DNA of 64,000 nt, taken from assembly GCF_012396585.1 (NCBI RefSeq), contig NZ_JAAXPR010000001.1:186001-250000 (forward strand). The letters are read 5' to 3'. Below, in pieces: positions 1 through 64,000 of this stretch. The notes under the pieces were generated by a model. That model was not told where the DNA came from and searched no databases. It was given only the letters and a program-made list of their open reading frames with translations. The translations under genes and the position numbers were made by a program. Positions within the stretch are counted from its first letter, which is position 1. Every line of letters begins with the position of its first letter. The DNA comes from Streptococcus ovuberis. GTDB lineage: Bacteria > Bacillota > Bacilli > Lactobacillales > Streptococcaceae.

Positions 1-254
1 GCCGACATGCCCGAACTGGTCACCAGAGCATACTTAGCATATTCAATAGCCGCCAAGGTTTCTTCGAGGTTCGAGCGGGTCGGATTCTTGGTTCTAATAT
101 AATCATATCCTGTAGACTGGCCAAACTCTGGATGTTGGTAGGTCGTCGAAAAATGAACCGGACTGACCAAGGCACCCGTTCTGGGATCCTTATTAATACC
201 TGCTTGTGCCAAAATCGTTTCTAATGCTCTCACGTTCTTTGCCTCCAAATGCAT
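1..254 (-). CDS. metB: Cystathionine gamma-synthase-type PLP enzyme, N-terminal part (runs off window)
   Basis: Only the first 84 or so codons are present; the gene continues past base 1. The translated N-terminus carries the Cys/Met-metabolism PLP family pattern: GALVSPVHFSTTYQHPEFGQ, then DYIRTKNPTRSNLEETLAAIE and the start of the SSGMSA motif. Known family role: transsulfuration chemistry on O-acyl-homoserine or cystathionine. I favour metB from memory of streptococcal homologues and because metB lies beside murJ/murE in related genomes; metC or an O-acetylhomoserine sulfhydrylase cannot be excluded. Two starts are possible. The ATG at 254 has a GAGGAA site. A GTG seven codons later has a better GGAGG with an 8-base gap, and a TACAAT box sits so close to the ATG that the ATG's site may lie outside the transcript. 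Confidence 0.75.
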   Translation of the reverse strand, partial: MHLEAKNVRALETILAQAGINKDPRTGALVSPVHFSTTYQHPEFGQSTGYDYIRTKNPTRSNLEETLAAIEYAKYALVTSSGMS

Positions 255-371
255 TTGCGTTTCCTCTATTGTAGCACGTTTTTAAAAGCAAGGGGACAGC
301 CTGCCTTATTGTTATTGACCATGGCTAGCTATAGCTATCACCTATAGGAATATTACAAGGCCTTCTGTTCA

Positions 372-408
372 CAAAAACCCTTCTGATTTTTAAACAAACC
401 AGAAGGGT
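372..408 (-). terminator. Intrinsic terminator of murJ
   Basis: The arms ACCCTTCTG and CAGAAGGGT (377-385 and 400-408) are perfectly complementary. On the minus strand the hairpin is followed by five T residues. It lies five bases after the murJ stop. Confidence 0.8.
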
Positions 409-412
409 ATTA

Positions 413-2044
413 TCACTTCATTTTTAAGCGATGGCGTAGGCGATCTGCCTTGGGTTTACCAATCACGAAATCAATCGAGCGGGTTGCCAAACTCATCAGC
501 ACATAAAGACCACCTCCAATGGTCCCTCCCAAGATAAGATGAACCATACTTGAAGAACGGCTCGTTACAGGAAGCAACCAATTGAGCAAGAGCTCAAGCA
601 CTAGCACAACCAGGCCCATTGCTAAGGTTTGAAGAATAATCAGAAGCCCCCGATTGAAAAACAAGACCTGGTCAAACCCTGTAATTTCCTTTATTCTTCT
701 AGCCATTAGAACCACTGGGATAGCCAATCCTGCTGCCGTTGCTAGAATTGGACCGTAAGCATGAAAAATGACAATGAGAGGCAATTGCAACGTCAATTTC
801 ACAAGAGCCCCATAAAGGAAATACTTGACTGCATTGCGGTTTTCAAACAAAGCCTGAAGCATAGGTGCAAGAACTGTGTAGACCCCTAAAATCAGAGTCG
901 TTAACATAGCCAAGACAAAAAGACTTAAGGCCATGCTATCAGGAAGACCATAGAAGGTTGTGTAGAGGGGTTTGGCCAAAAGAATGGAGCCCAAGACCGC
1001 TGGCAATAGGAAGACTATCAGCATCGTTAAGCTATTGAGAATCAATTTAGCTGAGGCCTGGCGCTCCCCTTTGACTACATTCTCCGTCAACAAGGGAATA
1101 CCTACACCACCGATAGCTGTCGCGACCGAGATCAGAATCATAAAGATTTTATTGGGATTGGCTGAAAAATAGGAAAAGAGAACCTCTAACTCCGCCTGAC
1201 TCCTGTCCGTTAACAGAGACATGGTATTGATAAAGGAAAACTGGTCAATCAGCTGAAAAATTTGAATCGCTGCGCCAGTCACAATAAAGGGGATTGCCTC
1301 TTTTACCGTCTCCAGCAAAATGGCTCTGCTGTTAATGGCTTCTGAAGGAGCCGCTGTTTCTAAAATCGGCTTCATTAACTTTGCTTTCCACAGATAGTAG
1401 AGCAACACCACTACACTAGCCAACATTCCAATAAAAGCCGCAAACGTCGACTGGGTGACCGCCTTGACATAATCTCTTGATCCCACCTGCATGATGAAGA
1501 AAGTCACAAGCAACATCCAAATTAAACGGATCAACTGCTCGACAACCTGACTCATGGCATAGGGCTTCATGTCATTCAAACCTTGGAAAATCCCTCTGAC
1601 AATACTCATCGCAGGGAAAATCAACACCGCCCAGGACAGACTCCGCATAACTGGCACTAGCTCGACCTCAACCCCTGACAGCCTTGCAAAAAGTGGTGCT
1701 CCTAGGTACATCAAAGCCCCAAAAAAGAGTCCCAGTCCCATCATAAAAGCTAAAGCGACTCTGATAAGCTTAAAACTCATGTCAGGTTTACCCATTGAAT
1801 TATACTTAGCAATCTGCTTGGCCACGGCAACGTTTATCCCAGCCGTTGACATGTTCAAAAAGATTGCATAAATGGTATACCCCATACTGAAAAGGGCATT
1901 CGCCTGATGGCTATGCTCCCCCATCCAGATGAGCCAAGGGATGACATACAAGGCCCCCATCAGGCGACTAGCAAAATTGCCAACCGTCAGCCAAAGGGTA
2001 CCTCTCACCATCTGGTCTTGTTGGGTCACAGCTTGATTGGACAT
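413..2044 (-). CDS. murJ: MOP-superfamily lipid II flippase (MurJ/YtgP type)
   Basis: 543 residues, hydrophobic throughout, with about 14 predicted membrane segments and the MATE/MVF-like N-terminus (RGTLWLTVGNFASRLMG). Family role: it flips lipid-linked peptidoglycan precursor or related polysaccharide lipids across the membrane. The identification rests on length, fold pattern and placement directly divergent from murE, the arrangement I know from Streptococcus pneumoniae, where the YtgP protein is the MurJ homologue. The start ATG at 2044 has only a weak GGA-type ribosome site. Its promoter (TTACAA, 16 bp, TATAAT) overlaps that of murE. Exact substrate is inferred. Confidence 0.85.
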   Translation of the reverse strand: MSNQAVTQQDQMVRGTLWLTVGNFASRLMGALYVIPWLIWMGEHSHQANALFSMGYTIYAIFLNMSTAGINVAVAKQIAKYNSMGKPDMSFKLIRVALAFMMGLGLFFGALMYLGAPLFARLSGVEVELVPVMRSLSWAVLIFPAMSIVRGIFQGLNDMKPYAMSQVVEQLIRLIWMLLVTFFIMQVGSRDYVKAVTQSTFAAFIGMLASVVVLLYYLWKAKLMKPILETAAPSEAINSRAILLETVKEAIPFIVTGAAIQIFQLIDQFSFINTMSLLTDRSQAELEVLFSYFSANPNKIFMILISVATAIGGVGIPLLTENVVKGERQASAKLILNSLTMLIVFLLPAVLGSILLAKPLYTTFYGLPDSMALSLFVLAMLTTLILGVYTVLAPMLQALFENRNAVKYFLYGALVKLTLQLPLIVIFHAYGPILATAAGLAIPVVLMARRIKEITGFDQVLFFNRGLLIILQTLAMGLVVLVLELLLNWLLPVTSRSSSMVHLILGGTIGGGLYVLMSLATRSIDFVIGKPKADRLRHRLKMK

Positions 2045-2085
2045 GATCTATTCCACACTTTCTAGACAGACATTTTATCTTTCTC

Positions 2086-2136
2086 ATTATAAACCATTCT
2101 TTGGGACTTGTAAAACTTTGACTTTAGTTTTACAAT
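2086..2136. promoter_or_regulatory. Overlapping divergent promoters of murJ and murE sharing one -35 hexamer
   Basis: Plus strand: TTGTAA (2108-2113), 17 bp, TACAAT (2131-2136), driving murE. Minus strand: the complement of the same hexamer, TTACAA, then 16 bp and TATAAT (plus-strand ATTATA at 2086-2091), driving murJ. RNA polymerase could not occupy both at once, which would couple the two genes. The murE start codon begins only six bases after its -10 box. Confidence 0.6.
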
Positions 2137-2142
2137 AAGAGT

Positions 2143-3594
2143 ATGTTAAATCTAAAAAATATCCTTTCGATTTTAAAAAACGACCATAACTTCCGCCAGA
2201 TTATCTTTGAAGACCAATACGCTTTTGATTGGGAAGACCAGACATTCTCTGCCATCTCCTACGATAGCCGTCAGGTGTCTCCAGACACGCTCTTTTTTGT
2301 CAAAGGAGCGAACTTTCAAAAGGCCTATTTGGAACAAGCTATCAAGGGCGGATTAAGCTTTTATATCTCGGAAAAAGACTATGAGGTTGCGATTCCCCTC
2401 ATCATGGTTAACGATGTCAAACAGGCAATGAGCCTCCTAGCGATGGCCTTCTACGACAATCCCCAAGACAAGCTTAAGCTGCTAGCTTTTACAGGAACCA
2501 AGGGGAAAACCACTGCGGCTTACTATGCCTACAATATCCTGAGCCAAAGCCATAAGCCTGCCCTGCTCTCTACAATGAACACAACTTTAGACGGTGAGAC
2601 TTTCTTCAAATCCCAACTTTCCACCCCTGAAAGTCTGGATCTCTTTCGTATGATGGCAGAGGCCCTTGCCAACGGCCGCACTCACCTCATCATGGAAGTT
2701 TCCAGTCAAGCCTATCTGGTCAAACGCGTCTACGGACTGACCTTTGATGTCGGTGTCTTCCTGAATATCAGCCCTGATCACATCGGACCGATTGAACACC
2801 CGACCTTTGAAGATTACTTTTACCATAAGCGCCTCCTGATGGAGCATAGCAGAGCAGTGATTGTCAATAGCCAGATGGAGCATTTCTCCCTGGTGAAAGC
2901 ACAGGTCGCCAATCGTCCCCACGATTTTTATGGGAATGACTCAGACAATCGCATCAGCAATGCCCAAGCTTTTTCCTTCGATGTGACCGGAAAATTAGCT
3001 GGTCACTACGACAGCCAACTCATCGGACATTTCAATCAAGAAAATGCGCTAGCTGCTGGACTTGCCTGCCTCAGACTAGGAGCTAGTCCTGAAGATATCC
3101 GCTTAGGCATCGCGACTACTACTGTCCCAGGCCGGATGGAAGTGCTGACCCAGGCCAATGGTGCCAAGGTCTTTGTAGACTACGCCCATAATAAAGACAG
3201 CCTTGAAAAGCTGATCCAAGTCGTTCAAACCTTCCAGAAAGGCAAGCTTGTGCTAATCATTGGGGCACCTGGCAATAAGGGGCAGAGCCGGCGTAAGGAT
3301 TTTGGAGACCTGCTCAACAGGTTTCCTGACATTGAGGTCATCCTGTCCGCAGATGATCCCAATTTTGAGGATCCTGCTGAGATTTGCCGAGAAATCGCCA
3401 ACCATTTACAACGTCCTTATCATATCATCGTTGATCGTGAAGAAGCTATCAAAGAAGCCCTTTCCAAGACCCAATCTGCAAATGATGCTGTCATCATCGC
3501 TGGAAAAGGCGCGGATGCCTACCAGATTGTCCAGGGGCAACGAGACGAAACCTACCCTGGGGATCTGGAAGTTGCCAGAAAATGGCTTGATTAA
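2143..3594 (+). CDS. murE: UDP-MurNAc-L-Ala-D-Glu:L-lysine ligase
   Basis: 483 residues, normal MurE length. It adds L-lysine to the cytoplasmic UDP-MurNAc-dipeptide using ATP. Seen: the ATP-binding loop GTKGKTT at 118-124, a central Mur ligase domain with the EVSSQA motif, and DDPNFEDP at 404-411, the form that marks lysine-specific enzymes (diaminopimelate enzymes carry DNPR). Peptidoglycan with lysine fits a streptococcus. There is no visible Shine-Dalgarno before the ATG, and the predicted transcription start falls on or next to the start codon, so a leaderless mRNA is possible. Confidence 0.95.
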
Positions 3595-3740
3595 AGCAAA
3601 TCAAGCGCAAACGGCTCTTGGAGCTCCAAAATAGCGATCGTCAAAAGCACCCTAAAAAAGGGAGCTCTCACCCCTTGATGACCCCTTCAAAAGTCCTGAA
3701 TCCCAAAAGACTTCGTTTCCTTCCATCATTTTAAGCGATC

Positions 3741-3783
3741 AAAAAGGAGCTCTTTTCTAACCGAGAAGACTGCTCCTTTTTCT
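3741..3783. terminator. Bidirectional terminator between murE and nagB
   Basis: Long hairpin with arms AAAAAGGAGC and GCTCCTTTTT, extended inward by TCTTTTC/GAGAAGA with one wobble pair. A/T runs on both flanks suit termination of the converging murE and nagB transcripts. Confidence 0.8.
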
Positions 3784-3785
3784 GT

Positions 3786-4496
3786 TTAGTTGTTCTTGTA
3801 CTGGCTAAGGGCTGCACTATCAGCAATGATAACCACATCCTCATGGCGCTGAAGGATCGAAGCTGGCAACTCTTCCGTCACTGGCCCCGAAATCAAACCT
3901 GCAATCGCATCAGCCTTCTCAGCACCATAGGCCAGTAAAATAATGGTCTTGGCCGTCATGATGGAAGCAATACCCATGGAGATTGCCTGACGTGGCACCT
4001 CTGCTTCATCTTCAAAGAATCGTGCATTGGCTTCAATGGTCGACGCTTGCAAATCAACCACATGGGTCGTCTGAGTAAATGGCGTTCCAGGCTCGTTAAA
4101 ACCAATGTGGCCATTACGACCGATTCCTAAAATCTGCACATCAATCGGATGTTCTGCAATTAAGCGGTCATAGGCTAAGGCTGCTGCATCTAAATCCTCT
4201 GCTAACCCATCTGGCACATAGCTCGCCTTGAAAGGTTTGGCTTTAAAGAGTTTGTCTTCCATGAAATAGCGGTAACTTTGGTCATTGTCTGCAGACAATC
4301 CAACATACTCATCTAAGTTAATTGAAACCAAATCTGAAAAATCCACATCGCTCGCCACCAATTGACGATACAACTCGATTGGAGACGAACCCGTAGCTAA
4401 ACCCAATACCTTAGCGCCCATCGCGATCTTATCGCGCACCAAGTCGTAGGCAATCTTGCCGCCCTCCACTTGATCTCTCACCTCAATAATTTTCAT
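3786..4496 (-). CDS. nagB: Glucosamine-6-phosphate deaminase
   Basis: 236 residues. It converts glucosamine-6-phosphate to fructose-6-phosphate and ammonia, the last step of amino-sugar use. Seen: substrate loop LATGSSP (33-39), the catalytic region LDEY (61-64), and [12 protein letters not shown] (124-135) with the family histidine H130. I chose the ATG at 4496 because AGGAGG lies 6 bases upstream. A longer reading frame to 4559 would run through the promoter and is rejected. Single-gene unit with its own operator-bearing promoter. Confidence 0.95.
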
Positions 4497-4530
4497 GCTC
4501 TGCCTCCTATTGAAAACCTTTTCTAATTCC

Positions 4531-4559
4531 ATTATATGGTATAGACCAATTTTTGTCAA
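4531..4559 (-). promoter_or_regulatory. nagB promoter with NagR-like operator in the spacer
   Basis: On the minus strand TTGACA (4554-4559), a 17-bp spacer and TATAAT (4531-4536), a perfect consensus. The spacer holds TGGTCTATACCA (plus-strand TGGTATAGACCA, 4537-4548), which matches the dre/NagR operator type of the GntR family. Inference: repression by NagR relieved by amino-sugar phosphates. Confidence 0.85.
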
Positions 4560-4577
4560 GCCTAATCCGCTGAAAAA

Positions 4578-4586
4578 TGATATAAT
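4578..4586 (+). promoter_or_regulatory. Extended -10 of the queA promoter
   Basis: TGATATAAT, an extended -10 (TG, one base, TATAAT). No good -35 at the usual distance. Lies 58 bases before the queA start. Confidence 0.5.
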
Positions 4587-4644
4587 GAGAAAGCTGTCTA
4601 AGGAACTCTGGTTCTCGACAAATCTTACTCCGATAGGGAAAACT

Positions 4645-5691
4645 ATGAATACAAACGACTTTGATTTTGAACTTCCTGAAGCATTAATCGCTCAAACGCC
4701 TCTAGCTAAGCGAGATGCTTCAAGACTTTTAGTACTTAATACCCATCAAAAAAGCTTGGTTGATAAGCACTTTGATCAGATTATCGACCACCTCAATCCC
4801 GGAGACGCTTTGGTCATGAACAACACCAGAGTTTTACCGGCGCGTCTCTATGGCCAAAAAACTGAAACCGGTGGGCATGTCGAACTGCTACTCTTAAAAA
4901 ATACAGAAGGGGACGACTGGGAGGTTTTAGCCAAGCCTGCCAAACGCCTTCGGGTTGGTACCCAGATTTCTTTTGGCGACGGGCGGTTAACGGCAATGAT
5001 CTTAGAAGAGTTAGAACATGGTGGCCGAATTGTCCGTTTTAGCTATGACGGGATTTTCTTAGAAGTGCTGGAATCCTTGGGAGAAATGCCCTTACCCCCT
5101 TACATTCATGAACGACTGGAGGATCGTGACCGTTATCAAACCGTCTATGCCAAAGAAAACGGCTCCGCTGCTGCACCTACAGCAGGCCTTCATTTCACTC
5201 AGGAGCTTCTTGAACGGATTGCTGCCAAGGGCGTCAAACTTGTTGAACTGACCCTTCACGTTGGCCTTGGGACCTTTAGACCCGTTTCTGTGGATGATTT
5301 AGACGATCATCAGATGCATTCCGAATTTTACAGTCTCAGCCAGGAAGCTGCAGAGACACTGAATGAGGTCAAGGCTGCTGGCGGACGGATTGTCGCTGTC
5401 GGCACTACTTCCATCCGTACTTTGGAAACCATCGGTTCTAAATTCGACGGTCAGATCCAAGCAGACTCTGGTTGGACCAATATCTTTATCAAGCCCGGCT
5501 ATTCCTTTAAAATCGTCGATGCCTTTTCGACCAACTTCCACCTGCCCAAATCGACCTTGGTCATGCTGGTCGCCGCCTTTGCTGGAAGAGAATTCGTCCT
5601 GGAAGCCTATGCCCATGCTGTCCGTGAAGGTTACCGTTTCTTCAGCTTCGGAGATGCTATGTTTATTGAAAAATCATCTGAAAATAACTAA
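4645..5691 (+). CDS. queA: S-adenosylmethionine:tRNA [27 protein letters not shown]
   Basis: 348 residues. It transfers the ribosyl part of SAM to preQ1-tRNA, making epoxyqueuosine at the wobble base of GUN-anticodon tRNAs. The whole protein matches QueA: N-terminal [15 protein letters not shown], the KRDASRLL motif, [18 protein letters not shown] and HSEFYSLS. The start at 4645 is supported by the family N-terminus and an AGGGA site; upstream in-frame codons read through the promoter and are not family-like. Stands alone between the nagB promoter and a strong terminator. Confidence 0.95.
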
Positions 5692-5702
5692 AAAATCATT
5701 AC

Positions 5703-5749
5703 AAAAAGTCTCAACCATAAGATTCTAGGAATCACGGTTGAGACTTTTC
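5703..5749 (+). terminator. Terminator after queA
   Basis: Arms AAAAGTCTCAACC and GGTTGAGACTTTT are perfectly complementary, with an inner GATTC/GAATC stem. T run on the plus side, A run on the other, so it may serve both directions. Confidence 0.85.
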
Positions 5750-5839
5750 TGTTAAAAGATTTTATTTATGATACCTGATTGTTGCATGTTTAGCCTATCA
5801 AAAGATATCTCAAGCAATCTCTCACATTTGCAACTCAGG

Positions 5840-6220
5840 TTAAGCTAGGACAGCAGCAGCCAAGGCTTGCTGAATTTGAACGACACTTTTGTCACTCTTA
5901 AATTGTAAGATTTCTGCCGGCTGGCTAGCTGAAGAAATCCAAATCTTGAGCTCAGCATCCAGGTCAAAATGGCCTGATGTTTCTACCGTAAAACGGGAAA
6001 TAGACCGATAAGGCAGAGATTTGTAGGAAACTTTTTTTCCTGTCACCCCTTGCTTGTCTACCAAGATCAACCGTTTTTCTGTAAACACAATCAAGTCCCT
6101 GACCAACTGAAACGCTAGATTGACCTGTTCACCCGGCACCAAAATATCTGCTAATTGTTGCTCAACCTTCTCCACATCTTTTTGAGAGGCATTGCCCAAC
6201 AAACCTGAAAATAGTCCCAT
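5840..6220 (-). CDS. PH-domain-containing protein (bacterial PH family)
   Basis: 126 residues from the ATG at 6220, which has GGAGG 5 bases upstream; an in-frame TTG further up is less likely. The sequence is one bacterial pleckstrin-homology-like domain: a short amphipathic N-terminus (MGLFSGLLGN), a helix, then alternating beta strands including LIVFTEKRLILVDKQG and the YKSLPYRSISRFTVETSG segment. Similar proteins are widespread in Firmicutes with unknown role. No membrane segment or signal peptide. Apparently a single-gene unit. Confidence 0.75.
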   Translation of the reverse strand: MGLFSGLLGNASQKDVEKVEQQLADILVPGEQVNLAFQLVRDLIVFTEKRLILVDKQGVTGKKVSYKSLPYRSISRFTVETSGHFDLDAELKIWISSASQPAEILQFKSDKSVVQIQQALAAAVLA

Positions 6221-6649
6221 AAAATCCTCCAATCATTTGTTACCTTATTATACCGAAAAAGAAGAGGCTGGACAATCATTTCCAACTCTCTTCTGCGAAT
6301 AAGGGAAAACGATCTAGAAAATCGCACGGTAGCCACTAGTATAAATACGACTTAGGTCCTGAAAAGCGCCTCTATTACCAGGGGTTATTCTTGCTCAAGT
6401 TATGATTTCTGGCGCATCTCAAAGAAGGAAACCTCACAAGTCTGTGGTGACAAGATGGCTTTTCAGGCAAGGAAACAGGATGGCTCTTTGAAGCACAGGA
6501 ACTCTATAGAGAAGTTAATCCAAGCCAAAGAGGCAAGTCAATTCAGCACCAACCACCTAAGTACCTCCCTGTAATCACAAGAAATGACACACTTGATGAG
6601 GAGGCCTTTTCCAAGACTCTCACTCTACGACCACTCACCCAAAAACTTG
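6221..6649. other. Intergenic stretch with a start-less open frame
   Basis: No convincing gene. On the plus strand a frame stays open from 6451 to the stop at 6751-6753, overlapping the 3' end of the next gene. It lacks a start codon and ribosome site, and I do not recognise the product. It could be a remnant. Confidence 0.4.
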
Positions 6650-9493
6650 CTAATCTTCTCTACGATGCCATCCCAGCACAGGCAACAAGGAAACGATTCC
6701 GAAAGCCAGTAGATGGAATGAATCAACAGTCCCAGTTTGAGGCAAGGTTTTAATCTTTGCAGAGTCCATAAAGTTCATTTTTGCCTTGCTTACCGGAGTG
6801 GTATTTTTTAACAACGGTGTCACGGCAACAATCTGCCCCAGTTCATTAACCACTGGAACTCCCGAGGCTGAAGGAATAGATTGTTGTAATTGCTGATATT
6901 TTGAAGGGATATAAGACACCGTCTCAGGAGACTGATAGACTGTTGGAGTGATTAACTGCTCAGCCCTGTACCGCGCCAATAAGTCGTCATAAACCTTCTG
7001 CAACTGTTCTTGAGTAGCAACTCGTTCTTGCAGTTCTTTTTCTGCTTGGTCTAATAAGGCACTCTCTTCTTTCAATCGTTGCTGTGCAGCACTTAGAAGA
7101 CTTTGTTTCTTAGCTAACATTTGAGGAGCTTGTTGTAGACTTTCTAAATAAGCTTGTGCCTGTTTCAGAGCTTCTGTTTTTTCAGCCTGGGCTTGTCTTA
7201 GAGCTTGCAGTTGTTGATTTGATTTCGCTAAAATCTTCCGCAACTCTTCTAATTTTGCCCTTTCCTGATTACGATTCTCTTGCGCCTCTTCCAAAGCTTT
7301 CTGGTCCGCTTTCAGAGCTTCCTTAGCCTTATCCAATGCAGCCTCACGCTCTTGGAAGTTTAAGTTGAGTTGTCGTTCAGCCTCTTGAGTAAGTGCCAGA
7401 TTTTTCTGGGCTTGTGCTTGGTTTGCTAAGGCCTTGGATAAGCGATTTTGAGCAGTAGGTACACTAGCTTCCTTAGCCAACAGAGCCTTGTGGGAGGCTT
7501 GAGCTTGACCTAGAGACTCTTTTAAACTAGCAAGAGTAGATTGAGCACCTGCTTGTGCCTCTGTCTTAGTAGCGGTCACTTTCTTGGCCTCAGTTAAACG
7601 AGTAGACAAGTTTTGATAACGTTCCTGAGCATTCTTTAATTCTTGGGTAAGTTGTATCTTGTCCGCCTGGGCTTTTGCTACAGCTCGGCGCGCCTCATTG
7701 ACGGTTTCTTGACGGTTTGCCTCAACCGCTTTTGCTCTCTCTAAGCGGTTTTTTGCACTAGACAGTTGATTGCCTGATTGAGACAGTCGAGCAACTTCAC
7801 CTTCTTTACTTGCAACGGCCCCAGTCAACTGATTGACTGTGTTTCGTGCCTGAGCTAGTCCAGACTTAAGTTGTCTTAAGTTAGCTGTCGTAAATTGGAC
7901 AAACGGCGTACCCAATCCCGCTGTGTCGATAGCATCTGTGCTTTGCTCAGCCCAGAGATTAGCCAATGGATACCAGCCATTATTGGTCCGCGTGTAAGGA
8001 TCATAAACATAGGTATAACCATTGGAGAGGCCATGTAGTAAGATCTGGTGTGTATAGCCGACACCCCAAGGGCTAAATTTATTTTGCTGAACAGCCGCTG
8101 TGACTAAATTTCCAGCTTCTAAAGCCTGCACGACACTCGCATAGTTGCCTAAGGTTGTCGCTTCTAGGCCATAGTGACGCGCTGCTTGGAGTAAGCCCTG
8201 ACCAGAAGTCCCTTGGAAATTCTTGTTAAAGTGATTACTGTTATTGTAGAGATAGTGTCCCACTTCCAATGGCATGACTGTTTTTCCAGTCAGTTCAGTG
8301 ATCGCCATCGCCAAAACAGTCGGCGCACAGCCTGTTGCACCAAAAGTCCCGTTTCCGATACGGTAGGTGATCCAATTTGGATCCGTTTGAACATAAGTTT
8401 GCAGACTTCCAGGATCAGACGGGCTAGCTGCTTGATAGGCCTGGGTTAAACGCGCTAAGTTCTGAGTAGCTTGAGCTAGCTGTGTGCGATTTCGTTTTAA
8501 TTCTTCTTGGGCTTGCTGGAGAGCTTGAGCCTGGTTTGTTGCCGATGCTTGCGCTGTCGCCAATGCTTGCTCCGCAGCCTTAACCATGCTCTGAGCCTTA
8601 GACAAATCATTCAAGGCTGTATCCAATTGCTTGGTCGCTTGCGTTTCACTAGCATTAAGCGAAGTTTTTAAATCTGCGATTTGTTTTTGAACAGCTGCAA
8701 CATCGACCGCTAAGCCATCTTCAACCAGTTGCGCTTCTTTCAAATCTGACGTTGCAGTTGTCCAATTTTCAGTTGCTTGCTCAACCGCTTCTTGTTGTGA
8801 TTCAACTCTTTCCTTAGCCTGCTCTAACTCTTTAGCATGATTTTGATCTGCTGTTTTAGCCTCTTCCAATGCTGTCCGAGCTTCTTGAACATCTTCATTT
8901 GCTGTTTTAACAGCAGTCTGAGTTTGTTCTAATTGTTCCTTAACAGCCTGTTCAGCTTGACCATCGACCAGTTTCTTAGCTTGATCAACTTGCCCTTGAC
9001 TCTCTGAAACGGCAGCCTGTGCAGCATCCACCTGACTGTCAGCTTCTTGAACGATGGTTTCTTGTGCCTTAACAGCTTCTTCTGTCTGGGTCATTACTGT
9101 TTCAGTACGCTCAACAGCTTCCATCGTCTCTTTTAGCTCTGTATCTGCTTTCTCAACCGCCTCAGTTGCTTGTTCCACAGCTTCAGGAGTTGCCACTTCA
9201 GCCAAACGTTCCGCTTCAGAAGCTTCCGTTGTCAATTGGTTGACCTCAGATTTAGCCTCTGCTTGTTCCTCTTTTCTCGCCTCTACCAGTTCTGTTTGCC
9301 CCGCAGTTTCAGCTTTCGAAGCTTCTAAATCCGCCTTAGCCTCATCAAGATCCTTTCGAGTGACCGGCTGAGTTGCTCCCTCCGTTTGGGGCGAAACAGG
9401 CTTGACCTGCTCTTCAGCCCTGACTGGATTGGCTACGCTGAGACTTGTCGCCGCGACAGCAACTGTTGCCAATAATGTTTGAGACTTATTCAT
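6650..9493 (-). CDS. LPQTG-anchored coiled-coil surface protein with internal C39-like peptidase domain
   Basis: 947 residues. Signal peptide about 1-26 (ending NPVRA). Residues about 40-355 and 540-870 are long, charged, Ala/Glu/Gln-rich coiled coils. Between them lies a globular domain, about 365-530, with C389 in GATGCAPT, H482 in GYTHQILLHG and D498 in YVYDPYTR, the order and spacing of a papain-fold C39-like peptidase. The C-terminus has LPQTG at 917-921, a hydrophobic stretch and HRRED, so sortase should anchor it to peptidoglycan. Streptococcal relatives are annotated as SEC10/PgrA surface-exclusion type, which I name only by resemblance. No conjugation genes are nearby. The start has an AAAGGA site. 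Confidence 0.85.
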   Translation of the reverse strand: MNKSQTLLATVAVAATSLSVANPVRAEEQVKPVSPQTEGATQPVTRKDLDEAKADLEASKAETAGQTELVEARKEEQAEAKSEVNQLTTEASEAERLAEVATPEAVEQATEAVEKADTELKETMEAVERTETVMTQTEEAVKAQETIVQEADSQVDAAQAAVSESQGQVDQAKKLVDGQAEQAVKEQLEQTQTAVKTANEDVQEARTALEEAKTADQNHAKELEQAKERVESQQEAVEQATENWTTATSDLKEAQLVEDGLAVDVAAVQKQIADLKTSLNASETQATKQLDTALNDLSKAQSMVKAAEQALATAQASATNQAQALQQAQEELKRNRTQLAQATQNLARLTQAYQAASPSDPGSLQTYVQTDPNWITYRIGNGTFGATGCAPTVLAMAITELTGKTVMPLEVGHYLYNNSNHFNKNFQGTSGQGLLQAARHYGLEATTLGNYASVVQALEAGNLVTAAVQQNKFSPWGVGYTHQILLHGLSNGYTYVYDPYTRTNNGWYPLANLWAEQSTDAIDTAGLGTPFVQFTTANLRQLKSGLAQARNTVNQLTGAVASKEGEVARLSQSGNQLSSAKNRLERAKAVEANRQETVNEARRAVAKAQADKIQLTQELKNAQERYQNLSTRLTEAKKVTATKTEAQAGAQSTLASLKESLGQAQASHKALLAKEASVPTAQNRLSKALANQAQAQKNLALTQEAERQLNLNFQEREAALDKAKEALKADQKALEEAQENRNQERAKLEELRKILAKSNQQLQALRQAQAEKTEALKQAQAYLESLQQAPQMLAKKQSLLSAAQQRLKEESALLDQAEKELQERVATQEQLQKVYDDLLARYRAEQLITPTVYQSPETVSYIPSKYQQLQQSIPSASGVPVVNELGQIVAVTPLLKNTTPVSKAKMNFMDSAKIKTLPQTGTVDSFHLLAFGIVSLLPVLGWHRRED

Positions 9494-9610
9494 CTGGTTT
9501 TTATCCTTTCATCATCTTGTTTACAAGTGCTTATTCGCTTTAATTTATCAAGTCTTCCCTCTCCGTTTGAATGGGTGTTCCTCATTCTTGAGCAAGTAGA
9601 TACTAGAATA

Positions 9611-9638
9611 CCCACTCGGTCAAAATTAACCTAGTGGG
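9611..9638. repeat. Imperfect palindrome in the leader of the LPQTG gene
   Basis: Arms CCCACTCGGT and ACCTAGTGGG pair at 9 of 10 positions around an 8-base loop. It lies between a possible extended -10 (minus-strand TGTTACAAT, 9688-9696) and the gene, about 120 bases before the start. Could be an operator or an RNA hairpin. Confidence 0.45.
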
Positions 9639-9913
9639 ATAGAAAACAAGCCATTTTTTTGCAAACTATTTCGGTGTTCGCTCCATAATTGTAACAAAAA
9701 TCACAGAGTAATACAAGTGGCTTAAACAACTGACATAAAATTGAAATATGCCTGTAATTTGATGCCCTGACATTAAAACCACCCATGTTGAATAGATGGC
9801 TAAACAGTATGTTTTTCTGGAAAGATATATTCTTTACGGACCAGCATGTTCCTTAGCTATATCACAGGTGAACCTTCTCTTGTTAACCCTTGCCCCCAAA
9901 ATAGGAAGGGGCT

Positions 9914-10090
9914 AGCTCGCACCTCAAACAGTCACTTCCCTGACTGTTACTCGCTTTCGCATTTCTAGGCTCGTACCTCAAACAGTCACTCCCCTGACTG
10001 TTACTCGCTTTCGCATTTCTAGGCTCGTACCTCAAACAGTCACTCCCCTGACTGTTACTCGCTTTCGCATTTCTAGGCTCGCACCTCCAG
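9914..10090. repeat. 54-bp tandem repeat, about 3.2 copies, each with a hairpin
   Basis: Units begin at 9914, 9968, 10022 and (partial) 10076. Full units differ by only a few bases. Each holds the perfect inverted repeat AACAGTCA-(6)-TGACTGTT, at 9927-9948, 9981-10002 and 10035-10056. An in-frame minus-strand reading gives 18-residue repeats, but 54 is divisible by three, so any stop-free frame repeats; coding is not supported. Confidence 0.85.
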
Positions 10091-10171
10091 CAGTCTATCC
10101 CCATACTACTGGGGTCTCACGCGGGAAAGACAAGGACATCATGCCCAAAAAGTGAAGAGGAAAAATATTGG

Positions 10172-10237
10172 CGCAGTGGTTGAGTGGCCTCTAATTCGCT
10201 GATTTCATCAGCTTTTACAGGCCTACTCAACTGTGCG
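10172..10237. repeat. Structured inverted repeat downstream of prfC
   Basis: CGCAGTGGTTGAGTGGCC pairs imperfectly with GGCCTACTCAACTGTGCG, and inside is a perfect GCTGA-TTTCA-TCAGC hairpin. The right arm and following bases resemble an intergenic repeat I recall from several streptococci (GTGCGGAGG...ACGACGAAATCG); that recollection is unverified. Confidence 0.5.
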
Positions 10238-10298
10238 GAGGCACTACGACGAAATCGAGAAAACCTATCCTACTATCGTTCAAGGAGATGAGCTAGGC

Positions 10299-10360
10299 GC
10301 AGTAGTTGTCTGCCAATCGAACAGCGCTTCACTTGTTCTCTTGGGACAGCCTTGCGAGGG
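10299..10360. repeat. Copy of a small dispersed element
   Basis: Shares TGCCAATCG, CTTGTTC and GACAGCCTTGCGAGGG-type blocks, in the same order, with the insertion inside the decayed IS at 15415-15516. Similarity is roughly 70 per cent by eye with small gaps. Confidence 0.45.
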
Positions 10361-10407
10361 AAAGACAACGAAACCACATCAACGGCTTGATGTGGTTTCT
10401 GTCTTTC
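10360..10407 (-). terminator. Hairpin terminator after prfC
   Basis: Arms AAACCACATCAA and TTGATGTGGTTT around CGGC, enclosed by GAAAGACA/TGTCTTTC. Starts three bases past the prfC stop. The T tract is interrupted, so efficiency is uncertain. Confidence 0.7.
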
Positions 10408-10409
10408 CG

Positions 10410-11954
10410 CTACATCTTCTCTTCCAATTCCACTTTGGGATACTTGTCCGCAAACCAGCGCAGGGCAAAGTCATTTTCAAAGAGGAAGACGGGCTGATCA
10501 AAGCGGTCTTTGGCTAGGATATTGCGGCTAGAAGACATGCGCTCGTCTAGGTCTTCTGGCTTGATCCAACGAACCGTTTTCTTGCCCATCGGGGTCATGA
10601 CAACCTCGGCATTGTACTCCCCTTCCATGCGGTGCTTAAAGACTTCAAACTGGAGCTGCCCGACTGCTCCCAGCATGTATTCGCCAGTTTGGTAGTTCTT
10701 GTAGAGCTGAATCGCCCCCTCCTGCACCAGCTGCTCAATGCCTTTGTGGAAGGATTTTTGTTTCATGACATTCTTAGCGGAGACCTTCATGAAAATCTCA
10801 GGGGTAAAGGTCGGCAGAGGTTCAAATTCAAACTTATTTTTTCCAACCGTCAAGGTATCGCCGACTTGGTAAGTTCCTGTATCGTAGACACCAATAATGT
10901 CGCCAGCCACGGCATTTTCGACATTCTCACGGCTTTCCGCCATAAACTGAGTCACGTTGGACAGCTTAGCTCCCTTGCCAGTACGAGGGAGATTGACCGC
11001 CATCCCACGGGTAAACTCGCCTGACACCACACGAACGAAGGCAATCCGGTCACGGTGACGCGGGTCCATGTTGGCTTGAATCTTGAAGACAAAGCCTGAA
11101 AAATCCTTGTCCAGTGGGTCAATGACGTCACCTGTCGTGGTCTTGTGACCGTGCGGCTCTGGTGCAAACTCTAAGAAGGTATCAAGGAAGGTCTGCACGC
11201 CAAAGTTGGTAAGAGCCGACCCAAAGAAAACAGGGGTCAAATCTCCAGACAAAATCGCCTCACGGGAGAACTCATTGCCAGCTTCAGCCAAGAGCTCAAT
11301 ATCTTCCAAAACCTGCTCATAAAAGGGGTTATTGGCAAAGAGCGCTCCGCCATTTTCCAAAGGCGCAAACCGCTCCTCACTACGGTACAGCTCCAGACGT
11401 TGGTTATGCAGGTCATAGAGCCCCTCAAAGCTCTTGCCCATCCCAATCGGCCAGTTCATGGGATAGCTAGCGATGCCTAGCACCTCCTCCAGCTCCTGGA
11501 GCAGATCCAGAGGCTCACGACCATCGCGGTCCAGCTTATTGATAAAGGTAAAGACAGGGATATTGCGGTGCTTGACGACCTCAAAAAGCTTTTTGGTCTG
11601 CGCCTCAATCCCCTTGGCAGAGTCAACGACCATGACCGCCGCATCCACCGCCATCAGGGTCCGATAGGTGTCCTCAGAGAAGTCCTCGTGCCCTGGGGTA
11701 TCCAGGATATTGACCCGCTTGCCGGCATAGTCAAACTGCATGACAGACGAGGTCACCGAAATCCCCCGCTGCTTCTCAATGTCCATCCAGTCGGATTTGG
11801 CAAAGTTACCAGTCTTCTTGCCCTTGACCGTCCCAGCCTCGCGAATCTCACCCCCAAAATAGAGGAGCTGCTCAGTGATGGTGGTCTTCCCTGCGTCCGG
11901 GTGACTGATGATGGCAAAAGTGCGGCGTTTTTTAATCTGTTCTTGTAAACTCAT
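10410..11954 (-). CDS. prfC: Peptide chain release factor 3 (GTPase)
   Basis: 514 residues, full length. RF3 is a translational GTPase that recycles RF1/RF2 from the ribosome after peptide release. Seen: the GTP-binding P loop SHPDAGKTT (17-25), switch region [13 protein letters not shown]3 DTPGHEDF, G4 NKLDRDG, and the RF3-specific C-terminal half ([13 protein letters not shown]). Promoter TTGAAA-17-TATAAT lies upstream; the ribosome site is weak. Monocistronic: a terminator follows. Confidence 0.95.
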
Positions 11955-12025
11955 GGTATTTCTTTCTTTTTTGACACATAGCAGAGCTGGTCTGCTTGTC
12001 GATGTTCTCTTTTCTTAACCCTCCT

Positions 12026-12054
12026 ATTATACCTAAAAAGAAGGACTTTTTCAA
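12026..12054 (-). promoter_or_regulatory. prfC promoter
   Basis: Minus strand TTGAAA (12049-12054), 17-bp spacer, TATAAT (12026-12031), giving a leader of about 65 bases. Confidence 0.7.
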
Positions 12055-12092
12055 ACCTTATAAAAATTCCTCCTGAAAACCAGAAGGAATTA

Positions 12093-12464
12093 ATTAACTA
12101 AGCTCTAGCAATCGCTTCTGCCCTTTCTGCACCAAGGCTACCAAGGCGAGGTTGGCAAGTGTGACAAGGATAAAATTGAGCCAGATATGGTGGCTGTTGA
12201 CCAGAGGGATACCGCTAGCAAACCGTAATTTCCGCCTGTCAGCTGGTTGACCAGCAAGAGGGACAGGTTAATCACCAAACGATAAGATAAAATTACTAGT
12301 ATATTAAGGTGGTCTTCTTTCTATTTACCAAGCAGATAAAACCGACCAGTGACAAAGAGAAGGTCCAACGCAATCTTTCGCCTATCAAACTCTAGTCCTG
12401 TCAGTGGCAGGTCAGCAAAGATAGCCACATCATTTTTAGCACCCACCACTGGGGCGATTTCGTG
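12093..12464 (-). pseudogene. Decayed membrane-protein gene fragments
   Basis: On the minus strand 12321-12464 is an open 47-codon segment bounded by stops on both sides (containing DLPLTGLEFDRRKIALDLL), without a start. Further down, 12093 to about 12310 gives a hydrophobic C-terminal-like segment (LVNSHHIWLNFILVTLANLA ... QKRLLELS, stop) that needs at least one frameshift to join the hydrophobic part before it. The pieces look like remains of one or two membrane proteins. Family not recognised. Confidence 0.4.
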
Positions 12465-12475
12465 TCAGGTTAATT

Positions 12476-13096
12476 TCATTGATTCTCCAAATTCTCATCA
12501 AGATCGGTAAAGCTATCCAGGTAACCAGCCAGCTCCGCCGATTCTGGTAGCTGAAATTGTAAGTTATCATGAGCATAACTAGGGTCGTAACTGATGGTTG
12601 CTTGTCGCTCACCGATTGGTGAAAGGGTGTTTTTACGGTACAAATACTCGGTTAAGGCTTGGTTTTCTGAAAAAAGAAAACCAGAGGTCTTATGGGTATA
12701 AACAATGGTGTAAGCCTGCCCTTGATAGACGACATCAGCGTAGCCATAGGACCATTGCCCAATAGTCAACAGGACAACAGCTAGAGCTGTCCCCAAATAC
12801 ACAACAGCAGGTGTCATCAAGACACTGAGAACACTGAGCAGGTACCGCCAATAGCATCGACGGATTTTTCCTATTAAAAAGCTGATGAGATAACCAAGCG
12901 CCAAACAGGCAAATCCATAAAGACCAAGGTAAAAAATAGGCTGCAACTGAGCGAGTGACACCAACATCCCGATCAAAGCGATCGAGAGTTGCCATCTCCG
13001 TGACCACTGTTGATAGCTAGCGATTCCCATTAGCAGAATCGTGAGCAAATGAAACGGGAACATGAGGATAAGGATAAACCAGATAAAACTCAACAT
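12476..13096 (-). CDS. Small membrane protein of unknown function
   Basis: 206 residues. The first 115 or so form four or five hydrophobic segments; the remaining 90, including a YQGQAYTIVYTHKTSGFLFS stretch, are polar and probably face outside. GAGGAGG lies 9 bases before the ATG. It follows the ABC transporter pair on the same strand but a terminator hairpin lies between, so it may be expressed separately or by read-through. Family not recognised; an accessory role to the ABC transporter is only a guess from position. Confidence 0.6.
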   Translation of the reverse strand: MLSFIWFILILMFPFHLLTILLMGIASYQQWSRRWQLSIALIGMLVSLAQLQPIFYLGLYGFACLALGYLISFLIGKIRRCYWRYLLSVLSVLMTPAVVYLGTALAVVLLTIGQWSYGYADVVYQGQAYTIVYTHKTSGFLFSENQALTEYLYRKNTLSPIGERQATISYDPSYAHDNLQFQLPESAELAGYLDSFTDLDENLENQ

Positions 13097-13112
13097 CTTT
13101 CAGTCCCTCCTC

Positions 13113-13134
13113 AAAAAAGAGTGCCATGCACTCT
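13113..13134 (-). terminator. Terminator after the ABC ATPase gene
   Basis: Minus-strand hairpin AGAGTGC-ATG-GCACTCT followed by TTTTT. Lies 9 bases after the ATPase stop and just before the ribosome site of the next gene. Confidence 0.7.
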
Positions 13135-13142
13135 CTATTATA

Positions 13143-13832
13143 CTATAATACTGAAGATTTGTCTTTTTCAACTTGACGCAAGACACCATCACGCATCTCA
13201 TAAACCTTATCGCAATAGGTCGTCATGCGATGATCGTGGGTTACCATGATAACCGCTTTTTGACGTTCCTTGGACTCTTTAGCCAGTAGTTCAACGACCT
13301 CGACGGCACGGTCAGTATCGAGGCTGGCTGTCGGTTCGTCTGCTAATAGCAGAGCTGGATCATTGTAGAGCGCTCGTGCGATAGCCACTCGTTGCCGCTG
13401 GCCGCCTGAGAGCTCTTTGGGAAACTTTTTGACCAAGTGATCAATCCCTAGCTCCTCAAGTAACTCGAGCTGTCTCTGCTTATCAGCTCTGCCATTTATC
13501 CGATCAACCAAATCCAACTGCTTCTCCACCGACAGAAATGGAATGAGGTTAGACGATTGAAGGACAAAGCCAATATCTTGAAAACGTAAGCGAGCCCGCT
13601 CCTTTTCAGGAAGCTGGGAGTAATCTGTTCCGTTGATCAAGATTTGACCAGCTGTTGGTGTTTGCAACCCGCCAGCTAAGGTTAATAAAGTACTTTTGCC
13701 AGAGCCAGACGGACCAATAATAGCGATAAACTCTCCTGCAGCTATGTCAAAGTCTGTTGGTTTTAGTGCCTCAATGATGCTATCACCATCCTGAAAACTT
13801 TTACTAACGGCTGTTAATCTTAAAATAGTCAT
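13143..13832 (-). CDS. ABC transporter ATP-binding protein (MacB/LolD type)
   Basis: 229 residues, a single nucleotide-binding domain. Seen: Walker A GPSGSGKST (40-48), Q loop near VLQSSN, signature LSGGQRQR, Walker B LLLADEPTASLD and the H-loop VTHDH. Family role: powers an FtsX-fold permease that acts by mechanotransmission rather than as a classical transporter. It is nine bases downstream of its permease gene, so the two form one unit. Substrate not evident; candidates include peptides or antimicrobial defence. Confidence 0.85.
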   Translation of the reverse strand: MTILRLTAVSKSFQDGDSIIEALKPTDFDIAAGEFIAIIGPSGSGKSTLLTLAGGLQTPTAGQILINGTDYSQLPEKERARLRFQDIGFVLQSSNLIPFLSVEKQLDLVDRINGRADKQRQLELLEELGIDHLVKKFPKELSGGQRQRVAIARALYNDPALLLADEPTASLDTDRAVEVVELLAKESKERQKAVIMVTHDHRMTTYCDKVYEMRDGVLRQVEKDKSSVL

Positions 13833-13841
13833 GTCAACCTC

Positions 13842-14912
13842 CTACCCAATATGCTCCAGCGGATCCACCTTAACGATAGCACCGACCGAGAAGAGTGCCC
13901 CCAACAGAGCAAAGAGAATCAAGCCCCCTGAAATGCCGCTGTAAAAGAGCCAGTTATGCTCAAAAGGAACCGCCGAGGGTAAAACTAGGGAAGACAGAAG
14001 AGTTAACCCAAGTCCAATACCTGTTCCTAAACCAGCCAAGACCAAGGTTTGTCCTAGTACAGAGCTAGCAATATAAGGCGTTGACAAGCCTTGAATCTTC
14101 ATCAGCCCAAAAATCGGTGCCTTTTGTGTTGTCAAGACAAAGATAAAAATGCCGATAACGACTGCTGCAATAACCACCAAAAAACCAATCATAAAGGCAA
14201 AGGTCAAGTTCTGTGCCGTGTATCCTGGGAGCTTGTCAATAAACGCTGGTATGTCAAGCTGTTCAAGACTATCCTCAGGATAGCTGGTCACTTCTCCCCT
14301 GACCACAATCGCACTGGCTAGGTTCATCGGTTGCCCCTTCTGGTAAATGGTTTTGAACATTGACTGAGAGAGGTAAACTACAGGTGCCACACCGTAGGCT
14401 GCTCGATCCGTTATTCCTACGACAGTCAATTCTTTATCGCTCTCCCCCAAGGCTAACTGATCACCAATCGACAAGTCCAGCTCCTCTAGCAATTCCAGGG
14501 CAACGACTGCCTCATTTTCCTTTTCAAATCCCCGTCCCTCAATAATAGAAGGCATCAAAAAGGTTGCTGCATCGACACCAAAAACGGCTACCCGCTCCTT
14601 GTTTTCATCGCTGACTGGATTGTTTTCTGCCCAGACGACACCCGACCGGAAAAAGAGTGAGGCCTTCTCCTCGGCTTTAACTTGGTCCACTAATGCCTCA
14701 TCCATTATTGATGGTGCCAGTAATTTATTGGCCTCTGTTGACAGGAAAATCGTATCCGCCTGCCATTTGTCGACGGCCGCTCGGTTCTGTTGCATCAAAC
14801 CGTAAGCCAATCCTGTCAAGAAAAAGACCAGATAGGCGACCAAAACCAAGAGCCCCAATATCAAGCCGTAGCGTAGCTTGTTTTGCTTCATTTCTTCGAT
14901 TGCTAAAAACAT
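13842..14912 (-). CDS. ABC transporter permease, FtsX fold
   Basis: 356 residues. One N-terminal membrane helix (about 12-35), a large extracytoplasmic domain (about 40-225), then three helices from about 230 onward, the usual FtsX/MacB-type topology (DevC-like single permease). I start at the ATG at 14912, which has GGAGG 4 bases upstream, rather than seven codons earlier. It pairs with the downstream ATPase. A near-consensus extended -10 (minus-strand TGCTATAAT near 14970) and a GTTTCAGAAAC palindrome precede the gene, so a local repressor is possible but none is encoded next to it. Confidence 0.8.
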   Translation of the reverse strand: MFLAIEEMKQNKLRYGLILGLLVLVAYLVFFLTGLAYGLMQQNRAAVDKWQADTIFLSTEANKLLAPSIMDEALVDQVKAEEKASLFFRSGVVWAENNPVSDENKERVAVFGVDAATFLMPSIIEGRGFEKENEAVVALELLEELDLSIGDQLALGESDKELTVVGITDRAAYGVAPVVYLSQSMFKTIYQKGQPMNLASAIVVRGEVTSYPEDSLEQLDIPAFIDKLPGYTAQNLTFAFMIGFLVVIAAVVIGIFIFVLTTQKAPIFGLMKIQGLSTPYIASSVLGQTLVLAGLGTGIGLGLTLLSSLVLPSAVPFEHNWLFYSGISGGLILFALLGALFSVGAIVKVDPLEHIG

Positions 14913-15054
14913 CTTTCCTCCATCTGTTTCCATCGCTTGATAACGTTTCTGAAACAGTAAATTATTTTACCATTATAGCACAAAAAGAGAGGGGAACAAA
15001 AATCACTGATTAAAAAAGGATTTTTCCTGTCTTGTTTCCATTTTAAAAGACCCC

Positions 15055-15124
15055 ACACTAACCCACAGGCAACTCTACAACTAGCAAGAACAGGATTATC
15101 TGCTTCCCTTTTCCAAAAGTTAGG
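15055..15124 (+). repeat. 70-bp dispersed repeat, copy 1
   Basis: Identical at 69 of 70 bases to 32343-32412. In one frame both copies read TNPQATLQLARTGL(S/T)AS then LFQKLGL; copy 2 ends in a stop shortly after. Flanks differ on both sides. Looks like the tail of an unidentified gene or an element end. Confidence 0.85.
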
Positions 15125-15125
15125 A

Positions 15126-15512
15126 TTGAAACTTATTCTGAAATCAATGTCCGTCAAAAATCTATTGTTTGTTGTATCCTTTATGGTCCACTTGATACCA
15201 AAAAAACTTTTAAAAACTCAGAAAAACTTTGGAATAACTACTATCGCCCTTCAAAACGCCCCAACTTGGTTAAGGGATAGTAGTCAAGGACTCCTAGATC
15301 GCAGAGGTAAAGGATTAAACAGTAAACCGAATCTTACCCCAGAAGAAGCGTTACAGCTCAAAATCAAGCAACTAGAAGAGCGCAACCGCTATTTAGAGAT
15401 GGAGGTAGGACTGCTTGCAGTTGCTTGTTGCCAATCGTGTCGTCACCTTGTTCCTAACGCTTGGACAAGCCTTGCAGGGCTATCCGTAACTCGCTTTGCT
15501 TCGAACGGCTAG
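15126..15512 (+). pseudogene. IS3 OrfA remnant interrupted by a small insertion
   Basis: The family pattern MEVGLL should continue directly into a KKLEE-like segment. Instead about 100 bases intervene (15415-15516) before AAAAAGTTGGAAG resumes the expected sequence, so the frame ends in unrelated residues and a stop at 15510-15512. The first 20 or so codons shown in this frame are not family-like. Confidence 0.65.
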
Positions 15513-16446
15513 CGCCAAAAAGTTGGAAGACAGCAGACGCAGAAACCGACGGTAAGGATTGGACGTTACTTGGAAGAATTTCAAGCCATCAAAGATTATT
15601 CAGATAAGCATAGTGGAGCCCCTATTAGCCAGTTATGCCAATTGCTTGGAGTGTCTCGATCAGGCTATTACAAGTGGCTAACCACAATGGAACAGACTCA
15701 GAGCGAACAAATCAATCACTATCGGAGATCCTCAAGGATTTTCATCTGAAACACAAAGGTATTTTAGGGTACCGTCGAATGACACGAGCTATTAATCGTA
15801 AACTTGGAACTACTTATAACAAGAAGCGAATTCTTGGTATCTCATCAATTATCCGTCATTCTTAAGACAATTGCACGAAGACCAATTTTGTGAATATTGA
15901 AGAGAACAGTCTCAATAAAGATTTCACAGCTCATGGTCCCTAATCAAATGGTGTACAGATGCGACTTTCTTGCAATATGGATGAGGCTGTAAGGCTTATT
16001 TAAGTGTTATTAAAGACCTTTATGATAGCTCCATCGTGGCTTATCACATCAGTAAGCACAATGATAAGCCCTTAGTTATGGAAAATCTAAGAAAGACTAT
16101 AGAAGCCAATCTAGGAGCGATGCTACTGCTTCATAGTGATTGAGGCTCCCAATACACTTCACGAGACTAACGAATGGTAACAACATAGTATGAATTAACT
16201 CGCTCTATATCACGAGTTGGCAAATGCATTGACAATGCCCCTATCGAGAGCTTCTTTGATCACTTTAAAACAGAATGTTATGATTTGAAGACCTACAAAA
16301 TATTTGAGGAGTTAGTCGCTGATAGTGATGAATATAGCTATTTTTACAACAATGAACTATTTCAAGAGAAGCATAACAGCCTTGCCCCTCTTGAAATGAG
16401 AAACAAGGCCGTTGCCTAATCTTTTATTAGTTCATTGTCCACTTGA
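15185..16446 (+). mobile_element. Decayed IS3-family insertion sequence
   Basis: Remains of both reading frames are recognisable. OrfA: residues such as GKGLNSKPNLTPEEALQLK and KQLEERNRYLEMEVGLL (about 15290-15414). OrfB, the DDE transposase: PISQLCQLLGVSRSGYYKWL, GILGYRRMTRAINRK, KWCTDATF, LLLHSD, then RVGKCIDNAPIESFFDHFKTECYDL and a tail ending RNKAVA. Frameshifts near 15670 and 15840 and several in-frame stops (for instance after HSD) show it is dead. A 10-bp direct repeat GTCCACTTGA brackets it (15185-15194 and 16437-16446); true ends are not certain. Confidence 0.8.
15415..15516. repeat. Small non-coding element inserted in the IS
   Basis: About 100 bases splitting orfA. Its left part resembles 10299-10360; its right part (AACTCGCTTTGCTTCGAACGG) resembles the TTACTCGCTTTCGCATTTCT block of the 54-bp tandem repeat. 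This ties the three loci into one small repeat family. Confidence 0.5.
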
Positions 16447-16475
16447 CAGGGAGCAGTTCACCAACTGCGGAAATG

Positions 16476-16505
16476 CTAGTTTTTTCGATTCTGAAACTAG
16501 TTTTT
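16476..16505 (+). terminator. Terminator-like hairpin at the IS / surface protein junction
   Basis: CTAGTTTT and GAAACTAG pair (one wobble) and are followed by TTTTT on the plus strand. A second perfect hairpin GCAGTT-CACC-AACTGC lies just before (16453-16468). Either could end the converging transcripts. Confidence 0.5.
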
Positions 16506-16531
16506 ACTCAACCTCTGAATATCATTTATTT

Positions 16532-18427
16532 TTAAACATTATTTTTGAATCTTTTTTTACGACCGGCAAAAGATAGTCCAACCAAACAGAAGCCAAACAA
16601 AGAGTAAGCAAAATTATTAACTGAATTTGTCTTAGGTAGAGATTTTGTTTGAGCTACTGTAGAGGCAGTTTCAGGTAATGAATGCTTATTCTCTTCAGAT
16701 ACCTTTATTACGATAGTTGAAGATTCTGCTTTCTTATAACTTTCTTTATCACCTGGAGCTTCAATTACAAGTGCTTTTGAACCAGTTTGGCTTAGTTCTT
16801 TTGGTTTTTCTGAAGGTAAATTCTCAGGATTTTTCTCCCAAATTGCGTAAAGTGTTGCATCTGATTTAGGGAAGAACTCATCTAGTTTTGTGCCTTCTGA
16901 ATTGGTTGTCCAACCTTTTAAAGTAAAGCCATCTCTAGCAAAAGTAGGGAACTCAATTTTTTCACCTAGCTTGTATTCTCGTTCTTCAATTACTTTTTCA
17001 TCCTGGTCCTTGTAGGAAACTTTAACTGTTCGTCTAGAAAACTTAGCAAAGTCATCCTTGGTATATAAGAAACCTGCACGCAAAGCATTTACATAGGTAT
17101 ACAGTCTTTCACTCTCTTGTTTAGAACCTGAAGGCTGAGTGCCGCCACCAGCAGAATCAATAGTAATATCGTATCCAACTGCATCCGCATAAGCTTTTAA
17201 AACTGTTGTGGCTCGTGGCAAATGTAAAATTGTACCAACAGCTAGGACTTTTTTAGCTCCATGTTCTTTGAATGCTTTAACCATTCCGACTGCGTTACCC
17301 GGAGTATCGCGAGCTATATCATCCAAAATCAATCGATCCGCAGAGATTCCATTTTCGATAAGCCACTTAGCCATTACATCTGCTTCTGCATATTCATATC
17401 GTACTGGACCTCCACTAAGAACAATTGGAATATTTGGATACCTTTCAGCCATTTCTTTTGTCTTTTCGAGACGAGTAATTAATGCTGGTGAAGGTGTACC
17501 ATCAGGATTTGGGGATTGACCAAAAACTGCAATGACGTCTGGAACCATATCGGTAAGCTGGTCCGAGCCATAGTTTACTTTTTTAGCATTATTGGCATCA
17601 GAAAATTTTAATACATTATGAACAGCTTCTTCTGCTTCTGGTGAGATATATTTTAAAGCAGCTAAGCGGTTTTTTACTTGCTCCTTTTCACCTGTCACTT
17701 TAGCAGCAAGAATAGACAAAGATAAGGCATGAATATCGCTTGGATCTCTTCTTAAGATTCTATCTAGCTGTGAAAAAGCCTCCTTATAATTTTTATTTAC
17801 TAAATAAACCTCTGCCTGTAAACGATAAGTGTTCAAATAGTCAGGATTTTCCTGAGCTTTCTGATCTAAAGATTTATACAGATCTTGCCATTCCCAACGT
17901 CTAAATCTAGTAACATCTTCACTTAGAACAGAATCATTGGCATAAGAATCACCATAGTTGGAAATCAATTTTTCCAAAGGTTCACCTCTACCATCGGCTT
18001 TTGCACCTGGAGCAGGCAATTCTGAGTAGAAATCAAAACCGATTTCACTAGTATAGTCAACTCGTTCATTCGTAAGATTTTCATAAAAATCTTTTGAAAT
18101 TGAAGCTTCCTCGGTATCTGATGCAGCTGAATAAGCTCTAGTTTGCACTCCAGGTGCTGAATCATCAGTACTGATTAAAGTAGTTGTTTCGTTTTCAGCT
18201 ACTCCTGTCTCTGTACTAATTTCTGAAGTAGTAGTATCAATACTTTGTGAGCTATCAATAGTACTAGTAACAGAAACGCTAGTAGACAAGTTTTCGCTAT
18301 TATTATCTAAAGCCTGTACATTTGGTCCTGATGACAAAAGCCAGAATAAAGCTAGTGTAGAAATTGAAGTTAATTTCAATGCTCTAAACTTTCTTGCTCT
18401 GTAAGAATTATTATTTGTATTGAACAT
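16532..18427 (-). CDS. Cell-wall protein with TPR-like, DUF218/YdcF and InlB-type repeat regions
   Basis: 631 residues. An atypical YSIRK-like signal peptide (1-39, SYRARKFRALKLTS) is followed by a Ser/Thr-rich linker. Residues about 165-275 are helical and TPR-like. A DUF218 (YdcF/SanA/ElyC) domain starts near D297: DVIAVFGQSPNPDG, VLSGGPVRYEY and DDIARDTPGNA. Residues about 467-530 match a Listeria-Bacteroides/InlB B repeat (GFTLKGWTTNSEGTKLDEFF). The tail has LPKTN at 597-601, a hydrophobic segment and KKRFKNN; a second LPETA lies at 584-588. DUF218 proteins act at the envelope in other bacteria. It is the last gene of the PTS operon, 19 bases after the regulator. GGAGG precedes the ATG. 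Confidence 0.8.
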   Translation of the reverse strand: MFNTNNNSYRARKFRALKLTSISTLALFWLLSSGPNVQALDNNSENLSTSVSVTSTIDSSQSIDTTTSEISTETGVAENETTTLISTDDSAPGVQTRAYSAASDTEEASISKDFYENLTNERVDYTSEIGFDFYSELPAPGAKADGRGEPLEKLISNYGDSYANDSVLSEDVTRFRRWEWQDLYKSLDQKAQENPDYLNTYRLQAEVYLVNKNYKEAFSQLDRILRRDPSDIHALSLSILAAKVTGEKEQVKNRLAALKYISPEAEEAVHNVLKFSDANNAKKVNYGSDQLTDMVPDVIAVFGQSPNPDGTPSPALITRLEKTKEMAERYPNIPIVLSGGPVRYEYAEADVMAKWLIENGISADRLILDDIARDTPGNAVGMVKAFKEHGAKKVLAVGTILHLPRATTVLKAYADAVGYDITIDSAGGGTQPSGSKQESERLYTYVNALRAGFLYTKDDFAKFSRRTVKVSYKDQDEKVIEEREYKLGEKIEFPTFARDGFTLKGWTTNSEGTKLDEFFPKSDATLYAIWEKNPENLPSEKPKELSQTGSKALVIEAPGDKESYKKAESSTIVIKVSEENKHSLPETASTVAQTKSLPKTNSVNNFAYSLFGFCLVGLSFAGRKKRFKNNV

Positions 18428-18445
18428 GAGTGTCCTCCAAAATTT

Positions 18446-20311
18446 TTATATCAATAAATCACGATAAGAAACATGACTATTAGAAAGCAAATCACTTCTT
18501 AAGACCATACTATTAAGGATATTTAACAGCATTTTTAAACGCTGAGGATTATTTTCAACGTTTATATCTACATCAATAATATATTCTTGAGATAGATTCC
18601 GATAGACAATAATATTATTCTCCTCAGATGAAAGCTCCAGGTTAAATCTAATTTTTGTACCATTTTTTTCAATTTCAATGATTTCAAAATTATCCGTAGG
18701 TTCAATTTCAATAAAATTATTCCTAAACTCTATTGCTGGGAATTTTGTATCATACGAATACGAATCAAAAAATATCGTACTAAAGGAATCATCATAATCA
18801 AATTCTGATAATCCATCTTTTACATAGTAAATTGGACTTTGTGAAATATTTAAATTCTTACCAAAGTTGGAACAAAGGTAATAGTCATAGTTTTTATCGT
18901 CACTGTAATTTAGTTCATATAAAGTTTTTGTTTCGATCCTTTCTATATAATTTGAAAAATAGTGTTGTAGATTGAACTTTAGTTGCTGAGTTGATAATCT
19001 ACCATCAATAGCAATAATGGCAAGCCTTAATTTTTTTCGATCAAGAACAATCCGATTAAAGACACCTAAAAATGTCAGATATAGTATATCTAGTTCCCTT
19101 TTAGAAAACTCATAAGCATACTTCTCATAAAATTTTGAAGATAATTTCTCTACAAAATACCTTAGAATTGGTTGCTCATCGTTCCTGCTAAAATCCTTAT
19201 AGCGTAAATCAATACTGTCAGATACTTTCAGCAGTATCTTTAAGCTAATCGGAAGCATTATTTTCAAAGTATCTTTAAAACAAGTGTAATCTTCAAAGAA
19301 ATCAAATCGGAAGTAATCTGATAACTCTCTAAGGATAAAGTTTCTTGTTTCTTGAGCAAGTATAATAAGCTGACTATAATTTTCACTAGAACAATCTGAG
19401 AATCTATATAAATCCGTACTTATAACAGCAATGTAAGTTAAAAACTGAATTATTTCTTTTTCGAAAACAAATCCATACAGACGGCTATTTAATTTCTCAA
19501 TAATTTCAACAACCAATTTATGTTCATCCGTAGATTCATAACAAAAATTTATTGGTTGTAGTTCTAGATCCTGATTTTTCTGATAATAATTATTTCGGAA
19601 ATAAATTAAATAGATGATAAATCTTTCAATATTAAGGTCCGAAAAAACTATCCGAGATTTAGTAATTGAGCTTAAAATTGTTTTTCGGATAAGTTCCTTG
19701 TCAAAATCGGAACAAGCAAACAAATTTTCATAATCAGGTACCCCTGACTTATAAGTAGTGTATCTATCAAAATACCTATATATTCTGATTGTCAGCATCA
19801 CTTTCTTAAATTGTGGGCCAACAATCTCGATACCATACTTCGGACGCATCTGGAGTGTTAGTCCATATTTCGAAACGAGATTTTTCACCTCCTGTAATTC
19901 TCTTGTCAAAGGACTAGTCGTGAGTAGTTCACTCTGAAAGTCTTCAATTTTGAGTGGTATTGTAGATGATACCAGCCTTCTAAGAATATGTAAGACAAAT
20001 GTATCTTTCTCATTTTCTAACTTGACAGAGGGAAATATCTGAAATAGCTCTTTGATTTGCTCTATATAACTAGGATTGTTGATATGCAATTTGTAACCAA
20101 ATGACCGTTTGGATTCAATACTTCCTAAATCCTGGATACATGATTTTAATTCATTGATATCTGATTTTATTGTTCGTGATGTTACATTTAACTTTTCAGC
20201 TATATACGAACTCGTTACAAAATCTTCCGAACGAAAAAGGAGGATAAATAAAGCCTTAAGTCTAGGTTTGCTATCTAAGATTTTTAGTCTCTCCGATACT
20301 TCCTTACCCAC
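18446..20311 (-). CDS. PRD-containing BglG/Mga-type transcriptional regulator
   Basis: 621 residues. N-terminal winged helix-turn-helix (about 15-75, with LNVTSRTIKSDINELK), a second HTH-like region, two PRD-like helical regions (about 170-400), an EIIB-like segment (about 405-500, DYYLCSNFGKNL) and a divergent C-terminal part. Family role: DNA-binding activator whose PRDs are phosphorylated by HPr and PTS enzymes. It follows the phosphatase gene (20 bases apart) in the PTS operon, so it likely senses this PTS. High AT content sets it apart from the housekeeping genes. No RNA-binding CAT domain, so it should act on DNA, not as an antiterminator. Confidence 0.8.
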   Translation of the reverse strand: MGKEVSERLKILDSKPRLKALFILLFRSEDFVTSSYIAEKLNVTSRTIKSDINELKSCIQDLGSIESKRSFGYKLHINNPSYIEQIKELFQIFPSVKLENEKDTFVLHILRRLVSSTIPLKIEDFQSELLTTSPLTRELQEVKNLVSKYGLTLQMRPKYGIEIVGPQFKKVMLTIRIYRYFDRYTTYKSGVPDYENLFACSDFDKELIRKTILSSITKSRIVFSDLNIERFIIYLIYFRNNYYQKNQDLELQPINFCYESTDEHKLVVEIIEKLNSRLYGFVFEKEIIQFLTYIAVISTDLYRFSDCSSENYSQLIILAQETRNFILRELSDYFRFDFFEDYTCFKDTLKIMLPISLKILLKVSDSIDLRYKDFSRNDEQPILRYFVEKLSSKFYEKYAYEFSKRELDILYLTFLGVFNRIVLDRKKLRLAIIAIDGRLSTQQLKFNLQHYFSNYIERIETKTLYELNYSDDKNYDYYLCSNFGKNLNISQSPIYYVKDGLSEFDYDDSFSTIFFDSYSYDTKFPAIEFRNNFIEIEPTDNFEIIEIEKNGTKIRFNLELSSEENNIIVYRNLSQEYIIDVDINVENNPQRLKMLLNILNSMVLRSDLLSNSHVSYRDLLI

Positions 20312-20330
20312 GATATTATCCTCCTATATT

Positions 20331-21374
20331 TTACTCTAAATACATTTCTCTCAGTCTATCGATAATTTCCTTATCAATATCTAACTCTGAGATAGCATAT
20401 TGCTCAATTGAACCATAACCATCAAAAATAGAATTGATAGAGGCTTCAATAAAATCTGACTTTGTATCAATAAAAGAATAGAGATGGTCTAACACTTTTT
20501 CATCGGTTGTTAGTTTTCTATACCCTTCCATTTTTACTCTATTTCGTTCCTCACGATTTTTTCCAGTAATGAGATAATCTTGAATTAAATCCTCCTTACT
20601 GACACCGAGAATTCCTAAGAGTAACATAGCTCCGTAACCAGTACGATCTTTGCCTCCTCGACAATGCTGAACACTAGCTGGTGAATTTGGATTTGCAAGA
20701 ACCGTTAGCATTTTAGAAAATGCTGTTTTAGATTCTTTACCTTCTGCAAATGTTCTATATTGTGAATAGACAACTTCTGAGTGATCAACTAATTGACCTG
20801 ATTTTTGTTGCTCAATTATTTTATTGATAAGGTTAATGTCCTCATCCTCTTTAGAAGACTGAAATTGAGCTGCGAGCTCTGCAACATGAGCAGATGGATC
20901 TAGTTGAAAGCTCGTGACACCTGTATGAATTATAGGATTGGGGTACTTTGACACCTCATTATCACTCCTATAATCAACAATTGTCTTTAAGTTCAACTGT
21001 CTTAGATATTCTAAACCATCTTCTGTTGCATTGTGAATATGATCAGAACGATATAACACCCCCCATTTTACTCTCTTACCGTTATTAGCTTTATAACCAC
21101 CCATATCTCTAAAATTATTCATTCCAGACACTGGTAAAGTTCTTTCAGCAACTTTGTACTCGCCTGACTTGGATTTAATCAGGAAATACGGTCTTCTATC
21201 TAACTCTAGCAGAATTTCAAATTTGTTATCATCAGTTTTCTTTAGAAACTTAATTGGCTCACCGTCTGAGCTACTTAACAGAAATACTTCGACTTCTCCA
21301 TTTTCAGAATCACTTTCTCTAATAAAAGTGTAGATATTCTTCTGAAACTGTTTCACTTCAAACTCTTTAGCCAT
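20331..21374 (-). CDS. Tyrosine/dual-specificity-type phosphatase
   Basis: 347 residues. The catalytic CX5R loop is HCRGGKDRTG with C238 and R244. The preceding GMNFRDMGGY and WGVLYRSDHIH motifs are typical of the Y_phosphatase3 family (LipA/MptpB-like), whose members act on phosphotyrosine or phosphoinositides. An N-terminal region of about 95 residues of unknown type precedes it. No signal peptide, so cytoplasmic. It starts three bases after the IID stop, inside the PTS operon, which is unusual and suggests it acts on a transported phosphorylated compound or on a regulator (inference). Confidence 0.85.
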   Translation of the reverse strand: MAKEFEVKQFQKNIYTFIRESDSENGEVEVFLLSSSDGEPIKFLKKTDDNKFEILLELDRRPYFLIKSKSGEYKVAERTLPVSGMNNFRDMGGYKANNGKRVKWGVLYRSDHIHNATEDGLEYLRQLNLKTIVDYRSDNEVSKYPNPIIHTGVTSFQLDPSAHVAELAAQFQSSKEDEDINLINKIIEQQKSGQLVDHSEVVYSQYRTFAEGKESKTAFSKMLTVLANPNSPASVQHCRGGKDRTGYGAMLLLGILGVSKEDLIQDYLITGKNREERNRVKMEGYRKLTTDEKVLDHLYSFIDTKSDFIEASINSIFDGYGSIEQYAISELDIDKEIIDRLREMYLE

Positions 21375-21377
21375 AAT

Positions 21378-22184
21378 CTAACCTAACACTTTCAAATAGG
21401 TCAAGAGGATAGAAATAACCATAATTCCAAAGATCAATAGTGGAGCATGTTTGCCATTTGTTTTCTTCAAAATTTTATAGATAACAAAAGTTAACAGAAT
21501 GCTAAACAGCCCAGGCATAACTTTGTCAAACATTTCTTGGAAGAGGATAACGTTGTCACCAGCCTTAATTTCAGAGACAACATTTACTTTAACGACAGAA
21601 GCAATAAGTCCTCCGATAACCATAAGACCGACAACATTCGCAATATTTGATAGACGTTGCAGGATATTGCCACCTACTCCTTCAATCAATTCTACACCTT
21701 TAGCGTGGCCTAAGTGGATACCATAATATTTAGACGCAATGTTTACAAAGTTATAGAGTAAGAACATTACAATCGGACCGAGGACACTACCATTTAATGC
21801 TAGGGCTGCACCAATACTTCCGCAAATTGGTAACCAAGTGAATTTCAATACACTATCACCAATACCTGCGAGTGGTCCCATTAGGCCAGTTTTGATACCA
21901 GTTACAGTATCCTTCTGATCTTCAGTTGTCGTTTCTTCCACGGCAGCTGAAATTCCAAGAATCAAGGCATCTGAGTTAACATGACTGTTAAAGAATTCAA
22001 GATGGCGCTTCATAGCTTTCACACGCAACTCTTTTGGCTTATCCTTGTACAAACGTTCAAGAACAGGTGTAAAACTTGATAAGAAACCAATAGCTTGCAT
22101 TGATTGGAAGTTATTAGTTACGTTTAGTAATTGCATTCTCCAGAATACTTTGTTTAAATCTTGCTTTGTAATTTTGTTACTCAT
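21378..22184 (-). CDS. PTS mannose/fructose/sorbose-family component IID
   Basis: 268 residues. N-terminal ITKQDLNKVFWRMQLLNVTNNFQSM and the central GLMGPLAGIGDS motif are diagnostic of EIID. Membrane segments lie in the C-terminal half. With IIC it forms the sugar channel. It overlaps the IIC gene by 4 bases. Substrate cannot be told from sequence; the mannose family also carries amino sugars, sorbose and fructoselysine-type compounds. Confidence 0.95.
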   Translation of the reverse strand: MSNKITKQDLNKVFWRMQLLNVTNNFQSMQAIGFLSSFTPVLERLYKDKPKELRVKAMKRHLEFFNSHVNSDALILGISAAVEETTTEDQKDTVTGIKTGLMGPLAGIGDSVLKFTWLPICGSIGAALALNGSVLGPIVMFLLYNFVNIASKYYGIHLGHAKGVELIEGVGGNILQRLSNIANVVGLMVIGGLIASVVKVNVVSEIKAGDNVILFQEMFDKVMPGLFSILLTFVIYKILKKTNGKHAPLLIFGIMVISILLTYLKVLG

Positions 22185-22954
22185 AGATCATAGTCCTCCT
22201 CATCATTATCAATTTGTCCGAACACTTCTTTAACTTGAGCTTTTTGAGTTGCCAAGTCGTAAATCAAAGCAATCGGTAAAGCGATTAGAGTGATTGGTAA
22301 AACTGAGAGCTGCAGATAAACTGCTAGAGCAAAACCAGCGATTAGGAATGTCCAAAGCTCAGCTTTTTTCAACATCATCAGCATCAAGAGACCAATACCC
22401 ACAGCAGGAATAATCTTACCTGCTACTGAAAGACCTGACATAATTTCTTTTGGAAGTGCAGCAACAACTTGGTCTACTACACCAGCACCGAGATATACAG
22501 CAATGAAAGTTGGAACTGCACGAATAAGGAAGGCAATTACCATTGGAATATAGTTAATACGATAAACTTTACTAAAGTCACCAGTCTCTGCGATTTTTTC
22601 AGCGATTGGATTCAAATAAACAATACTTGAACGATATAGTACGAGTAATTGTTGAGCTAATAGAGAAGCTGGAACTGCAACTGCTACAGCAGTCGCAACA
22701 CCATCTGATGCAAGACCTAATGCCGTCCCGATTGCAGTACCTGAAATGATGTCAGGTGCTGAATAAGCTCCTACGTTACCAATCCCCATCCACATTACTT
22801 CTAGCGAAGCACCAATGAGTAATGATGTATGCACATCCCCCATAATCAAACCAATGACAGGAGCAATTAGCAAAGGACGTCTCAACATCTGAGTACCAAT
22901 ATCATCAATTGCACATAGACCAGCCCACGCTGCAATTAGTAATGCCTGAATCAT
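22181..22954 (-). CDS. PTS mannose/fructose/sorbose-family component IIC
   Basis: 257 residues, about eight hydrophobic segments. The N-terminal region AIDDIGTQMLRRPLLIAPVIG LI and the LEVMWMGIGNVGAYSAPD stretch match EIIC of the mannose class. Works with IID in the membrane. Overlaps IIB by 4 bases and IID by 4 bases, showing translational coupling. Confidence 0.95.
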   Translation of the reverse strand: MIQALLIAAWAGLCAIDDIGTQMLRRPLLIAPVIGLIMGDVHTSLLIGASLEVMWMGIGNVGAYSAPDIISGTAIGTALGLASDGVATAVAVAVPASLLAQQLLVLYRSSIVYLNPIAEKIAETGDFSKVYRINYIPMVIAFLIRAVPTFIAVYLGAGVVDQVVAALPKEIMSGLSVAGKIIPAVGIGLLMLMMLKKAELWTFLIAGFALAVYLQLSVLPITLIALPIALIYDLATQKAQVKEVFGQIDNDEEDYDL

Positions 22955-23424
22955 AAAATGACCTCCTCTAATTTAATTTTTTCGTCGTTTGGAACCATCT
23001 GAATTGTTACTTCCACTGAGTTTTCCAATAATTTCTTGAATGCTTCCTTCTCGGAAGGTGTAACAGCAACTGACTTAGTTAGCTTCTCCCTACCTTCTTG
23101 GAACCTCATTCCACCCACATTAAGAGAAGGAATTGGAACACCAGCTTCGTAAGCTCTTAATGCATCTTCACTAGTCGTAAATAGTAGCATTGTTCGTCTA
23201 GTAATTTTGTTTGTTTTGATAATTTCACCAAATTTTTCAACAGGAAATGCTTTTACAGAAATTCCTTGTGGAGCTGCCATAGTCAAAATACTTTTTTGAG
23301 TTTTGTCGCCAGCAACTTTATCATTCAAAACAATAATTTGCTCAATCTTATGCATATTAACCCAGGTCGTAACTACTTGACCGTGAATTAAGCGATCATC
23401 TATCCTACTAAAGACTATAGTCAT
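22951..23424 (-). CDS. PTS mannose/fructose/sorbose-family component IIB
   Basis: 157 residues from the ATG at 23424. A longer form from an in-frame TTG is less likely because GAAGGAG precedes the ATG. The phosphorylation site is H14 in RIDDRLIHGQV. It takes phosphate from IIA and passes it to the sugar. Its start overlaps the IIA end by 17 bases. Confidence 0.95.
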   Translation of the reverse strand: MTIVFSRIDDRLIHGQVVTTWVNMHKIEQIIVLNDKVAGDKTQKSILTMAAPQGISVKAFPVEKFGEIIKTNKITRRTMLLFTTSEDALRAYEAGVPIPSLNVGGMRFQEGREKLTKSVAVTPSEKEAFKKLLENSVEVTIQMVPNDEKIKLEEVIL

Positions 23425-23842
23425 CTTCTTCTCCTTCTTCAATTAAATCTTGTTTAGTCCTGACACTAAATCCTTGGTCATAAGCTGTCTTTAATACAGC
23501 AGCTAATGATTCAATTTGCTGTCCACGATTCATCAGAACTTCTAAAAGCATAGGTAAATTTAACCCTGAAACCACAACCACCTCTTCTTGAGATAGTAGC
23601 TGTGATGCTAAGTTTATTGGTGTTCCTCCGATAATATCCGTAAGAACTACCAGTCCTTTAGAAGTATCCAACGAGGAAACCTTCTGAAGCATTTCTTCTT
23701 TTAAAACCTCGACATCATCAACTGTATATATCCCTAATGTCTGAAAGTTGTTCTGCTTACCGACAATCAACTCTGCACTTTCAATTGCTGCCTTCGCAAA
23801 ATTACCGTGCGACATTAGAAGTAGTGCAATACTGTCTGCCAT
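23408..23842 (-). CDS. PTS mannose-family component IIA
   Basis: 144 residues. H12 in LLMSHGNFAKA is the phosphorylation site; the DIIGGTP motif also fits EIIA-Man. It receives phosphate from HPr. First gene of the operon IIA-IIB-IIC-IID-phosphatase-regulator-surface protein. AGGAGG precedes the start. Confidence 0.95.
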   Translation of the reverse strand: MADSIALLLMSHGNFAKAAIESAELIVGKQNNFQTLGIYTVDDVEVLKEEMLQKVSSLDTSKGLVVLTDIIGGTPINLASQLLSQEEVVVVSGLNLPMLLEVLMNRGQQIESLAAVLKTAYDQGFSVRTKQDLIEEGEEDDYSL

Positions 23843-23893
23843 ATTATCCTCCTGCTTTTTTTAATCAAATAAAAACTTGGTTTTTATAAGTTA

Positions 23894-23922
23894 ATTATAA
23901 AGGGAACGGAATACGGTTTCAA
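23894..23922 (-). promoter_or_regulatory. PTS operon promoter
   Basis: Minus strand TTGAAA (23917-23922), 17-bp spacer, TATAAT (23894-23899). No sigma-54 elements, unlike LevR-driven mannose-class operons. Confidence 0.75.
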
Positions 23923-23932
23923 TGAAAGGTTT

Positions 23933-23950
23933 TTCACTTTATAAAGTGAA
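23933..23950. promoter_or_regulatory. Perfect 18-bp palindrome upstream of the PTS promoter
   Basis: TTCACTTTATAAAGTGAA, a perfect dyad, 11 bp upstream of the -35. Candidate activator or repressor site for the LacI-hybrid or the PRD regulator. Its half-site recurs three times before the HAD/LacI-hybrid genes. Confidence 0.65.
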
Positions 23951-23956
23951 GGCTTT

Positions 23957-23991
23957 GAAAAAAAGAAGCAACTAGCCAACAGACTAACTGC
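23957..23991 (-). terminator. Terminator of the LacI-hybrid gene
   Basis: Minus-strand hairpin AGCAGTTAG/CTAGTTGCT with two wobble pairs, followed by TCTTTTTTT. Lies just past the stop at 23997. Confidence 0.7.
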
Positions 23992-23996
23992 TACTC

Positions 23997-26030
23997 TTAT
24001 AATTTAGAAACTCTCTCCATCAACTCTTGTCCTAAAATCGTTTCAAAGTCTAAATCAGTAACAAAATCATGCCAATGACTTCTACTTCCCTGACTGAAAG
24101 TCTCATTAAAATTCTCAAACCATGGATATATTTGTCCTAGATTACTATCTTCAATAACTGTTTCAACAGGAAGCACACCTCCAAGATAGGCTAATAAGCG
24201 TGAAACCTCAGCAGAATACAGCCAATTCAAAAAGTTTAAACACTGAGAAACTTGGACAGAGTATAGACTAACACCAATAGAACCACCTCCGGTCATCGCT
24301 TGCTTGCCTGGAACACTAGCAATATCAAATTGGTAGGCAACATCATGTTTTTCTGAACCCGAGAACAAGGGTGAGATATAGTTTGAAAAGACAATTTCCA
24401 TTGCGGTATGACCTAGACGTAAATGTCTCACATGGTCTTCCCACCATAAGTCCAGTTTACCGTTGGTATATGTCACACTATTTTTATAGTCTTTAAATGT
24501 CTCATTGATAACAGACAAATCCATGTTATTGCCCAATAACTTTTCTCTATATCTTGGCATAAAGTCACAAGTTGCTACAATAGGGGTCTTGACTGCTAGT
24601 GTATGACCAAAATCTGTCTCCGAATCTTTGTTAAAAGACTTACTAAAGAAAGAAGAAACTAGATCAAACTCTTCAAATGTTTTTGGCACATCCAATTGCT
24701 TTTTGTACTTCTCGTAAAACTGTCGCTGGAGTAGCGTATTATCAAATAGGTCTTTCCGATAAACCAAGACTTGACTGGAAATATCAAATGGGAAAGTGTA
24801 CTGTCTATCTGACTGATGGCTATACTCTGAGGCAATATTAGGCATCAACTTGCTGTTAATCACCTGAGTAAGCTCCTGATTTGTCACCTCCTGAAAAACC
24901 GTTTCAGCAAAATTGGGTAACCAAGCCATATCGACACGAATCAAATCAACCCGATTCAAAAAATCTTGATTTGATAAGTTGACAAGCAATTCTTGATATG
25001 TAAACTCTTCAATCTGGATCGTCATGCCGGTTAGAGTTTTGTATTTTTCAACAAGTACCTTAATGGCGTTTGACATTGGTGATTCAACGATTGCAAGGGT
25101 TAAAGTTATAGCGACTGGATTCGTCATTTCCTCATTCTGGTTCTCAACACCTTTGGGTTCAATAAGAGAATAATTATCGGTGTCCAAAGCCGCTATCAAC
25201 CGCTTGGCAACTAATTTATAATCTAAGTTCAAATACGAAATATTCTGCTGCCCGATGATATCACGGCAACCAAGAACCAAAATATGAGGCCGTTCTGTTT
25301 TTCCAAACCAGTCTAATAAGTCGTTTAATTCCTTAACAACCTTTCTATCAGAGACAACTAAAGTGTCTTTAGACGTTAGATGAGACAATTTGGAATACAT
25401 CATCACAATATTGGTATTGTCAGAATCAGTCAATAGCCGTACTCTGAAATCAGATTTGAGTAACGTTCTATGCAGATTAGCAAATAGGGCAAAACCTGCA
25501 TATGGACTTATAAGTGTAACAATTCCATCGGAACGTGGTTCTAAAAAATTTACCACAAGTTTTTGGATATGATCACTATTAAAGTTGATGCCAGCATCGT
25601 TATCAGTATCAATCAAGATAAGCTTAGTTCCTTGCTGGTCTAAGTCAGTGGCTCGTGTTGGTTCAAGCCCAAGACTAACAACAGCAAGTGGTAAAAGAGA
25701 ACTAATCTTAGCAATTCGTTCATCTAAATCAACCTGATTTTTGAAATAAAACAATTCAATATCATAGTCATCACTATCAAAGGTCACTAGAAAATCAATA
25801 AGGTCTGAGTAATGGAAACGACCAAAATAGGGAATAAAAACGCAGACTTTTTTTGATAAACCTTTTCTAAGGACTTGAGCTTGAGAATTTAATTGGTAAC
25901 CAAGTCGCTTTGCTGCTTCTTCTACCAACTTAATTTTTGAGGCTCTAACATTTCCTCGTTTATTTAAGACATTTGATGCTGTACCATGTGAAACTCCAGC
26001 CTCACGTGCAATATCTTTAATAGTAACCAT
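23997..26030 (-). CDS. LacI-type regulator fused to an ABC solute-binding-protein domain
   Basis: 677 residues, about twice a normal LacI protein. Residues 1-55 are a LacI helix-turn-helix (TIKDIAREAGVSHGTASNVLN and the hinge helix). About 60-300 is a weak LacI-type periplasmic-binding fold (KKVCVFIPYFGRFHYSDLID). From about 306 to the end the sequence looks like an extracellular solute-binding protein of the sugar class (ITLTLAIVESPMS, YTFPFDISSQVLVYRKDLFD, MTGGGSIGVSLYS) but there is no signal peptide, so it is a cytoplasmic sensor. It starts 12 bases after the HAD gene and is followed by a terminator and the PTS operon. Likely regulates one or both neighbouring operons (inference). Confidence 0.8.
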   Translation of the reverse strand: MVTIKDIAREAGVSHGTASNVLNKRGNVRASKIKLVEEAAKRLGYQLNSQAQVLRKGLSKKVCVFIPYFGRFHYSDLIDFLVTFDSDDYDIELFYFKNQVDLDERIAKISSLLPLAVVSLGLEPTRATDLDQQGTKLILIDTDNDAGINFNSDHIQKLVVNFLEPRSDGIVTLISPYAGFALFANLHRTLLKSDFRVRLLTDSDNTNIVMMYSKLSHLTSKDTLVVSDRKVVKELNDLLDWFGKTERPHILVLGCRDIIGQQNISYLNLDYKLVAKRLIAALDTDNYSLIEPKGVENQNEEMTNPVAITLTLAIVESPMSNAIKVLVEKYKTLTGMTIQIEEFTYQELLVNLSNQDFLNRVDLIRVDMAWLPNFAETVFQEVTNQELTQVINSKLMPNIASEYSHQSDRQYTFPFDISSQVLVYRKDLFDNTLLQRQFYEKYKKQLDVPKTFEEFDLVSSFFSKSFNKDSETDFGHTLAVKTPIVATCDFMPRYREKLLGNNMDLSVINETFKDYKNSVTYTNGKLDLWWEDHVRHLRLGHTAMEIVFSNYISPLFSGSEKHDVAYQFDIASVPGKQAMTGGGSIGVSLYSVQVSQCLNFLNWLYSAEVSRLLAYLGGVLPVETVIEDSNLGQIYPWFENFNETFSQGSRSHWHDFVTDLDFETILGQELMERVSKL

Positions 26031-26041
26031 AAATTAGCCTC

Positions 26042-26641
26042 TTACTTTAAAAAACCATCCAAATACTCTAAAAATAATGTTATATCTGTTACCTGATAGG
26101 TATTTATCCCCTGATTTCGAGCCGCCTCAAGATTTTTCTCTAGATCATCAAAGAAATAAGTTTGGCTTGGCTCAAGCTCAAAAGTAGTTAATAAAGTCTG
26201 ATAAATCTTAGGATCTGGCTTGGATTGCTTAACCTTATAAGATAAAATTTTACCATCCAAAATTGATGAGAGTTCTGGCGCTCGTTCTTCCATACATGGA
26301 TAAAATAATTGAGACGTATTTGAAAGAATAAATAACTTATGTCCATGTTGTTTTAGGGAAACCATTTTTTTAACAACATCATCGTAGAAACTGACATAAC
26401 GATACCAATACCACATGATTTGATGAACTTCTTCTTCAAATTCATTTAATAAGGCTTCATTAACTTTATTTTCAACTTCTTCAATTGTATACAGCCCGGC
26501 ATCCATCTCTTCCCATAAACCTGAGCCAAAAATAGCCGCGTCTACGCGACGGCGTGATTCATCTACGGGTAACAAAGCTTTTAAAAAAACGTTCTTATCC
26601 CACTCAATAATCACATTGCCAAAATCAAATACTAAATTCAT
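26042..26641 (-). CDS. HAD-superfamily hydrolase (subfamily IA)
   Basis: 199 residues. Motif I DFGNVII (nucleophile D6, with N for the second usual D position shifted), motif II LSNTS, motif III lysine in KQSKPDPKIY and motif IV FFDDLEKN. Probably a small-molecule phosphatase such as a sugar-phosphate phosphatase. Cotranscribed with the LacI-hybrid gene 12 bases downstream. Upstream lies an extended -10 (minus-strand TGGTAGAAT). Confidence 0.85.
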   Translation of the reverse strand: MNLVFDFGNVIIEWDKNVFLKALLPVDESRRRVDAAIFGSGLWEEMDAGLYTIEEVENKVNEALLNEFEEEVHQIMWYWYRYVSFYDDVVKKMVSLKQHGHKLFILSNTSQLFYPCMEERAPELSSILDGKILSYKVKQSKPDPKIYQTLLTTFELEPSQTYFFDDLEKNLEAARNQGINTYQVTDITLFLEYLDGFLK

Positions 26642-26657
26642 TTCAATACCCCATATT

Positions 26658-26726
26658 TCACTTTACAGCAGTCGTATGTCACTTTCTATTCTACCAAATT
26701 TCAAAACATTTTCGTAGTCACTTTAT
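26658..26726. promoter_or_regulatory. Three TCACTTT repeats before the HAD/LacI-hybrid unit
   Basis: TCACTTTA at 26658, TCACTTT at 26679 and TCACTTTAT at 26718, all in one orientation, around the predicted promoter. The same heptamer forms each half of the palindrome at 23933-23950. Suggests a shared regulator and autoregulation (inference). Confidence 0.45.
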
Positions 26727-26727
26727 C

Positions 26728-26760
26728 AAAATAAGGTGCTGTCAAAACAACACCCTATTT
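26728..26760 (-). terminator. Terminator of the uptake operon, overlapping the mgtC-like stop
   Basis: Arms AAATAAGGTGCTG and CAACACCCTATTT pair over 13 positions with two wobbles around a 6-7 base loop; TTTTG follows on the minus strand. It separates this operon from the HAD gene. Confidence 0.7.
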
Positions 26761-27459
26761 CAATTCCTCCAAATAAATCACACCAGGTATCTTCGATAAA
26801 TCCTCCATCAATTTTAAATGATTAAAGGACTCATTCAATTTTAAAGACAAATAACAAGACACTTGACTAGTTTCTGCTTGATAAATTTTCTGCTTTTTAT
26901 CACTATAACTAAGCCCATTTTGCATATCTAAAATTTTTATATCGGAGGTGTTTAGAAAAATCAGAAGACGATTAAATCCCTCCAATGAATTAAAAATAAT
27001 ATGAAAATCAGCAACTTTTGAACGACTATTCAAGTAATCTTTTAAAGGTGAAACCAAGGTCATGATGCCAATTAAAGTAGCTGTTGAAATCAGAGCACCT
27101 GAATAAAAACCAATACCAGTAGCCAATCCCACAACAGCTGACGCCCATAGGCCCGCTGCTGTCGTTAAGCCACGAATTTTTTGGTTGTCGGTGACTAAGA
27201 TCGTTCCAGCACCTAAAAATCCTAAACCACTAATGACCTGTGCTCCCATTCGTGTCGGATCTCCTATGCCATATTTCAAGACAATATACTGGTTGGTCAT
27301 CATTACCATCGCAGATGCCAAACAAACCAGAATGTATGTTCTAATACCTGCCGCTTGGTTTTTAACACCTCGTTCAAAACCGATAATACCACCTAAAACG
27401 ACAGACAAGAGAATTCTCAGTAAAATAATTGGCAGGGTTAATTCTCCTAGAGTCTCCAT
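26755..27459 (-). CDS. MgtC/SapB-family membrane protein
   Basis: 234 residues. Four or five N-terminal membrane helices with the family motifs GGIIGFERG, AAGIRTY, GAQVISGLGFLGAGTI and GLTTAAGLWASA, then a cytoplasmic C-terminal domain of about 75 residues. MgtC proteins inhibit F-type ATP synthase or aid survival in low magnesium or in macrophages in other bacteria. Its start overlaps the end of the permease gene by one base. Its presence in a phosphate-compound uptake operon is unusual. Confidence 0.85.
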   Translation of the reverse strand: METLGELTLPIILLRILLSVVLGGIIGFERGVKNQAAGIRTYILVCLASAMVMMTNQYIVLKYGIGDPTRMGAQVISGLGFLGAGTILVTDNQKIRGLTTAAGLWASAVVGLATGIGFYSGALISTATLIGIMTLVSPLKDYLNSRSKVADFHIIFNSLEGFNRLLIFLNTSDIKILDMQNGLSYSDKKQKIYQAETSQVSCYLSLKLNESFNHLKLMEDLSKIPGVIYLEELK

Positions 27460-29156
27460 TACTGACGTGTTCCCTTTTGCGTTCTAAAACGATGACTAAG
27501 ATAGAGAGCCAAGGTTGACATCACCATTAAGATAACCGAATAGACAAACATCATTGCAATTGCATTAACAGTGGCCGTCTCATCAGTTGCCGATTTAATG
27601 ACAACACCAAGCGGCTTAAACAAAGGGTGATAGAGGAAAACCGATAAATCATAATCTGAGAGTAAGGAGTTAAAATTTAACACCACAACAGAGAGTACAA
27701 CTGGCATGATAAATGGAATAATGACTTTTATCATGGTGTAAAAGCTTGATGCTCCCATACTACGAGCTGCTTCTTCCATATCACTGTCAATGCTAAAAAA
27801 TACTGCTCGAATCATCCGATAAGAAAACGGAAGTTTTTGGATAATGTAAGCAATAAGCATCATACCTAAGGTCCCAATCAGAACCTGATTAAAGACAATT
27901 AAACGAGGCTCGTTAAAAGTAAACATCAGCCCCAGTGCAATCAATGTACTTGGTAAAATCCATGGAATTAAAGCGCCATACTCAAAAAATTTATCGAACT
28001 TATAAGTGTTTTTATGAACAATTCTTGAAATAATGATGGCAATAACAGTAACAATAAAGGCTGCTGAAGCTGCATAGATCAAACTTACTAGATAAGGTTT
28101 GAAGAACTCCGCATTAGAAAACAACTCCTGATAGTTTGCCAACGTAAAACTTGATAGGCTTAGATTACCAGTCTTAATTGTTAATGCATCCGTGAAGGAA
28201 TAAAGGACAACCAGGGTAATTGGCAACATATAGATCACAAATAGCACGTAGGCAACAATGTGAGCAATGGCATTCCAAACTGGAGAGGTGATTGCTTGTT
28301 TTTTTAGGCCTGCTTTTGTTTTTGATACAGAAACATAGTTGCCACCTTTTTCTACCTTGTTAAGTAACGTTAACAACAAAATTGTTGCTAAGCCCAACAT
28401 GATGGCTAAGAAAGCTGCTAGGTCACGTGAACCATTTGATTTTGCAAAACTGATAATCAACGGGTTAATCGTTTGAAACTCTTTTCCACCTACAATAAGT
28501 GGGGCAGAAACGGCTGACAAGCCCGTCAAAAAGGTCAAAATCGTTAAGGCAAACAAGGTTGGCTTAAAGGTAGGAAGCACCACCTTGAAAAATACGGTCA
28601 TTGGTTTCGCACCCATGTTTCGAGAAGCTTCAATCGTATGGTAGTCAACACTACGGACAGCATTCGTCAAAAACATGATATGGTTTGAGGTACAAGCGAA
28701 AGTCATGATAAATAAAACCGCTCCGAAACCATGAAACCAATCTGGATTCAAACTTGGAAAGACTGATAGCAATAACTTAGTGATAAGCCCATTGCTACCA
28801 TATACAAATTTATAGCCAGTCGCAAGAACAATACCACCGTAAATCAAAGAAGACATGTAGCCAAGTTTGAGAACTTTGGCTCCCTTGATATCCCAGTACT
28901 CAGTCAAAAGAACTACCAGAGTCCCAACAATGTTAACAGTTATCACCATAGAAATAGCTAGTTTGAAACTGTTCGCAATACTGTTTAGAGCCCTTTCCGA
29001 ACTCATAATCTTATCCAAAGCCCGTAAGGAGAACTCACCATCTTTGAAAAAGACATTTGTCAGAAGTCCGATATTGGGATAAATGATGAAGGCTACCAGT
29101 AGCCACAGAACACCGATCCGTAGTAACCAGTCTTTCCATTTGATATCTTTGAACAT
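27459..29156 (-). CDS. ABC transporter permease, two fused membrane domains
   Basis: 565 residues, about 12 membrane segments, with two binding-protein-dependent transport domains. EAA-type loops are visible in both halves ([20 protein letters not shown] and [21 protein letters not shown]). This fused arrangement is typical of the Fe3+/thiamine/2-aminoethylphosphonate/hexose-phosphate (AfuB-like) group. GGAGG lies 8 bases before the ATG; the ATPase stop is one base upstream. Confidence 0.9.
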
Positions 29157-29157
29157 G

Positions 29158-30171
29158 CTACTGACCTCCGTATTGCATAATGTCTTTCGGATTGATAAAT
29201 AGCGTCACGACATCATCGATAACATGGCTGGAATGCCCGTCATTCTTTTCAATGATATTAACTTGCTGTCCATTCTCCAATATAACAGTATATTTGATGA
29301 AAACACCATTGAATTCCAGATCAACAATTTTCCCTTGAATAGATAAATCACTTTCAGCTTGTCTTTCCAGTCGTACACGTTCTAAGCGAACATAGCCACT
29401 GTTTGGTTCAAAAATTGGCAACCCATTAGCAAGTAGAGCCAAGGTTTGCTCTGACAGGTGGTTAATATCACCGATGAAATCACAGACAAATTCTGTCTTA
29501 GACTGATTGTAAATTTCATACGGTGTTCCCACTTGTTCAATGAAACCATTATTGAAGACCGCAATACGATCCGATAAGGTCAAGGCTTCTTCTTGATCGT
29601 GAGTGACATAAAGGGTTGTGATACCTAGTTCTTTTTGCAGTCGCTTCAACTCTAAGCGAAGATCTACCCGTAATTTGGCATCCAAATTCGAAAGCGGTTC
29701 GTCCAAGCAAAGAATTTTAGGCTCTAAGACCAAAGCCCTAGCCAAAGCAACCCGTTGCTGCTGTCCACCAGAAAGTTCCGAAATATTACGCTTCAACTGC
29801 TCATCCGAAATTTTGATTTTCTTAGCAACCTCATGAACCTTGGCTTTTATGATTTCAGGCGAAACCTTCTTAACCTTCAAACCAAAAGCAATATTATCAT
29901 ACACTGTCATTGTAGGGAATAACGCGTAGCTTTGGAAAACAATACCAATCTCACGTTTTTCTGGATCCAAATTCGTGATGTCTTTATCACCAACACAAAT
30001 AGTACCCTTAGAGGGGTTAATAAACCCCACTAAGGTACGCAAGGTTGTTGATTTACCACAACCACTTGGTCCGAGAAATGTAAAGAACTCCCCTTCCTTG
30101 ATTTCTAAATTCAAATTGTCAATCGCAATAAAATCTGCATATTTGATTTGTATATCGTTAAAGGTAATCAT
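29158..30171 (-). CDS. ABC transporter ATP-binding protein (PotA/FbpC/AfuC type)
   Basis: 337 residues from the ATG at 30171 (AGGAG 8 bases upstream); a GTG two codons earlier is less likely. Walker [10 protein letters not shown] (34-42), signature LSGGQQQR, Walker [12 protein letters not shown], then a C-terminal regulatory TOBE-like domain (about 240-337). Energises the permease encoded next to it. Confidence 0.9.
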
Positions 30172-30199
30172 ATACACCTCTCCTCACTTTTAAATGTTA

Positions 30200-31261
30200 C
30201 TATTCTACAAATTCCAGTTCAGCTTTTTCCACCCATGAGCTGATATTCTCACCGATAAACTCCCAATCCAATTTCTGAGATTTAACGCTACTTGCAAATT
30301 CTTTAATTTCAGCCTTAGCACCTTCAAGAGCTGTCTTGTTAGCAGGGATTGAACCAAAATCGTCACTCCATGCTTTTTGAACCTCTGCACTACCAAACCA
30401 GTTGACAAATTCTTTGACAAGGGCTTCTTTCTTGCTAGTTGACAAAATTCCAACTTGCTCTGTGACGTAAGGAACCCCCACCTTAGGACTCATGACTTGG
30501 AATTTATAGCCACGTTCAGCTTGGTTTTGAAGAACACCTGAACCCCACATCATGCTGTAGTTCAATGGGTTGCTATCGTCGATAAGAGCAGAGATATAAT
30601 CTTCACCTTGTGCATAAGTATGTGCATTTTGAATGTACTTCTTAGCTACTTCCCAACCTTCATCGGAAATACCCAAATCACCTTTTTCATCAGCGTAGCG
30701 GCTAACGATGCTTGCAAAGATGTTTTTAGAAGTACCTGTGTTCAAGCCAGAAATACCATAAGTCCCTTTATAAGAATCTTTGGTCAAATCTGTCCAGTCA
30801 TTTGGCATATCAGCTTTTGCGTTACCGATCAGTACCAATGGTTGAACAACAATTGGGTGGTAATAACCATCAGCATCACCGAGTGTAGCATCTACTTCGT
30901 TAGCCCACTCTGGACTGTATTTAACGAGTAATTTTTCATCTTTGATACGGTTGAACTCCAAGTTGTTCAAACCAAATACCATATCAGCAATCGCATTGTT
31001 TTTCTCTGCAATCAATCGGTCAGCCAATTCACCACCAGAGATATCAACGTATGAAATTTTAAAGCCTTTTTCAGCTGCTTTTTCTTTGAGCCATTCACCA
31101 CGGCCATCAGTTGTTGAGTTAGAATAGATGACAATCTCTTGTGAGTAGTCAATTTCAGCTGGTGCACTCTCTTTAGCTGGCTCAGCTGATTTAGATGTGC
31201 TACAAGCAGTCAACAAGAGTGCTGCGCTAGCGAACATGCAAAGTTTTTTAAAGTGTTTCAT
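30200..31261 (-). CDS. Solute-binding lipoprotein of the ABC importer
   Basis: 353 residues. Lipoprotein signal with lipobox LLTAC, so C20 is the anchored residue. The mature part matches the Fe3+/AEP/hexose-phosphate binding-protein class (IVIYSNSTTDGRGEWLKE, DMVFGLNNLEF, EQVGILSTSKK). In that class AfuA of Actinobacillus binds sugar phosphates, not iron. Its start overlaps the phosphodiesterase gene by 14 bases; AGGAG lies 8 bases upstream. Ligand not proven. Confidence 0.85.
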   Translation of the reverse strand: MKHFKKLCMFASAALLLTACSTSKSAEPAKESAPAEIDYSQEIVIYSNSTTDGRGEWLKEKAAEKGFKISYVDISGGELADRLIAEKNNAIADMVFGLNNLEFNRIKDEKLLVKYSPEWANEVDATLGDADGYYHPIVVQPLVLIGNAKADMPNDWTDLTKDSYKGTYGISGLNTGTSKNIFASIVSRYADEKGDLGISDEGWEVAKKYIQNAHTYAQGEDYISALIDDSNPLNYSMMWGSGVLQNQAERGYKFQVMSPKVGVPYVTEQVGILSTSKKEALVKEFVNWFGSAEVQKAWSDDFGSIPANKTALEGAKAEIKEFASSVKSQKLDWEFIGENISSWVEKAELEFVE

Positions 31262-32108
31262 AAGAATTTCTCCTATTTAATATTTTTTTGTAGTTATTTT
31301 CAATTAAGCAAGAATACAATAAGTATGGCCAATCTGTTTGAATAATATCAAAACCCAGTTCAACTAATTTGATCCAAGAATAGCCATTATCAAACAGAGC
31401 TACTTCATCATCAATTCTTGCAGCCAGTACAATCGTGTCATTTAGACGAAGAGCATTTACCCAGGTAAGAATGCCTTTATTACGAAGTCGTTGCATAGTG
31501 GCAGGACTAATCAATTCTGAATCTAAATCTTCAAAAATCAATTCTACTGCAACTAAGTTAATACCTCCAAAGTTCAGAACTAACTCAAGTTCTTCAACCG
31601 TTTTGACAATCGGCATAAACATAACATCTAATTCAGAATCTCGCAATTGTTCCAGCAACTCTCTTTTTGCCGGTGCCTTGAGCAAGACTTGGCTTAATGA
31701 CTTATAGGTTTTAAGTTTATCAAGGAAGGTATCCCAATAGAACCAACTCCTATCAATGTTTATTAGGCTCTTCCCTTCAAGATTGGCAAGAACTTCCTCA
31801 ATCGTTTCTAATCTTTGATCTACTGGCTCAGCAAGCGAGTTGAAACAAGGTAAACCTTTAATTTGTTCCGCCGGCAAAAGACGAAGATCAATATCCATAT
31901 CAAAAACCAACTTTTCTTGGCCATCATGAAATGCAAAAAATTCACCATCAACCGTTCGGATGACATCAACTTCAACCATATCACCTTTGTGACGAATGGC
32001 GTTCAGGTAAGCCTTTGTAGTATTTTGAATGATGTTACCACCATTTGTACCACGATGAACCGCAATTAGCACCCCCCTTTCTTCCTGATATTTCTGTAAC
32101 AGATTCAT
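31248..32108 (-). CDS. Glycerophosphodiester phosphodiesterase family protein
   Basis: 286 residues. GDPD motifs: HRG at 18-20 with N in TNGGN, EVDV (E46, D48) and FHD with H61. No signal peptide, so cytoplasmic. It would split imported phosphodiesters into alcohol and glycerol-phosphate or a related product. First gene of the operon GDPD-binding protein-ATPase-permease-MgtC. Active-site residues are present, but the C-terminal half is divergent. Confidence 0.85.
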   Translation of the reverse strand: MNLLQKYQEERGVLIAVHRGTNGGNIIQNTTKAYLNAIRHKGDMVEVDVIRTVDGEFFAFHDGQEKLVFDMDIDLRLLPAEQIKGLPCFNSLAEPVDQRLETIEEVLANLEGKSLINIDRSWFYWDTFLDKLKTYKSLSQVLLKAPAKRELLEQLRDSELDVMFMPIVKTVEELELVLNFGGINLVAVELIFEDLDSELISPATMQRLRNKGILTWVNALRLNDTIVLAARIDDEVALFDNGYSWIKLVELGFDIIQTDWPYLLYSCLIENNYKKILNRRNSYETL

Positions 32109-32129
32109 CTCACTTCCTCCTTTATTTCT

Positions 32130-32168
32130 TTACAAGAATATTGTAAGCGATTTTTTGGAACGTGTCAA
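32130..32168 (-). promoter_or_regulatory. Promoter and operator-like dyad of the uptake operon
   Basis: Minus strand TTGACA (32163-32168), 17-bp spacer, TACAAT (32140-32145). The dyad TTACAA-5-TTGTAA (32130-32146) overlaps the -10, a good place for a repressor. Confidence 0.75.
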
Positions 32169-32500
32169 GTTTTTTTGAGGTTTTCTTAGTTTCGTATTTT
32201 GTAGATTAGTATTTATGTAGGAAGTACTAAATTAAACTTATGATTTATATCCAAAATCTTATAAAACAGGACATTGTCACCAACCGAGTTACTTTTATTC
32301 CAATATAGAAAATTTTCAAACCTATGTTAACTCATTAACAGTACACTAACCCACAGGCAACTCTACAACTAGCAAGAACAGGATTAACTGCTTCCCTTTT
32401 CCAAAAGTTAGGGCTGTCTTTAGAGTAAGCCCCTAACCAGAATTTATGCTCATCGCTTAACAAAAATCAAAATCCGAATCATTTGGTGGTCATCGGGTAA
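32169..32500. other. Intergenic region, mostly non-coding
   Basis: Contains the second 70-bp repeat copy (32343-32412). Otherwise AT-rich with no supported gene. Confidence 0.5.
32343..32412 (+). repeat. 70-bp dispersed repeat, copy 2
   Basis: One mismatch to 15055-15124. Here the shared reading frame runs a few codons further (SLE) and stops, as at the end of a gene. Confidence 0.85.
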
Positions 32501-32629
32501 CTATTGTTTAAGCCATGCAGCAACCTCAAAATAGTTGGAAAGGCTACTATGTTCAGATTCTGTGTTTAAATAAGCATGCATTCGCCCATTAACGGCGTGA
32601 AAGCAAGGAGCGATCTGATCGAAAATCAT
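32501..32629 (-). CDS. Possible small protein, 42 residues
   Basis: ATG at 32629 preceded by AGGGGAGG at ideal distance. The product is polar (DQIAPCFHAVNGRMHAYLN) with no membrane segment. It may be a real small protein or the intact start of a gene whose rest is lost. Family not recognised. It lies upstream, same strand direction away from the exporter genes. Confidence 0.4.
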   Translation of the reverse strand: MIFDQIAPCFHAVNGRMHAYLNTESEHSSLSNYFEVAAWLKQ

Positions 32630-32702
32630 AAAACCTCCCCTAGGTTTAACTAGAAGAGGCTTGACTTGTTATAATATCCCTTAAGTGAGAAACCAGTTTG
32701 AT

Positions 32703-34466
32703 CTAGTCCGCAAATTGGCTCTGATAGAGGTCGTAATAAAAACCTTTATCAGCTAAAAGACTGGCATGCGTACCTTGTTCGATAATTTCACCATCCTTTA
32801 AGACTAGGATTTTATCCGCTTCTTGAATGGTGGATAGACGATGGGCAATCACAAAGCTCGTGCGACCTTCCATCAAACGCTTCATAGCCTTTTGGATCAA
32901 GAGCTCTAGACGGGTGTCCACAGATGACGTTGCTTCGTCTAAAATTAAAATCTTAGGATCAGATAAGAGGGCACGGGCAATGGTTAACAACTGCTTTTGC
33001 CCCAATGAAATATTGCTGGATTCCTGATTCATTTCCATGTTGTAGCCACCAGGAAGGGTTCTGATAAAATGATCCACATTGGCGGCCTTTGCTGCTGCAA
33101 TGATCTCTTCATCAGTAGCTTCTAGATTGCCAAACCGAAGGTTTTCCTTAATGGTGCCTTCATAGAGCCAGGCATCTTGGAGCACCATCCCAAACTGTTT
33201 ACGGTAATCTTGACGAGACAAGGTTCTGATATCATGCCCATCGACTTTGATAGCTCCTGAAGTCACATCGTAAAAGCGCATCAGGAGATTAATCAAGGTC
33301 GTCTTACCCGCGCCAGTTGGACCGACTATAGCGACCATCTCACCCGGCTGGACATCAAGGTTAAAGTTACGGATCAAAGGTTTATCGGGCAAGTACTGGA
33401 AATCAACGGCCTCAAAAGACACCTGACCTGTCAAAGGCTTCTCTAAGCGCTCAGTAACCTGGTTAACTTCGTCTGTCTCATCCAATACCGCAAAAATCCG
33501 CTCGAGAGAAGATTGAGCCGACTGCAATTGACCTGCCAATTGAGTAATCGTCTGAATCGGTTGATTCACCTGCCAGACATACTGAACCAGGGCTTGCAGA
33601 TTCCCAACAGTCAGTTGACCTGCCAAAACTCGAAATCCTCCCAAAAGAGCAATGAGCAGATAGGCCAAATTCGAGATGGTAGACAAGACAGGCATCATAA
33701 TTCCAGAGGTAAAGCTCGCCTTGAACCCCGTCGCTTGCAAGTCGTCCATAATCTGACCAAATTCTGCCTCAGAATGCTCCTCACGTCCATAGAGTTTGAT
33801 CACATTGAATCCGGTTAAATTTTCTTGAACAAAACCATTCATGTCACCTAAAAGCTGAGCCTGACGTTTAAAATAAGGCTGGGACTTGGTCATGATAAAC
33901 TTGGCTGAAAAATAAGTCAACGGAATGCTAGCAATCACAATTAGAGAAAGGCTAGGACTAATGTAAACCGCCATAGAAACAGCCAATATAATCGTCAAAA
34001 ATGCATTGATAATTTGAAGAAAAGACTGTTGCAGAGCGTTAGAGACCGTTTCCACATCTGAAGTAAATCGACCTAGCATATCCCCAAACTGATGACGGTC
34101 AAAGTAAGAGGTCGGAATCCGATTGATCTTTTGGCTCATCTCCTTACGAAGGTCCCTAATCGTAGACTGCACTGCTTTCGTGATGAAGACATTGGCATAC
34201 CATGATCCCAACGAATAAAGACTTCCACGTATGTAGTAGATGATTAAAATTAGGATAATGTAACGGTAGTTAATCCCGGCTCCTTGGACACCAGCCATCA
34301 TGTCCTTGACATTAGCAGTGATCTCTGTGATGATCAAACCAAAGGTCAAGGGTTCCAAGGCATTCATGGCTGCGCTCAAAATTTTGAAAAAGACAGAGAG
34401 AAAGAGAGAACGGCGATAACTCCTTAAATAGTGCCAGAGGCGTTTATACACATTTTCTGTTGGCAT
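32703..34466 (-). CDS. Heterodimeric ABC multidrug exporter, subunit 2
   Basis: 587 residues: six membrane helices (about 20-310) plus a nucleotide-binding domain. Walker A GPTGAGKTT, Walker B ILILDEATSSVD (catalytic E present) but the signature is ISLGQKQ instead of LSGGQ. The partner gene shows the opposite defect. This is the pattern of exporters with one degenerate ATP site (EfrAB, LmrCD, BmrCD, PatAB). It starts one base after the partner's stop. Confidence 0.9.
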   Translation of the reverse strand: MPTENVYKRLWHYLRSYRRSLFLSVFFKILSAAMNALEPLTFGLIITEITANVKDMMAGVQGAGINYRYIILILIIYYIRGSLYSLGSWYANVFITKAVQSTIRDLRKEMSQKINRIPTSYFDRHQFGDMLGRFTSDVETVSNALQQSFLQIINAFLTIILAVSMAVYISPSLSLIVIASIPLTYFSAKFIMTKSQPYFKRQAQLLGDMNGFVQENLTGFNVIKLYGREEHSEAEFGQIMDDLQATGFKASFTSGIMMPVLSTISNLAYLLIALLGGFRVLAGQLTVGNLQALVQYVWQVNQPIQTITQLAGQLQSAQSSLERIFAVLDETDEVNQVTERLEKPLTGQVSFEAVDFQYLPDKPLIRNFNLDVQPGEMVAIVGPTGAGKTTLINLLMRFYDVTSGAIKVDGHDIRTLSRQDYRKQFGMVLQDAWLYEGTIKENLRFGNLEATDEEIIAAAKAANVDHFIRTLPGGYNMEMNQESSNISLGQKQLLTIARALLSDPKILILDEATSSVDTRLELLIQKAMKRLMEGRTSFVIAHRLSTIQEADKILVLKDGEIIEQGTHASLLADKGFYYDLYQSQFAD

Positions 34467-34467
34467 A

Positions 34468-36210
34468 TTAGGCTTCTCCTTCCGTCAATGATTGATTGTT
34501 GAGCTGACTCTCCGCAATTTCACGATAGATGGCATTGCTTGCCATCAGCTGCTCATGGGTTCCACGCCCGACGATTTCTCCCTCGTTGAGGACAATGATC
34601 TGGTCCGCATTCATAATGGTTCCTACCCGTTGGGCAACAATGAGCACGGTAGCTTCTCCAGTGACCTCTTTGAGGCGGCGGCGAAGTTCCGCATCGGTCT
34701 TATAATCCAGTGCTGAGAAACTATCGTCAAAGATGTAGATGTCAGGTTTTTTGACCACTGCACGCGCAATAGACAGACGCTGTTTTTGGCCTCCAGATAG
34801 GTTGCTACCACCTTCTGCCAAGTGATGTTCATAACCTTTTTCGGTTGATTTAACAAACTGTTCTGCCTGTGAAACCGCAATGGCCTGATCTAACTCAGGA
34901 AGGCTGGCATCTTCTTTTCCGTAGCGCAGATTCTCTCCAATGGTGCCAGTAAACAGAAGTGCCTTCTGTGGAATGAACCCAATCTTGCTACGCAGGGCTT
35001 TGAGATGATAGTCCCTCACATCTACACCATCAATCAAAATCCGACCTAGTGTAATATCGTAAAACCTTGGAATCAATTGAACAAGGGACGACTTGCCTGA
35101 TCCAGTTGATCCGATAAAGGCGATCGTTTCTCCCGGCTTAGCCTTAAAGCTGATGTTATGGAGGACTGGGCTCTCTGTTTCACCAGGGTAGGCAAAGGTC
35201 ACATTGTCAAATTCCAGATAGCCCTTCGTCTTTGTCTGTGTGATCCCTCCCTCATTCGGATCAATCGAAATCGGCATATCCATGACTTCCTGCAATCGCT
35301 TAGCTGATACAGCCATTCTCGGGTACATGGTGAAGAGATTGGCGAAAAGCAAGAAAGAAAAGAGAGCGTGAAAGGCGTACTCAATAAAGGCGACTAAATG
35401 ACCGACCTGCAAATCGCCTCGACTGATTGGCGGCAAGGCAAACCAGACAATAGCCACAATCATCACAATGATCAGCTGAACAAAAAGCGGTTCTCCAAGG
35501 CCCGTCAATCTGAAGAGCTTGCTAGACGTTGCGGCATAGCTTTCATTGGCTTGACCAAAGCGTTCCTCTTGGAAATCCTCCCGTGCGAAGGCTCGAATCA
35601 CGCGCAATCCTGTCAAGTTCTCACGGACATATTGGTTAATCTTGTCCAGCGTCTTTTGTTGCTTTTCAGATAGCGGCCCTGTTTTATGGGCAATATACCA
35701 CACCACAATTACGAGAAAGGGGAGGCATCCAGCTACAACCCACCCCAAAAATGGACTGGATAGGATAATCATCATCATTGAAGACACCATCATCAAGGGA
35801 GTGATGATTCCCATTCGCAACGCTTGCTCAGCAAAGGTCATGAGGACAAAAGCATCTCCTGTAATCCGAGTCACTAGGGAAGACACCCCAATCTGCTCAT
35901 ACTCGTGATGGGAGTATGTCTGTAGCTTCTGATAAAGATCCACCCGCATATCCCGAATCATAGTGGTGGTCATTTTACTAGATGCATAAGTAAGTACCAC
36001 CCGACCTAGTGCACTAACTAAAATGATCACAAGCATCACAAAAGCCCAATAATAAAGCTTAGCTGGTTGGTTGCGGGTCAATCCCTCATCAATCATCCGA
36101 GCCAGAATGGTCGGCAGACCCAAGTTGACCATGACAAACATCAGCGCACCAAAGATATTGAGCATCAATAGCTTGGGATGTCTTTTCAAATAAGACCAAA
36201 TATAACGCAT
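34468..36210 (-). CDS. Heterodimeric ABC multidrug exporter, subunit 1
   Basis: 580 residues from the ATG at 36210 (AGGAGG 4 bases upstream); an upstream in-frame start is rejected. Six membrane helices and one nucleotide-binding domain: Walker A GSTGSGKSS, intact signature LSGGQKQR, but Walker B is IFDDSFSALD, with Asp where the catalytic Glu should be. Together with the downstream gene it forms one exporter with one active ATP site. A long leader with a hairpin precedes it. Confidence 0.9.
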   Translation of the reverse strand: MRYIWSYLKRHPKLLMLNIFGALMFVMVNLGLPTILARMIDEGLTRNQPAKLYYWAFVMLVIILVSALGRVVLTYASSKMTTTMIRDMRVDLYQKLQTYSHHEYEQIGVSSLVTRITGDAFVLMTFAEQALRMGIITPLMMVSSMMMIILSSPFLGWVVAGCLPFLVIVVWYIAHKTGPLSEKQQKTLDKINQYVRENLTGLRVIRAFAREDFQEERFGQANESYAATSSKLFRLTGLGEPLFVQLIIVMIVAIVWFALPPISRGDLQVGHLVAFIEYAFHALFSFLLFANLFTMYPRMAVSAKRLQEVMDMPISIDPNEGGITQTKTKGYLEFDNVTFAYPGETESPVLHNISFKAKPGETIAFIGSTGSGKSSLVQLIPRFYDITLGRILIDGVDVRDYHLKALRSKIGFIPQKALLFTGTIGENLRYGKEDASLPELDQAIAVSQAEQFVKSTEKGYEHHLAEGGSNLSGGQKQRLSIARAVVKKPDIYIFDDSFSALDYKTDAELRRRLKEVTGEATVLIVAQRVGTIMNADQIIVLNEGEIVGRGTHEQLMASNAIYREIAESQLNNQSLTEGEA

Positions 36211-36275
36211 ATCTCCTCCTTTTTTCAACAGTCTTTTCCGAAAAACCGGCCCCTAAGATTTTACTCTGTAGAGTG

Positions 36276-36313
36276 TAAAAAGACTAAGCCTGGGAAAAGA
36301 TCCTAGACTCAGT
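36276..36313 (-). promoter_or_regulatory. Candidate transcription attenuator in the exporter leader
   Basis: A minus-strand hairpin pairs 11 of 13 positions around AAAGA-type loop, then TCTTTTT. It lies between the promoter and the exporter gene, 66 bases before the start codon. No leader ORF with an ATG was found. Confidence 0.5.
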
Positions 36314-36341
36314 TGGGAATACTCAATTTTCAGTTGTTTCC

Positions 36342-36370
36342 AGTGTAACGTAATTTAAACTGGCAGGCAA
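36342..36370 (-). promoter_or_regulatory. Exporter operon promoter
   Basis: Minus strand TTGCCT (36365-36370), 17-bp spacer, TACACT (36342-36347), giving a leader of about 125 bases. Confidence 0.6.
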
Positions 36371-36427
36371 GCCTTTTTTCTGTTTTTCTTTCGAAAAACA
36401 CTTTAGAGGTTGCGTTTTACTTTTGAA

Positions 36428-37183
36428 TTATTTGTAATTAAAAACTTTCCTGGCCAGATAATCACCAATCGTTGGAAACAAATGATAGAAACGGTGAGCC
36501 ACCTTCAGCGAAAAAGGGAGAGTAAGGTCTCGTTGATTGTGCCCTAAACTGCGAACAATGCGCGCAGCCACCTGGTCCGGATTCAAAGCGTAACGTTCAA
36601 CCCGTTTGAGGTAGGTGCCTGACGGGTCTGCCTGATCAAAGAAACCTGTCCGAATCGGACCCGGATTAACCGTGGTGACATAGACGCCATAATCAGCCAA
36701 TTCTAAGCGCAAGGCGCTGGAAAACCCTGTCACTGCAAATTTAGCAGCACTGTAGACGCTAGCTTTGCTGGTCGCCATTAGCCCCAGCACACTCGAAATA
36801 TTGACAATATGGCCCTTCCCAGCAACCTTCATCCGCAGCCCAATCAATCGTGACAACTGCATGAGCGCAAAGACATCTACTTCAAACATGCTTCTGACTT
36901 CCTCATCACTCACTTGATCAAACGCCTTGAACTCCCCATAACCGGCATTGTTAATCAGGATATCAACACTAATTCCCTCTTGGTCGAAGCCAGCTACCAT
37001 CTGGTCAATCGCTTGAGGATCTGTTAGATCAATTTCGAGCAAGGTGGTTTTTGGCCGTTGTCCATACAACGCTGACAGTTTCGCTAAACTCCGTCCAGTT
37101 AAGATAAGGTGGTCATCTGGCAAGAGCGTCACAATCGCCTGAGCAAGTCCACCTGTTGCACCTGTTATCAGAATTGTTCTCAT
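36428..37183 (-). CDS. Short-chain dehydrogenase/reductase
   Basis: 251 residues. Nucleotide loop TGATGGLAQ (near residues 7-15), NNAGYG motif, catalytic S in NISSVLG and YSAAKFA (Y and K). Classical SDR of the DltE/YqjQ-like type; substrate unknown. Start overlaps the rnz stop (ATGA), last gene of the miaA operon. Confidence 0.9.
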
Positions 37184-38109
37184 AAGTCATACTCCTCCAA
37201 ATCATTCACCACCCAGACCTTTTCAAAAACTTGACTCGCTTCCAGACGAAGTTTTTTAACATCCCGAGATAAGAAGCGTGGAGAGATATGATTGAGAAAA
37301 AGGCGCTTCACACCTGCTTCCTTAGCCACCTGGGCCGCCTGAACATTGGTCGAATGCCCATGCTTTTTAGCAATAACGTAGTCATCCTTGCCGTAAGTCG
37401 CCTCATGCACCAAGACATCCGCATTCACTGCCAAGCGCACACTACTTGCCGTCTGACGTGTATCGCCTAAAATGGTCACAACCTTACCAGGTTTAGGCGG
37501 CGAAAGATAGTCCCTCGCAATAATTTCTCGGCCATCTGGCAAGGTGACATTATTCCCGTTTTTGAGTTGACCAAACAAAGGACCAAAGGGCACACCAGCA
37601 GCGCGCAAGCCCTCTGCGTCCAAGGAACCTTCCAAATCTTTTTGGACCACACGATAACCGACACAGAAAACTGTATGGTCTAGCTTGTCCGCAAACACCT
37701 GAAATTTATCGTTCTCCATAATCAACTCTTGCGAAATCTCTCCAAACTCATGGAAATGAATCTTATAGGGCAACCGAGTTCCCGAAACCTTAAGGCTGTT
37801 GAGGACAAACGATTTAATCCCAATCGGCCCATAAATAGTCAAATCTGTTTGTTCCTCATTCGCCTGAAAGGAACGGCTGGCCAGAAAACCTGGCAAGCCA
37901 AAAATATGATCACCATGCAGGTGAGTAATGAAAATCTTAGTTACCTTACGCGGGCGAATAGTGGTTTCTAAGATACGATTTTGCGTCCCTTCGCCGCAAT
38001 CAAAGAGCCAAATCTCATTGATTTCATCCAAGAGCTTGAGTGCTAGACTAGAGACGTTTCGCATTTTGGACGGCTGACCAGCTGAGGTGCCTAAAAATTG
38101 AATTTGCAT
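37180..38109 (-). CDS. rnz: Ribonuclease Z
   Basis: 309 residues. Metallo-beta-lactamase fold with the zinc motif HLHGDH at 63-68, later GDTRQT and HEATYG, and the C-terminal HISPRF. It removes the 3' trailer of tRNA precursors lacking an encoded CCA. The ribosome site is weak. In operon with the upstream unknown gene (27 bases apart). Confidence 0.95.
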
Positions 38110-38135
38110 AGTGGGTAATAAACTTCTTTCTAAAT

Positions 38136-38777
38136 CTAAACAAGGTAGACCTTAAATTGCCGATTGGCATAAGCGTAATAAGGTTTCCTTTGAGGAAAAT
38201 GATCGATCAGTGCCAAAAGATCGTCACGGTTGAAACTAGAGAGACGAACGGCACCTGAAACCAACTTGTGAGCTTCGGCTAGAAGAGAGACCGATTGATC
38301 TAAAACAATAACCTCTACCACCTCGTCTTCCAAACAAAGGGGCGACATCTTAATCTTTCCTTTTTCTTGATAAACCTGATAATGCGGAAAAATCTGGGCC
38401 AACTCCAACAAGTCTATATCAGTCATCTGCTCAGCTATTTCCGGAAAAACCACCGCAACCTCCTGGTCGTTCTCATAACAAAACCCATAGGATTTTCCAA
38501 GGAGATTGAGACGGATAAAGGGCTTTTTTTCTTCAAAGCTAGGGGCGGTTTGAAAGAGGCCCAAGGCCTGACTGACTTGGAAGAAGTAGGCAGTCGCCGC
38601 CTCAGGTCCTTGCTTTTCGTAGGTCTCTGCAAAGTAGGCGTTCAAAACACTGGGCGGTGGGGTAATCAAACGCAAACACTCAGCCTCTGATAACCCTTGA
38701 AAAAGCTGGCTGAGATAAGCCTTATCTAGACTTGTAAAGCCGCCATATGTCAAGGCTAAATCAAGTAGCTCCATCAT
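38136..38777 (-). CDS. Conserved protein of unknown function
   Basis: 213 residues, cytoplasmic, rich in Leu/Glu/Phe, no recognised motif. It is found at the same place between hflX and rnz in streptococci as I recall; some copies carry misleading annotations. Start ATG at 38777 has GGAGG 7 bases upstream and overlaps the hflX end by 17 bases, implying translational coupling. Confidence 0.7.
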
Positions 38778-40008
38778 AAAACACCTCCAGACGCCAGCGA
38801 TTCTCAGGAAGGATATAGCCTGAAATGTGCTCCCCTTCTTCCGTCAATTGGCTTTCTTCTATGAGAGCAAATTGGGTTAACTCATGAAGTAAATAGGATT
38901 TTGAAAAAGGGACTAGCAAGTTGAAAGGTTCAGATAAGTCCTTAATTTTTTGCTGAATCGCTTCTTGCAAATCCTGCTTCGCACTAGCAGACTTGGCTGA
39001 CAATAAAACATGGGGTGTCAGGGTCGGGATAAATTCCTCAACCAAGTCTGCCTTATTGTAGAGCGTCATCCGAGGGATTTCCAACATATCCAACTCTTCC
39101 AAAATCTTTAAGACGACCTCTTCTTGCCTGGCATGGTCAAAATCAGAAGCGTCAATAACATGGAGAAGCAAATCCACATTGCGGCTTTCTTCTAAGGTTG
39201 ATTTAAAGCTCGAAACTAACTCGGTTGGCAAGTCCTGAATAAACCCAACCGTATCTGTCAGGGTCATCTGAAACTGGTCTGCCAGCTGGACTTGCTTAGT
39301 TGTCGCATCCAGCGTCGCAAAGAGCTCATCAGCCTCATAATGTGCCTTACGGCTAAGCACATTCATAATGGTCGACTTCCCTGCATTGGTGTAGCCAATC
39401 AACCCAACCTTAAAGATTCCAGACGACAAGCGCTTTTCCCTAATCCGCGTCCGCGTCTTCTCAACGCCCTTAAGCTGACGCTCAATATCATGTATCTGGT
39501 TTCGAATGGAACGCCGATTCAACTCCAATTGGCTCTCGCCGGGACCTCTACTCCCAATTCCCCCAGCCTGTCGGCTGAGCATAATCCCTTGACCAACCAA
39601 GCGAGGAAGCATATATTTCAGTTGAGCTAGATGGACCTGAAGTTTTCCTTCATGGCTACGCGCCCTCAGGGCAAAAATATCCAAGATCAGCTGCATCCGG
39701 TCAATCACCTTAACGCCTAGAATGGCTTCTAAATTGCTATTTTGACGTGGCGTAAGGCGATTATTAACGATGACCGTATCAACTTCCTCAGCCTCTATCC
39801 ACTCGGCAATTTCTTCCAATTTCCCTGAGCCAACAAAGGTCTTGCTGTCATAGCGCTCTCTCTTTTGCACCACTTTTCCTTTGACCTTTGCTCCTGCTGT
39901 TTTAGCAAGACTTTCCAGCTCCTGCATGGACATAGCAAAGTGGTCTGACTCCTGCAGGTCAACCCCAACGAGAAGAACACGTTCTTGTCCTTTTTGGGTT
40001 TCAATCAT
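38761..40008 (-). CDS. hflX: Ribosome-associated GTPase HflX
   Basis: 415 residues from the ATG at 40008 (GGGAGG upstream). N-terminal HflX domain, a linker with [14 protein letters not shown], then the G domain with GYTNAGKST (205-213), [10 protein letters not shown] and NKADL. HflX splits stalled 70S ribosomes under stress and associates with the 50S subunit. Its start overlaps the miaA end by 8 bases. Confidence 0.95.
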
Positions 40009-40909
40009 GACTTTCCTCCCTTGCTTCATCGGTTAAAAATGTCTCCACTGCCCTATAAACCCGCTCCTTAAAGTCAGCTGTCCCAACTTCATAAAACGAA
40101 ACCTGCATACGGTTTTTAAACCAAGTCAACTGCCTTTTAGCAAACCGACGACTGTTTTGCTTGAGCTGGTCCAAAGCTTCTTGCAACGAAAGTTCTCCTG
40201 CAAAATAAGGAAAAAGTTCCTTATAGCCAATCCCTCGCGTTGCTTGGACCGTCGGGTGATGCCTGTACAACCACTCCGCTTCTGTCAAAAGCCCCTCCTC
40301 AACCATCCGATCGACCCGCTGGTTAATCCGATCGTAAAGCCTCTCTCGCTCATCTGTCAATCCAATTAAGAGGTAATCGTAAGGTGGCTCTTCATTAGCC
40401 AAATCCTTACCAAATTTAGCTAGTTCCAGAGCACGGATCGCTCGCCTGCGGCTAAACTGTTCCAGCTGCACCGACTCCTTTTCTAAAAGCGCTAGTAAAG
40501 AAACATCGCTTTCTTGTTCCAGAAGAGCTCGATAAGCTAACACTTGGGCCTGATCAACCTCCCCACCGAGATGGTACCCTTCTAGCAAACTTTGCAAGTA
40601 AAGCCCAGTCCCACCTACAATCAAGGGAATCTTGCCAGAGCAGTTGATCACTTCAATAGCCTGTTTGGCCTCTTGGCAAAACTCATAGGCCGAGTAAGTC
40701 TGTGTCACCTCACGGACATCAATCAAGTGATGCTTGGCTGCAGCTTGTTCTTCACTAGTCGCCTTGGCTGTTCCTATATCAAGCCCTCGATAGACCTGCT
40801 GACTGTCTCCTGAGATAATTTCACCTCCATAGCGCTGAGCGAGTTCAATCCCCAGAGCCGTTTTTCCGACAGCTGTTGGCCCTAACACAACTATAACTTT
40901 TTTTTTCAT
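40001..40909 (-). CDS. miaA: tRNA dimethylallyltransferase
   Basis: 302 residues. P loop GPTAVGKT at 10-17, [16 protein letters not shown], and [13 protein letters not shown]. It adds the dimethylallyl group to A37 of tRNAs reading UNN codons. First gene of the miaA-hflX-unknown-rnz-SDR operon, all coupled. Confidence 0.95.
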
Positions 40910-41034
40910 CTTTTTCCTTGAAAATTAACCATTTTTTCGCTATTATTTATTATAACACAAGATGTGGGTCATTCAAACGTCCGTTCACCAGAACTGGCCA
41001 AATGACCATTCATCGAAACGAAAGGAGAATGCTC

Positions 41035-41208
41035 ATGGCTAAAAATAGTTTTATCAAAGGTCTTGCAGCAGGTGTCGCTGGTACAGTTGCAGCTGTGGCA
41101 GGGGCTGTCTACACATTTAACAAAAAAGTGATTCAACCCGAAGAAGAAAAAGCAGCCTTCATCGAAGAAAACCGTAAGAAAGCAGCTCGCCGTCGCGTCT
41201 CTCGCTAA
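41035..41208 (+). CDS. DUF3042-family small protein
   Basis: 57 residues. An N-terminal Gly/Ala-rich hydrophobic segment (FIKGLAAGVAGTVAAVAGAV), then a charged tail ending KKAARRRVSR. The ATG at 41035 is chosen because AGGAG lies 8 bases upstream; an in-frame ATG two codons earlier is too close to that site. Likely a membrane-associated small protein; function unknown. Divergent from miaA. Confidence 0.8.
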   Translation: MAKNSFIKGLAAGVAGTVAAVAGAVYTFNKKVIQPEEEKAAFIEENRKKAARRRVSR

Positions 41209-41223
41209 GTAAGAGCCTCCCTC

Positions 41224-41252
41224 AACCATCAGCATAGCTGGTGGTTTTTTTT
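41224..41252 (+). terminator. Terminator after the DUF3042 gene
   Basis: ACCATCAGC-ATA-GCTGGTGGT followed by eight T residues. Confidence 0.9.
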
Positions 41253-41575
41253 CTGTAGCTTCACGTTAGAAAAACTTTATACTCATAATGGCCTCTTCAA
41301 AGCTATTTTGGCTTGCTATATGGCTTAAAAATAGGGACTCCCTGACTACCGACTCACTCAGAGATGGATGGTCATCTAATAGTACGGATACTCTTCAACC
41401 AAAGCAAACACAAGGCAGATTCATGTTATTTAAAATCTGTAAATAGCGCACTTTGAGGTTTGACTGTACATACCATGAAACAGGGACAACCTCGTTACCA
41501 GCTGCTTCATAGTGAGACTACAAAAACTTACTTGCCATATAGTGTACTGACCAGTATCAGAGGACAAATCTATAC
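41253..41575. other. Intergenic region with no supported gene
   Basis: A plus-strand frame from an ATG near 41474 runs 50-odd codons through the next terminator; no ribosome site, no recognisable product. Otherwise I see nothing. Confidence 0.4.
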
Positions 41576-41618
41576 CCAAAATCCTCCACAGGTTAGATGT
41601 TCTGCGGAGGATTTTTGG
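41576..41618 (-). terminator. Terminator of the glucuronide operon
   Basis: Arms CCAAAATCCTCC and GGAGGATTTTTGG, nearly perfect, 35 bases past the GH3 stop. Confidence 0.8.
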
Positions 41619-41652
41619 ATTAACTGTATTTTATAAAGGAGGTTTTATCAAG

Positions 41653-43467
41653 TTAGTTTTGAGTTGTTCTTGGTACACTTGGTTTCCGCCAAATCTGGGT
41701 ATCTATCAGACCGCAGAACGCGTCAACTGGCGAGACACCCGTAAATTCTGATTCCCCAGCCAGCTTGGCAACCAAGGCTTCAATCGTGCTTGGCAGGCCA
41801 TCGTAAGCATTGATGTAGGTCCCGACCTGTGGCATGTCCGCCAACGCGAATGGGTGTTGAACGGAGACCACGATTGTCGGTACTTCATGAACATAGAAAG
41901 GTTGATCCGGTGTCCCTTTAGCAGCAGGCCAAATAATCCGTTGGGTGGTTCCTCCAGAGTTAACATCAACCAGATTGATGATCAGATCATAATGATCCGT
42001 AATCTGAGCAATCGGACGTTTGGAGGCATAGACATTTTGAATGGCCGCAGGGCGCTCATTTTCTGGAAGCTTTTTGATGCGTTCTTCTGTGTTTTCCCAG
42101 ATAGAGACCTCATGCCCCCGTGCTTCCAATACCTCCTTCAAGGTATCTGAAGCGCGCTTTTTACCAGAATTAATCAGGGCACCAAAGCCACCCTTGTAAC
42201 CATCAACTTCAACCAGTAAAATCCGCTTGTAGCGTTCCGGAGTCACTGGGAAAATGCCTTCTTCTTTTGCCTTGACCAGCGTGATTGCCTTGTCTGCTAC
42301 TTCTGCAGCGATTTCTGCCGCTTCAGCGGTCGCAATAAGCTTCAGAGCCTCCTCCTTAGGCAACATGATTGCCTCGCGACGGCCTTCAAAAGTATGGAGA
42401 CCTAGCTTGGCTTTTAGGCCTAGGGTACGACGGAGGGCGTCGTGCAAACGTTCGTCTGAGAGGAGGCCGTTTTCGTAACCTTCCTTCATCCACTGCAAGT
42501 CTTCATCTGGATCATTAAAGAAGAGGAAGAGGTCACACCCTGCCTCGATAGCTGTCGGCAACAACTCGCGCCTTGGCATAGAAGCTGTCATGGCTACCAT
42601 ATGCGACGCATCGGTTACGATAGCGCCATTATAGCCCAACTCCCCACGCAAAAGTTCATCCAGCAAGGTTTTATTGAGTGAAGCCGGTAACATCTCATCC
42701 AAGTCTCGATCAGGATGCATTTCCTTCTCAACATTCGGGAGATGAATATGCCCTGCCATGATACCAGGCAAACCAGCTTCAGCCATTTCTCCATAAATAC
42801 GACCAAAGGTTTCCATCCATTCTGACTTATTCATGGGATTTGAAGCGTAAGACAAGTGATGGTCACGTTCATCAATCCCATCTCCAGGAAAATGTTTAGC
42901 AAAAGGAATGATCCCATGCTGCATAATACCACGCATGTATTCTTTGGAGAGTTCAATGACTTGGTCAACATCAGCCCCCCAAGTACGGTTGGCGATGATG
43001 GGGTTGCGCCAGTTGCGACTCAAATCCATAATCGGCGCAAACGATGCATTGCAGCCGACTGCTGATGCTTCTAGACCAGCAATACGTCCCAACTCATAAG
43101 CATATTTAGGATCATTGGTGGCTGCAATCTTGACCTCATCACCAATCTTAGTCCCATCTGTCACAGCTCCATTACCACCCGATTCGGTATTGGCTGCAAT
43201 TAATAAAGGGATTTTTGACTTGGTTTGGAGAATGTAATTCTGCTCCCAAATATCTGTTGCTGGCCCCGGTGCATAGCGGACAGCTCCAATTTTATAATCA
43301 TCGAGCACCCCAGTCAAGTATTCTTCTGTCCGAAGACTTCCCATATTGACAAAAAGCTGACCGATTTTCTCCTCTAAGGTCATATTCGCAATGGTTTCTT
43401 CCACCCATTCAACAGCTTGGTCATCCAAGTTGTAGGGCTTTTTTCTTAAATCAACTAGGTTTGTCAT
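41653..43467 (-). CDS. Glycoside hydrolase family 3 enzyme (NagZ-like)
   Basis: 604 residues, two domains. The N-terminal barrel has KHFPGDGIDERDHH (191-204) with the Asp/His pair typical of the beta-N-acetylglucosaminidase branch, and IVTDASHM with nucleophile D286. The C-terminal alpha/beta domain is present. No signal peptide, so it acts on imported material. It likely removes beta-linked N-acetylhexosamine; the branch also contains phosphorylases. Last gene of the glucuronate operon, suggesting substrates in which glucuronate and hexosamine alternate. Confidence 0.85.
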   Translation of the reverse strand: MTNLVDLRKKPYNLDDQAVEWVEETIANMTLEEKIGQLFVNMGSLRTEEYLTGVLDDYKIGAVRYAPGPATDIWEQNYILQTKSKIPLLIAANTESGGNGAVTDGTKIGDEVKIAATNDPKYAYELGRIAGLEASAVGCNASFAPIMDLSRNWRNPIIANRTWGADVDQVIELSKEYMRGIMQHGIIPFAKHFPGDGIDERDHHLSYASNPMNKSEWMETFGRIYGEMAEAGLPGIMAGHIHLPNVEKEMHPDRDLDEMLPASLNKTLLDELLRGELGYNGAIVTDASHMVAMTASMPRRELLPTAIEAGCDLFLFFNDPDEDLQWMKEGYENGLLSDERLHDALRRTLGLKAKLGLHTFEGRREAIMLPKEEALKLIATAEAAEIAAEVADKAITLVKAKEEGIFPVTPERYKRILLVEVDGYKGGFGALINSGKKRASDTLKEVLEARGHEVSIWENTEERIKKLPENERPAAIQNVYASKRPIAQITDHYDLIINLVDVNSGGTTQRIIWPAAKGTPDQPFYVHEVPTIVVSVQHPFALADMPQVGTYINAYDGLPSTIEALVAKLAGESEFTGVSPVDAFCGLIDTQIWRKPSVPRTTQN

Positions 43468-43477
43468 GTTCTTCTCC

Positions 43478-44269
43478 TTACTCTAGGTTTTTCCAAAAAC
43501 GTTCCTTGTAAGCTGCTTCATCATAACACCCAGCTACAAAGTTTTCCGCTTCCATACTCATCAAATCTGACCAAGACGTCGCCTCTTCTCCCACGATAAT
43601 CGGGTAGAAACTAACATCATTTTGTTCAGCTGCATAACAATCACCTGGGGAATCACCAATCATTAAAATCTGACTCGGTGACTCAACCTTATCAAGCAAC
43701 TGTGCCAAGACATCTTCCTTCTTCCCGCGGTCTTGACAGTAGAGGTCTGTCACATAGGGCATCAATCCCTGCTCATGCCATTCTTCTTCCACTGCTTCAC
43801 GGTTGGCAGAACTGACCACATAGACCTGGCCCAGCTGGCTGAGTTTTTTCAGCCCTTCTCTGGCATTGGGAAAAGCGAGCGCCTCACCCTCGTAAGCTTT
43901 GATATGGCGATTCACATCATTAGACCAGGCAAGAGCCTTTTCTAAATCAGCTGACGCCTCTTTTTCAATAGCCTTTTCCAGCGAAGCATTAGAGAGTGAA
44001 TCCGTTGTTTCAGCCCATGCGACTAAATGATCAATGTCTGATAGTCCTGCTGATTGAAGGGCCATGACCAATCCCGTAAAACGGTTGACGCCCCGTGTCC
44101 GTGAATAAAGGTTCAACGTCTCCCAATGCTTTTGAAAATTTTCAGGATCTGCAATCGAAAAATGCTTCGCTATTAAAGGACCAAAGAAAAGCTCGTGCTT
44201 GTAAGTCATGGTATCCATGGCACAGCCATCCGAATCCACACAGAAAAGATAGGTTGTTTGTTTTGTCAC
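43478..44269 (-). CDS. HAD-family hydrolase
   Basis: 263 residues. Motif I VDSDGCAMD (nucleophile and acid/base Asp), motif II VVSSANRE, a lysine in the RGKKEDVL region and motif IV MIGDSPGDC. The start is GTG, supported by AGGAG 6 bases upstream. It sits between GH79 and GH3 genes (10 bases from GH3), so it may dephosphorylate a sugar-phosphate of this pathway; unproven. Confidence 0.85.
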   Translation of the reverse strand: MTKQTTYLFCVDSDGCAMDTMTYKHELFFGPLIAKHFSIADPENFQKHWETLNLYSRTRGVNRFTGLVMALQSAGLSDIDHLVAWAETTDSLSNASLEKAIEKEASADLEKALAWSNDVNRHIKAYEGEALAFPNAREGLKKLSQLGQVYVVSSANREAVEEEWHEQGLMPYVTDLYCQDRGKKEDVLAQLLDKVESPSQILMIGDSPGDCYAAEQNDVSFYPIIVGEEATSWSDLMSMEAENFVAGCYDEAAYKERFWKNLE

Positions 44270-44296
44270 AGTGTTCTCCTTATTCGAATGATTTGC

Positions 44297-45832
44297 TTAG
44301 TCGGCATCAACTAGGATAAAGGCACAGCTAATCGGTGGCAACTCCACCTCTCCTGCAGACTGTCTGACAGCCGATAACTCTGGCAAGCACTCAGAATTCG
44401 TTAACTGCAAGACCTGTCCATTCAAGGTCATGACAGACGAACGGGGATTCCCCTCAGCAGGGGCAAGCAGGTAAAGGTCTGCTGCAGTCGGCAAGGTCAC
44501 ACTTGTCGTTGCCGTCTCTGAGTTATTGACAATCAGGTAGGCGTAGCCTGCCTTGCCGTCTTGACGAGAGTGAACAAAAACATGTGCGCCTTCTCGGATA
44601 GGCTCTCCACTGGCAAAGACCTGTTCTCCCATCAAGCGATTCCAAAGAAGCACAGCAAAGTAATTTGGCCGTGGGGTAAAGACCACCCGCTCCAAGAAAC
44701 CATAATCAGAAGCTGCCAAGGTATTGTGGAAAATAACCCCCTTGGTCAGGCTAGCAAAGGTTCCCAATTCATTGAGGGTCCGTGGAACATCCAGATAAGT
44801 TGAAGCCCATGTATTGCCACCGCCGCCAGCATCCCCCGACTCCGTCACCCACATCTCTGCTCCGGGCACAAAACGATCTCGTAGCGGTAGATAAGTTTGA
44901 CAGAAATTGCCAGCAACAGCCAGATAATCCTCTGACAAGGCCTCCTCAGCTGACCAGTGACCACTTGGTAGAACAGGAGCTAAGCGTTCTGACACCCCAT
45001 TGTAATAGTGGTACGAAAAGACATCTAAGTCCTCACTTGTCCCTTCCAAGAGGTCTTCACAGTTAGCCACCTCACCAACCAACTGCTCTACTCCACCTGT
45101 CCCTGTCGCATCTGGCTTACCAAAGACGACATTATCCCCACCAGTGGTACTTGGGCCTACTTTAAGACAGTCTGGATAGTGCTCACCTAACCAGGCAAAG
45201 AAGAGGTCATGATCCCTGCGATAATGGGCTGCGGTATACCCTTTTGGAAAACCAGTCTCCTCCATCATGTTCGGCTCATTGGTAAACTCTACCGCCTCAA
45301 TTGGTACCCCATAACTCTGACTAAGGGCAAAGAGTTGCTCAGCTTGTTCGGGATGCCAGGGTTCCTCCGCCGAATGAAGCCCAGGACAGTTGGCTAATGA
45401 CACCATAAGGTGTCCCCCAACAGCCTTGACAAAGTCCAAGACACCCAACCACTGCTCCTTAGTGAGGAGATTCAGATACCCCTCTGGTACCTGGCCACCT
45501 GTACTACCATCAAAATCATAGTAGGTCTTAGTCGCCCAGGTTCCTGACACGCGAATCCAGGCTTCACCCAGTTCTTTGGCTAAATAGCGGAGCTTCTCAT
45601 TGGACAGGTCAATCGGATCATAATACTGCATCAAATCCTTGTACATGGCCGTAATGCCTTCGCCTGTCGGCTCTACATCAAACTCCTTAGTACCTGCAAT
45701 TTCCTCAGGCGAATAAGCCTTCCAAAAAGTACCTCCAGTCACTTCAGCAAACTCAATATTGTAAGATACCAAGAGCGGATTAGTCTCATGAAGGGCTTTT
45801 AAACCTTTTGATTGTAAGTGTAACTGTTCCAT
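44297..45832 (-). CDS. Glycoside hydrolase family 79-type enzyme (heparanase/beta-glucuronidase clan)
   Basis: 511 residues from the ATG at 45832 (AAAGGA 8 bases upstream). TIM barrel with acid/base E186 in FTNEPNMM and nucleophile E331 in VTESGDAG, followed by a beta domain. These fit clan GH-A, and the overall pattern resembles GH79 beta-glucuronidases/heparanases; GH39-like enzymes are an alternative. No signal peptide. Position within the glucuronate genes supports release of glucuronic acid from a glycan fragment. Confidence 0.7.
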   Translation of the reverse strand: MEQLHLQSKGLKALHETNPLLVSYNIEFAEVTGGTFWKAYSPEEIAGTKEFDVEPTGEGITAMYKDLMQYYDPIDLSNEKLRYLAKELGEAWIRVSGTWATKTYYDFDGSTGGQVPEGYLNLLTKEQWLGVLDFVKAVGGHLMVSLANCPGLHSAEEPWHPEQAEQLFALSQSYGVPIEAVEFTNEPNMMEETGFPKGYTAAHYRRDHDLFFAWLGEHYPDCLKVGPSTTGGDNVVFGKPDATGTGGVEQLVGEVANCEDLLEGTSEDLDVFSYHYYNGVSERLAPVLPSGHWSAEEALSEDYLAVAGNFCQTYLPLRDRFVPGAEMWVTESGDAGGGGNTWASTYLDVPRTLNELGTFASLTKGVIFHNTLAASDYGFLERVVFTPRPNYFAVLLWNRLMGEQVFASGEPIREGAHVFVHSRQDGKAGYAYLIVNNSETATTSVTLPTAADLYLLAPAEGNPRSSVMTLNGQVLQLTNSECLPELSAVRQSAGEVELPPISCAFILVDAD

Positions 45833-45858
45833 ACCTTTCGTCCTTTCTCTCAATGGGT

Positions 45859-45925
45859 AAGGTTAGCTGGTAACCACTGCTCCTGCTGTATCAACAGGCC
45901 TCGAACGAGTAGACCAACTAACCTT
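45859..45925. repeat. Long inverted repeat between the SDR and GH79 genes
   Basis: AAGGTTAGCTGGT pairs with ACCAACTAACCTT (12 of 13), with a smaller CCTG...CAGG hairpin inside. No T tract. Probably an intercistronic RNA structure tuning expression or stability. Confidence 0.5.
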
Positions 45926-45950
45926 CCCTATCTTGTGATAATCACAACCA

Positions 45951-46790
45951 TTACACCCCTGAATAAGCTGAGAAGCCTCCATCAATTGGAAGAACAACCC
46001 CATTCACGAAGCTAGCAAGATTTTCATCAGCCAAGAAGAAGATTCCTCCAACCAATTCTTCTGCTTCTCCGAAACGTCCCATTGGCGTATTGCGCAAAAT
46101 TTTCTCCGCACGGGCTGATGGTGTGCCATCTTCATTAAATAGCAGAGCGCGATTTTGATTACTTACTAAGAAACCTGGTGCAATGGCATTGCAACGAATA
46201 CCAACTTGCGAGAAGTGAACCGCTAACCATTGGGTAAAGTTAGAAATTGCAGCTTTTGCTCCTGAGTAAGCTGGAATTTTTGTCAATGGTGTGTAAGCAT
46301 TCATACTTGAAATATTGATGATGTTTGCGCCAGGGCGTCCAACCATATCTTGCGCAAATACTTGTGTTGGTAAAAGCGTTCCAAGGTAATTGAGATTGAA
46401 AACAAATTCAATTCCAGACTTATCTAAATCAAAGAATGTTTTTGTTCCTTCTGGCAAGTCTGTGGCATGAAATTCATTATCCGTTGTTGCTTTTGGATTA
46501 TTTCCGCCAGCACCGTTGATCAGAATATCGGTAGGTCCGAGGTCTGCAAGCACAGCTTTACGCACTTCTTCCAAGTTTTCTTTCTCAAGAACGTTAGCTT
46601 TATAGGCTTTAGCTATACCTCCTTCAGCAGTAATCTCATCTGCAAATTTTTGAGCTGCTTCTTGATTAAGGTCAAGTAGAGCAACTTTAGCGCCAGCTTT
46701 GGCAAATTCTTTAGCAAAGAAGCCACAAAGCACACCACCGGCACCGGTTATCACAACCACTTTCTCTTTAAACGCAATAACTTTTGACAT
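45951..46790 (-). CDS. uxuB: SDR-type D-fructuronate reductase (D-mannonate oxidoreductase)
   Basis: 279 residues. Nucleotide loop TGAGGVLCG, NGAGG motif, catalytic SSMNAY and YSGAK. It matches the SDR type of fructuronate reductase used by Gram-positive bacteria (UxuB/YjmF of Bacillus), unrelated to the E. coli long-chain UxuB. It converts fructuronate to mannonate with NADH. Placed directly after uxuA. The symbol is by pathway role. Confidence 0.8.
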   Translation of the reverse strand: MSKVIAFKEKVVVITGAGGVLCGFFAKEFAKAGAKVALLDLNQEAAQKFADEITAEGGIAKAYKANVLEKENLEEVRKAVLADLGPTDILINGAGGNNPKATTDNEFHATDLPEGTKTFFDLDKSGIEFVFNLNYLGTLLPTQVFAQDMVGRPGANIINISSMNAYTPLTKIPAYSGAKAAISNFTQWLAVHFSQVGIRCNAIAPGFLVSNQNRALLFNEDGTPSARAEKILRNTPMGRFGEAEELVGGIFFLADENLASFVNGVVLPIDGGFSAYSGV

Positions 46791-46893
46791 GTTTTACTCC
46801 AATCTTTCTGTTCACCGAACACAGTTCATTAAAAAACCTAACCCGCTCGTCATACGACAGTATCAAACGATGATTTACTTCTCTTTCTAAATC

Positions 46894-46909
46894 AGGAGTT
46901 TTAACTCCT
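46894..46909. repeat. Perfect palindrome between uxuA and the SDR gene
   Basis: AGGAGTTTTAACTCCT, arms of 7 bases. Lies in a 170-base intercistronic gap that has no promoter I can see. Confidence 0.5.
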
Positions 46910-46962
46910 TACTCACATTACGCTTTGGTGTGGTCACATTCCCTACCGCAGCTGATGCCTCA

Positions 46963-48057
46963 CTACTTATCTCCGACTGTTTTGGCATTGATTCCAAAGT
47001 CTGGCGTCTTGCCTGCAGCGCGCATATTGGCTTCGTAGAGGCCATTGAAATAAGTCGCACCTAAAGCACGGTCGTAAAGGCCATAACCCGGGGTCTTGGT
47101 CTGGTCACCCCAGATCCGGCGGCCATGGTCTGGACGGAGCGCCCCCTGCCAATCATAATCCACCAAGAGTTTCACCACCGCATTCATGTCGATGTCCCCT
47201 GCTTGGGACAGGTGAGCTGTTTCTTGGAAGCCCCAATCTCCTGCGGTCACATTGCGGGTATGCATGAAATTAATGCGATTTCGTTTCAAGGCATATTCCT
47301 GAATCGCTAGCACATCATTGGCTGGATCGGATGCATAAGACCCAACACACATGGTAATCCCATTGTTTGGCGAATCGTACAGATCAAGGAAACGTTCTAC
47401 CGCCTTGAGCCCTGTGATAATCCGAGGAAGCCCAAAGATGCCATACGGTGGGTCATCTGGGTGAATGGCCATCTTCACCCCAGCAGCCTCAGCTGTCGGC
47501 ATAATAGCTTTAATGAAGTAAGCCAAGTTCTCCCAGAGATCTTCTTCTGAAATGTTTTCCCGGTAGTTCTCAATGATCGCCTTCATTTCTTCCTTAGAAT
47601 AAGAGGAATCCCACCCTGGCAAATTCAAATCATCCGCAACCGGATCAACTCCGTCCAAATCCGTCTTCAAGAAAGCTAATGAGGTACTGCCATCTGGCAG
47701 TGGGTGATGAAGGTCTGAGCGGGTCCAGTCAAAGACTGGCATAAAGTTATAACAAACCACTGGAATCCCTGCTTTTCCGACATTCTCAATTGAGGTTTTG
47801 TAATGTTCAATCAACTCGTCACGATTAGGCTTGCCTTGCTTGATGTCCTCATGGACAGGGATAGACTCGATAACGGTGATTTCAAGTCCTGCATCCTCCA
47901 CCTGTCTCTTGAGCTCCAAAATATTCTCCAAAGGCCAAGCCTGCCCAACCGGCACATCATACACAGCAGTGACAATCCCTTGCATACCAGGGATCGCTTT
48001 GATTTCTTCTAAGGTGACGGGGTCTGTTTTCCCGTACCAGCGAAAAGACATTTTCAT
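46963..48057 (-). CDS. uxuA: Mannonate dehydratase
   Basis: 364 residues. Family pattern throughout: MSFRWYGKTDPVTLEEIKAI at the N-terminus, VCYNFMPVFDWTRSDL, AIHPDDPP, NRINFMHTRN, and GALRPDHGRRIWGD near the C-terminus. It dehydrates mannonate to 2-keto-3-deoxygluconate. AAAGGAG lies about 11 bases upstream; uxaC ends 21 bases before. Confidence 0.95.
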   Translation of the reverse strand: MKMSFRWYGKTDPVTLEEIKAIPGMQGIVTAVYDVPVGQAWPLENILELKRQVEDAGLEITVIESIPVHEDIKQGKPNRDELIEHYKTSIENVGKAGIPVVCYNFMPVFDWTRSDLHHPLPDGSTSLAFLKTDLDGVDPVADDLNLPGWDSSYSKEEMKAIIENYRENISEEDLWENLAYFIKAIMPTAEAAGVKMAIHPDDPPYGIFGLPRIITGLKAVERFLDLYDSPNNGITMCVGSYASDPANDVLAIQEYALKRNRINFMHTRNVTAGDWGFQETAHLSQAGDIDMNAVVKLLVDYDWQGALRPDHGRRIWGDQTKTPGYGLYDRALGATYFNGLYEANMRAAGKTPDFGINAKTVGDK

Positions 48058-48078
48058 AGGTCACACTACTCCTTTAAA

Positions 48079-49479
48079 TTAGTTTCCAAAAAAGGTTTCA
48101 GCATTCGTGAAACAGATCCCTTCAACGAATGGCTTCAATAACTCAAGATCATTCGGAATGTCTTCATCATCTACCCATTTTCCAATCAAACTCGCCAAAA
48201 TGCGTCGGAAATAATCATGGCGCTGGAAGGACATAAAGCTCCGAGAATCGGTCAACATCCCGATAAAATTAGCCAAGAGGCCCTGTTCTGCATAATGGGT
48301 CATCTGATCCAACATCCCTGTCTTGGTATCATTGAACCACCAACCTGCTCCGAATTGTAACTGACTCTTCGTCCCTTCCTCATTGGCTTGGAAATTCGCT
48401 AACGTGTTGGCCAAAATACTGTTATAGGTTGGATTGAGGGTGTACCAGATCATTTTGGGCAATTGATCTTCCTTGGATAAAGCGTCCAAGAAACGATTGA
48501 GGTGATCGGCCAGAGCAATCTGGTCTCCCATGGAATCAAAACCACTGTCAGCTCCTAGCTTAGCATACAGGCGACTATGGCTATTGCGAACAGCACCAAA
48601 GTGGACTTGGGTCACCAAACCATGCTTATGGTAAAGCTTGCAGAGTTCCAAGAAGATGCCCGATTGCCATTGGTTTTTTTCCAATTCTGTCAACTCTTGA
48701 CCAGCCAGAGCCTTCTTGAGAATCGCGTTTAATTGGTCTTTAGTTGTCTCCAGAAACTGCACAGCGCCAAAGCTAATATCCGATGCTCGGCAGCCTTGAG
48801 CTGCAAAATAAGCGATTCGTTGATCAAGGGCCTCTACCAACTCTTCAAACGTCAGAATGACCTGACCTGTCTTATCGGCAAGCGCTCCAATGAAAGAAGT
48901 AAAATTGGCATGTGCCACAAAGACCTCATCCGGTCTAAAGGTCGGAGCGACGCGAACAGCAATCGTCTCATCAGCCGCAATCTTCTGATGCCATTCCAAA
49001 TCGTCTAGCGGATGGTCCGTCGTGCCAACAAAGCGGACATCAGACAATTTTAAGAGGGAGCGAGGCGTGATGCTTCCTGTCGCTAATTTAGCATTTAAAC
49101 GCTCATAGAGACTTTCCCAGTTCTCAGCCTTAATCACCTCATCAATCCCAAAAACGGTTTTGAGCTCCAAATGGCTCCAGTGGTAAAGCGGGTTCCCAAA
49201 GGCACGGCTCACCGTCTCAATCCAAACACGGAACTTTTCCGCCTTAGGCGCAGAGCCTGTGATCAGCTCTTCTGATACCCCGTTTGCCCGCATCAGACGC
49301 CACTTGTAGTGGTCTCCATCCAGCCACAAGTCCACAATATTGTCGTAAGGCTTGTCTTCAAAAATGGCTCTTGGATCCAGATGGCAATGGAAATCATAAA
49401 TAGGCATGTCCTTGGCAATCTCATAGAGCCTTTTAGCAGCCTGACCACGCAACATAAAGTCTTGATCGTTAAAAGCCAT
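48079..49479 (-). CDS. uxaC: Glucuronate isomerase
   Basis: 466 residues from the ATG at 49479 (GGAGGG upstream); 32 further in-frame codons upstream lie inside kdgA and are rejected. Metal-binding FHCHLDPR near residue 30 and the conserved GAGWWFND and QMTHYAEQGLL segments identify UxaC. It isomerises glucuronate to fructuronate. It follows kdgA by one base. Confidence 0.95.
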   Translation of the reverse strand: MAFNDQDFMLRGQAAKRLYEIAKDMPIYDFHCHLDPRAIFEDKPYDNIVDLWLDGDHYKWRLMRANGVSEELITGSAPKAEKFRVWIETVSRAFGNPLYHWSHLELKTVFGIDEVIKAENWESLYERLNAKLATGSITPRSLLKLSDVRFVGTTDHPLDDLEWHQKIAADETIAVRVAPTFRPDEVFVAHANFTSFIGALADKTGQVILTFEELVEALDQRIAYFAAQGCRASDISFGAVQFLETTKDQLNAILKKALAGQELTELEKNQWQSGIFLELCKLYHKHGLVTQVHFGAVRNSHSRLYAKLGADSGFDSMGDQIALADHLNRFLDALSKEDQLPKMIWYTLNPTYNSILANTLANFQANEEGTKSQLQFGAGWWFNDTKTGMLDQMTHYAEQGLLANFIGMLTDSRSFMSFQRHDYFRRILASLIGKWVDDEDIPNDLELLKPFVEGICFTNAETFFGN

Positions 49480-49480
49480 G

Positions 49481-50101
49481 TTATCCCTCCACTGCTGCCA
49501 TAAAGGCCTTGGCAAACGCTGTGACACTGCTGTAGCCTTCTGTCGCGACCTTAGCACTGAGGGCTGACCCAACACCTACTGCACAAGCTCCGGCCGCCTT
49601 CCAAGCAGCCACATTCTCAATCGACACACCGCCAGACGGCATGAGAGCGACATCTGGGATTGGCCCGTGGATGTCCTTGATAAAATGAGGACCTAGGCTA
49701 CCACCCGGGAAGAGCTTGATGATGGAACACCCCGCTTCCATAGCAGTGACAATCTCAGTAACCGTTGCGCAACCTGGAAAATAAAGATTCCCAGCCTCCT
49801 TAGCAATCTCCTGAATCTCAGCTGAGAAATGAGGACTAACCAGAAATTGGGCACCCGCTGCTAGGGCTTCTTCTGCTAAAGCTTTGGTCATCACCGTTCC
49901 AGCTCCAATCACTACCGTATCATCTGATGAATATTCGTCTACGAGGGTCTTGATCACACGACTCGCATCTGGTGTGGAATAAGTAACTTCAATGTTTTTG
50001 ATACCACCAATAATCGCGTGACGAGCTATCTCCAAGGCATCCTCCGCAGTTTTTCCACGGATAACGGCAAAAGCATAATTACGTTTTAATTGTTCTAGCA
50101 T
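49481..50101 (-). CDS. kdgA: KDPG/KDG aldolase
   Basis: 206 residues. Schiff-base lysine K129 in IIKLFPGG and E38 in NIEVT; PSGGVS phosphate loop near 165. It splits 2-keto-3-deoxy-6-phosphogluconate to pyruvate and glyceraldehyde-3-phosphate. First gene of the long operon kdgA-uxaC-uxuA-uxuB-GH79-HAD-GH3. An operator-like sequence also lies inside the gene. Confidence 0.95.
   Translation of the reverse strand: MLEQLKRNYAFAVIRGKTAEDALEIARHAIIGGIKNIEVTYSTPDASRVIKTLVDEYSSDDTVVIGAGTVMTKALAEEALAAGAQFLVSPHFSAEIQEIAKEAGNLYFPGCATVTEIVTAMEAGCSIIKLFPGGSLGPHFIKDIHGPIPDVALMPSGGVSIENVAAWKAAGACAVGVGSALSAKVATEGYSSVTAFAKAFMAAVEG
49918..49932. promoter_or_regulatory. Operator-like site inside kdgA
   Basis: TATCATCTGATGAAT matches the GntR operator core found at the three promoters. 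It falls on Tyr-Ser-Ser-Asp-Asp codons, so chance is possible. Confidence 0.35.
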
Positions 50102-50125
50102 ATGAACTCCTTTTGCATTTCAAAT

Positions 50126-50177
50126 CAGAAAGCGATTTCTTTAAAATTATTCTATCATTCATCAGATGATTTTTCAA
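50126..50177 (-). promoter_or_regulatory. kdgA promoter with spacer operator and cre-like box
   Basis: Minus strand TTGAAA (50172-50177), 17-bp spacer, TAGAAT (50149-50154). The spacer is the operator ATTCATCAGATGATT (50157-50171, plus strand). A cre-like AAGAAATCGCTTTCTG (50126-50141) begins at about +1. Confidence 0.8.
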
Positions 50178-50219
50178 GTATTTTAATAGTTTTTTTTAAA
50201 AATTTTAAAAAAACCATTA

Positions 50220-50234
50220 ATTCATCAGATAATT
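50220..50234. promoter_or_regulatory. Auxiliary operator upstream of kdgA
   Basis: ATTCATCAGATAATT, one arm perfect, centre 63 bp from the main operator centre. Confidence 0.65.
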
Positions 50235-50301
50235 TATGGCGATTTTGGATAAATAACAAAGGAGCTTGCGGCCAAGATACGCCACTAACTCCTTTATGGG
50301 T

Positions 50302-51759
50302 TTAATCAACTTGTTCTGATTTAATCCGAGCAATTTCACCTTGAATGTCAACCATTTTTTCCTTAGTCAACGGATAAAATTTCATCGCAATAATATTGCA
50401 GATATTGCCCAAAACCATCATACCAAACACCAAGAAAAGACCGATAAATTTCAATTCTGGGCTAAATGGCGTGTCAACGGTAGGTAGTTGCTCTGTAAAA
50501 CCAATAGTGCTACAGAGAACACCAACAATCGTTGTCGCAAATGACGACACTATCTTATCAACTGATGAAAAAAGAGTGCCCATAAGTCCCGGCACATAAC
50601 GCCCCGAGCGATAAACTTCATAGTCTGCACAGTCCGCTGTCATCGGAATCACCATCGTTCCTGCTAAAGACCGGAAGCCACTTTCCAATATCCAAAGGAA
50701 AAGAAAAGCAATGGTAAAGAAGGTCAAACCGTTAAACCCTTCCATACCCGGAAAGCTTAGGGTCTTTGGGTCTGCAAGATAAAAGAGAGCAAAGAGAGCA
50801 GCATTGGTCAAGATACCACCCCATGAACCGAGCAACAGCGCTTTTTTCTGTCCCATACGCGTCGCCACAAAGCGAACCCCCAAAATCATAAGCAAGATTG
50901 TAGGAATGGTCGTATAGCCAGCAACCGCCCCTTGGAGGCCATAATTACCAGCAACAATAGCATAGAGGATCACTAGAACGGTCGCATTAGACTTGATTTG
51001 CATAGCAATCTTGTCGGTTGAAGCAGCAAAGACCAACATTTGAATCCCACGATTATTTTTCAAGACTTCCCAGTAGTCCTTAAAAGTCACCTTAACAGGT
51101 TTACCTGTACCAAAGTACTCATGCCTATCCTTACTAGCTATCCCTAAAACGGCTAACCAAGTAAAGAGAAAGGCTGTCGGTGCTATATAAAACCAATACT
51201 CCTGGAACATTTCAACGGTGAAGCCTCCATGCTTAGGTACCAGGACATTGGACACTAAAACAGGTAAGGAAGCAAACATAATGGTATTGTAAATACCATC
51301 ATAAATCCCGAAAGTCGGACGTTGCTCAGGATCGTTAGTCAAGGCAGTCTGAGCTGACTTCGTCACTACTGTCTGGAAGGTATAACCGATGATGTAGAGG
51401 GCGTAAATGGCAATGAAGTATGGCAAACGTGCCGCTTCAGGCAACTTGTGGGTCGTAAAAACCAGCAAGAATGTCGTCAGGGTCAAAATAAGGTTCCCAA
51501 CTATCATAAAGGGACGATTTTTCCCAAATTGACCATCGGTTTTATCGACAAAATAGCCAATGATAGGGTCTGTCACCGCATCCCAGATTCTCATCCCCAT
51601 GATGATACTAGAAGCCAAGACAACCCCTACTCCGACATAGCCTGTCATGTAATAAGCAATAAAGTTCATAAAGAATAGCCAAAGGTTGGTGGAAGTGTTG
51701 TTAAGAGCGAAGAGAGCAATCTGCCAAGACTTCGCACGATGAATACCTGTTGTTTGCAT
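50302..51759 (-). CDS. GPH-family glycoside/hexuronide symporter
   Basis: 485 residues, 12 membrane segments. GPH motifs: ALNNTSTNLW near residue 20, DAVTDPIIGYFVDKTDGQFGKNRPF near 75-100 and ADCADYEVYRSGRY near 380-395. No C-terminal IIA domain. Imports glycosides with cation coupling; a glucuronide or hexuronate is likely from context. Own operator-bearing promoter; kdgA downstream has a separate one. AAGGAG lies 7 bases upstream. Confidence 0.9.
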   Translation of the reverse strand: MQTTGIHRAKSWQIALFALNNTSTNLWLFFMNFIAYYMTGYVGVGVVLASSIIMGMRIWDAVTDPIIGYFVDKTDGQFGKNRPFMIVGNLILTLTTFLLVFTTHKLPEAARLPYFIAIYALYIIGYTFQTVVTKSAQTALTNDPEQRPTFGIYDGIYNTIMFASLPVLVSNVLVPKHGGFTVEMFQEYWFYIAPTAFLFTWLAVLGIASKDRHEYFGTGKPVKVTFKDYWEVLKNNRGIQMLVFAASTDKIAMQIKSNATVLVILYAIVAGNYGLQGAVAGYTTIPTILLMILGVRFVATRMGQKKALLLGSWGGILTNAALFALFYLADPKTLSFPGMEGFNGLTFFTIAFLFLWILESGFRSLAGTMVIPMTADCADYEVYRSGRYVPGLMGTLFSSVDKIVSSFATTIVGVLCSTIGFTEQLPTVDTPFSPELKFIGLFLVFGMMVLGNICNIIAMKFYPLTKEKMVDIQGEIARIKSEQVD

Positions 51760-51885
51760 CCGAAACTCCTTAAAATGAATGGTCGATGTTCTAGACTTTC
51801 GATAGCTTTATCCCAGTCTGAAAACTTAATTTTTAGGCAAGTTCTAACTCAATCCTCACTTGCCCTAAAGGGTTGAGTTATATTT

Positions 51886-51938
51886 AAGTAAACGTTTTCT
51901 TATGATTCTATTCTATTATTCATCGGATGAATTGTCAA
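51886..51938 (-). promoter_or_regulatory. Symporter promoter with spacer operator and cre-like box
   Basis: Minus strand TTGACA (51933-51938), 17 bp, TAGAAT (51910-51915). Spacer operator ATTCATCGGATGAAT (51918-51932) is a perfect dyad. cre-like AAGAAAACGTTTACTT at 51886-51901, about +2. Confidence 0.85.
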
Positions 51939-51981
51939 GCTTATTTTGATTTTTTCTTAAAAATTAGATAAATAAGCCAAA

Positions 51982-51996
51982 AATCATCAGATAAAT
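51982..51996. promoter_or_regulatory. Auxiliary operator upstream of the symporter
   Basis: AATCATCAGATAAAT, centre 64 bp from the main operator centre at 51925. Confidence 0.6.
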
Positions 51997-52120
51997 ACTC
52001 TGGCATATACACTTTTTAATGCTTTATAGTATTTTGAGTTGTATCCCTTGTTTTTTTGTTCTAGCTGGATTGCCTTCTAAGGCCCATTTTCAAAAGTTCA
52101 CCAAGGCAAAGAGACCAGAC

Positions 52121-52166
52121 AAAAAACGCGTACAATCAAAGGATTAAAACTTTGATTATACACGTT
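52121..52166 (-). terminator. Terminator of the GntR-family gene
   Basis: A 17-bp stem (AACGTGTATAATCAAAG with its partner, two wobbles) followed by TTTTTT on the minus strand, about 200 bases past the stop. Confidence 0.8.
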
Positions 52167-52369
52167 ATTTCATTAATCTATCGTTATGACTGAACCAAAC
52201 ATTCAGAATCTGTGTTCACAGCTGATGATGTCCTCTTCACCGACCCTTTGGTTACTTGTTTTTTAGCATCCGGCCAATACTTCAAACACCTCCCTAGAGC
52301 AGAACCAAATGGACGAATCTCAGCAAACTGTTTCTACAAATGTCTATTCTTAATGTTTTCCGAACCTTG

Positions 52370-53053
52370 TCACGATTCCATTTCAAAATTAGCACTGACT
52401 GCTAAAATATGCCTGAGCATGGCGTCATAGGCTTTGACACTATCTCGTTCTTGAACTGCCTGCAGAATACTCCGGTGAGCCACCCGGCTATCTTCTCGCA
52501 AATCTTTGCCTTGAAAATCACTGTTAATCAGGCTAATGGATTGGTGGATCACAGGCAACAAACTATCCAATGCTAGGTTACCGCTCATCTTAGCCAGCCG
52601 AGCATGGAGTTGGACATCCAACTGGACATGATCGTCTGTCCCTTCATCATAAGACTGCTCAATAGCCTGAACAATTTCCTCTAACATCAGACAATCTTGT
52701 TCTGTAGCGTATTGGGCAGCCTTGGCTGCTACCCGAGGTTCCAACAAGAGACGAATCTCAAACAAGTCATGCGTCAGCTTTGTGGTATCCTTAATAAAGG
52801 TAAATCCGAGCGGGTCGTCAGCTACCCCTTTTTTGCCACTAATATAAGTTCCTGAACCTTGGCGGACTTCGAGGATATTGCGTGCAGCCAACCGGCGGAC
52901 TGCCTCACGAACGGTACTACGGCCAACCTCTAAAATCTCCGCCAAGACATACTCGTTAGGCAAGCGACTCCCCGTTTCCAATTGGTGCTCTACAATATAC
53001 TGGACCAAACGTTCTGCGGCCATTTCTGCTAAGGGTTGACTAGTTTTTTTCAT
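52370..53053 (-). CDS. GntR/FadR-family regulator, probable hexuronate repressor
   Basis: 227 residues from the ATG at 53053 (AAAGGAG upstream). N-terminal winged HTH (GSRLPNEYVLAEILEVGRST, VREAVRRL, VRQGSGTYI), C-terminal helical FCD ligand domain (DLFEIRLLLEPRVAA, then LDVQLHARLA and VAHRSILQAV with metal-binding-type Asp/His). Relatives UxuR, ExuR and KdgR respond to hexuronates. It lies amid the glucuronate genes with its own -10 (TATAAT, 53073-53078 complement). It is the natural candidate for the ATTCATCNGATGAAT operator. Confidence 0.85.
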   Translation of the reverse strand: MKKTSQPLAEMAAERLVQYIVEHQLETGSRLPNEYVLAEILEVGRSTVREAVRRLAARNILEVRQGSGTYISGKKGVADDPLGFTFIKDTTKLTHDLFEIRLLLEPRVAAKAAQYATEQDCLMLEEIVQAIEQSYDEGTDDHVQLDVQLHARLAKMSGNLALDSLLPVIHQSISLINSDFQGKDLREDSRVAHRSILQAVQERDSVKAYDAMLRHILAVSANFEMES

Positions 53054-53127
53054 ATCGATCTCCTTTACTGTTATTATAGCGAATTTTTTCGACATTTTAA
53101 ACTAGAAAATCGATAAAATCACGAGCC

Positions 53128-54939
53128 TTAAGGCTTATATCCCAAATTTGGAATAGCTGTCCAACGCTCCTTAAAGAGGCGAACCACTTGCTTGGGATCA
53201 CGATTGCGACTAAAGAGTCCCTTATGATTCCCTTTGACCCGAATTAAGCTCACATTGGTCTCAAAGTCCGCAAAATTCCAAACCTGTTCTCCCACAAAGT
53301 ACGGCAGACTATCGAAGACCTCGTGATTGGCCTTATAATAATCGCACTGGTATTCTTCGGTATAAGGGATATCCCAAAGGGAATGGTAACCCGGTAACGT
53401 ATCCGCACCATACTCGGTAAACATGATTGGCTTATCTGGGTAAAGACGGTGCCAGTCCTCTAACTCTTGCTTCAAATGGACCTTGGCATCCTCTAACTCC
53501 GCATGATCCTTGTACCAACCATAATAGCGATTGAGACAGATAACATCAATCAAATCGGCAACTAGGTCTTTCCCTGGCATAGCCATCATGATATTAACAA
53601 GAGTGACCGGACGTTTTTGCTGGTCTAAGTCACGATAGAGCTGGATAAGCGATTCAAAGTACTCCCTAGCTCCTGCTTCGTGGGAAGAAGGTTCATTAGC
53701 CACAACCCACATGACCACGCAGGCATGGTTTTTATCGCGTTTGACCAGTTCTCGAATCACTGCTTCATGAGCCTCTTTGGTTTTCATAACAGTCCAAGTA
53801 TTATCCGGTTCAGCCTTATCCCCCAAAAGATCTAACGCTGCTGTGAAATTTTGGAAGAGGCCGACTGCTGGCACTTCATCAATCACCACAATCCCCATAC
53901 GATCCGCCAAGCGCATCATTTCCTCAGAATAAGGGTAATGGGAGGTTCTAAAGGAATTAGCTCCTATGTCCTTCAACAGGTTCAAATCCATTAAGTTAGC
54001 GGCTTCATTGAGCCCACGACCGTTAATATAGGTGTCTTCATGCTTGCCAAAACCTTTAAAGTAGAACGGTTGATCATTAATCAAAAACTGAGCATTTTTG
54101 ACTTCCACTTTACGGATACCAAAGGCTTCATCATAACGATCGACTAACTTGTCACCATCAAAGAGCTCAACCCGGCAGGTATAAAGGTAAGCTTTCAATG
54201 GTTGCCACAAGGTCACAGATTCTAAAACAAGTGCTTGATCAGGAGCTCCTTGGGCAAGGACTTTGCCTGTCTCATCTAAAATGCTAACGACCACTTTAGA
54301 GACTGCACCAGCCTCAACCTTGACCATCACCTCAGCACTCTTTAAATCATCAGATAACTCATACTGGACAATAATATCTTCAATATGATGCTTAGGACGT
54401 GTATAGAGTTTCACTGGTCGATGAATACCAGCATAATTAAAGAAGTCAAAGTTTTCCTTAACAACTTTTTTGATGCGGCCATCTGGCATCTTCTTTTCTA
54501 GATAATTCCCAACAGGAAGGGTGGTGTAGTTTAATTCATTGTTGGCACAAACACTTAATACCAATGGTTTTTCAGCCAAATCTTTCTCTGTCAAAACCAC
54601 TTCAAAGGGCGTAAAGCCACCCTTGTGCTCACCTGCCAGACGACCATTGAGGTAGACCTTCGCCTGATGAGTCACTGAGCCAAATCGGAGAACAGCCTCT
54701 TCGTCCTCCGCGATTTCAGGTAAGTCAATCACGCGCTCATACCAGTTATCCCCAATAAACAAGCGTTTGTCCTTATCCACTAAAACATCGTTAAAGGAAG
54801 TCGGCACCACCATTAACTCACTTTCTGGATCATCAGACAGGCGATTTTGACCATTGGGCGCATAGTTCCCTTGCTTAAATTGCCAAAGGCCATTGAGGTC
54901 ATAGACTTTACGCTTTGCAGATAATTGTGGGTATAGCAT
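53128..54939 (-). CDS. uidA: Beta-glucuronidase, GH2
   Basis: 603 residues from the ATG at 54939 (AGGAG 7 bases upstream). Sugar-binding domain with VVPTSFNDV, immunoglobulin-like domain, then the TIM barrel with acid/base E416 in VVANEPSS and nucleophile E509 in FTEYGADT. The QVWNFADFET motif and the NxK near the C-terminus (KGNHKG) are typical of beta-glucuronidases rather than galactosidases. Cytoplasmic. Eleven bases after kdgK. Confidence 0.95.
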   Translation of the reverse strand: MLYPQLSAKRKVYDLNGLWQFKQGNYAPNGQNRLSDDPESELMVVPTSFNDVLVDKDKRLFIGDNWYERVIDLPEIAEDEEAVLRFGSVTHQAKVYLNGRLAGEHKGGFTPFEVVLTEKDLAEKPLVLSVCANNELNYTTLPVGNYLEKKMPDGRIKKVVKENFDFFNYAGIHRPVKLYTRPKHHIEDIIVQYELSDDLKSAEVMVKVEAGAVSKVVVSILDETGKVLAQGAPDQALVLESVTLWQPLKAYLYTCRVELFDGDKLVDRYDEAFGIRKVEVKNAQFLINDQPFYFKGFGKHEDTYINGRGLNEAANLMDLNLLKDIGANSFRTSHYPYSEEMMRLADRMGIVVIDEVPAVGLFQNFTAALDLLGDKAEPDNTWTVMKTKEAHEAVIRELVKRDKNHACVVMWVVANEPSSHEAGAREYFESLIQLYRDLDQQKRPVTLVNIMMAMPGKDLVADLIDVICLNRYYGWYKDHAELEDAKVHLKQELEDWHRLYPDKPIMFTEYGADTLPGYHSLWDIPYTEEYQCDYYKANHEVFDSLPYFVGEQVWNFADFETNVSLIRVKGNHKGLFSRNRDPKQVVRLFKERWTAIPNLGYKP

Positions 54940-54949
54940 CTTTTTTCTC

Positions 54950-55984
54950 CTATCGTTTAATATCCTGAGCACCCTTGCTCATTAACTGGTCAATATCTTT
55001 CTTCGTGACGATATTGATGTCTCCTTCGATTGTATGTTTGAATTTAAAACTCGCCATAGCCGTCTCTAGAACGGCTTGATTAGGCAGACCTTCTAGTAAA
55101 CCGTAAATGATTCCTGCTGTAAAGGCATCCCCTGTTCCAACACGGTCTAAGACCTGAATGGATTCCCGATCTGTCTCATATAACTGGTGGTTTTCCCCAT
55201 CGTAAAGATAGGCCTTGAGGATGTATTCATTGGTCGCACCAATTTCTCGCTCGGTAAAAGCAATTGTTTTAAGCGCATAGCGATCCGCGGTTTCTTTAAG
55301 AACCTGTTCTAACAGCTCACGATTCCGATAAGGTCTGGTAAAACCAAGGACATCTTTTAAGTCTCTGCCTTCTCGCGTTGGAAGAGAGAGGGGTTCTAGA
55401 CCGATGCAGACGTCCGCCAGAGCAACCAACTTAGATAGAGCGATTCGGGCCTCTTCAAAAGATTCCCAAAGACTTTCTCGGTAGTTGAGGTCAAAGGAAA
55501 TTGGAATGCCTTTAGCCTTGGCTCTGGTCATCAAAGCTAGCGCTATCGCATAGATTTCAGGATTGAGAGCGACTGTAATCCCGCTGATATGTAGCCAGCC
55601 CATATCCTCACAGATAGCCTCTAAGTCATAATCGGACAACTTAGACTCATAAAAGGCGGAATATTTCCGGTCATAGAGCACACGGCTCGAACGCAAAGAG
55701 AACCCCTTCTGGTAATAATATATTCCTAGTCGTTCTCCCGATTTCACCATATATTCCTGACCAATCTGATGCGTGAACAAGAAAGACTCTGCCATGTGGC
55801 CTACATCATTTTCAGGAATAGCGCTCACCAAAGACACTGAATATCCTAGCTGTCCCAGGGTTGACAGGACATTCAACTCCGATCCCCCAAACTGGCAATC
55901 TAAGGTCGTCGCCTGCGTCAAGGTTTGGTGTTGCGGCGGAGACAAGCGGAGCATCATTTCACCAAAAGCAATAATTTTTGACAT
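54950..55984 (-). CDS. kdgK: 2-dehydro-3-deoxygluconokinase
   Basis: 344 residues, PfkB/ribokinase family. N-terminal GEMMLRLSPP, FGGSELNV, and the C-terminal GTGDAFTAGIIYG anion hole with the catalytic Asp. It phosphorylates 2-keto-3-deoxygluconate, feeding KdgA. The middle region is longer than in enterobacterial KdgK, as in other Firmicutes. A strong hairpin separates it from the symporter upstream. Confidence 0.9.
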   Translation of the reverse strand: MSKIIAFGEMMLRLSPPQHQTLTQATTLDCQFGGSELNVLSTLGQLGYSVSLVSAIPENDVGHMAESFLFTHQIGQEYMVKSGERLGIYYYQKGFSLRSSRVLYDRKYSAFYESKLSDYDLEAICEDMGWLHISGITVALNPEIYAIALALMTRAKAKGIPISFDLNYRESLWESFEEARIALSKLVALADVCIGLEPLSLPTREGRDLKDVLGFTRPYRNRELLEQVLKETADRYALKTIAFTEREIGATNEYILKAYLYDGENHQLYETDRESIQVLDRVGTGDAFTAGIIYGLLEGLPNQAVLETAMASFKFKHTIEGDINIVTKKDIDQLMSKGAQDIKR

Positions 55985-56029
55985 GAGGAACCCTTCCTAT
56001 ATTCAAATCAACCTCTTACGTTTCGATAA

Positions 56030-56056
56030 CCCAAAAGACCAAGCTGATCTTTTGGG
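56030..56056. repeat. Intercistronic hairpin between the symporter and kdgK
   Basis: CCCAAAAGA-(9)-TCTTTTGGG, perfect 9-bp stem. No T tract on the minus strand, so more likely an mRNA stabiliser or partial terminator. Confidence 0.6.
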
Positions 56057-56068
56057 GACTAAATGAAG

Positions 56069-57622
56069 TTAGTCTTCGTCAAATTGATCGACCTTATACT
56101 GACTGACATCAACATAATCCATATCTGACAAAGGAACATTTTGAGCGATAGCTTGAACGCGCTCCGTATCTTTAGCTGCCCTCATGACATGAATTTTCTC
56201 TTGAATACGAGCCATTTCCTCGCTATCCAGATTGTAAAAACGCATGAGGAAAAGCGAGAATCCCAAAGCTACAATAGGAATGATGACAAACAAAGCAATC
56301 AAGGCCATCTTCAAATCACCAGAGTAAGGGGTTTCAACTGTCGGATATTCTTTCCCAAATCCAATCGCTGCCAAGACAAAGCCGACTACCATCGGTGCAA
56401 AGGACGACGCAATCGAATCGGTTAAGGAGAAGATTGTCCCAATCATCCCTGATAGATAACGTCCTGATACTGAGGTTTCATAGTCTGTGATATCAGCCCC
56501 CATGGTCAATACCAGACTAGATGGAGCTGTCGAAGCATAGCGGGCAACTACAAAGGTCACAAAGAAAGCAATGGTGTAAAGATCTAGGCGTCCAAAGTCA
56601 AGCATGCCAGGCTTACCAATATAGAGAATTCCCCCAAAGACCACTAAGCCAATAATCCCAGCCTGGAGAGCTGTCACATAAGCGAACCGCAAACCTTTCC
56701 GACGGGCCAATTGAGCCATTCCAACGGTCACCAGAATCCCTGGGATAATCAGAAGCAGGGACATTTTCCCAGATAAGGCATAGTTCCCAAAGATGATGCC
56801 GTAAAGCATCACTCCTACTACCGAATCGCCAAATAACTGCGCCACAAATTTTACAAAAGCTGCTGAGATAGACAACACTTGAAGGGGCTTATTGCCCTTG
56901 ATAACCTTCCAGTAATCCCCAAGTTTGGTTTCTTTTGTTTTTTCACCCAAACCAAAGTATTTCTTATGATCTTTTTCCCAAATCCCAATAATAGCGAGGA
57001 TACCTAGAACAGCTGAAATAATCACAACGGTCAAGAATAACTCTTGGAAGAAGCTTGGCGTGAAACCACCATGTTTAGGAACCAGCGTTCCGGAAACATA
57101 CATTTGGCTACCAGAAAACATAATAGTCGTTGCAATACCATCCACGATGTTAAAGACTGGACGTTGTTTTGGATCGTTGGTCAAGGCTACCTGACCTGCC
57201 TTGGTGATGGTCTGTTGCAGGGAGTAGCCAATTTTATGGATAATCAAGATCAAAATAAATAGAGGGAAACGCAGGCTTTCACTCACCTGGCTCAAACCAA
57301 GCAACATAAACAGTGAAGCTGCTGTAATAACATTCCCAATAACCAAGATAGGACGGTACTTCCCAAACTTCGTATCTGTCTTATCGATAATAACCCCAAT
57401 CGTTGGATCAATGAACCCGTCAAAAATACGGATATACCCCATAAGCTGACTAACAAAAATCGCAGCTAGTCCAAGCACCCCTGTTGAGAGATAAGTAATG
57501 AAACTAAAAGCAACCAAGTAAATATTGGTAGATGTATTATTCATAGCGAATAAGATAATCTGCCATAACTTAGCACGATTGTAAGCGACATCCTCGTTTC
57601 TTTCGACTGTGTTTTGACCCAT
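56069..57622 (-). CDS. GPH-family glycoside/hexuronide symporter (second copy)
   Basis: 517 residues, 12 membrane segments, same motifs as the first: AMNNTSTNIY, DGFIDPTIGVIIDKTDTKFGKYRP and ADITDYETSVSGRY. About 30 residues longer at the C-terminus. Two paralogues in one regulon suggest different substrates, for example free glucuronate versus glucuronides. First gene of the symporter-kdgK-uidA unit. GGAGGAGG precedes the ATG. Confidence 0.9.
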   Translation of the reverse strand: MGQNTVERNEDVAYNRAKLWQIILFAMNNTSTNIYLVAFSFITYLSTGVLGLAAIFVSQLMGYIRIFDGFIDPTIGVIIDKTDTKFGKYRPILVIGNVITAASLFMLLGLSQVSESLRFPLFILILIIHKIGYSLQQTITKAGQVALTNDPKQRPVFNIVDGIATTIMFSGSQMYVSGTLVPKHGGFTPSFFQELFLTVVIISAVLGILAIIGIWEKDHKKYFGLGEKTKETKLGDYWKVIKGNKPLQVLSISAAFVKFVAQLFGDSVVGVMLYGIIFGNYALSGKMSLLLIIPGILVTVGMAQLARRKGLRFAYVTALQAGIIGLVVFGGILYIGKPGMLDFGRLDLYTIAFFVTFVVARYASTAPSSLVLTMGADITDYETSVSGRYLSGMIGTIFSLTDSIASSFAPMVVGFVLAAIGFGKEYPTVETPYSGDLKMALIALFVIIPIVALGFSLFLMRFYNLDSEEMARIQEKIHVMRAAKDTERVQAIAQNVPLSDMDYVDVSQYKVDQFDED

Positions 57623-57652
57623 GCTGAGCCTCCTCCTTTTTATCGCTTTTTT

Positions 57653-57705
57653 TGTAAGCGGTTTTCTTATGCTTTTATTTTAATATTCATCAGATGATTT
57701 GTCAA
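57653..57705 (-). promoter_or_regulatory. Symporter-kdgK-uidA promoter with spacer operator and cre-like box
   Basis: Minus strand TTGACA (57700-57705), 17 bp, TAAAAT (57677-57682). Spacer operator ATTCATCAGATGATT (57685-57699). cre-like AAGAAAACCGCTTACA at 57653-57668, about +2. Confidence 0.8.
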
Positions 57706-57748
57706 CACTTTTTTGGATTATTTTCAAAAAAAGCCTAAAAGACCTAAA

Positions 57749-57763
57749 ATTCATCAGATTAAT
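57749..57763. promoter_or_regulatory. Auxiliary operator upstream of the symporter-kdgK-uidA promoter
   Basis: ATTCATCAGATTAAT, centre 64 bp from the main operator centre at 57692. Confidence 0.65.
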
Positions 57764-57815
57764 ACACCAAAAGAAATTCTATTCAACCTCACAATCGGCC
57801 TTCTTCCTTATTTTA

Positions 57816-57824
57816 TGCTATAAT
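57816..57824 (+). promoter_or_regulatory. Extended -10 of rqcH
   Basis: TGCTATAAT. The leader then holds an AGCCAG...CTGGCT hairpin (57851-57880). Confidence 0.6.
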
Positions 57825-57904
57825 GAGGAGCATGCCAAAAGCTCAGTATAGCCAGCAATCTTACTGCTTGTGACTGGCTAAACCTTCCCGAAAGGAGAAC
57901 TCTT

Positions 57905-59569
57905 ATGTCTTTTGATGGTTTTTTCTTGCATCACTTGACTCGTGAATTGCAGACCAATCTTTTAGGTGGCCGAATTCAAAAAATTAACCAACCCTTTGAC
58001 CACGAGTTGGTATTGTCTATCCGTAATCATCGCCAAAGCCAAAAACTGTTACTATCTGCCCATCCAGTTTTTGCACGAATCCAACTGACAGAAACCCATT
58101 TTACCAATCCCCCAATCCCCAACACCTTCACCATGCTCATGCGCAAATACCTACAGGGTGCTGTCATCGAAGCCATTGACCAGGTGGGCAATGACCGGAT
58201 TTTAGAAATTGCTGTTTCTAACAAAAACGAGATTGGCGACCATATCCAAGCCACTCTTATCATTGAAATAATGGGCAAGCACTCCAATATCTTACTAGTT
58301 GATAAGAGCAGCCAGAAAATTATCGAAGCCATCAAACATGTTGGCTTTTCCCAAAATTCCTATCGGACCATCCTGCCTGGCTCCACCTATGTTCTTCCTC
58401 CTCAGACAGACGCTCACAATCCATTTACCATTCCGGATGATAAACTGTTTGAAATCCTCTCAACGCAAGAACTCTCCCCTAAAAACCTTCAGCAGGTCTT
58501 CCAAGGCCTAGGCCGTGACAGCGCAGAAAGCCTAAGTCAAACTCTCACGAGCAATCGTCTGAACAATTTCCGAGACTTCTTTGCCCAGACCACCGCTGCC
58601 AATCTCACAGAAAAGTCCTTCGCCCCTGTCCTTTTCGAAAATAGTCAGCAGACCTTTGAGACCCTCTCTGAAGCCTTAGATACCTTTTATCAAGATAAGG
58701 CTGAACGTGACCGGGTGAAACAGCAGGCCAGTGAATTGATTCGTCACGTTGACAATGAGCTCGAAAAAAATCGTAACAAACTGATCAAACAAGAAGCTGA
58801 GCTATTGGCCACCGAAAATGCTGAAGAATTTCGCCAAAAAGGGGAGCTTTTGACCACCTATCTCCACCAGGTTCCAAATGACCAAGACCAGGTCAAATTG
58901 GACAACTACTACACTGGAGAAGCCCTGATTATCGCTTTAGATAAGGCTCTGAGCCCTAGTCAAAATGCCCAACGCTATTTTAAAAAATACGCTAAGTTAA
59001 AAGAGGCTGTCAAACACCTGACCAGCCTGATCCAAGCAACCAAGGAAACCATTGCCTATCTAGAAAGCGTGCAAACCTTGCTCGCCCAAGCCAATCTCTC
59101 TGAAATTGCTGATATTCGAGAAGAGTTGATCGAAACAGGCTTTATCCGTCGTCGCAACCGAGAAAAGCATCAAAAACGTCAAAAGCCTGAGCGCTACCTG
59201 GCAACAGATGGTCAGACCATTATTCTCGTTGGTAAAAACAACCTCCAAAACGACGAGTTGAGCTTCAAGATCGCTAAAAAAGGAGAGCTCTGGTTCCATG
59301 CTAAAGATATCCCAGGTAGCCATGTTATCCTCACGGGAAACTTGGATCCTTCTGACGAAGTCAAGACAGACGCTGCAGAGCTGGCTGCCTACTTTTCTAA
59401 AGGACGCTATTCCAACCTAGTCCAAGTTGACATGATCGAAGCTAAAAAGCTCCATAAGCCAACTGGCGGAAAACCAGGTTTTGTGACTTATACCGGTCAA
59501 AAGACCTTGCGAGTGACTCCTGATGAAGCCAAAATTAAAGCTATGAAACTCCAAGGAGAACCAAAATGA
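57905..59569 (+). CDS. rqcH: RqcH/Rqc2 homologue (PavA/FbpA-type NFACT protein)
   Basis: 554 residues. NFACT-N domain with the D97-R98 pair (GNDRIL) that is needed for alanine tailing in Bacillus RqcH, a helical coiled-coil middle (about 270-440) and the NFACT-R/DUF814 domain (GELWFHAKDIPGSHVIL). It binds obstructed 50S subunits and adds C-terminal alanines to stalled chains. In streptococci the homologue PavA is also known as a surface fibronectin-binding adhesin although it lacks a signal peptide, as here. The downstream gene overlaps it by 4 bases. Confidence 0.95.
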   Translation: MSFDGFFLHHLTRELQTNLLGGRIQKINQPFDHELVLSIRNHRQSQKLLLSAHPVFARIQLTETHFTNPPIPNTFTMLMRKYLQGAVIEAIDQVGNDRILEIAVSNKNEIGDHIQATLIIEIMGKHSNILLVDKSSQKIIEAIKHVGFSQNSYRTILPGSTYVLPPQTDAHNPFTIPDDKLFEILSTQELSPKNLQQVFQGLGRDSAESLSQTLTSNRLNNFRDFFAQTTAANLTEKSFAPVLFENSQQTFETLSEALDTFYQDKAERDRVKQQASELIRHVDNELEKNRNKLIKQEAELLATENAEEFRQKGELLTTYLHQVPNDQDQVKLDNYYTGEALIIALDKALSPSQNAQRYFKKYAKLKEAVKHLTSLIQATKETIAYLESVQTLLAQANLSEIADIREELIETGFIRRRNREKHQKRQKPERYLATDGQTIILVGKNNLQNDELSFKIAKKGELWFHAKDIPGSHVILTGNLDPSDEVKTDAAELAAYFSKGRYSNLVQVDMIEAKKLHKPTGGKPGFVTYTGQKTLRVTPDEAKIKAMKLQGEPK

Positions 59570-60057
59570 CAATCCGACCTGCCAGCCCAACAGATACTAA
59601 AGCTCTCCTTGACATTTATGCTCACTATATCAAAAAGACAGCCATCACTTTCGAATACGAAGTACCGACTGTAGAAAACTTCTCGGAAAGGATTCGTAAC
59701 ATTCAAGAACGGTTTCCCTACCTGGTTTTTGAAGAAAATGGGCATGTGTTAGGCTATGCCTACGCTTCTCCCTACAAGGAACGCGCCGCCTACGATTGGA
59801 CTGTAGAACTCTCCATCTATATCCATCCAAAGGCTAGGCAAAAAGGGATCGGGCAAGCCCTCTACCAAACTTTAGAAGAAGCGCTTCATCAGCAAAACAT
59901 CGTCAATTTGCTTGCCTGTATCTCCCTTCCTAATGAAGCCAGCATCCATTTCCATGAAAAACAAGGTTTCCGAGAAGTCGCCCATTTCAAAGAAGTCGGT
60001 TTCAAATTCAATCGATGGCATGATATTATCTGGATGCAAAAACGGATCAACAAATAA
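59566..60057 (+). CDS. GNAT N-acetyltransferase (phosphinothricin-acetyltransferase-like)
   Basis: 163 residues. PAT-type pattern: IRPASPTDTKALLDIYAHYI, TAITFEYE, the acetyl-CoA loop QKGIGQALY and NEASIHFHEKQGF with the RWHDIIWMQ tail. Transfers acetyl groups to small amines such as phosphinothricin or methionine sulfoximine in relatives. ATGA overlap with rqcH shows coupled translation. Confidence 0.9.
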   Translation: MTIRPASPTDTKALLDIYAHYIKKTAITFEYEVPTVENFSERIRNIQERFPYLVFEENGHVLGYAYASPYKERAAYDWTVELSIYIHPKARQKGIGQALYQTLEEALHQQNIVNLLACISLPNEASIHFHEKQGFREVAHFKEVGFKFNRWHDIIWMQKRINK

Positions 60058-60096
60058 CCGTACTTGTTTTAGCAGCGTTTTTACAACAAGAAACAG

Positions 60097-60142
60097 AGAC
60101 AAAGCCCTTGCCAGGAACAACGTCCTAGCAAGGGCTTTGTCT
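60097..60142. terminator. Bidirectional terminator
   Basis: AGACAAAGCCCTTGC pairs perfectly with GCAAGGGCTTTGTCT, with an inner CAGGA/TCCTA extension. Lies between the converging acetyltransferase and TPR genes. Confidence 0.8.
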
Positions 60143-60270
60143 GTATTTACAACTATCGTTTATGTCAATTGGGTAAAAATGAGGGCAAGACTTAAATTCT
60201 AGCTCAAAGATGACTTTCTGCTTACCTTAGAAAGAACCAACGCTACCTGACTGATGCTTAAGCCAGTTGA

Positions 60271-61494
60271 TTAACCGTAGCAATCCTCTGCCACTTCCAA
60301 ATCATCTGGTACTAGGAGCAAGTACTGCCCTAAAACTGTCTTTGCTTCTGTTAATTGGCCGTATTCGCGTAGCAGGTAGCCATAGTCTTTAAGAAAGTCC
60401 GGATTATCTCTCAGGTCTGGGAACAAATCCCCATACTTCTCTAGTGCCTGATCAGACTCTAGCGCCTTGTAGGCCTTGGCTATCTGCCAACGGGTCAACA
60501 CATGATCCAAGTCTTCCCGCTCTAAGGCCAACAGTTCTTCGTATCTCTCTTGCTCTAAATAAAGCGAAGACAACCGCAAGTCAATTTCTTCCAGATCCTC
60601 AGCCCATTCCTTAGCGACCAAAAGATGCGCTTCTGCCTGCTGGCTATCCTTCAATTCATAGGCATACTGAGAGGCTAAAAGCAAGGCTGAAACGGCCATC
60701 GGATGATCACTGAGGTAACGCTCCAACAGCTCCAAAGCCTCCTTAGTCTGGTGCTCTGCGTGAAGCGATTGAGCATAGAGAGACTCATGCCCTTGAAAAT
60801 CAGGATTGAGACTCTCTAACTGTTTGAAATACAGATTGGCTCTCTGGTACTCCTCTTGGTCAAATAGCAGAGCAGCCAATTCAAATAACGTCTGGTCATC
60901 GTATTCCAACTCGATAGCTTTTTCTAGAAATTCAATCGCCGCTTCAAATTTACCGAGATGGGCATAGGCGTAACCGATCCGCTGGTAGGTTGAGATACCG
61001 GTCTGATCATAAATCTCCCGATTATCCAAGGACGCATAATGCTCAATAGCTGACCAATAATCTTCTAACTCCAATTCCAGCTCTGCCAGCCCAAAAAGAA
61101 GCAAGGGTTCACCAGAGAGCTGAGTCGCTTCTAATAGCTTCTCCTTAGCCACATCAGCCAGCCCCTCCAACTGGTAAAAATCTGCCTTGGCCACCAAGGC
61201 CTCTACATAAAAGGGACTCGTCGCATCAAAAGCGTCCAAATAAGCAAAAGCTTCCTCTGTCTGCCCGTCTTCTATGGCAATACCAGCCAGATTGAGCCCC
61301 AATTCTGGAAATTGTGGTAGAAGTTTTTCATAAATTTGCCTAGCCTGAGGAAAAAAACCAATACCTTCTAAATACTCTCCTAAGTCCAGCAAAGTATCGG
61401 GGGAATCCTCACTCAAGGCTTCTTTAAAATAACCATCAGCCCTATCCAAATCCTGACGCGCTAGGGCCTCTATCATCGCTTGACTTTTAGACAT
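60271..61494 (-). CDS. Tetratricopeptide-repeat protein
   Basis: 407 residues from the ATG at 61494, chosen because AGAAGG lies upstream and the following sequence is family-like. About ten helical TPR units span the whole chain (for example PLLLFGLAELELELEDYWSA and TYQRIGYAYAHLGKFEAAIE). Acidic, soluble, no signal peptide. Function unknown; TPR proteins serve as binding scaffolds. Its start overlaps the upstream gene by 8 bases. Confidence 0.85.
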   Translation of the reverse strand: MSKSQAMIEALARQDLDRADGYFKEALSEDSPDTLLDLGEYLEGIGFFPQARQIYEKLLPQFPELGLNLAGIAIEDGQTEEAFAYLDAFDATSPFYVEALVAKADFYQLEGLADVAKEKLLEATQLSGEPLLLFGLAELELELEDYWSAIEHYASLDNREIYDQTGISTYQRIGYAYAHLGKFEAAIEFLEKAIELEYDDQTLFELAALLFDQEEYQRANLYFKQLESLNPDFQGHESLYAQSLHAEHQTKEALELLERYLSDHPMAVSALLLASQYAYELKDSQQAEAHLLVAKEWAEDLEEIDLRLSSLYLEQERYEELLALEREDLDHVLTRWQIAKAYKALESDQALEKYGDLFPDLRDNPDFLKDYGYLLREYGQLTEAKTVLGQYLLLVPDDLEVAEDCYG

Positions 61495-62647
61495 TTTCAA
61501 CCTTCTCTCCTTCTTCTGCATAGAGGCCACTATAGGACTTGTACCACTTGAAGATGGCCCCTACAACAACCTTGACGGAGGCATAAACAGGAATCCCTAA
61601 GAGAACGCCCCAAACCCCAAAAATCCGACCTGCTGTCAAGAGAACAAACAAGATCGTAATGGGATGAATTTTCAAGGACGAGCCAATGATCAGTGGTGTC
61701 ACAAACCGACCTTCAATGGTCTGCTCAACAATAAAGACAATCACAACTTTCACAAACATACTCGGTCCAGCTATCAAAGCCACTAGTAAGGCTGGAATCA
61801 TGGCTAAAAAACTTCCAAGATACGGAACTAAGTTGAGGACACCCGCTAAAACGGCCAAGGTCAAAGCGTATTCTAGTCCTACAATGGAAAACAGAATAGC
61901 AAAAATAATGGCCACAATGGTCGCTACTGTCAGCTGACCTCTCACATAATTAGCAAGTTGGGCATTGACTTCGTGAAGGATATTGCCAACCGGTAAGCGC
62001 CACTTGGTGGGTAAGTACTGGGTAATGGCCTGATTCATCTGATCGCCGTCACGCAAGAGGTAAAAAAGAATGAAGGGCATGATGATCACTGCAACCACAA
62101 TTTGAGAAGCGGTTGAAACTAAGTTCCCCACCCAATTGACTGCACTACTTGAGAAATTCCGAGCAATATCTGTAATCTGATAAGTCAGAGAGTCCAAAAA
62201 TTCATTGATTTGAGGCCTGAATTGAGCGAACCGATCATCCTTAATCAAGTCCTCCACCAAACCTTCTATCTGACGAAAATAATCCGGCAAATTACTAGAA
62301 AAGCCTACAATTTGCTCCTGAACATTTGGAATGAAGACTGCCAAGCCCCAGATAATCAGCAACGATACCAAAACAAAAACTAACGAAATTGCCCAAACTC
62401 TAGATACCTTATGTCCTTCTAACCAATCAACAGCCGGTTTCATCATATAGTAAAGAAGTCCCGAAAGAATCACAGGTAACATAACAGTTGAACCCAGAGC
62501 AACGATTGGCTTAAAGAGAAAAGCCACTTTTGTTAGCATAAACAGATTGACAAAAATCAGTAAACACACTAAGAGAACTGTCACAGATTGGTTATCCGCA
62601 AACCAGCGGTAAAACCAAGAGTGCTTATAATATTTTTCTTCTTTCAT
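61487..62647 (-). CDS. AI-2E/PerM-family membrane protein
   Basis: 386 residues from the ATG at 62647 (GAGG 7 bases upstream). Seven or eight membrane segments with a large loop (about 110-190) and family motifs PYLGSFLAMIPALLVA and TPLIIGSSLKIHPITI. Members export AI-2 or act as Na+/H+ antiporters in other species; the role here is unknown. Extended -10 TGGTACAAT at 62676-62684 on the minus strand. Confidence 0.85.
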   Translation of the reverse strand: MKEEKYYKHSWFYRWFADNQSVTVLLVCLLIFVNLFMLTKVAFLFKPIVALGSTVMLPVILSGLLYYMMKPAVDWLEGHKVSRVWAISLVFVLVSLLIIWGLAVFIPNVQEQIVGFSSNLPDYFRQIEGLVEDLIKDDRFAQFRPQINEFLDSLTYQITDIARNFSSSAVNWVGNLVSTASQIVVAVIIMPFILFYLLRDGDQMNQAITQYLPTKWRLPVGNILHEVNAQLANYVRGQLTVATIVAIIFAILFSIVGLEYALTLAVLAGVLNLVPYLGSFLAMIPALLVALIAGPSMFVKVVIVFIVEQTIEGRFVTPLIIGSSLKIHPITILFVLLTAGRIFGVWGVLLGIPVYASVKVVVGAIFKWYKSYSGLYAEEGEKVENV

Positions 62648-62774
62648 AGACAAACCTCACTTTCTTTCTACCTTTATTGTACCACTTTCTGGACCATTTT
62701 CCCCTCAAGACCTCATCATTCCTCAAATTTTTGGAAAAGGCATCTTCTTTGACGAAAAGCTTCCCATTTTATGC

Positions 62775-62780
62775 TATAAT
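62775..62780 (+). promoter_or_regulatory. -10 box of the lactonase gene
   Basis: TGCTATAAT, extended -10, followed by AAGGAG at 62797 and the ATG at 62808. Confidence 0.55.
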
Positions 62781-62807
62781 TTACCTAAAAGAATAAAGGA
62801 GCTCCCT

Positions 62808-63818
62808 ATGACTGAAACTGTTTATTTTGGAACCTATACTCGCCGCCAATCTGAAGGTGTCTATAAAGCCCAGTTCGATACTGAAACTGGGCAACTCAGT
62901 GACCTCCGCTTGGTCGCTAAAGAAGCAAGTCCGACCTATTTAGCCTTTGCCAAAAATGGACAGCTCTACACTGTCGGGGCTGAAGCTGATAAAGGTGGTA
63001 TTGCTGCTTTTGATGCTGACTTTACACCGCTCAATCATGTTGTCGAGGAAGGTGCCCCACTCTGTTACGTAGCCGTTGACGAAGAACGCGGTCTGGTCTA
63101 TGGTGCCAACTACCACAAGGGCCAAGTCCTGGTTTACAAACGTCAGCCAGATGGCAGTTTGGTACTGGCTGACAAGGCCCAACATGAAGGCAACGGCCCT
63201 CATGAAAACCAAGCTTCTGCTCACGTTCACTACACTGACCTGACACCTGACAAGTACCTCGTGACGTGCGATCTTGGAACAGATGAAGTCACCACTTACG
63301 ATGTTACTGACGCTGGCAAATTAACCAAGCTAGCCAGCTACAAAGCCGCTCCAGGTGCTGGTGCGCGCCATATCGTTTTTCATCCAACACAAAAAATAGC
63401 CTACCTCATGTGTGAGTTGAATTCCACTGTTGAGGTCTTGATTTATGACGGCCGCGGTGAATTCGAACACCTTCAAACCATCTCAACCTTACCTAATACC
63501 CATACAGGCTTCAACGGCACTGCAGCCATCCGTATTTCAAAAGACGGCAACTACCTTTATGGCTCCAATCGTGGGCATAATTCTATCGTCGTGTATAAGA
63601 TTTTACAGGACGGTACCCTTGAAGTCTTGGAATATGCTCCTACCAATGGTCAAAATCCTCGTGATTTCAACTTGACACCTGATAACCAACACCTGATTGC
63701 TGTTCATCAGGATTCTGATAATGCGACTGTCTTTGAACGCAATCCGGAAACAGGTAAGCTCACTGAGCTATCACATGATTTCGTCGTTCCTGAGGCGGTT
63801 TGCGTGACATTTAATTAA
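62808..63818 (+). CDS. pgl: Lactonase-family beta-propeller (6-phosphogluconolactonase-type)
   Basis: 336 residues, a seven-bladed propeller of the YbhE/Pgl type: YFGTYTR start, GLVYGANYHKGQVLVY, GARHIVFHPTQK, GNYLYGSNRGHNSI and NPRDFNLTPDN. It would hydrolyse 6-phosphogluconolactone in the pentose phosphate pathway, but the family also holds enzymes for other lactones. Single gene. Confidence 0.8.
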   Translation: MTETVYFGTYTRRQSEGVYKAQFDTETGQLSDLRLVAKEASPTYLAFAKNGQLYTVGAEADKGGIAAFDADFTPLNHVVEEGAPLCYVAVDEERGLVYGANYHKGQVLVYKRQPDGSLVLADKAQHEGNGPHENQASAHVHYTDLTPDKYLVTCDLGTDEVTTYDVTDAGKLTKLASYKAAPGAGARHIVFHPTQKIAYLMCELNSTVEVLIYDGRGEFEHLQTISTLPNTHTGFNGTAAIRISKDGNYLYGSNRGHNSIVVYKILQDGTLEVLEYAPTNGQNPRDFNLTPDNQHLIAVHQDSDNATVFERNPETGKLTELSHDFVVPEAVCVTFN

Positions 63819-63832
63819 AAAACTTTTATAAT
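63804..63832 (+). promoter_or_regulatory. Promoter of the last gene
   Basis: GTGACA (63804-63809), 17-bp spacer, TATAAT (63827-63832), overlapping the end of pgl. Confidence 0.55.
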
Positions 63833-63867
63833 AGCACTATCAAATAAAAAATAAGAGGATTTATCAT

Positions 63868-64000
63868 ATGGATAAGGCTAAAGAAATTTTCGAACAATTA
63901 CAGACCATCATCAAAGATGGAGATTTTGACAAAGCTAAAACATTGCTTGAGGACAATAAAGACGCACTTGGTGAATACTTTGAACAAGCTAAAGCCCTTC
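63868..64000 (+). CDS. Unidentified helical protein, N-terminal part (runs off window)
   Basis: 44 codons visible: DKAKEIFEQLQTIIKDGDF then DKAKTLLEDN, amphipathic and acidic, no signal peptide or membrane segment. AGAGGA lies 8 bases before the ATG. Not recognised. Confidence 0.7.
   Translation, partial: MDKAKEIFEQLQTIIKDGDFDKAKTLLEDNKDALGEYFEQAKAL

Follow-up and report, generated by a model that had tools for sequence, protein, structure and literature searches.

Organization of the operon

The window (the whole 64,000-nucleotide stretch of Streptococcus ovuberis DNA analysed here) carries seven intact and complete ORFs, all on the minus strand, across 16532-23842 (Table 1). They code for the IIA, IIB, IIC and IID components of a mannose-family PTS, a phosphatase (PTP), a transcription regulator and a protein that joins a TPR-like region to a DUF218 domain. 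As in the preliminary description of this DNA, these are same-strand genes with overlaps or tiny gaps, none exceeding 35 nt: IIA and IIB overlap by 35 nt (17 nt with the IIB start at the better-placed ATG at 23424, which is the likely start), IIB/IIC and IIC/IID overlap by 4 nt each, and gaps of 3, 19 and 18 nt separate IID from PTP, PTP from the regulator, and the regulator from the DUF218 gene. The same description proposed one operon joining PTS import, phosphatase, regulator and surface DUF218 protein, which is supported by the conserved gene order elsewhere, and we infer that the seven genes share a single transcript.

Table 1. Features of the operon and of its upstream region (window coordinates)
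Feature	Position	Strand	Evidence or remark
PTS mannose-family IIA (EIIA-man)	23408..23842	-	Pfam PF03610, E 1.8e-23
PTS mannose-family IIB	22951..23442	-	Pfam PF03830 (PTSIIB_sorb), E 1.4e-50
PTS mannose/sorbose-family IIC (EII-Sor)	22181..22954	-	Pfam PF03609, E 1e-64
PTS mannose-family IID (EIID-AGA)	21378..22184	-	Pfam PF03613, E 1.4e-83
PTP, Y_phosphatase3-family phosphatase	20331..21374	-	Pfam PF13350, E 7.5e-58
Mga/AtxA/MafR-type transcription regulator	18446..20311	-	HTH_11, E 4.2e-10
TPR-DUF218 protein, predicted secreted and sortase-anchored	16532..18427	-	Pfam DUF218, E 9e-16; PF09479
Terminator-like hairpin of the upstream operon	23967..23992	-	Separates two transcription units
Candidate operator palindrome TTTCACTTTATAAAGTGAAG	23932..23951	.	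Phylogenetic footprint; 1 mismatch to TTTCACT-N6-AGTGAAA
Sigma-70-like promoter TTGAAA-17-TATAAT, 11/12	23894..23922	-	

IIA, IIB, IIC, IID, PTP and the DUF218 protein all exceed their Pfam gathering cut-offs (for DUF218, 58.4 bits against 27.6), and the phosphorylatable histidines can be read from the sequences of IIA (MSHG) and IIB (DRLIHGQV). Matches to the IIA, IIB, IIC and IID families within one operon are also the mark of the man, lev, aga and sor PTS operons. Unlike these, the present cassette has no sugar-specific catabolic enzyme, PTP being the only candidate for a catabolic enzyme in the operon, and it adds a phosphatase, a Mga-type regulator and a surface DUF218 protein. Naming the substrate through NCBIfam models was not successful, as every equivalog scored below its cut-off; the best match of IIC, AgaW, also stayed below the AgaW cut-off. 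Downstream of the operon, an HTH_21 match (15635-15865) is probably an insertion-sequence remnant, and the adjacent ORFs look broken.

Control region and regulator

Before the first gene there are a terminator-like hairpin, a palindrome, a promoter and an AGGAGG ribosome site. The palindrome lies 9 bp ahead of the -35 box and is the sole copy, at up to one mismatch, in the window genome, a Streptococcus genome of 2.47 Mb. TTTCACT-N6-AGTGAAA, with zero to two mismatches, was found upstream of IIA in all Gram-positive cassettes examined, and in 14 of the 14 that have a TTGAAA -35 box the end of the operator copy is exactly 9 bp from that box. Hungatella and locus L042, with poorer -35 boxes, have the operator about 8 bp away, and Oceanobacillus jeddahense has it as two tandem copies. 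The exact palindrome is present as a single copy in six (2-4 Mb) of nine whole genomes, each time at the cassette, and a reversed-pattern control gave zero exact matches in the nine; when one mismatch is allowed, larger genomes show background matches comparable to the control. The Pasteurellaceae have a different palindrome, TTTGCACGATATATCGTGCAA, with one copy in each of six genomes. It stands upstream of the cassette in five of the six, and in G628 the site and the DUF218 match are on separate contigs. The palindrome is a candidate operator for the regulator, and its position just upstream of the -35 box suggests activation. CcpA cre sites showed no excess in the window over shuffled sequences; several relatives carry a cre-like TTGAAARCG that shares bases with the -35 box, and the copy in the window is degenerate.

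The Pfam profile of the regulator comprises HTH_11 and a weak Mga-type HTH, and its NCBIfam AcpB/EbpR/MafR match (E 5.8e-10) is below the cut-off. Foldseek searches with the AlphaFold model (pLDDT 80.8) found a MafR-like structure (3sqn, E 6e-10), AtxA (4r6i, E 1e-9) and Mga (5way), and the architecture in the model is that of two wHTH domains followed by a PRD-like helical region and an EIIB-like C-terminal region, in common with Mga, AtxA and MafR. The earlier assignment of a PRD regulator therefore stands as regards the predicted fold but not as regards the domain call, since Pfam detected no PRD domain at E<=0.1 in 11 regulator homologues. Comparison of 13 regulator homologues shows no conserved histidine within the PRD-like region (residues 192-418). 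Phosphorylation of PRDs by the PTS in the classical manner is therefore unsupported, and so is the PTS-sensing control proposed earlier. The lack of such a histidine distinguishes the cassette regulator from Mga, AtxA and MafR, as does its apparently local, single-operator role.

Conservation and mobility of the cassette

A scan of named genomes with PTP as the query gave 21 loci, and the cassette is conserved in at least eight genera of two phyla. Streptococcus, Enterococcus, Tetragenococcus, Listeria kieliensis, Oceanobacillus and Hungatella all show the order IIA-IIB-IIC-IID-PTP-regulator. In S. suis, S. danieliae, Rodentibacter and Mannheimia DSM 10531 the next gene after the regulator is DUF218, which is missing from the Enterococcus, Listeria, Oceanobacillus, Tetragenococcus and Hungatella cassettes; because most Gram-positive cassettes are without it, DUF218 counts as an accessory gene of certain lineages. 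The comparative search for the conserved set, which the preliminary description had proposed, thus found relatives of two phyla whose operons hold both phosphatase and DUF218, so the pair is not, as was considered there, absent from the operon in all relatives. In Pasteurellaceae a gene for a secreted histidine acid phosphatase (His_Phos_2) is inserted between PTP and the regulator, and in the Rodentibacter cassette a porin gene comes after DUF218. In Rodentibacter genomosp. 1 (L070, 9831-9985), His_Phos_2 is seemingly deleted after the signal peptide, and the porin is split. Transposases interrupt or sit inside Tetragenococcus-type cassettes (L038, 5113-6471; L040, 7182-8542), and the cassette therefore appears to be decaying there.

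The closest match to the window is S. suis strain 15, with about 95-99% identity through most of the operon DNA and about 77-90% in the flank beyond IIA; identity changes inside DUF218 and inside IIA, as expected from horizontal exchange of the cassette. In a tree of IIC and IID, Pasteurellaceae are nested on short branches among Bacillota cassettes, which suggests transfer of the cassette between phyla, in a tree whose deep forks are poorly settled. A plasmid or phage origin was considered and rejected, as plasmids carry distant PTPs only and the phage evidence amounts to one DUF218 match at 26% identity.

The rarity of the close PTP among sampled Streptococcus genomes (2 of 147, the window genome and S. 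suis strain 15), together with the insertion-sequence remnant near the operon, might be taken to mean that functionally unrelated genes came to lie side by side by chance in one strain. This explanation is rejected as extremely improbable, because gene order is conserved: the same order recurs in many genera and in another phylum, and the cassette has an operator of its own.

Phosphatase, surface protein and proposed pathway

PTP has the CX5R motif claimed earlier, HCRGGKDR, within the loop HCRGGKDRTG, as well as an N-terminal extension of about 77 aa and no evident signal peptide; it is predicted to be cytoplasmic. Its relatives in the PDB are 8dhi and MptpB (1ywf). With the Y_phosphatase3/MptpB-type phosphatases it has in common PF13350 over the whole catalytic domain and a CX5R loop with GKDR, whereas its P-loop is HC[R/Q/K/H]GGKDR instead of the HC[T/F/A/S]xGKDR classes, it is PTS-linked, and it has the extra N-terminal region. 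Apart from the residue after the cysteine, HCxGGKDR is invariant in 25 aligned PTP homologues.

P-loop type was compared with gene neighbours for 96 distinct PTPs, drawn from Lactobacillales, from Bacillota outside that order and from Pasteurellaceae. A PTS gene lies within 300 bp in 48 of 51 PTPs with HCxGGKDR and in 0 of 45 with other P-loops (Fisher p 3e-24, a value that overstates the evidence because related PTP sequences are not independent). PTS neighbours were called by BLAST against a small reference set, and some loci were short, such that a PTS gene farther off could escape detection; in a Pfam analysis of 54 neighbours of the non-GG loci, the 25 most frequent families included no PTS family. 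Of the three exceptions, two come from Tetragenococcus (one gene split into two ORFs, one separated from IID by a transposase), and at L035 an HCxGGKDR-class PTP has no PTS neighbour seen within 1.5 kb. The PTS partners belong to two superfamilies, the mannose type and the lactose/cellobiose type. At L049 (10511-14825) and similar Enterococcus-type loci, an HCQGGKDR PTP comes after a IIC of the lactose/cellobiose type, and genes for a BglG-type antiterminator and a GH1 enzyme lie downstream. PTP therefore need not be the sole catabolic step, since some PTS-linked PTP operons also encode GH1.

The suggestion that the phosphatase acts on the imported phospho-compound gains support from this near-perfect tie between HCxGGKDR PTPs and PTS genes from two superfamilies. 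A dedicated phosphatase for a PTS product has a precedent in MapP of E. faecalis, the phosphatase for PTS-imported maltose phosphate; the two are likened by description only, and the cassette enzyme is a CX5R phosphatase. PTP could instead be regulatory, dephosphorylating a protein (a PTS component, the Mga-type regulator or another) and thereby tuning the operon. Its gene often lies between the PTS and a PRD- or Mga-type regulator, and relatives such as MptpB bear the name phosphotyrosine phosphatase. But the PRD-like region of the regulator offers no conserved histidine, and the P-loop class tracks two PTS superfamilies whose regulators differ (BglG-type CAT_RBD-PRD or Mga-type), so that a shared small-molecule reaction fits better than one protein target, and we consider a regulatory role somewhat unlikely.

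In lactic acid bacteria, PTS-linked phosphatase activity on sugar phosphates is part of known physiology. Such activity, and the fact that some PTPs accompany a PTS that already has its own GH1 enzyme, would agree with PTP serving detoxification or inducer expulsion, in which it would remove the phosphate from surplus PTS product for efflux, and not catabolism. The mannose-type cassette, however, has no other catabolic enzyme, and PTP therefore looks like the pathway enzyme there; we judge the expulsion role unlikely.

The DUF218 protein also carries TPR-like repeats and a Listeria-Bacteroides (InlB-type) repeat (PF09479). Its description as a cell-wall protein is upheld by an LPXTG-type anchor, written LPKTN, with TIGR01167 above cut-off, alongside which there are a signal peptide (read by eye), a hydrophobic stretch and a basic tail; the S. 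danieliae protein has a Gram_pos_anchor match. Export signals vary by lineage, with LPXTG in Streptococcus, a lipobox-type signal in Rodentibacter, and an autotransporter plus a signal-peptide protein in Mannheimia. In Mannheimia DSM 10531, one DUF218 protein has a C-terminal autotransporter beta-barrel (L071, 14599-16746), and a second, signal-peptide-bearing copy comes after it. Over the TPR-DUF218 core, the window protein and those of Pasteurellaceae share 54-60% identity. T375, H402 and E440 form a putative catalytic triad: T375 and H402 are invariant in the alignment, and E440 is conserved by inspection in all rows reaching it. By inspection rather than structural superposition, the three match SanA T125, H149 and E182 in their order and roughly in their spacing; alanine mutants of these SanA residues fail to complement (PMC12176290). 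As to a YdcF-like fold, the AlphaFold model (pLDDT 76.7) gave a Foldseek list dominated by TPR matches, a sequence search found no solved DUF218 relative of the window protein, and the literature searched established no enzymatic activity for any DUF218 domain.

The cassette protein resembles SanA and ElyC of E. coli in having DUF218 outside the membrane and a T/H/E triad, and differs from them in its TPR-like N-terminal region, its LPXTG, lipoprotein or autotransporter anchoring and its membership in a PTS operon. Given that the characterised DUF218 proteins affect peptidoglycan and ECA, that most Gram-positive cassettes are without DUF218, and that distant homologues occur in unrelated or ABC/GDPD contexts, it might be an envelope factor like SanA and ElyC that travels with the PTS operon under common regulation but serves a separate pathway. 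Yet every close homologue examined, from two phyla, lay at the cassette (among sampled Lactobacillales and Pasteurellaceae only there, with a partial PTS check in the latter), an acid phosphatase and a porin accompany DUF218 in Pasteurellaceae, and its re-anchoring by way of LPXTG, lipid or autotransporter implies that a location outside the cytoplasm has been selected for. We therefore hold the envelope role to be doubtful. That the surface protein trims the substrate, as proposed earlier, receives indirect support from the putative triad, the lineage-specific anchoring and the Pasteurellaceae acid phosphatase and porin.

Distant TPR-DUF218 homologues in Lactobacillales adjoin, or are fused to, GDPD-DUF4996 and/or a PhnT2-like ABC system at four of six loci, the contexts being called by Pfam or by matching gene lengths. 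At L092 (8986-10833), GDPD-DUF4996 is fused to the TPR-DUF218 region within a PhnT2/PhnU2-like ABC operon. What these contexts have in common is phosphate-ester chemistry, a reason to propose a phosphoesterase role for DUF218 but no proof of one. A similar GDPD/ABC operon lies directly upstream of the cassette in the window (26042-32108), with GDPD-DUF4996, SBP, a PhnT2-like ATPase, a fused permease, MgtC, a HAD phosphatase and a LacI-SBP regulator, and is possibly a phosphodiester or organophosphate uptake system. In that regulator (23997-26030) a LacI-type HTH is fused to SBP_bac_8, an extracellular-solute-binding-protein domain; it seems to be a cytoplasmic regulator that borrows a transporter's binding protein as its sensor.

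Overall, our tentative reading, to which we give slightly less than an even chance, is that the cassette is a horizontally mobile, self-regulated catabolic unit for a phosphorylated carbohydrate-type nutrient, with external release, PTS import and internal dephosphorylation. The nutrient is probably a phosphorylated sugar compound. The wall-anchored TPR-DUF218 protein would be an extracellular esterase or hydrolase whose target is a glycan, either phosphorylated or phosphodiester-linked, setting free a sugar or polyol, alongside which the secreted histidine acid phosphatase and the porin would work in Pasteurellaceae. The IIA-IIB-IIC-IID system would import and phosphorylate the freed compound, and PTP, as a PTS-dedicated phospho-sugar phosphatase, would strip the phosphate inside the cell, either to make the free compound available to core enzymes or to limit its phosphate pool. 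The Mga/AtxA-type regulator would bind the single palindrome upstream of the only strong promoter and activate the cassette. Gene content, conservation, export and anchoring signals, the operator with its uniqueness and the P-loop/PTS association are observed, while the activities of PTP and DUF218, activation and the substrate class are our interpretation of them. Energetically it is odd for a phosphatase to reverse the phosphorylation by the PTS, unless the product is a special compound. It is a fairly doubtful conjunction that HCxGGKDR PTPs are dedicated, widespread PTS-partner phospho-sugar phosphatases for mannose-type and cellobiose-type transporters alike, and that the exported TPR-DUF218 protein is an enzyme that frees the substrate of the PTS from a glycan of phosphorylated or phosphodiester type.

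Each part of the cassette comes from a known family. The preliminary description knew no system of the same composition, and the open-access papers searched likewise contained none; neither the conserved combination, the single-site operator nor the P-loop/PTS rule was found in them. A PTS-linked tyrosine phosphatase, a DUF218/PTS operon and a histidine acid phosphatase within one are undescribed in this open-access literature, subscription papers being mostly outside its scope. HCxGGKDR is a testable marker that parts PTS-linked from other CX5R phosphatases, and the palindrome offers a local Mga/AtxA-type regulator a candidate operator, testable at a single site in each genome. The cassette places the DUF218 domain in a proposed metabolic pathway in which its substrate can be sought, which would also bear on SanA and ElyC. 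If the proposed reading is true, a DUF218 domain would for the first time have a biochemical role, and the cassette would be a PTS pathway in which phosphate is taken off outside the cell, put on at the membrane and taken off again inside.
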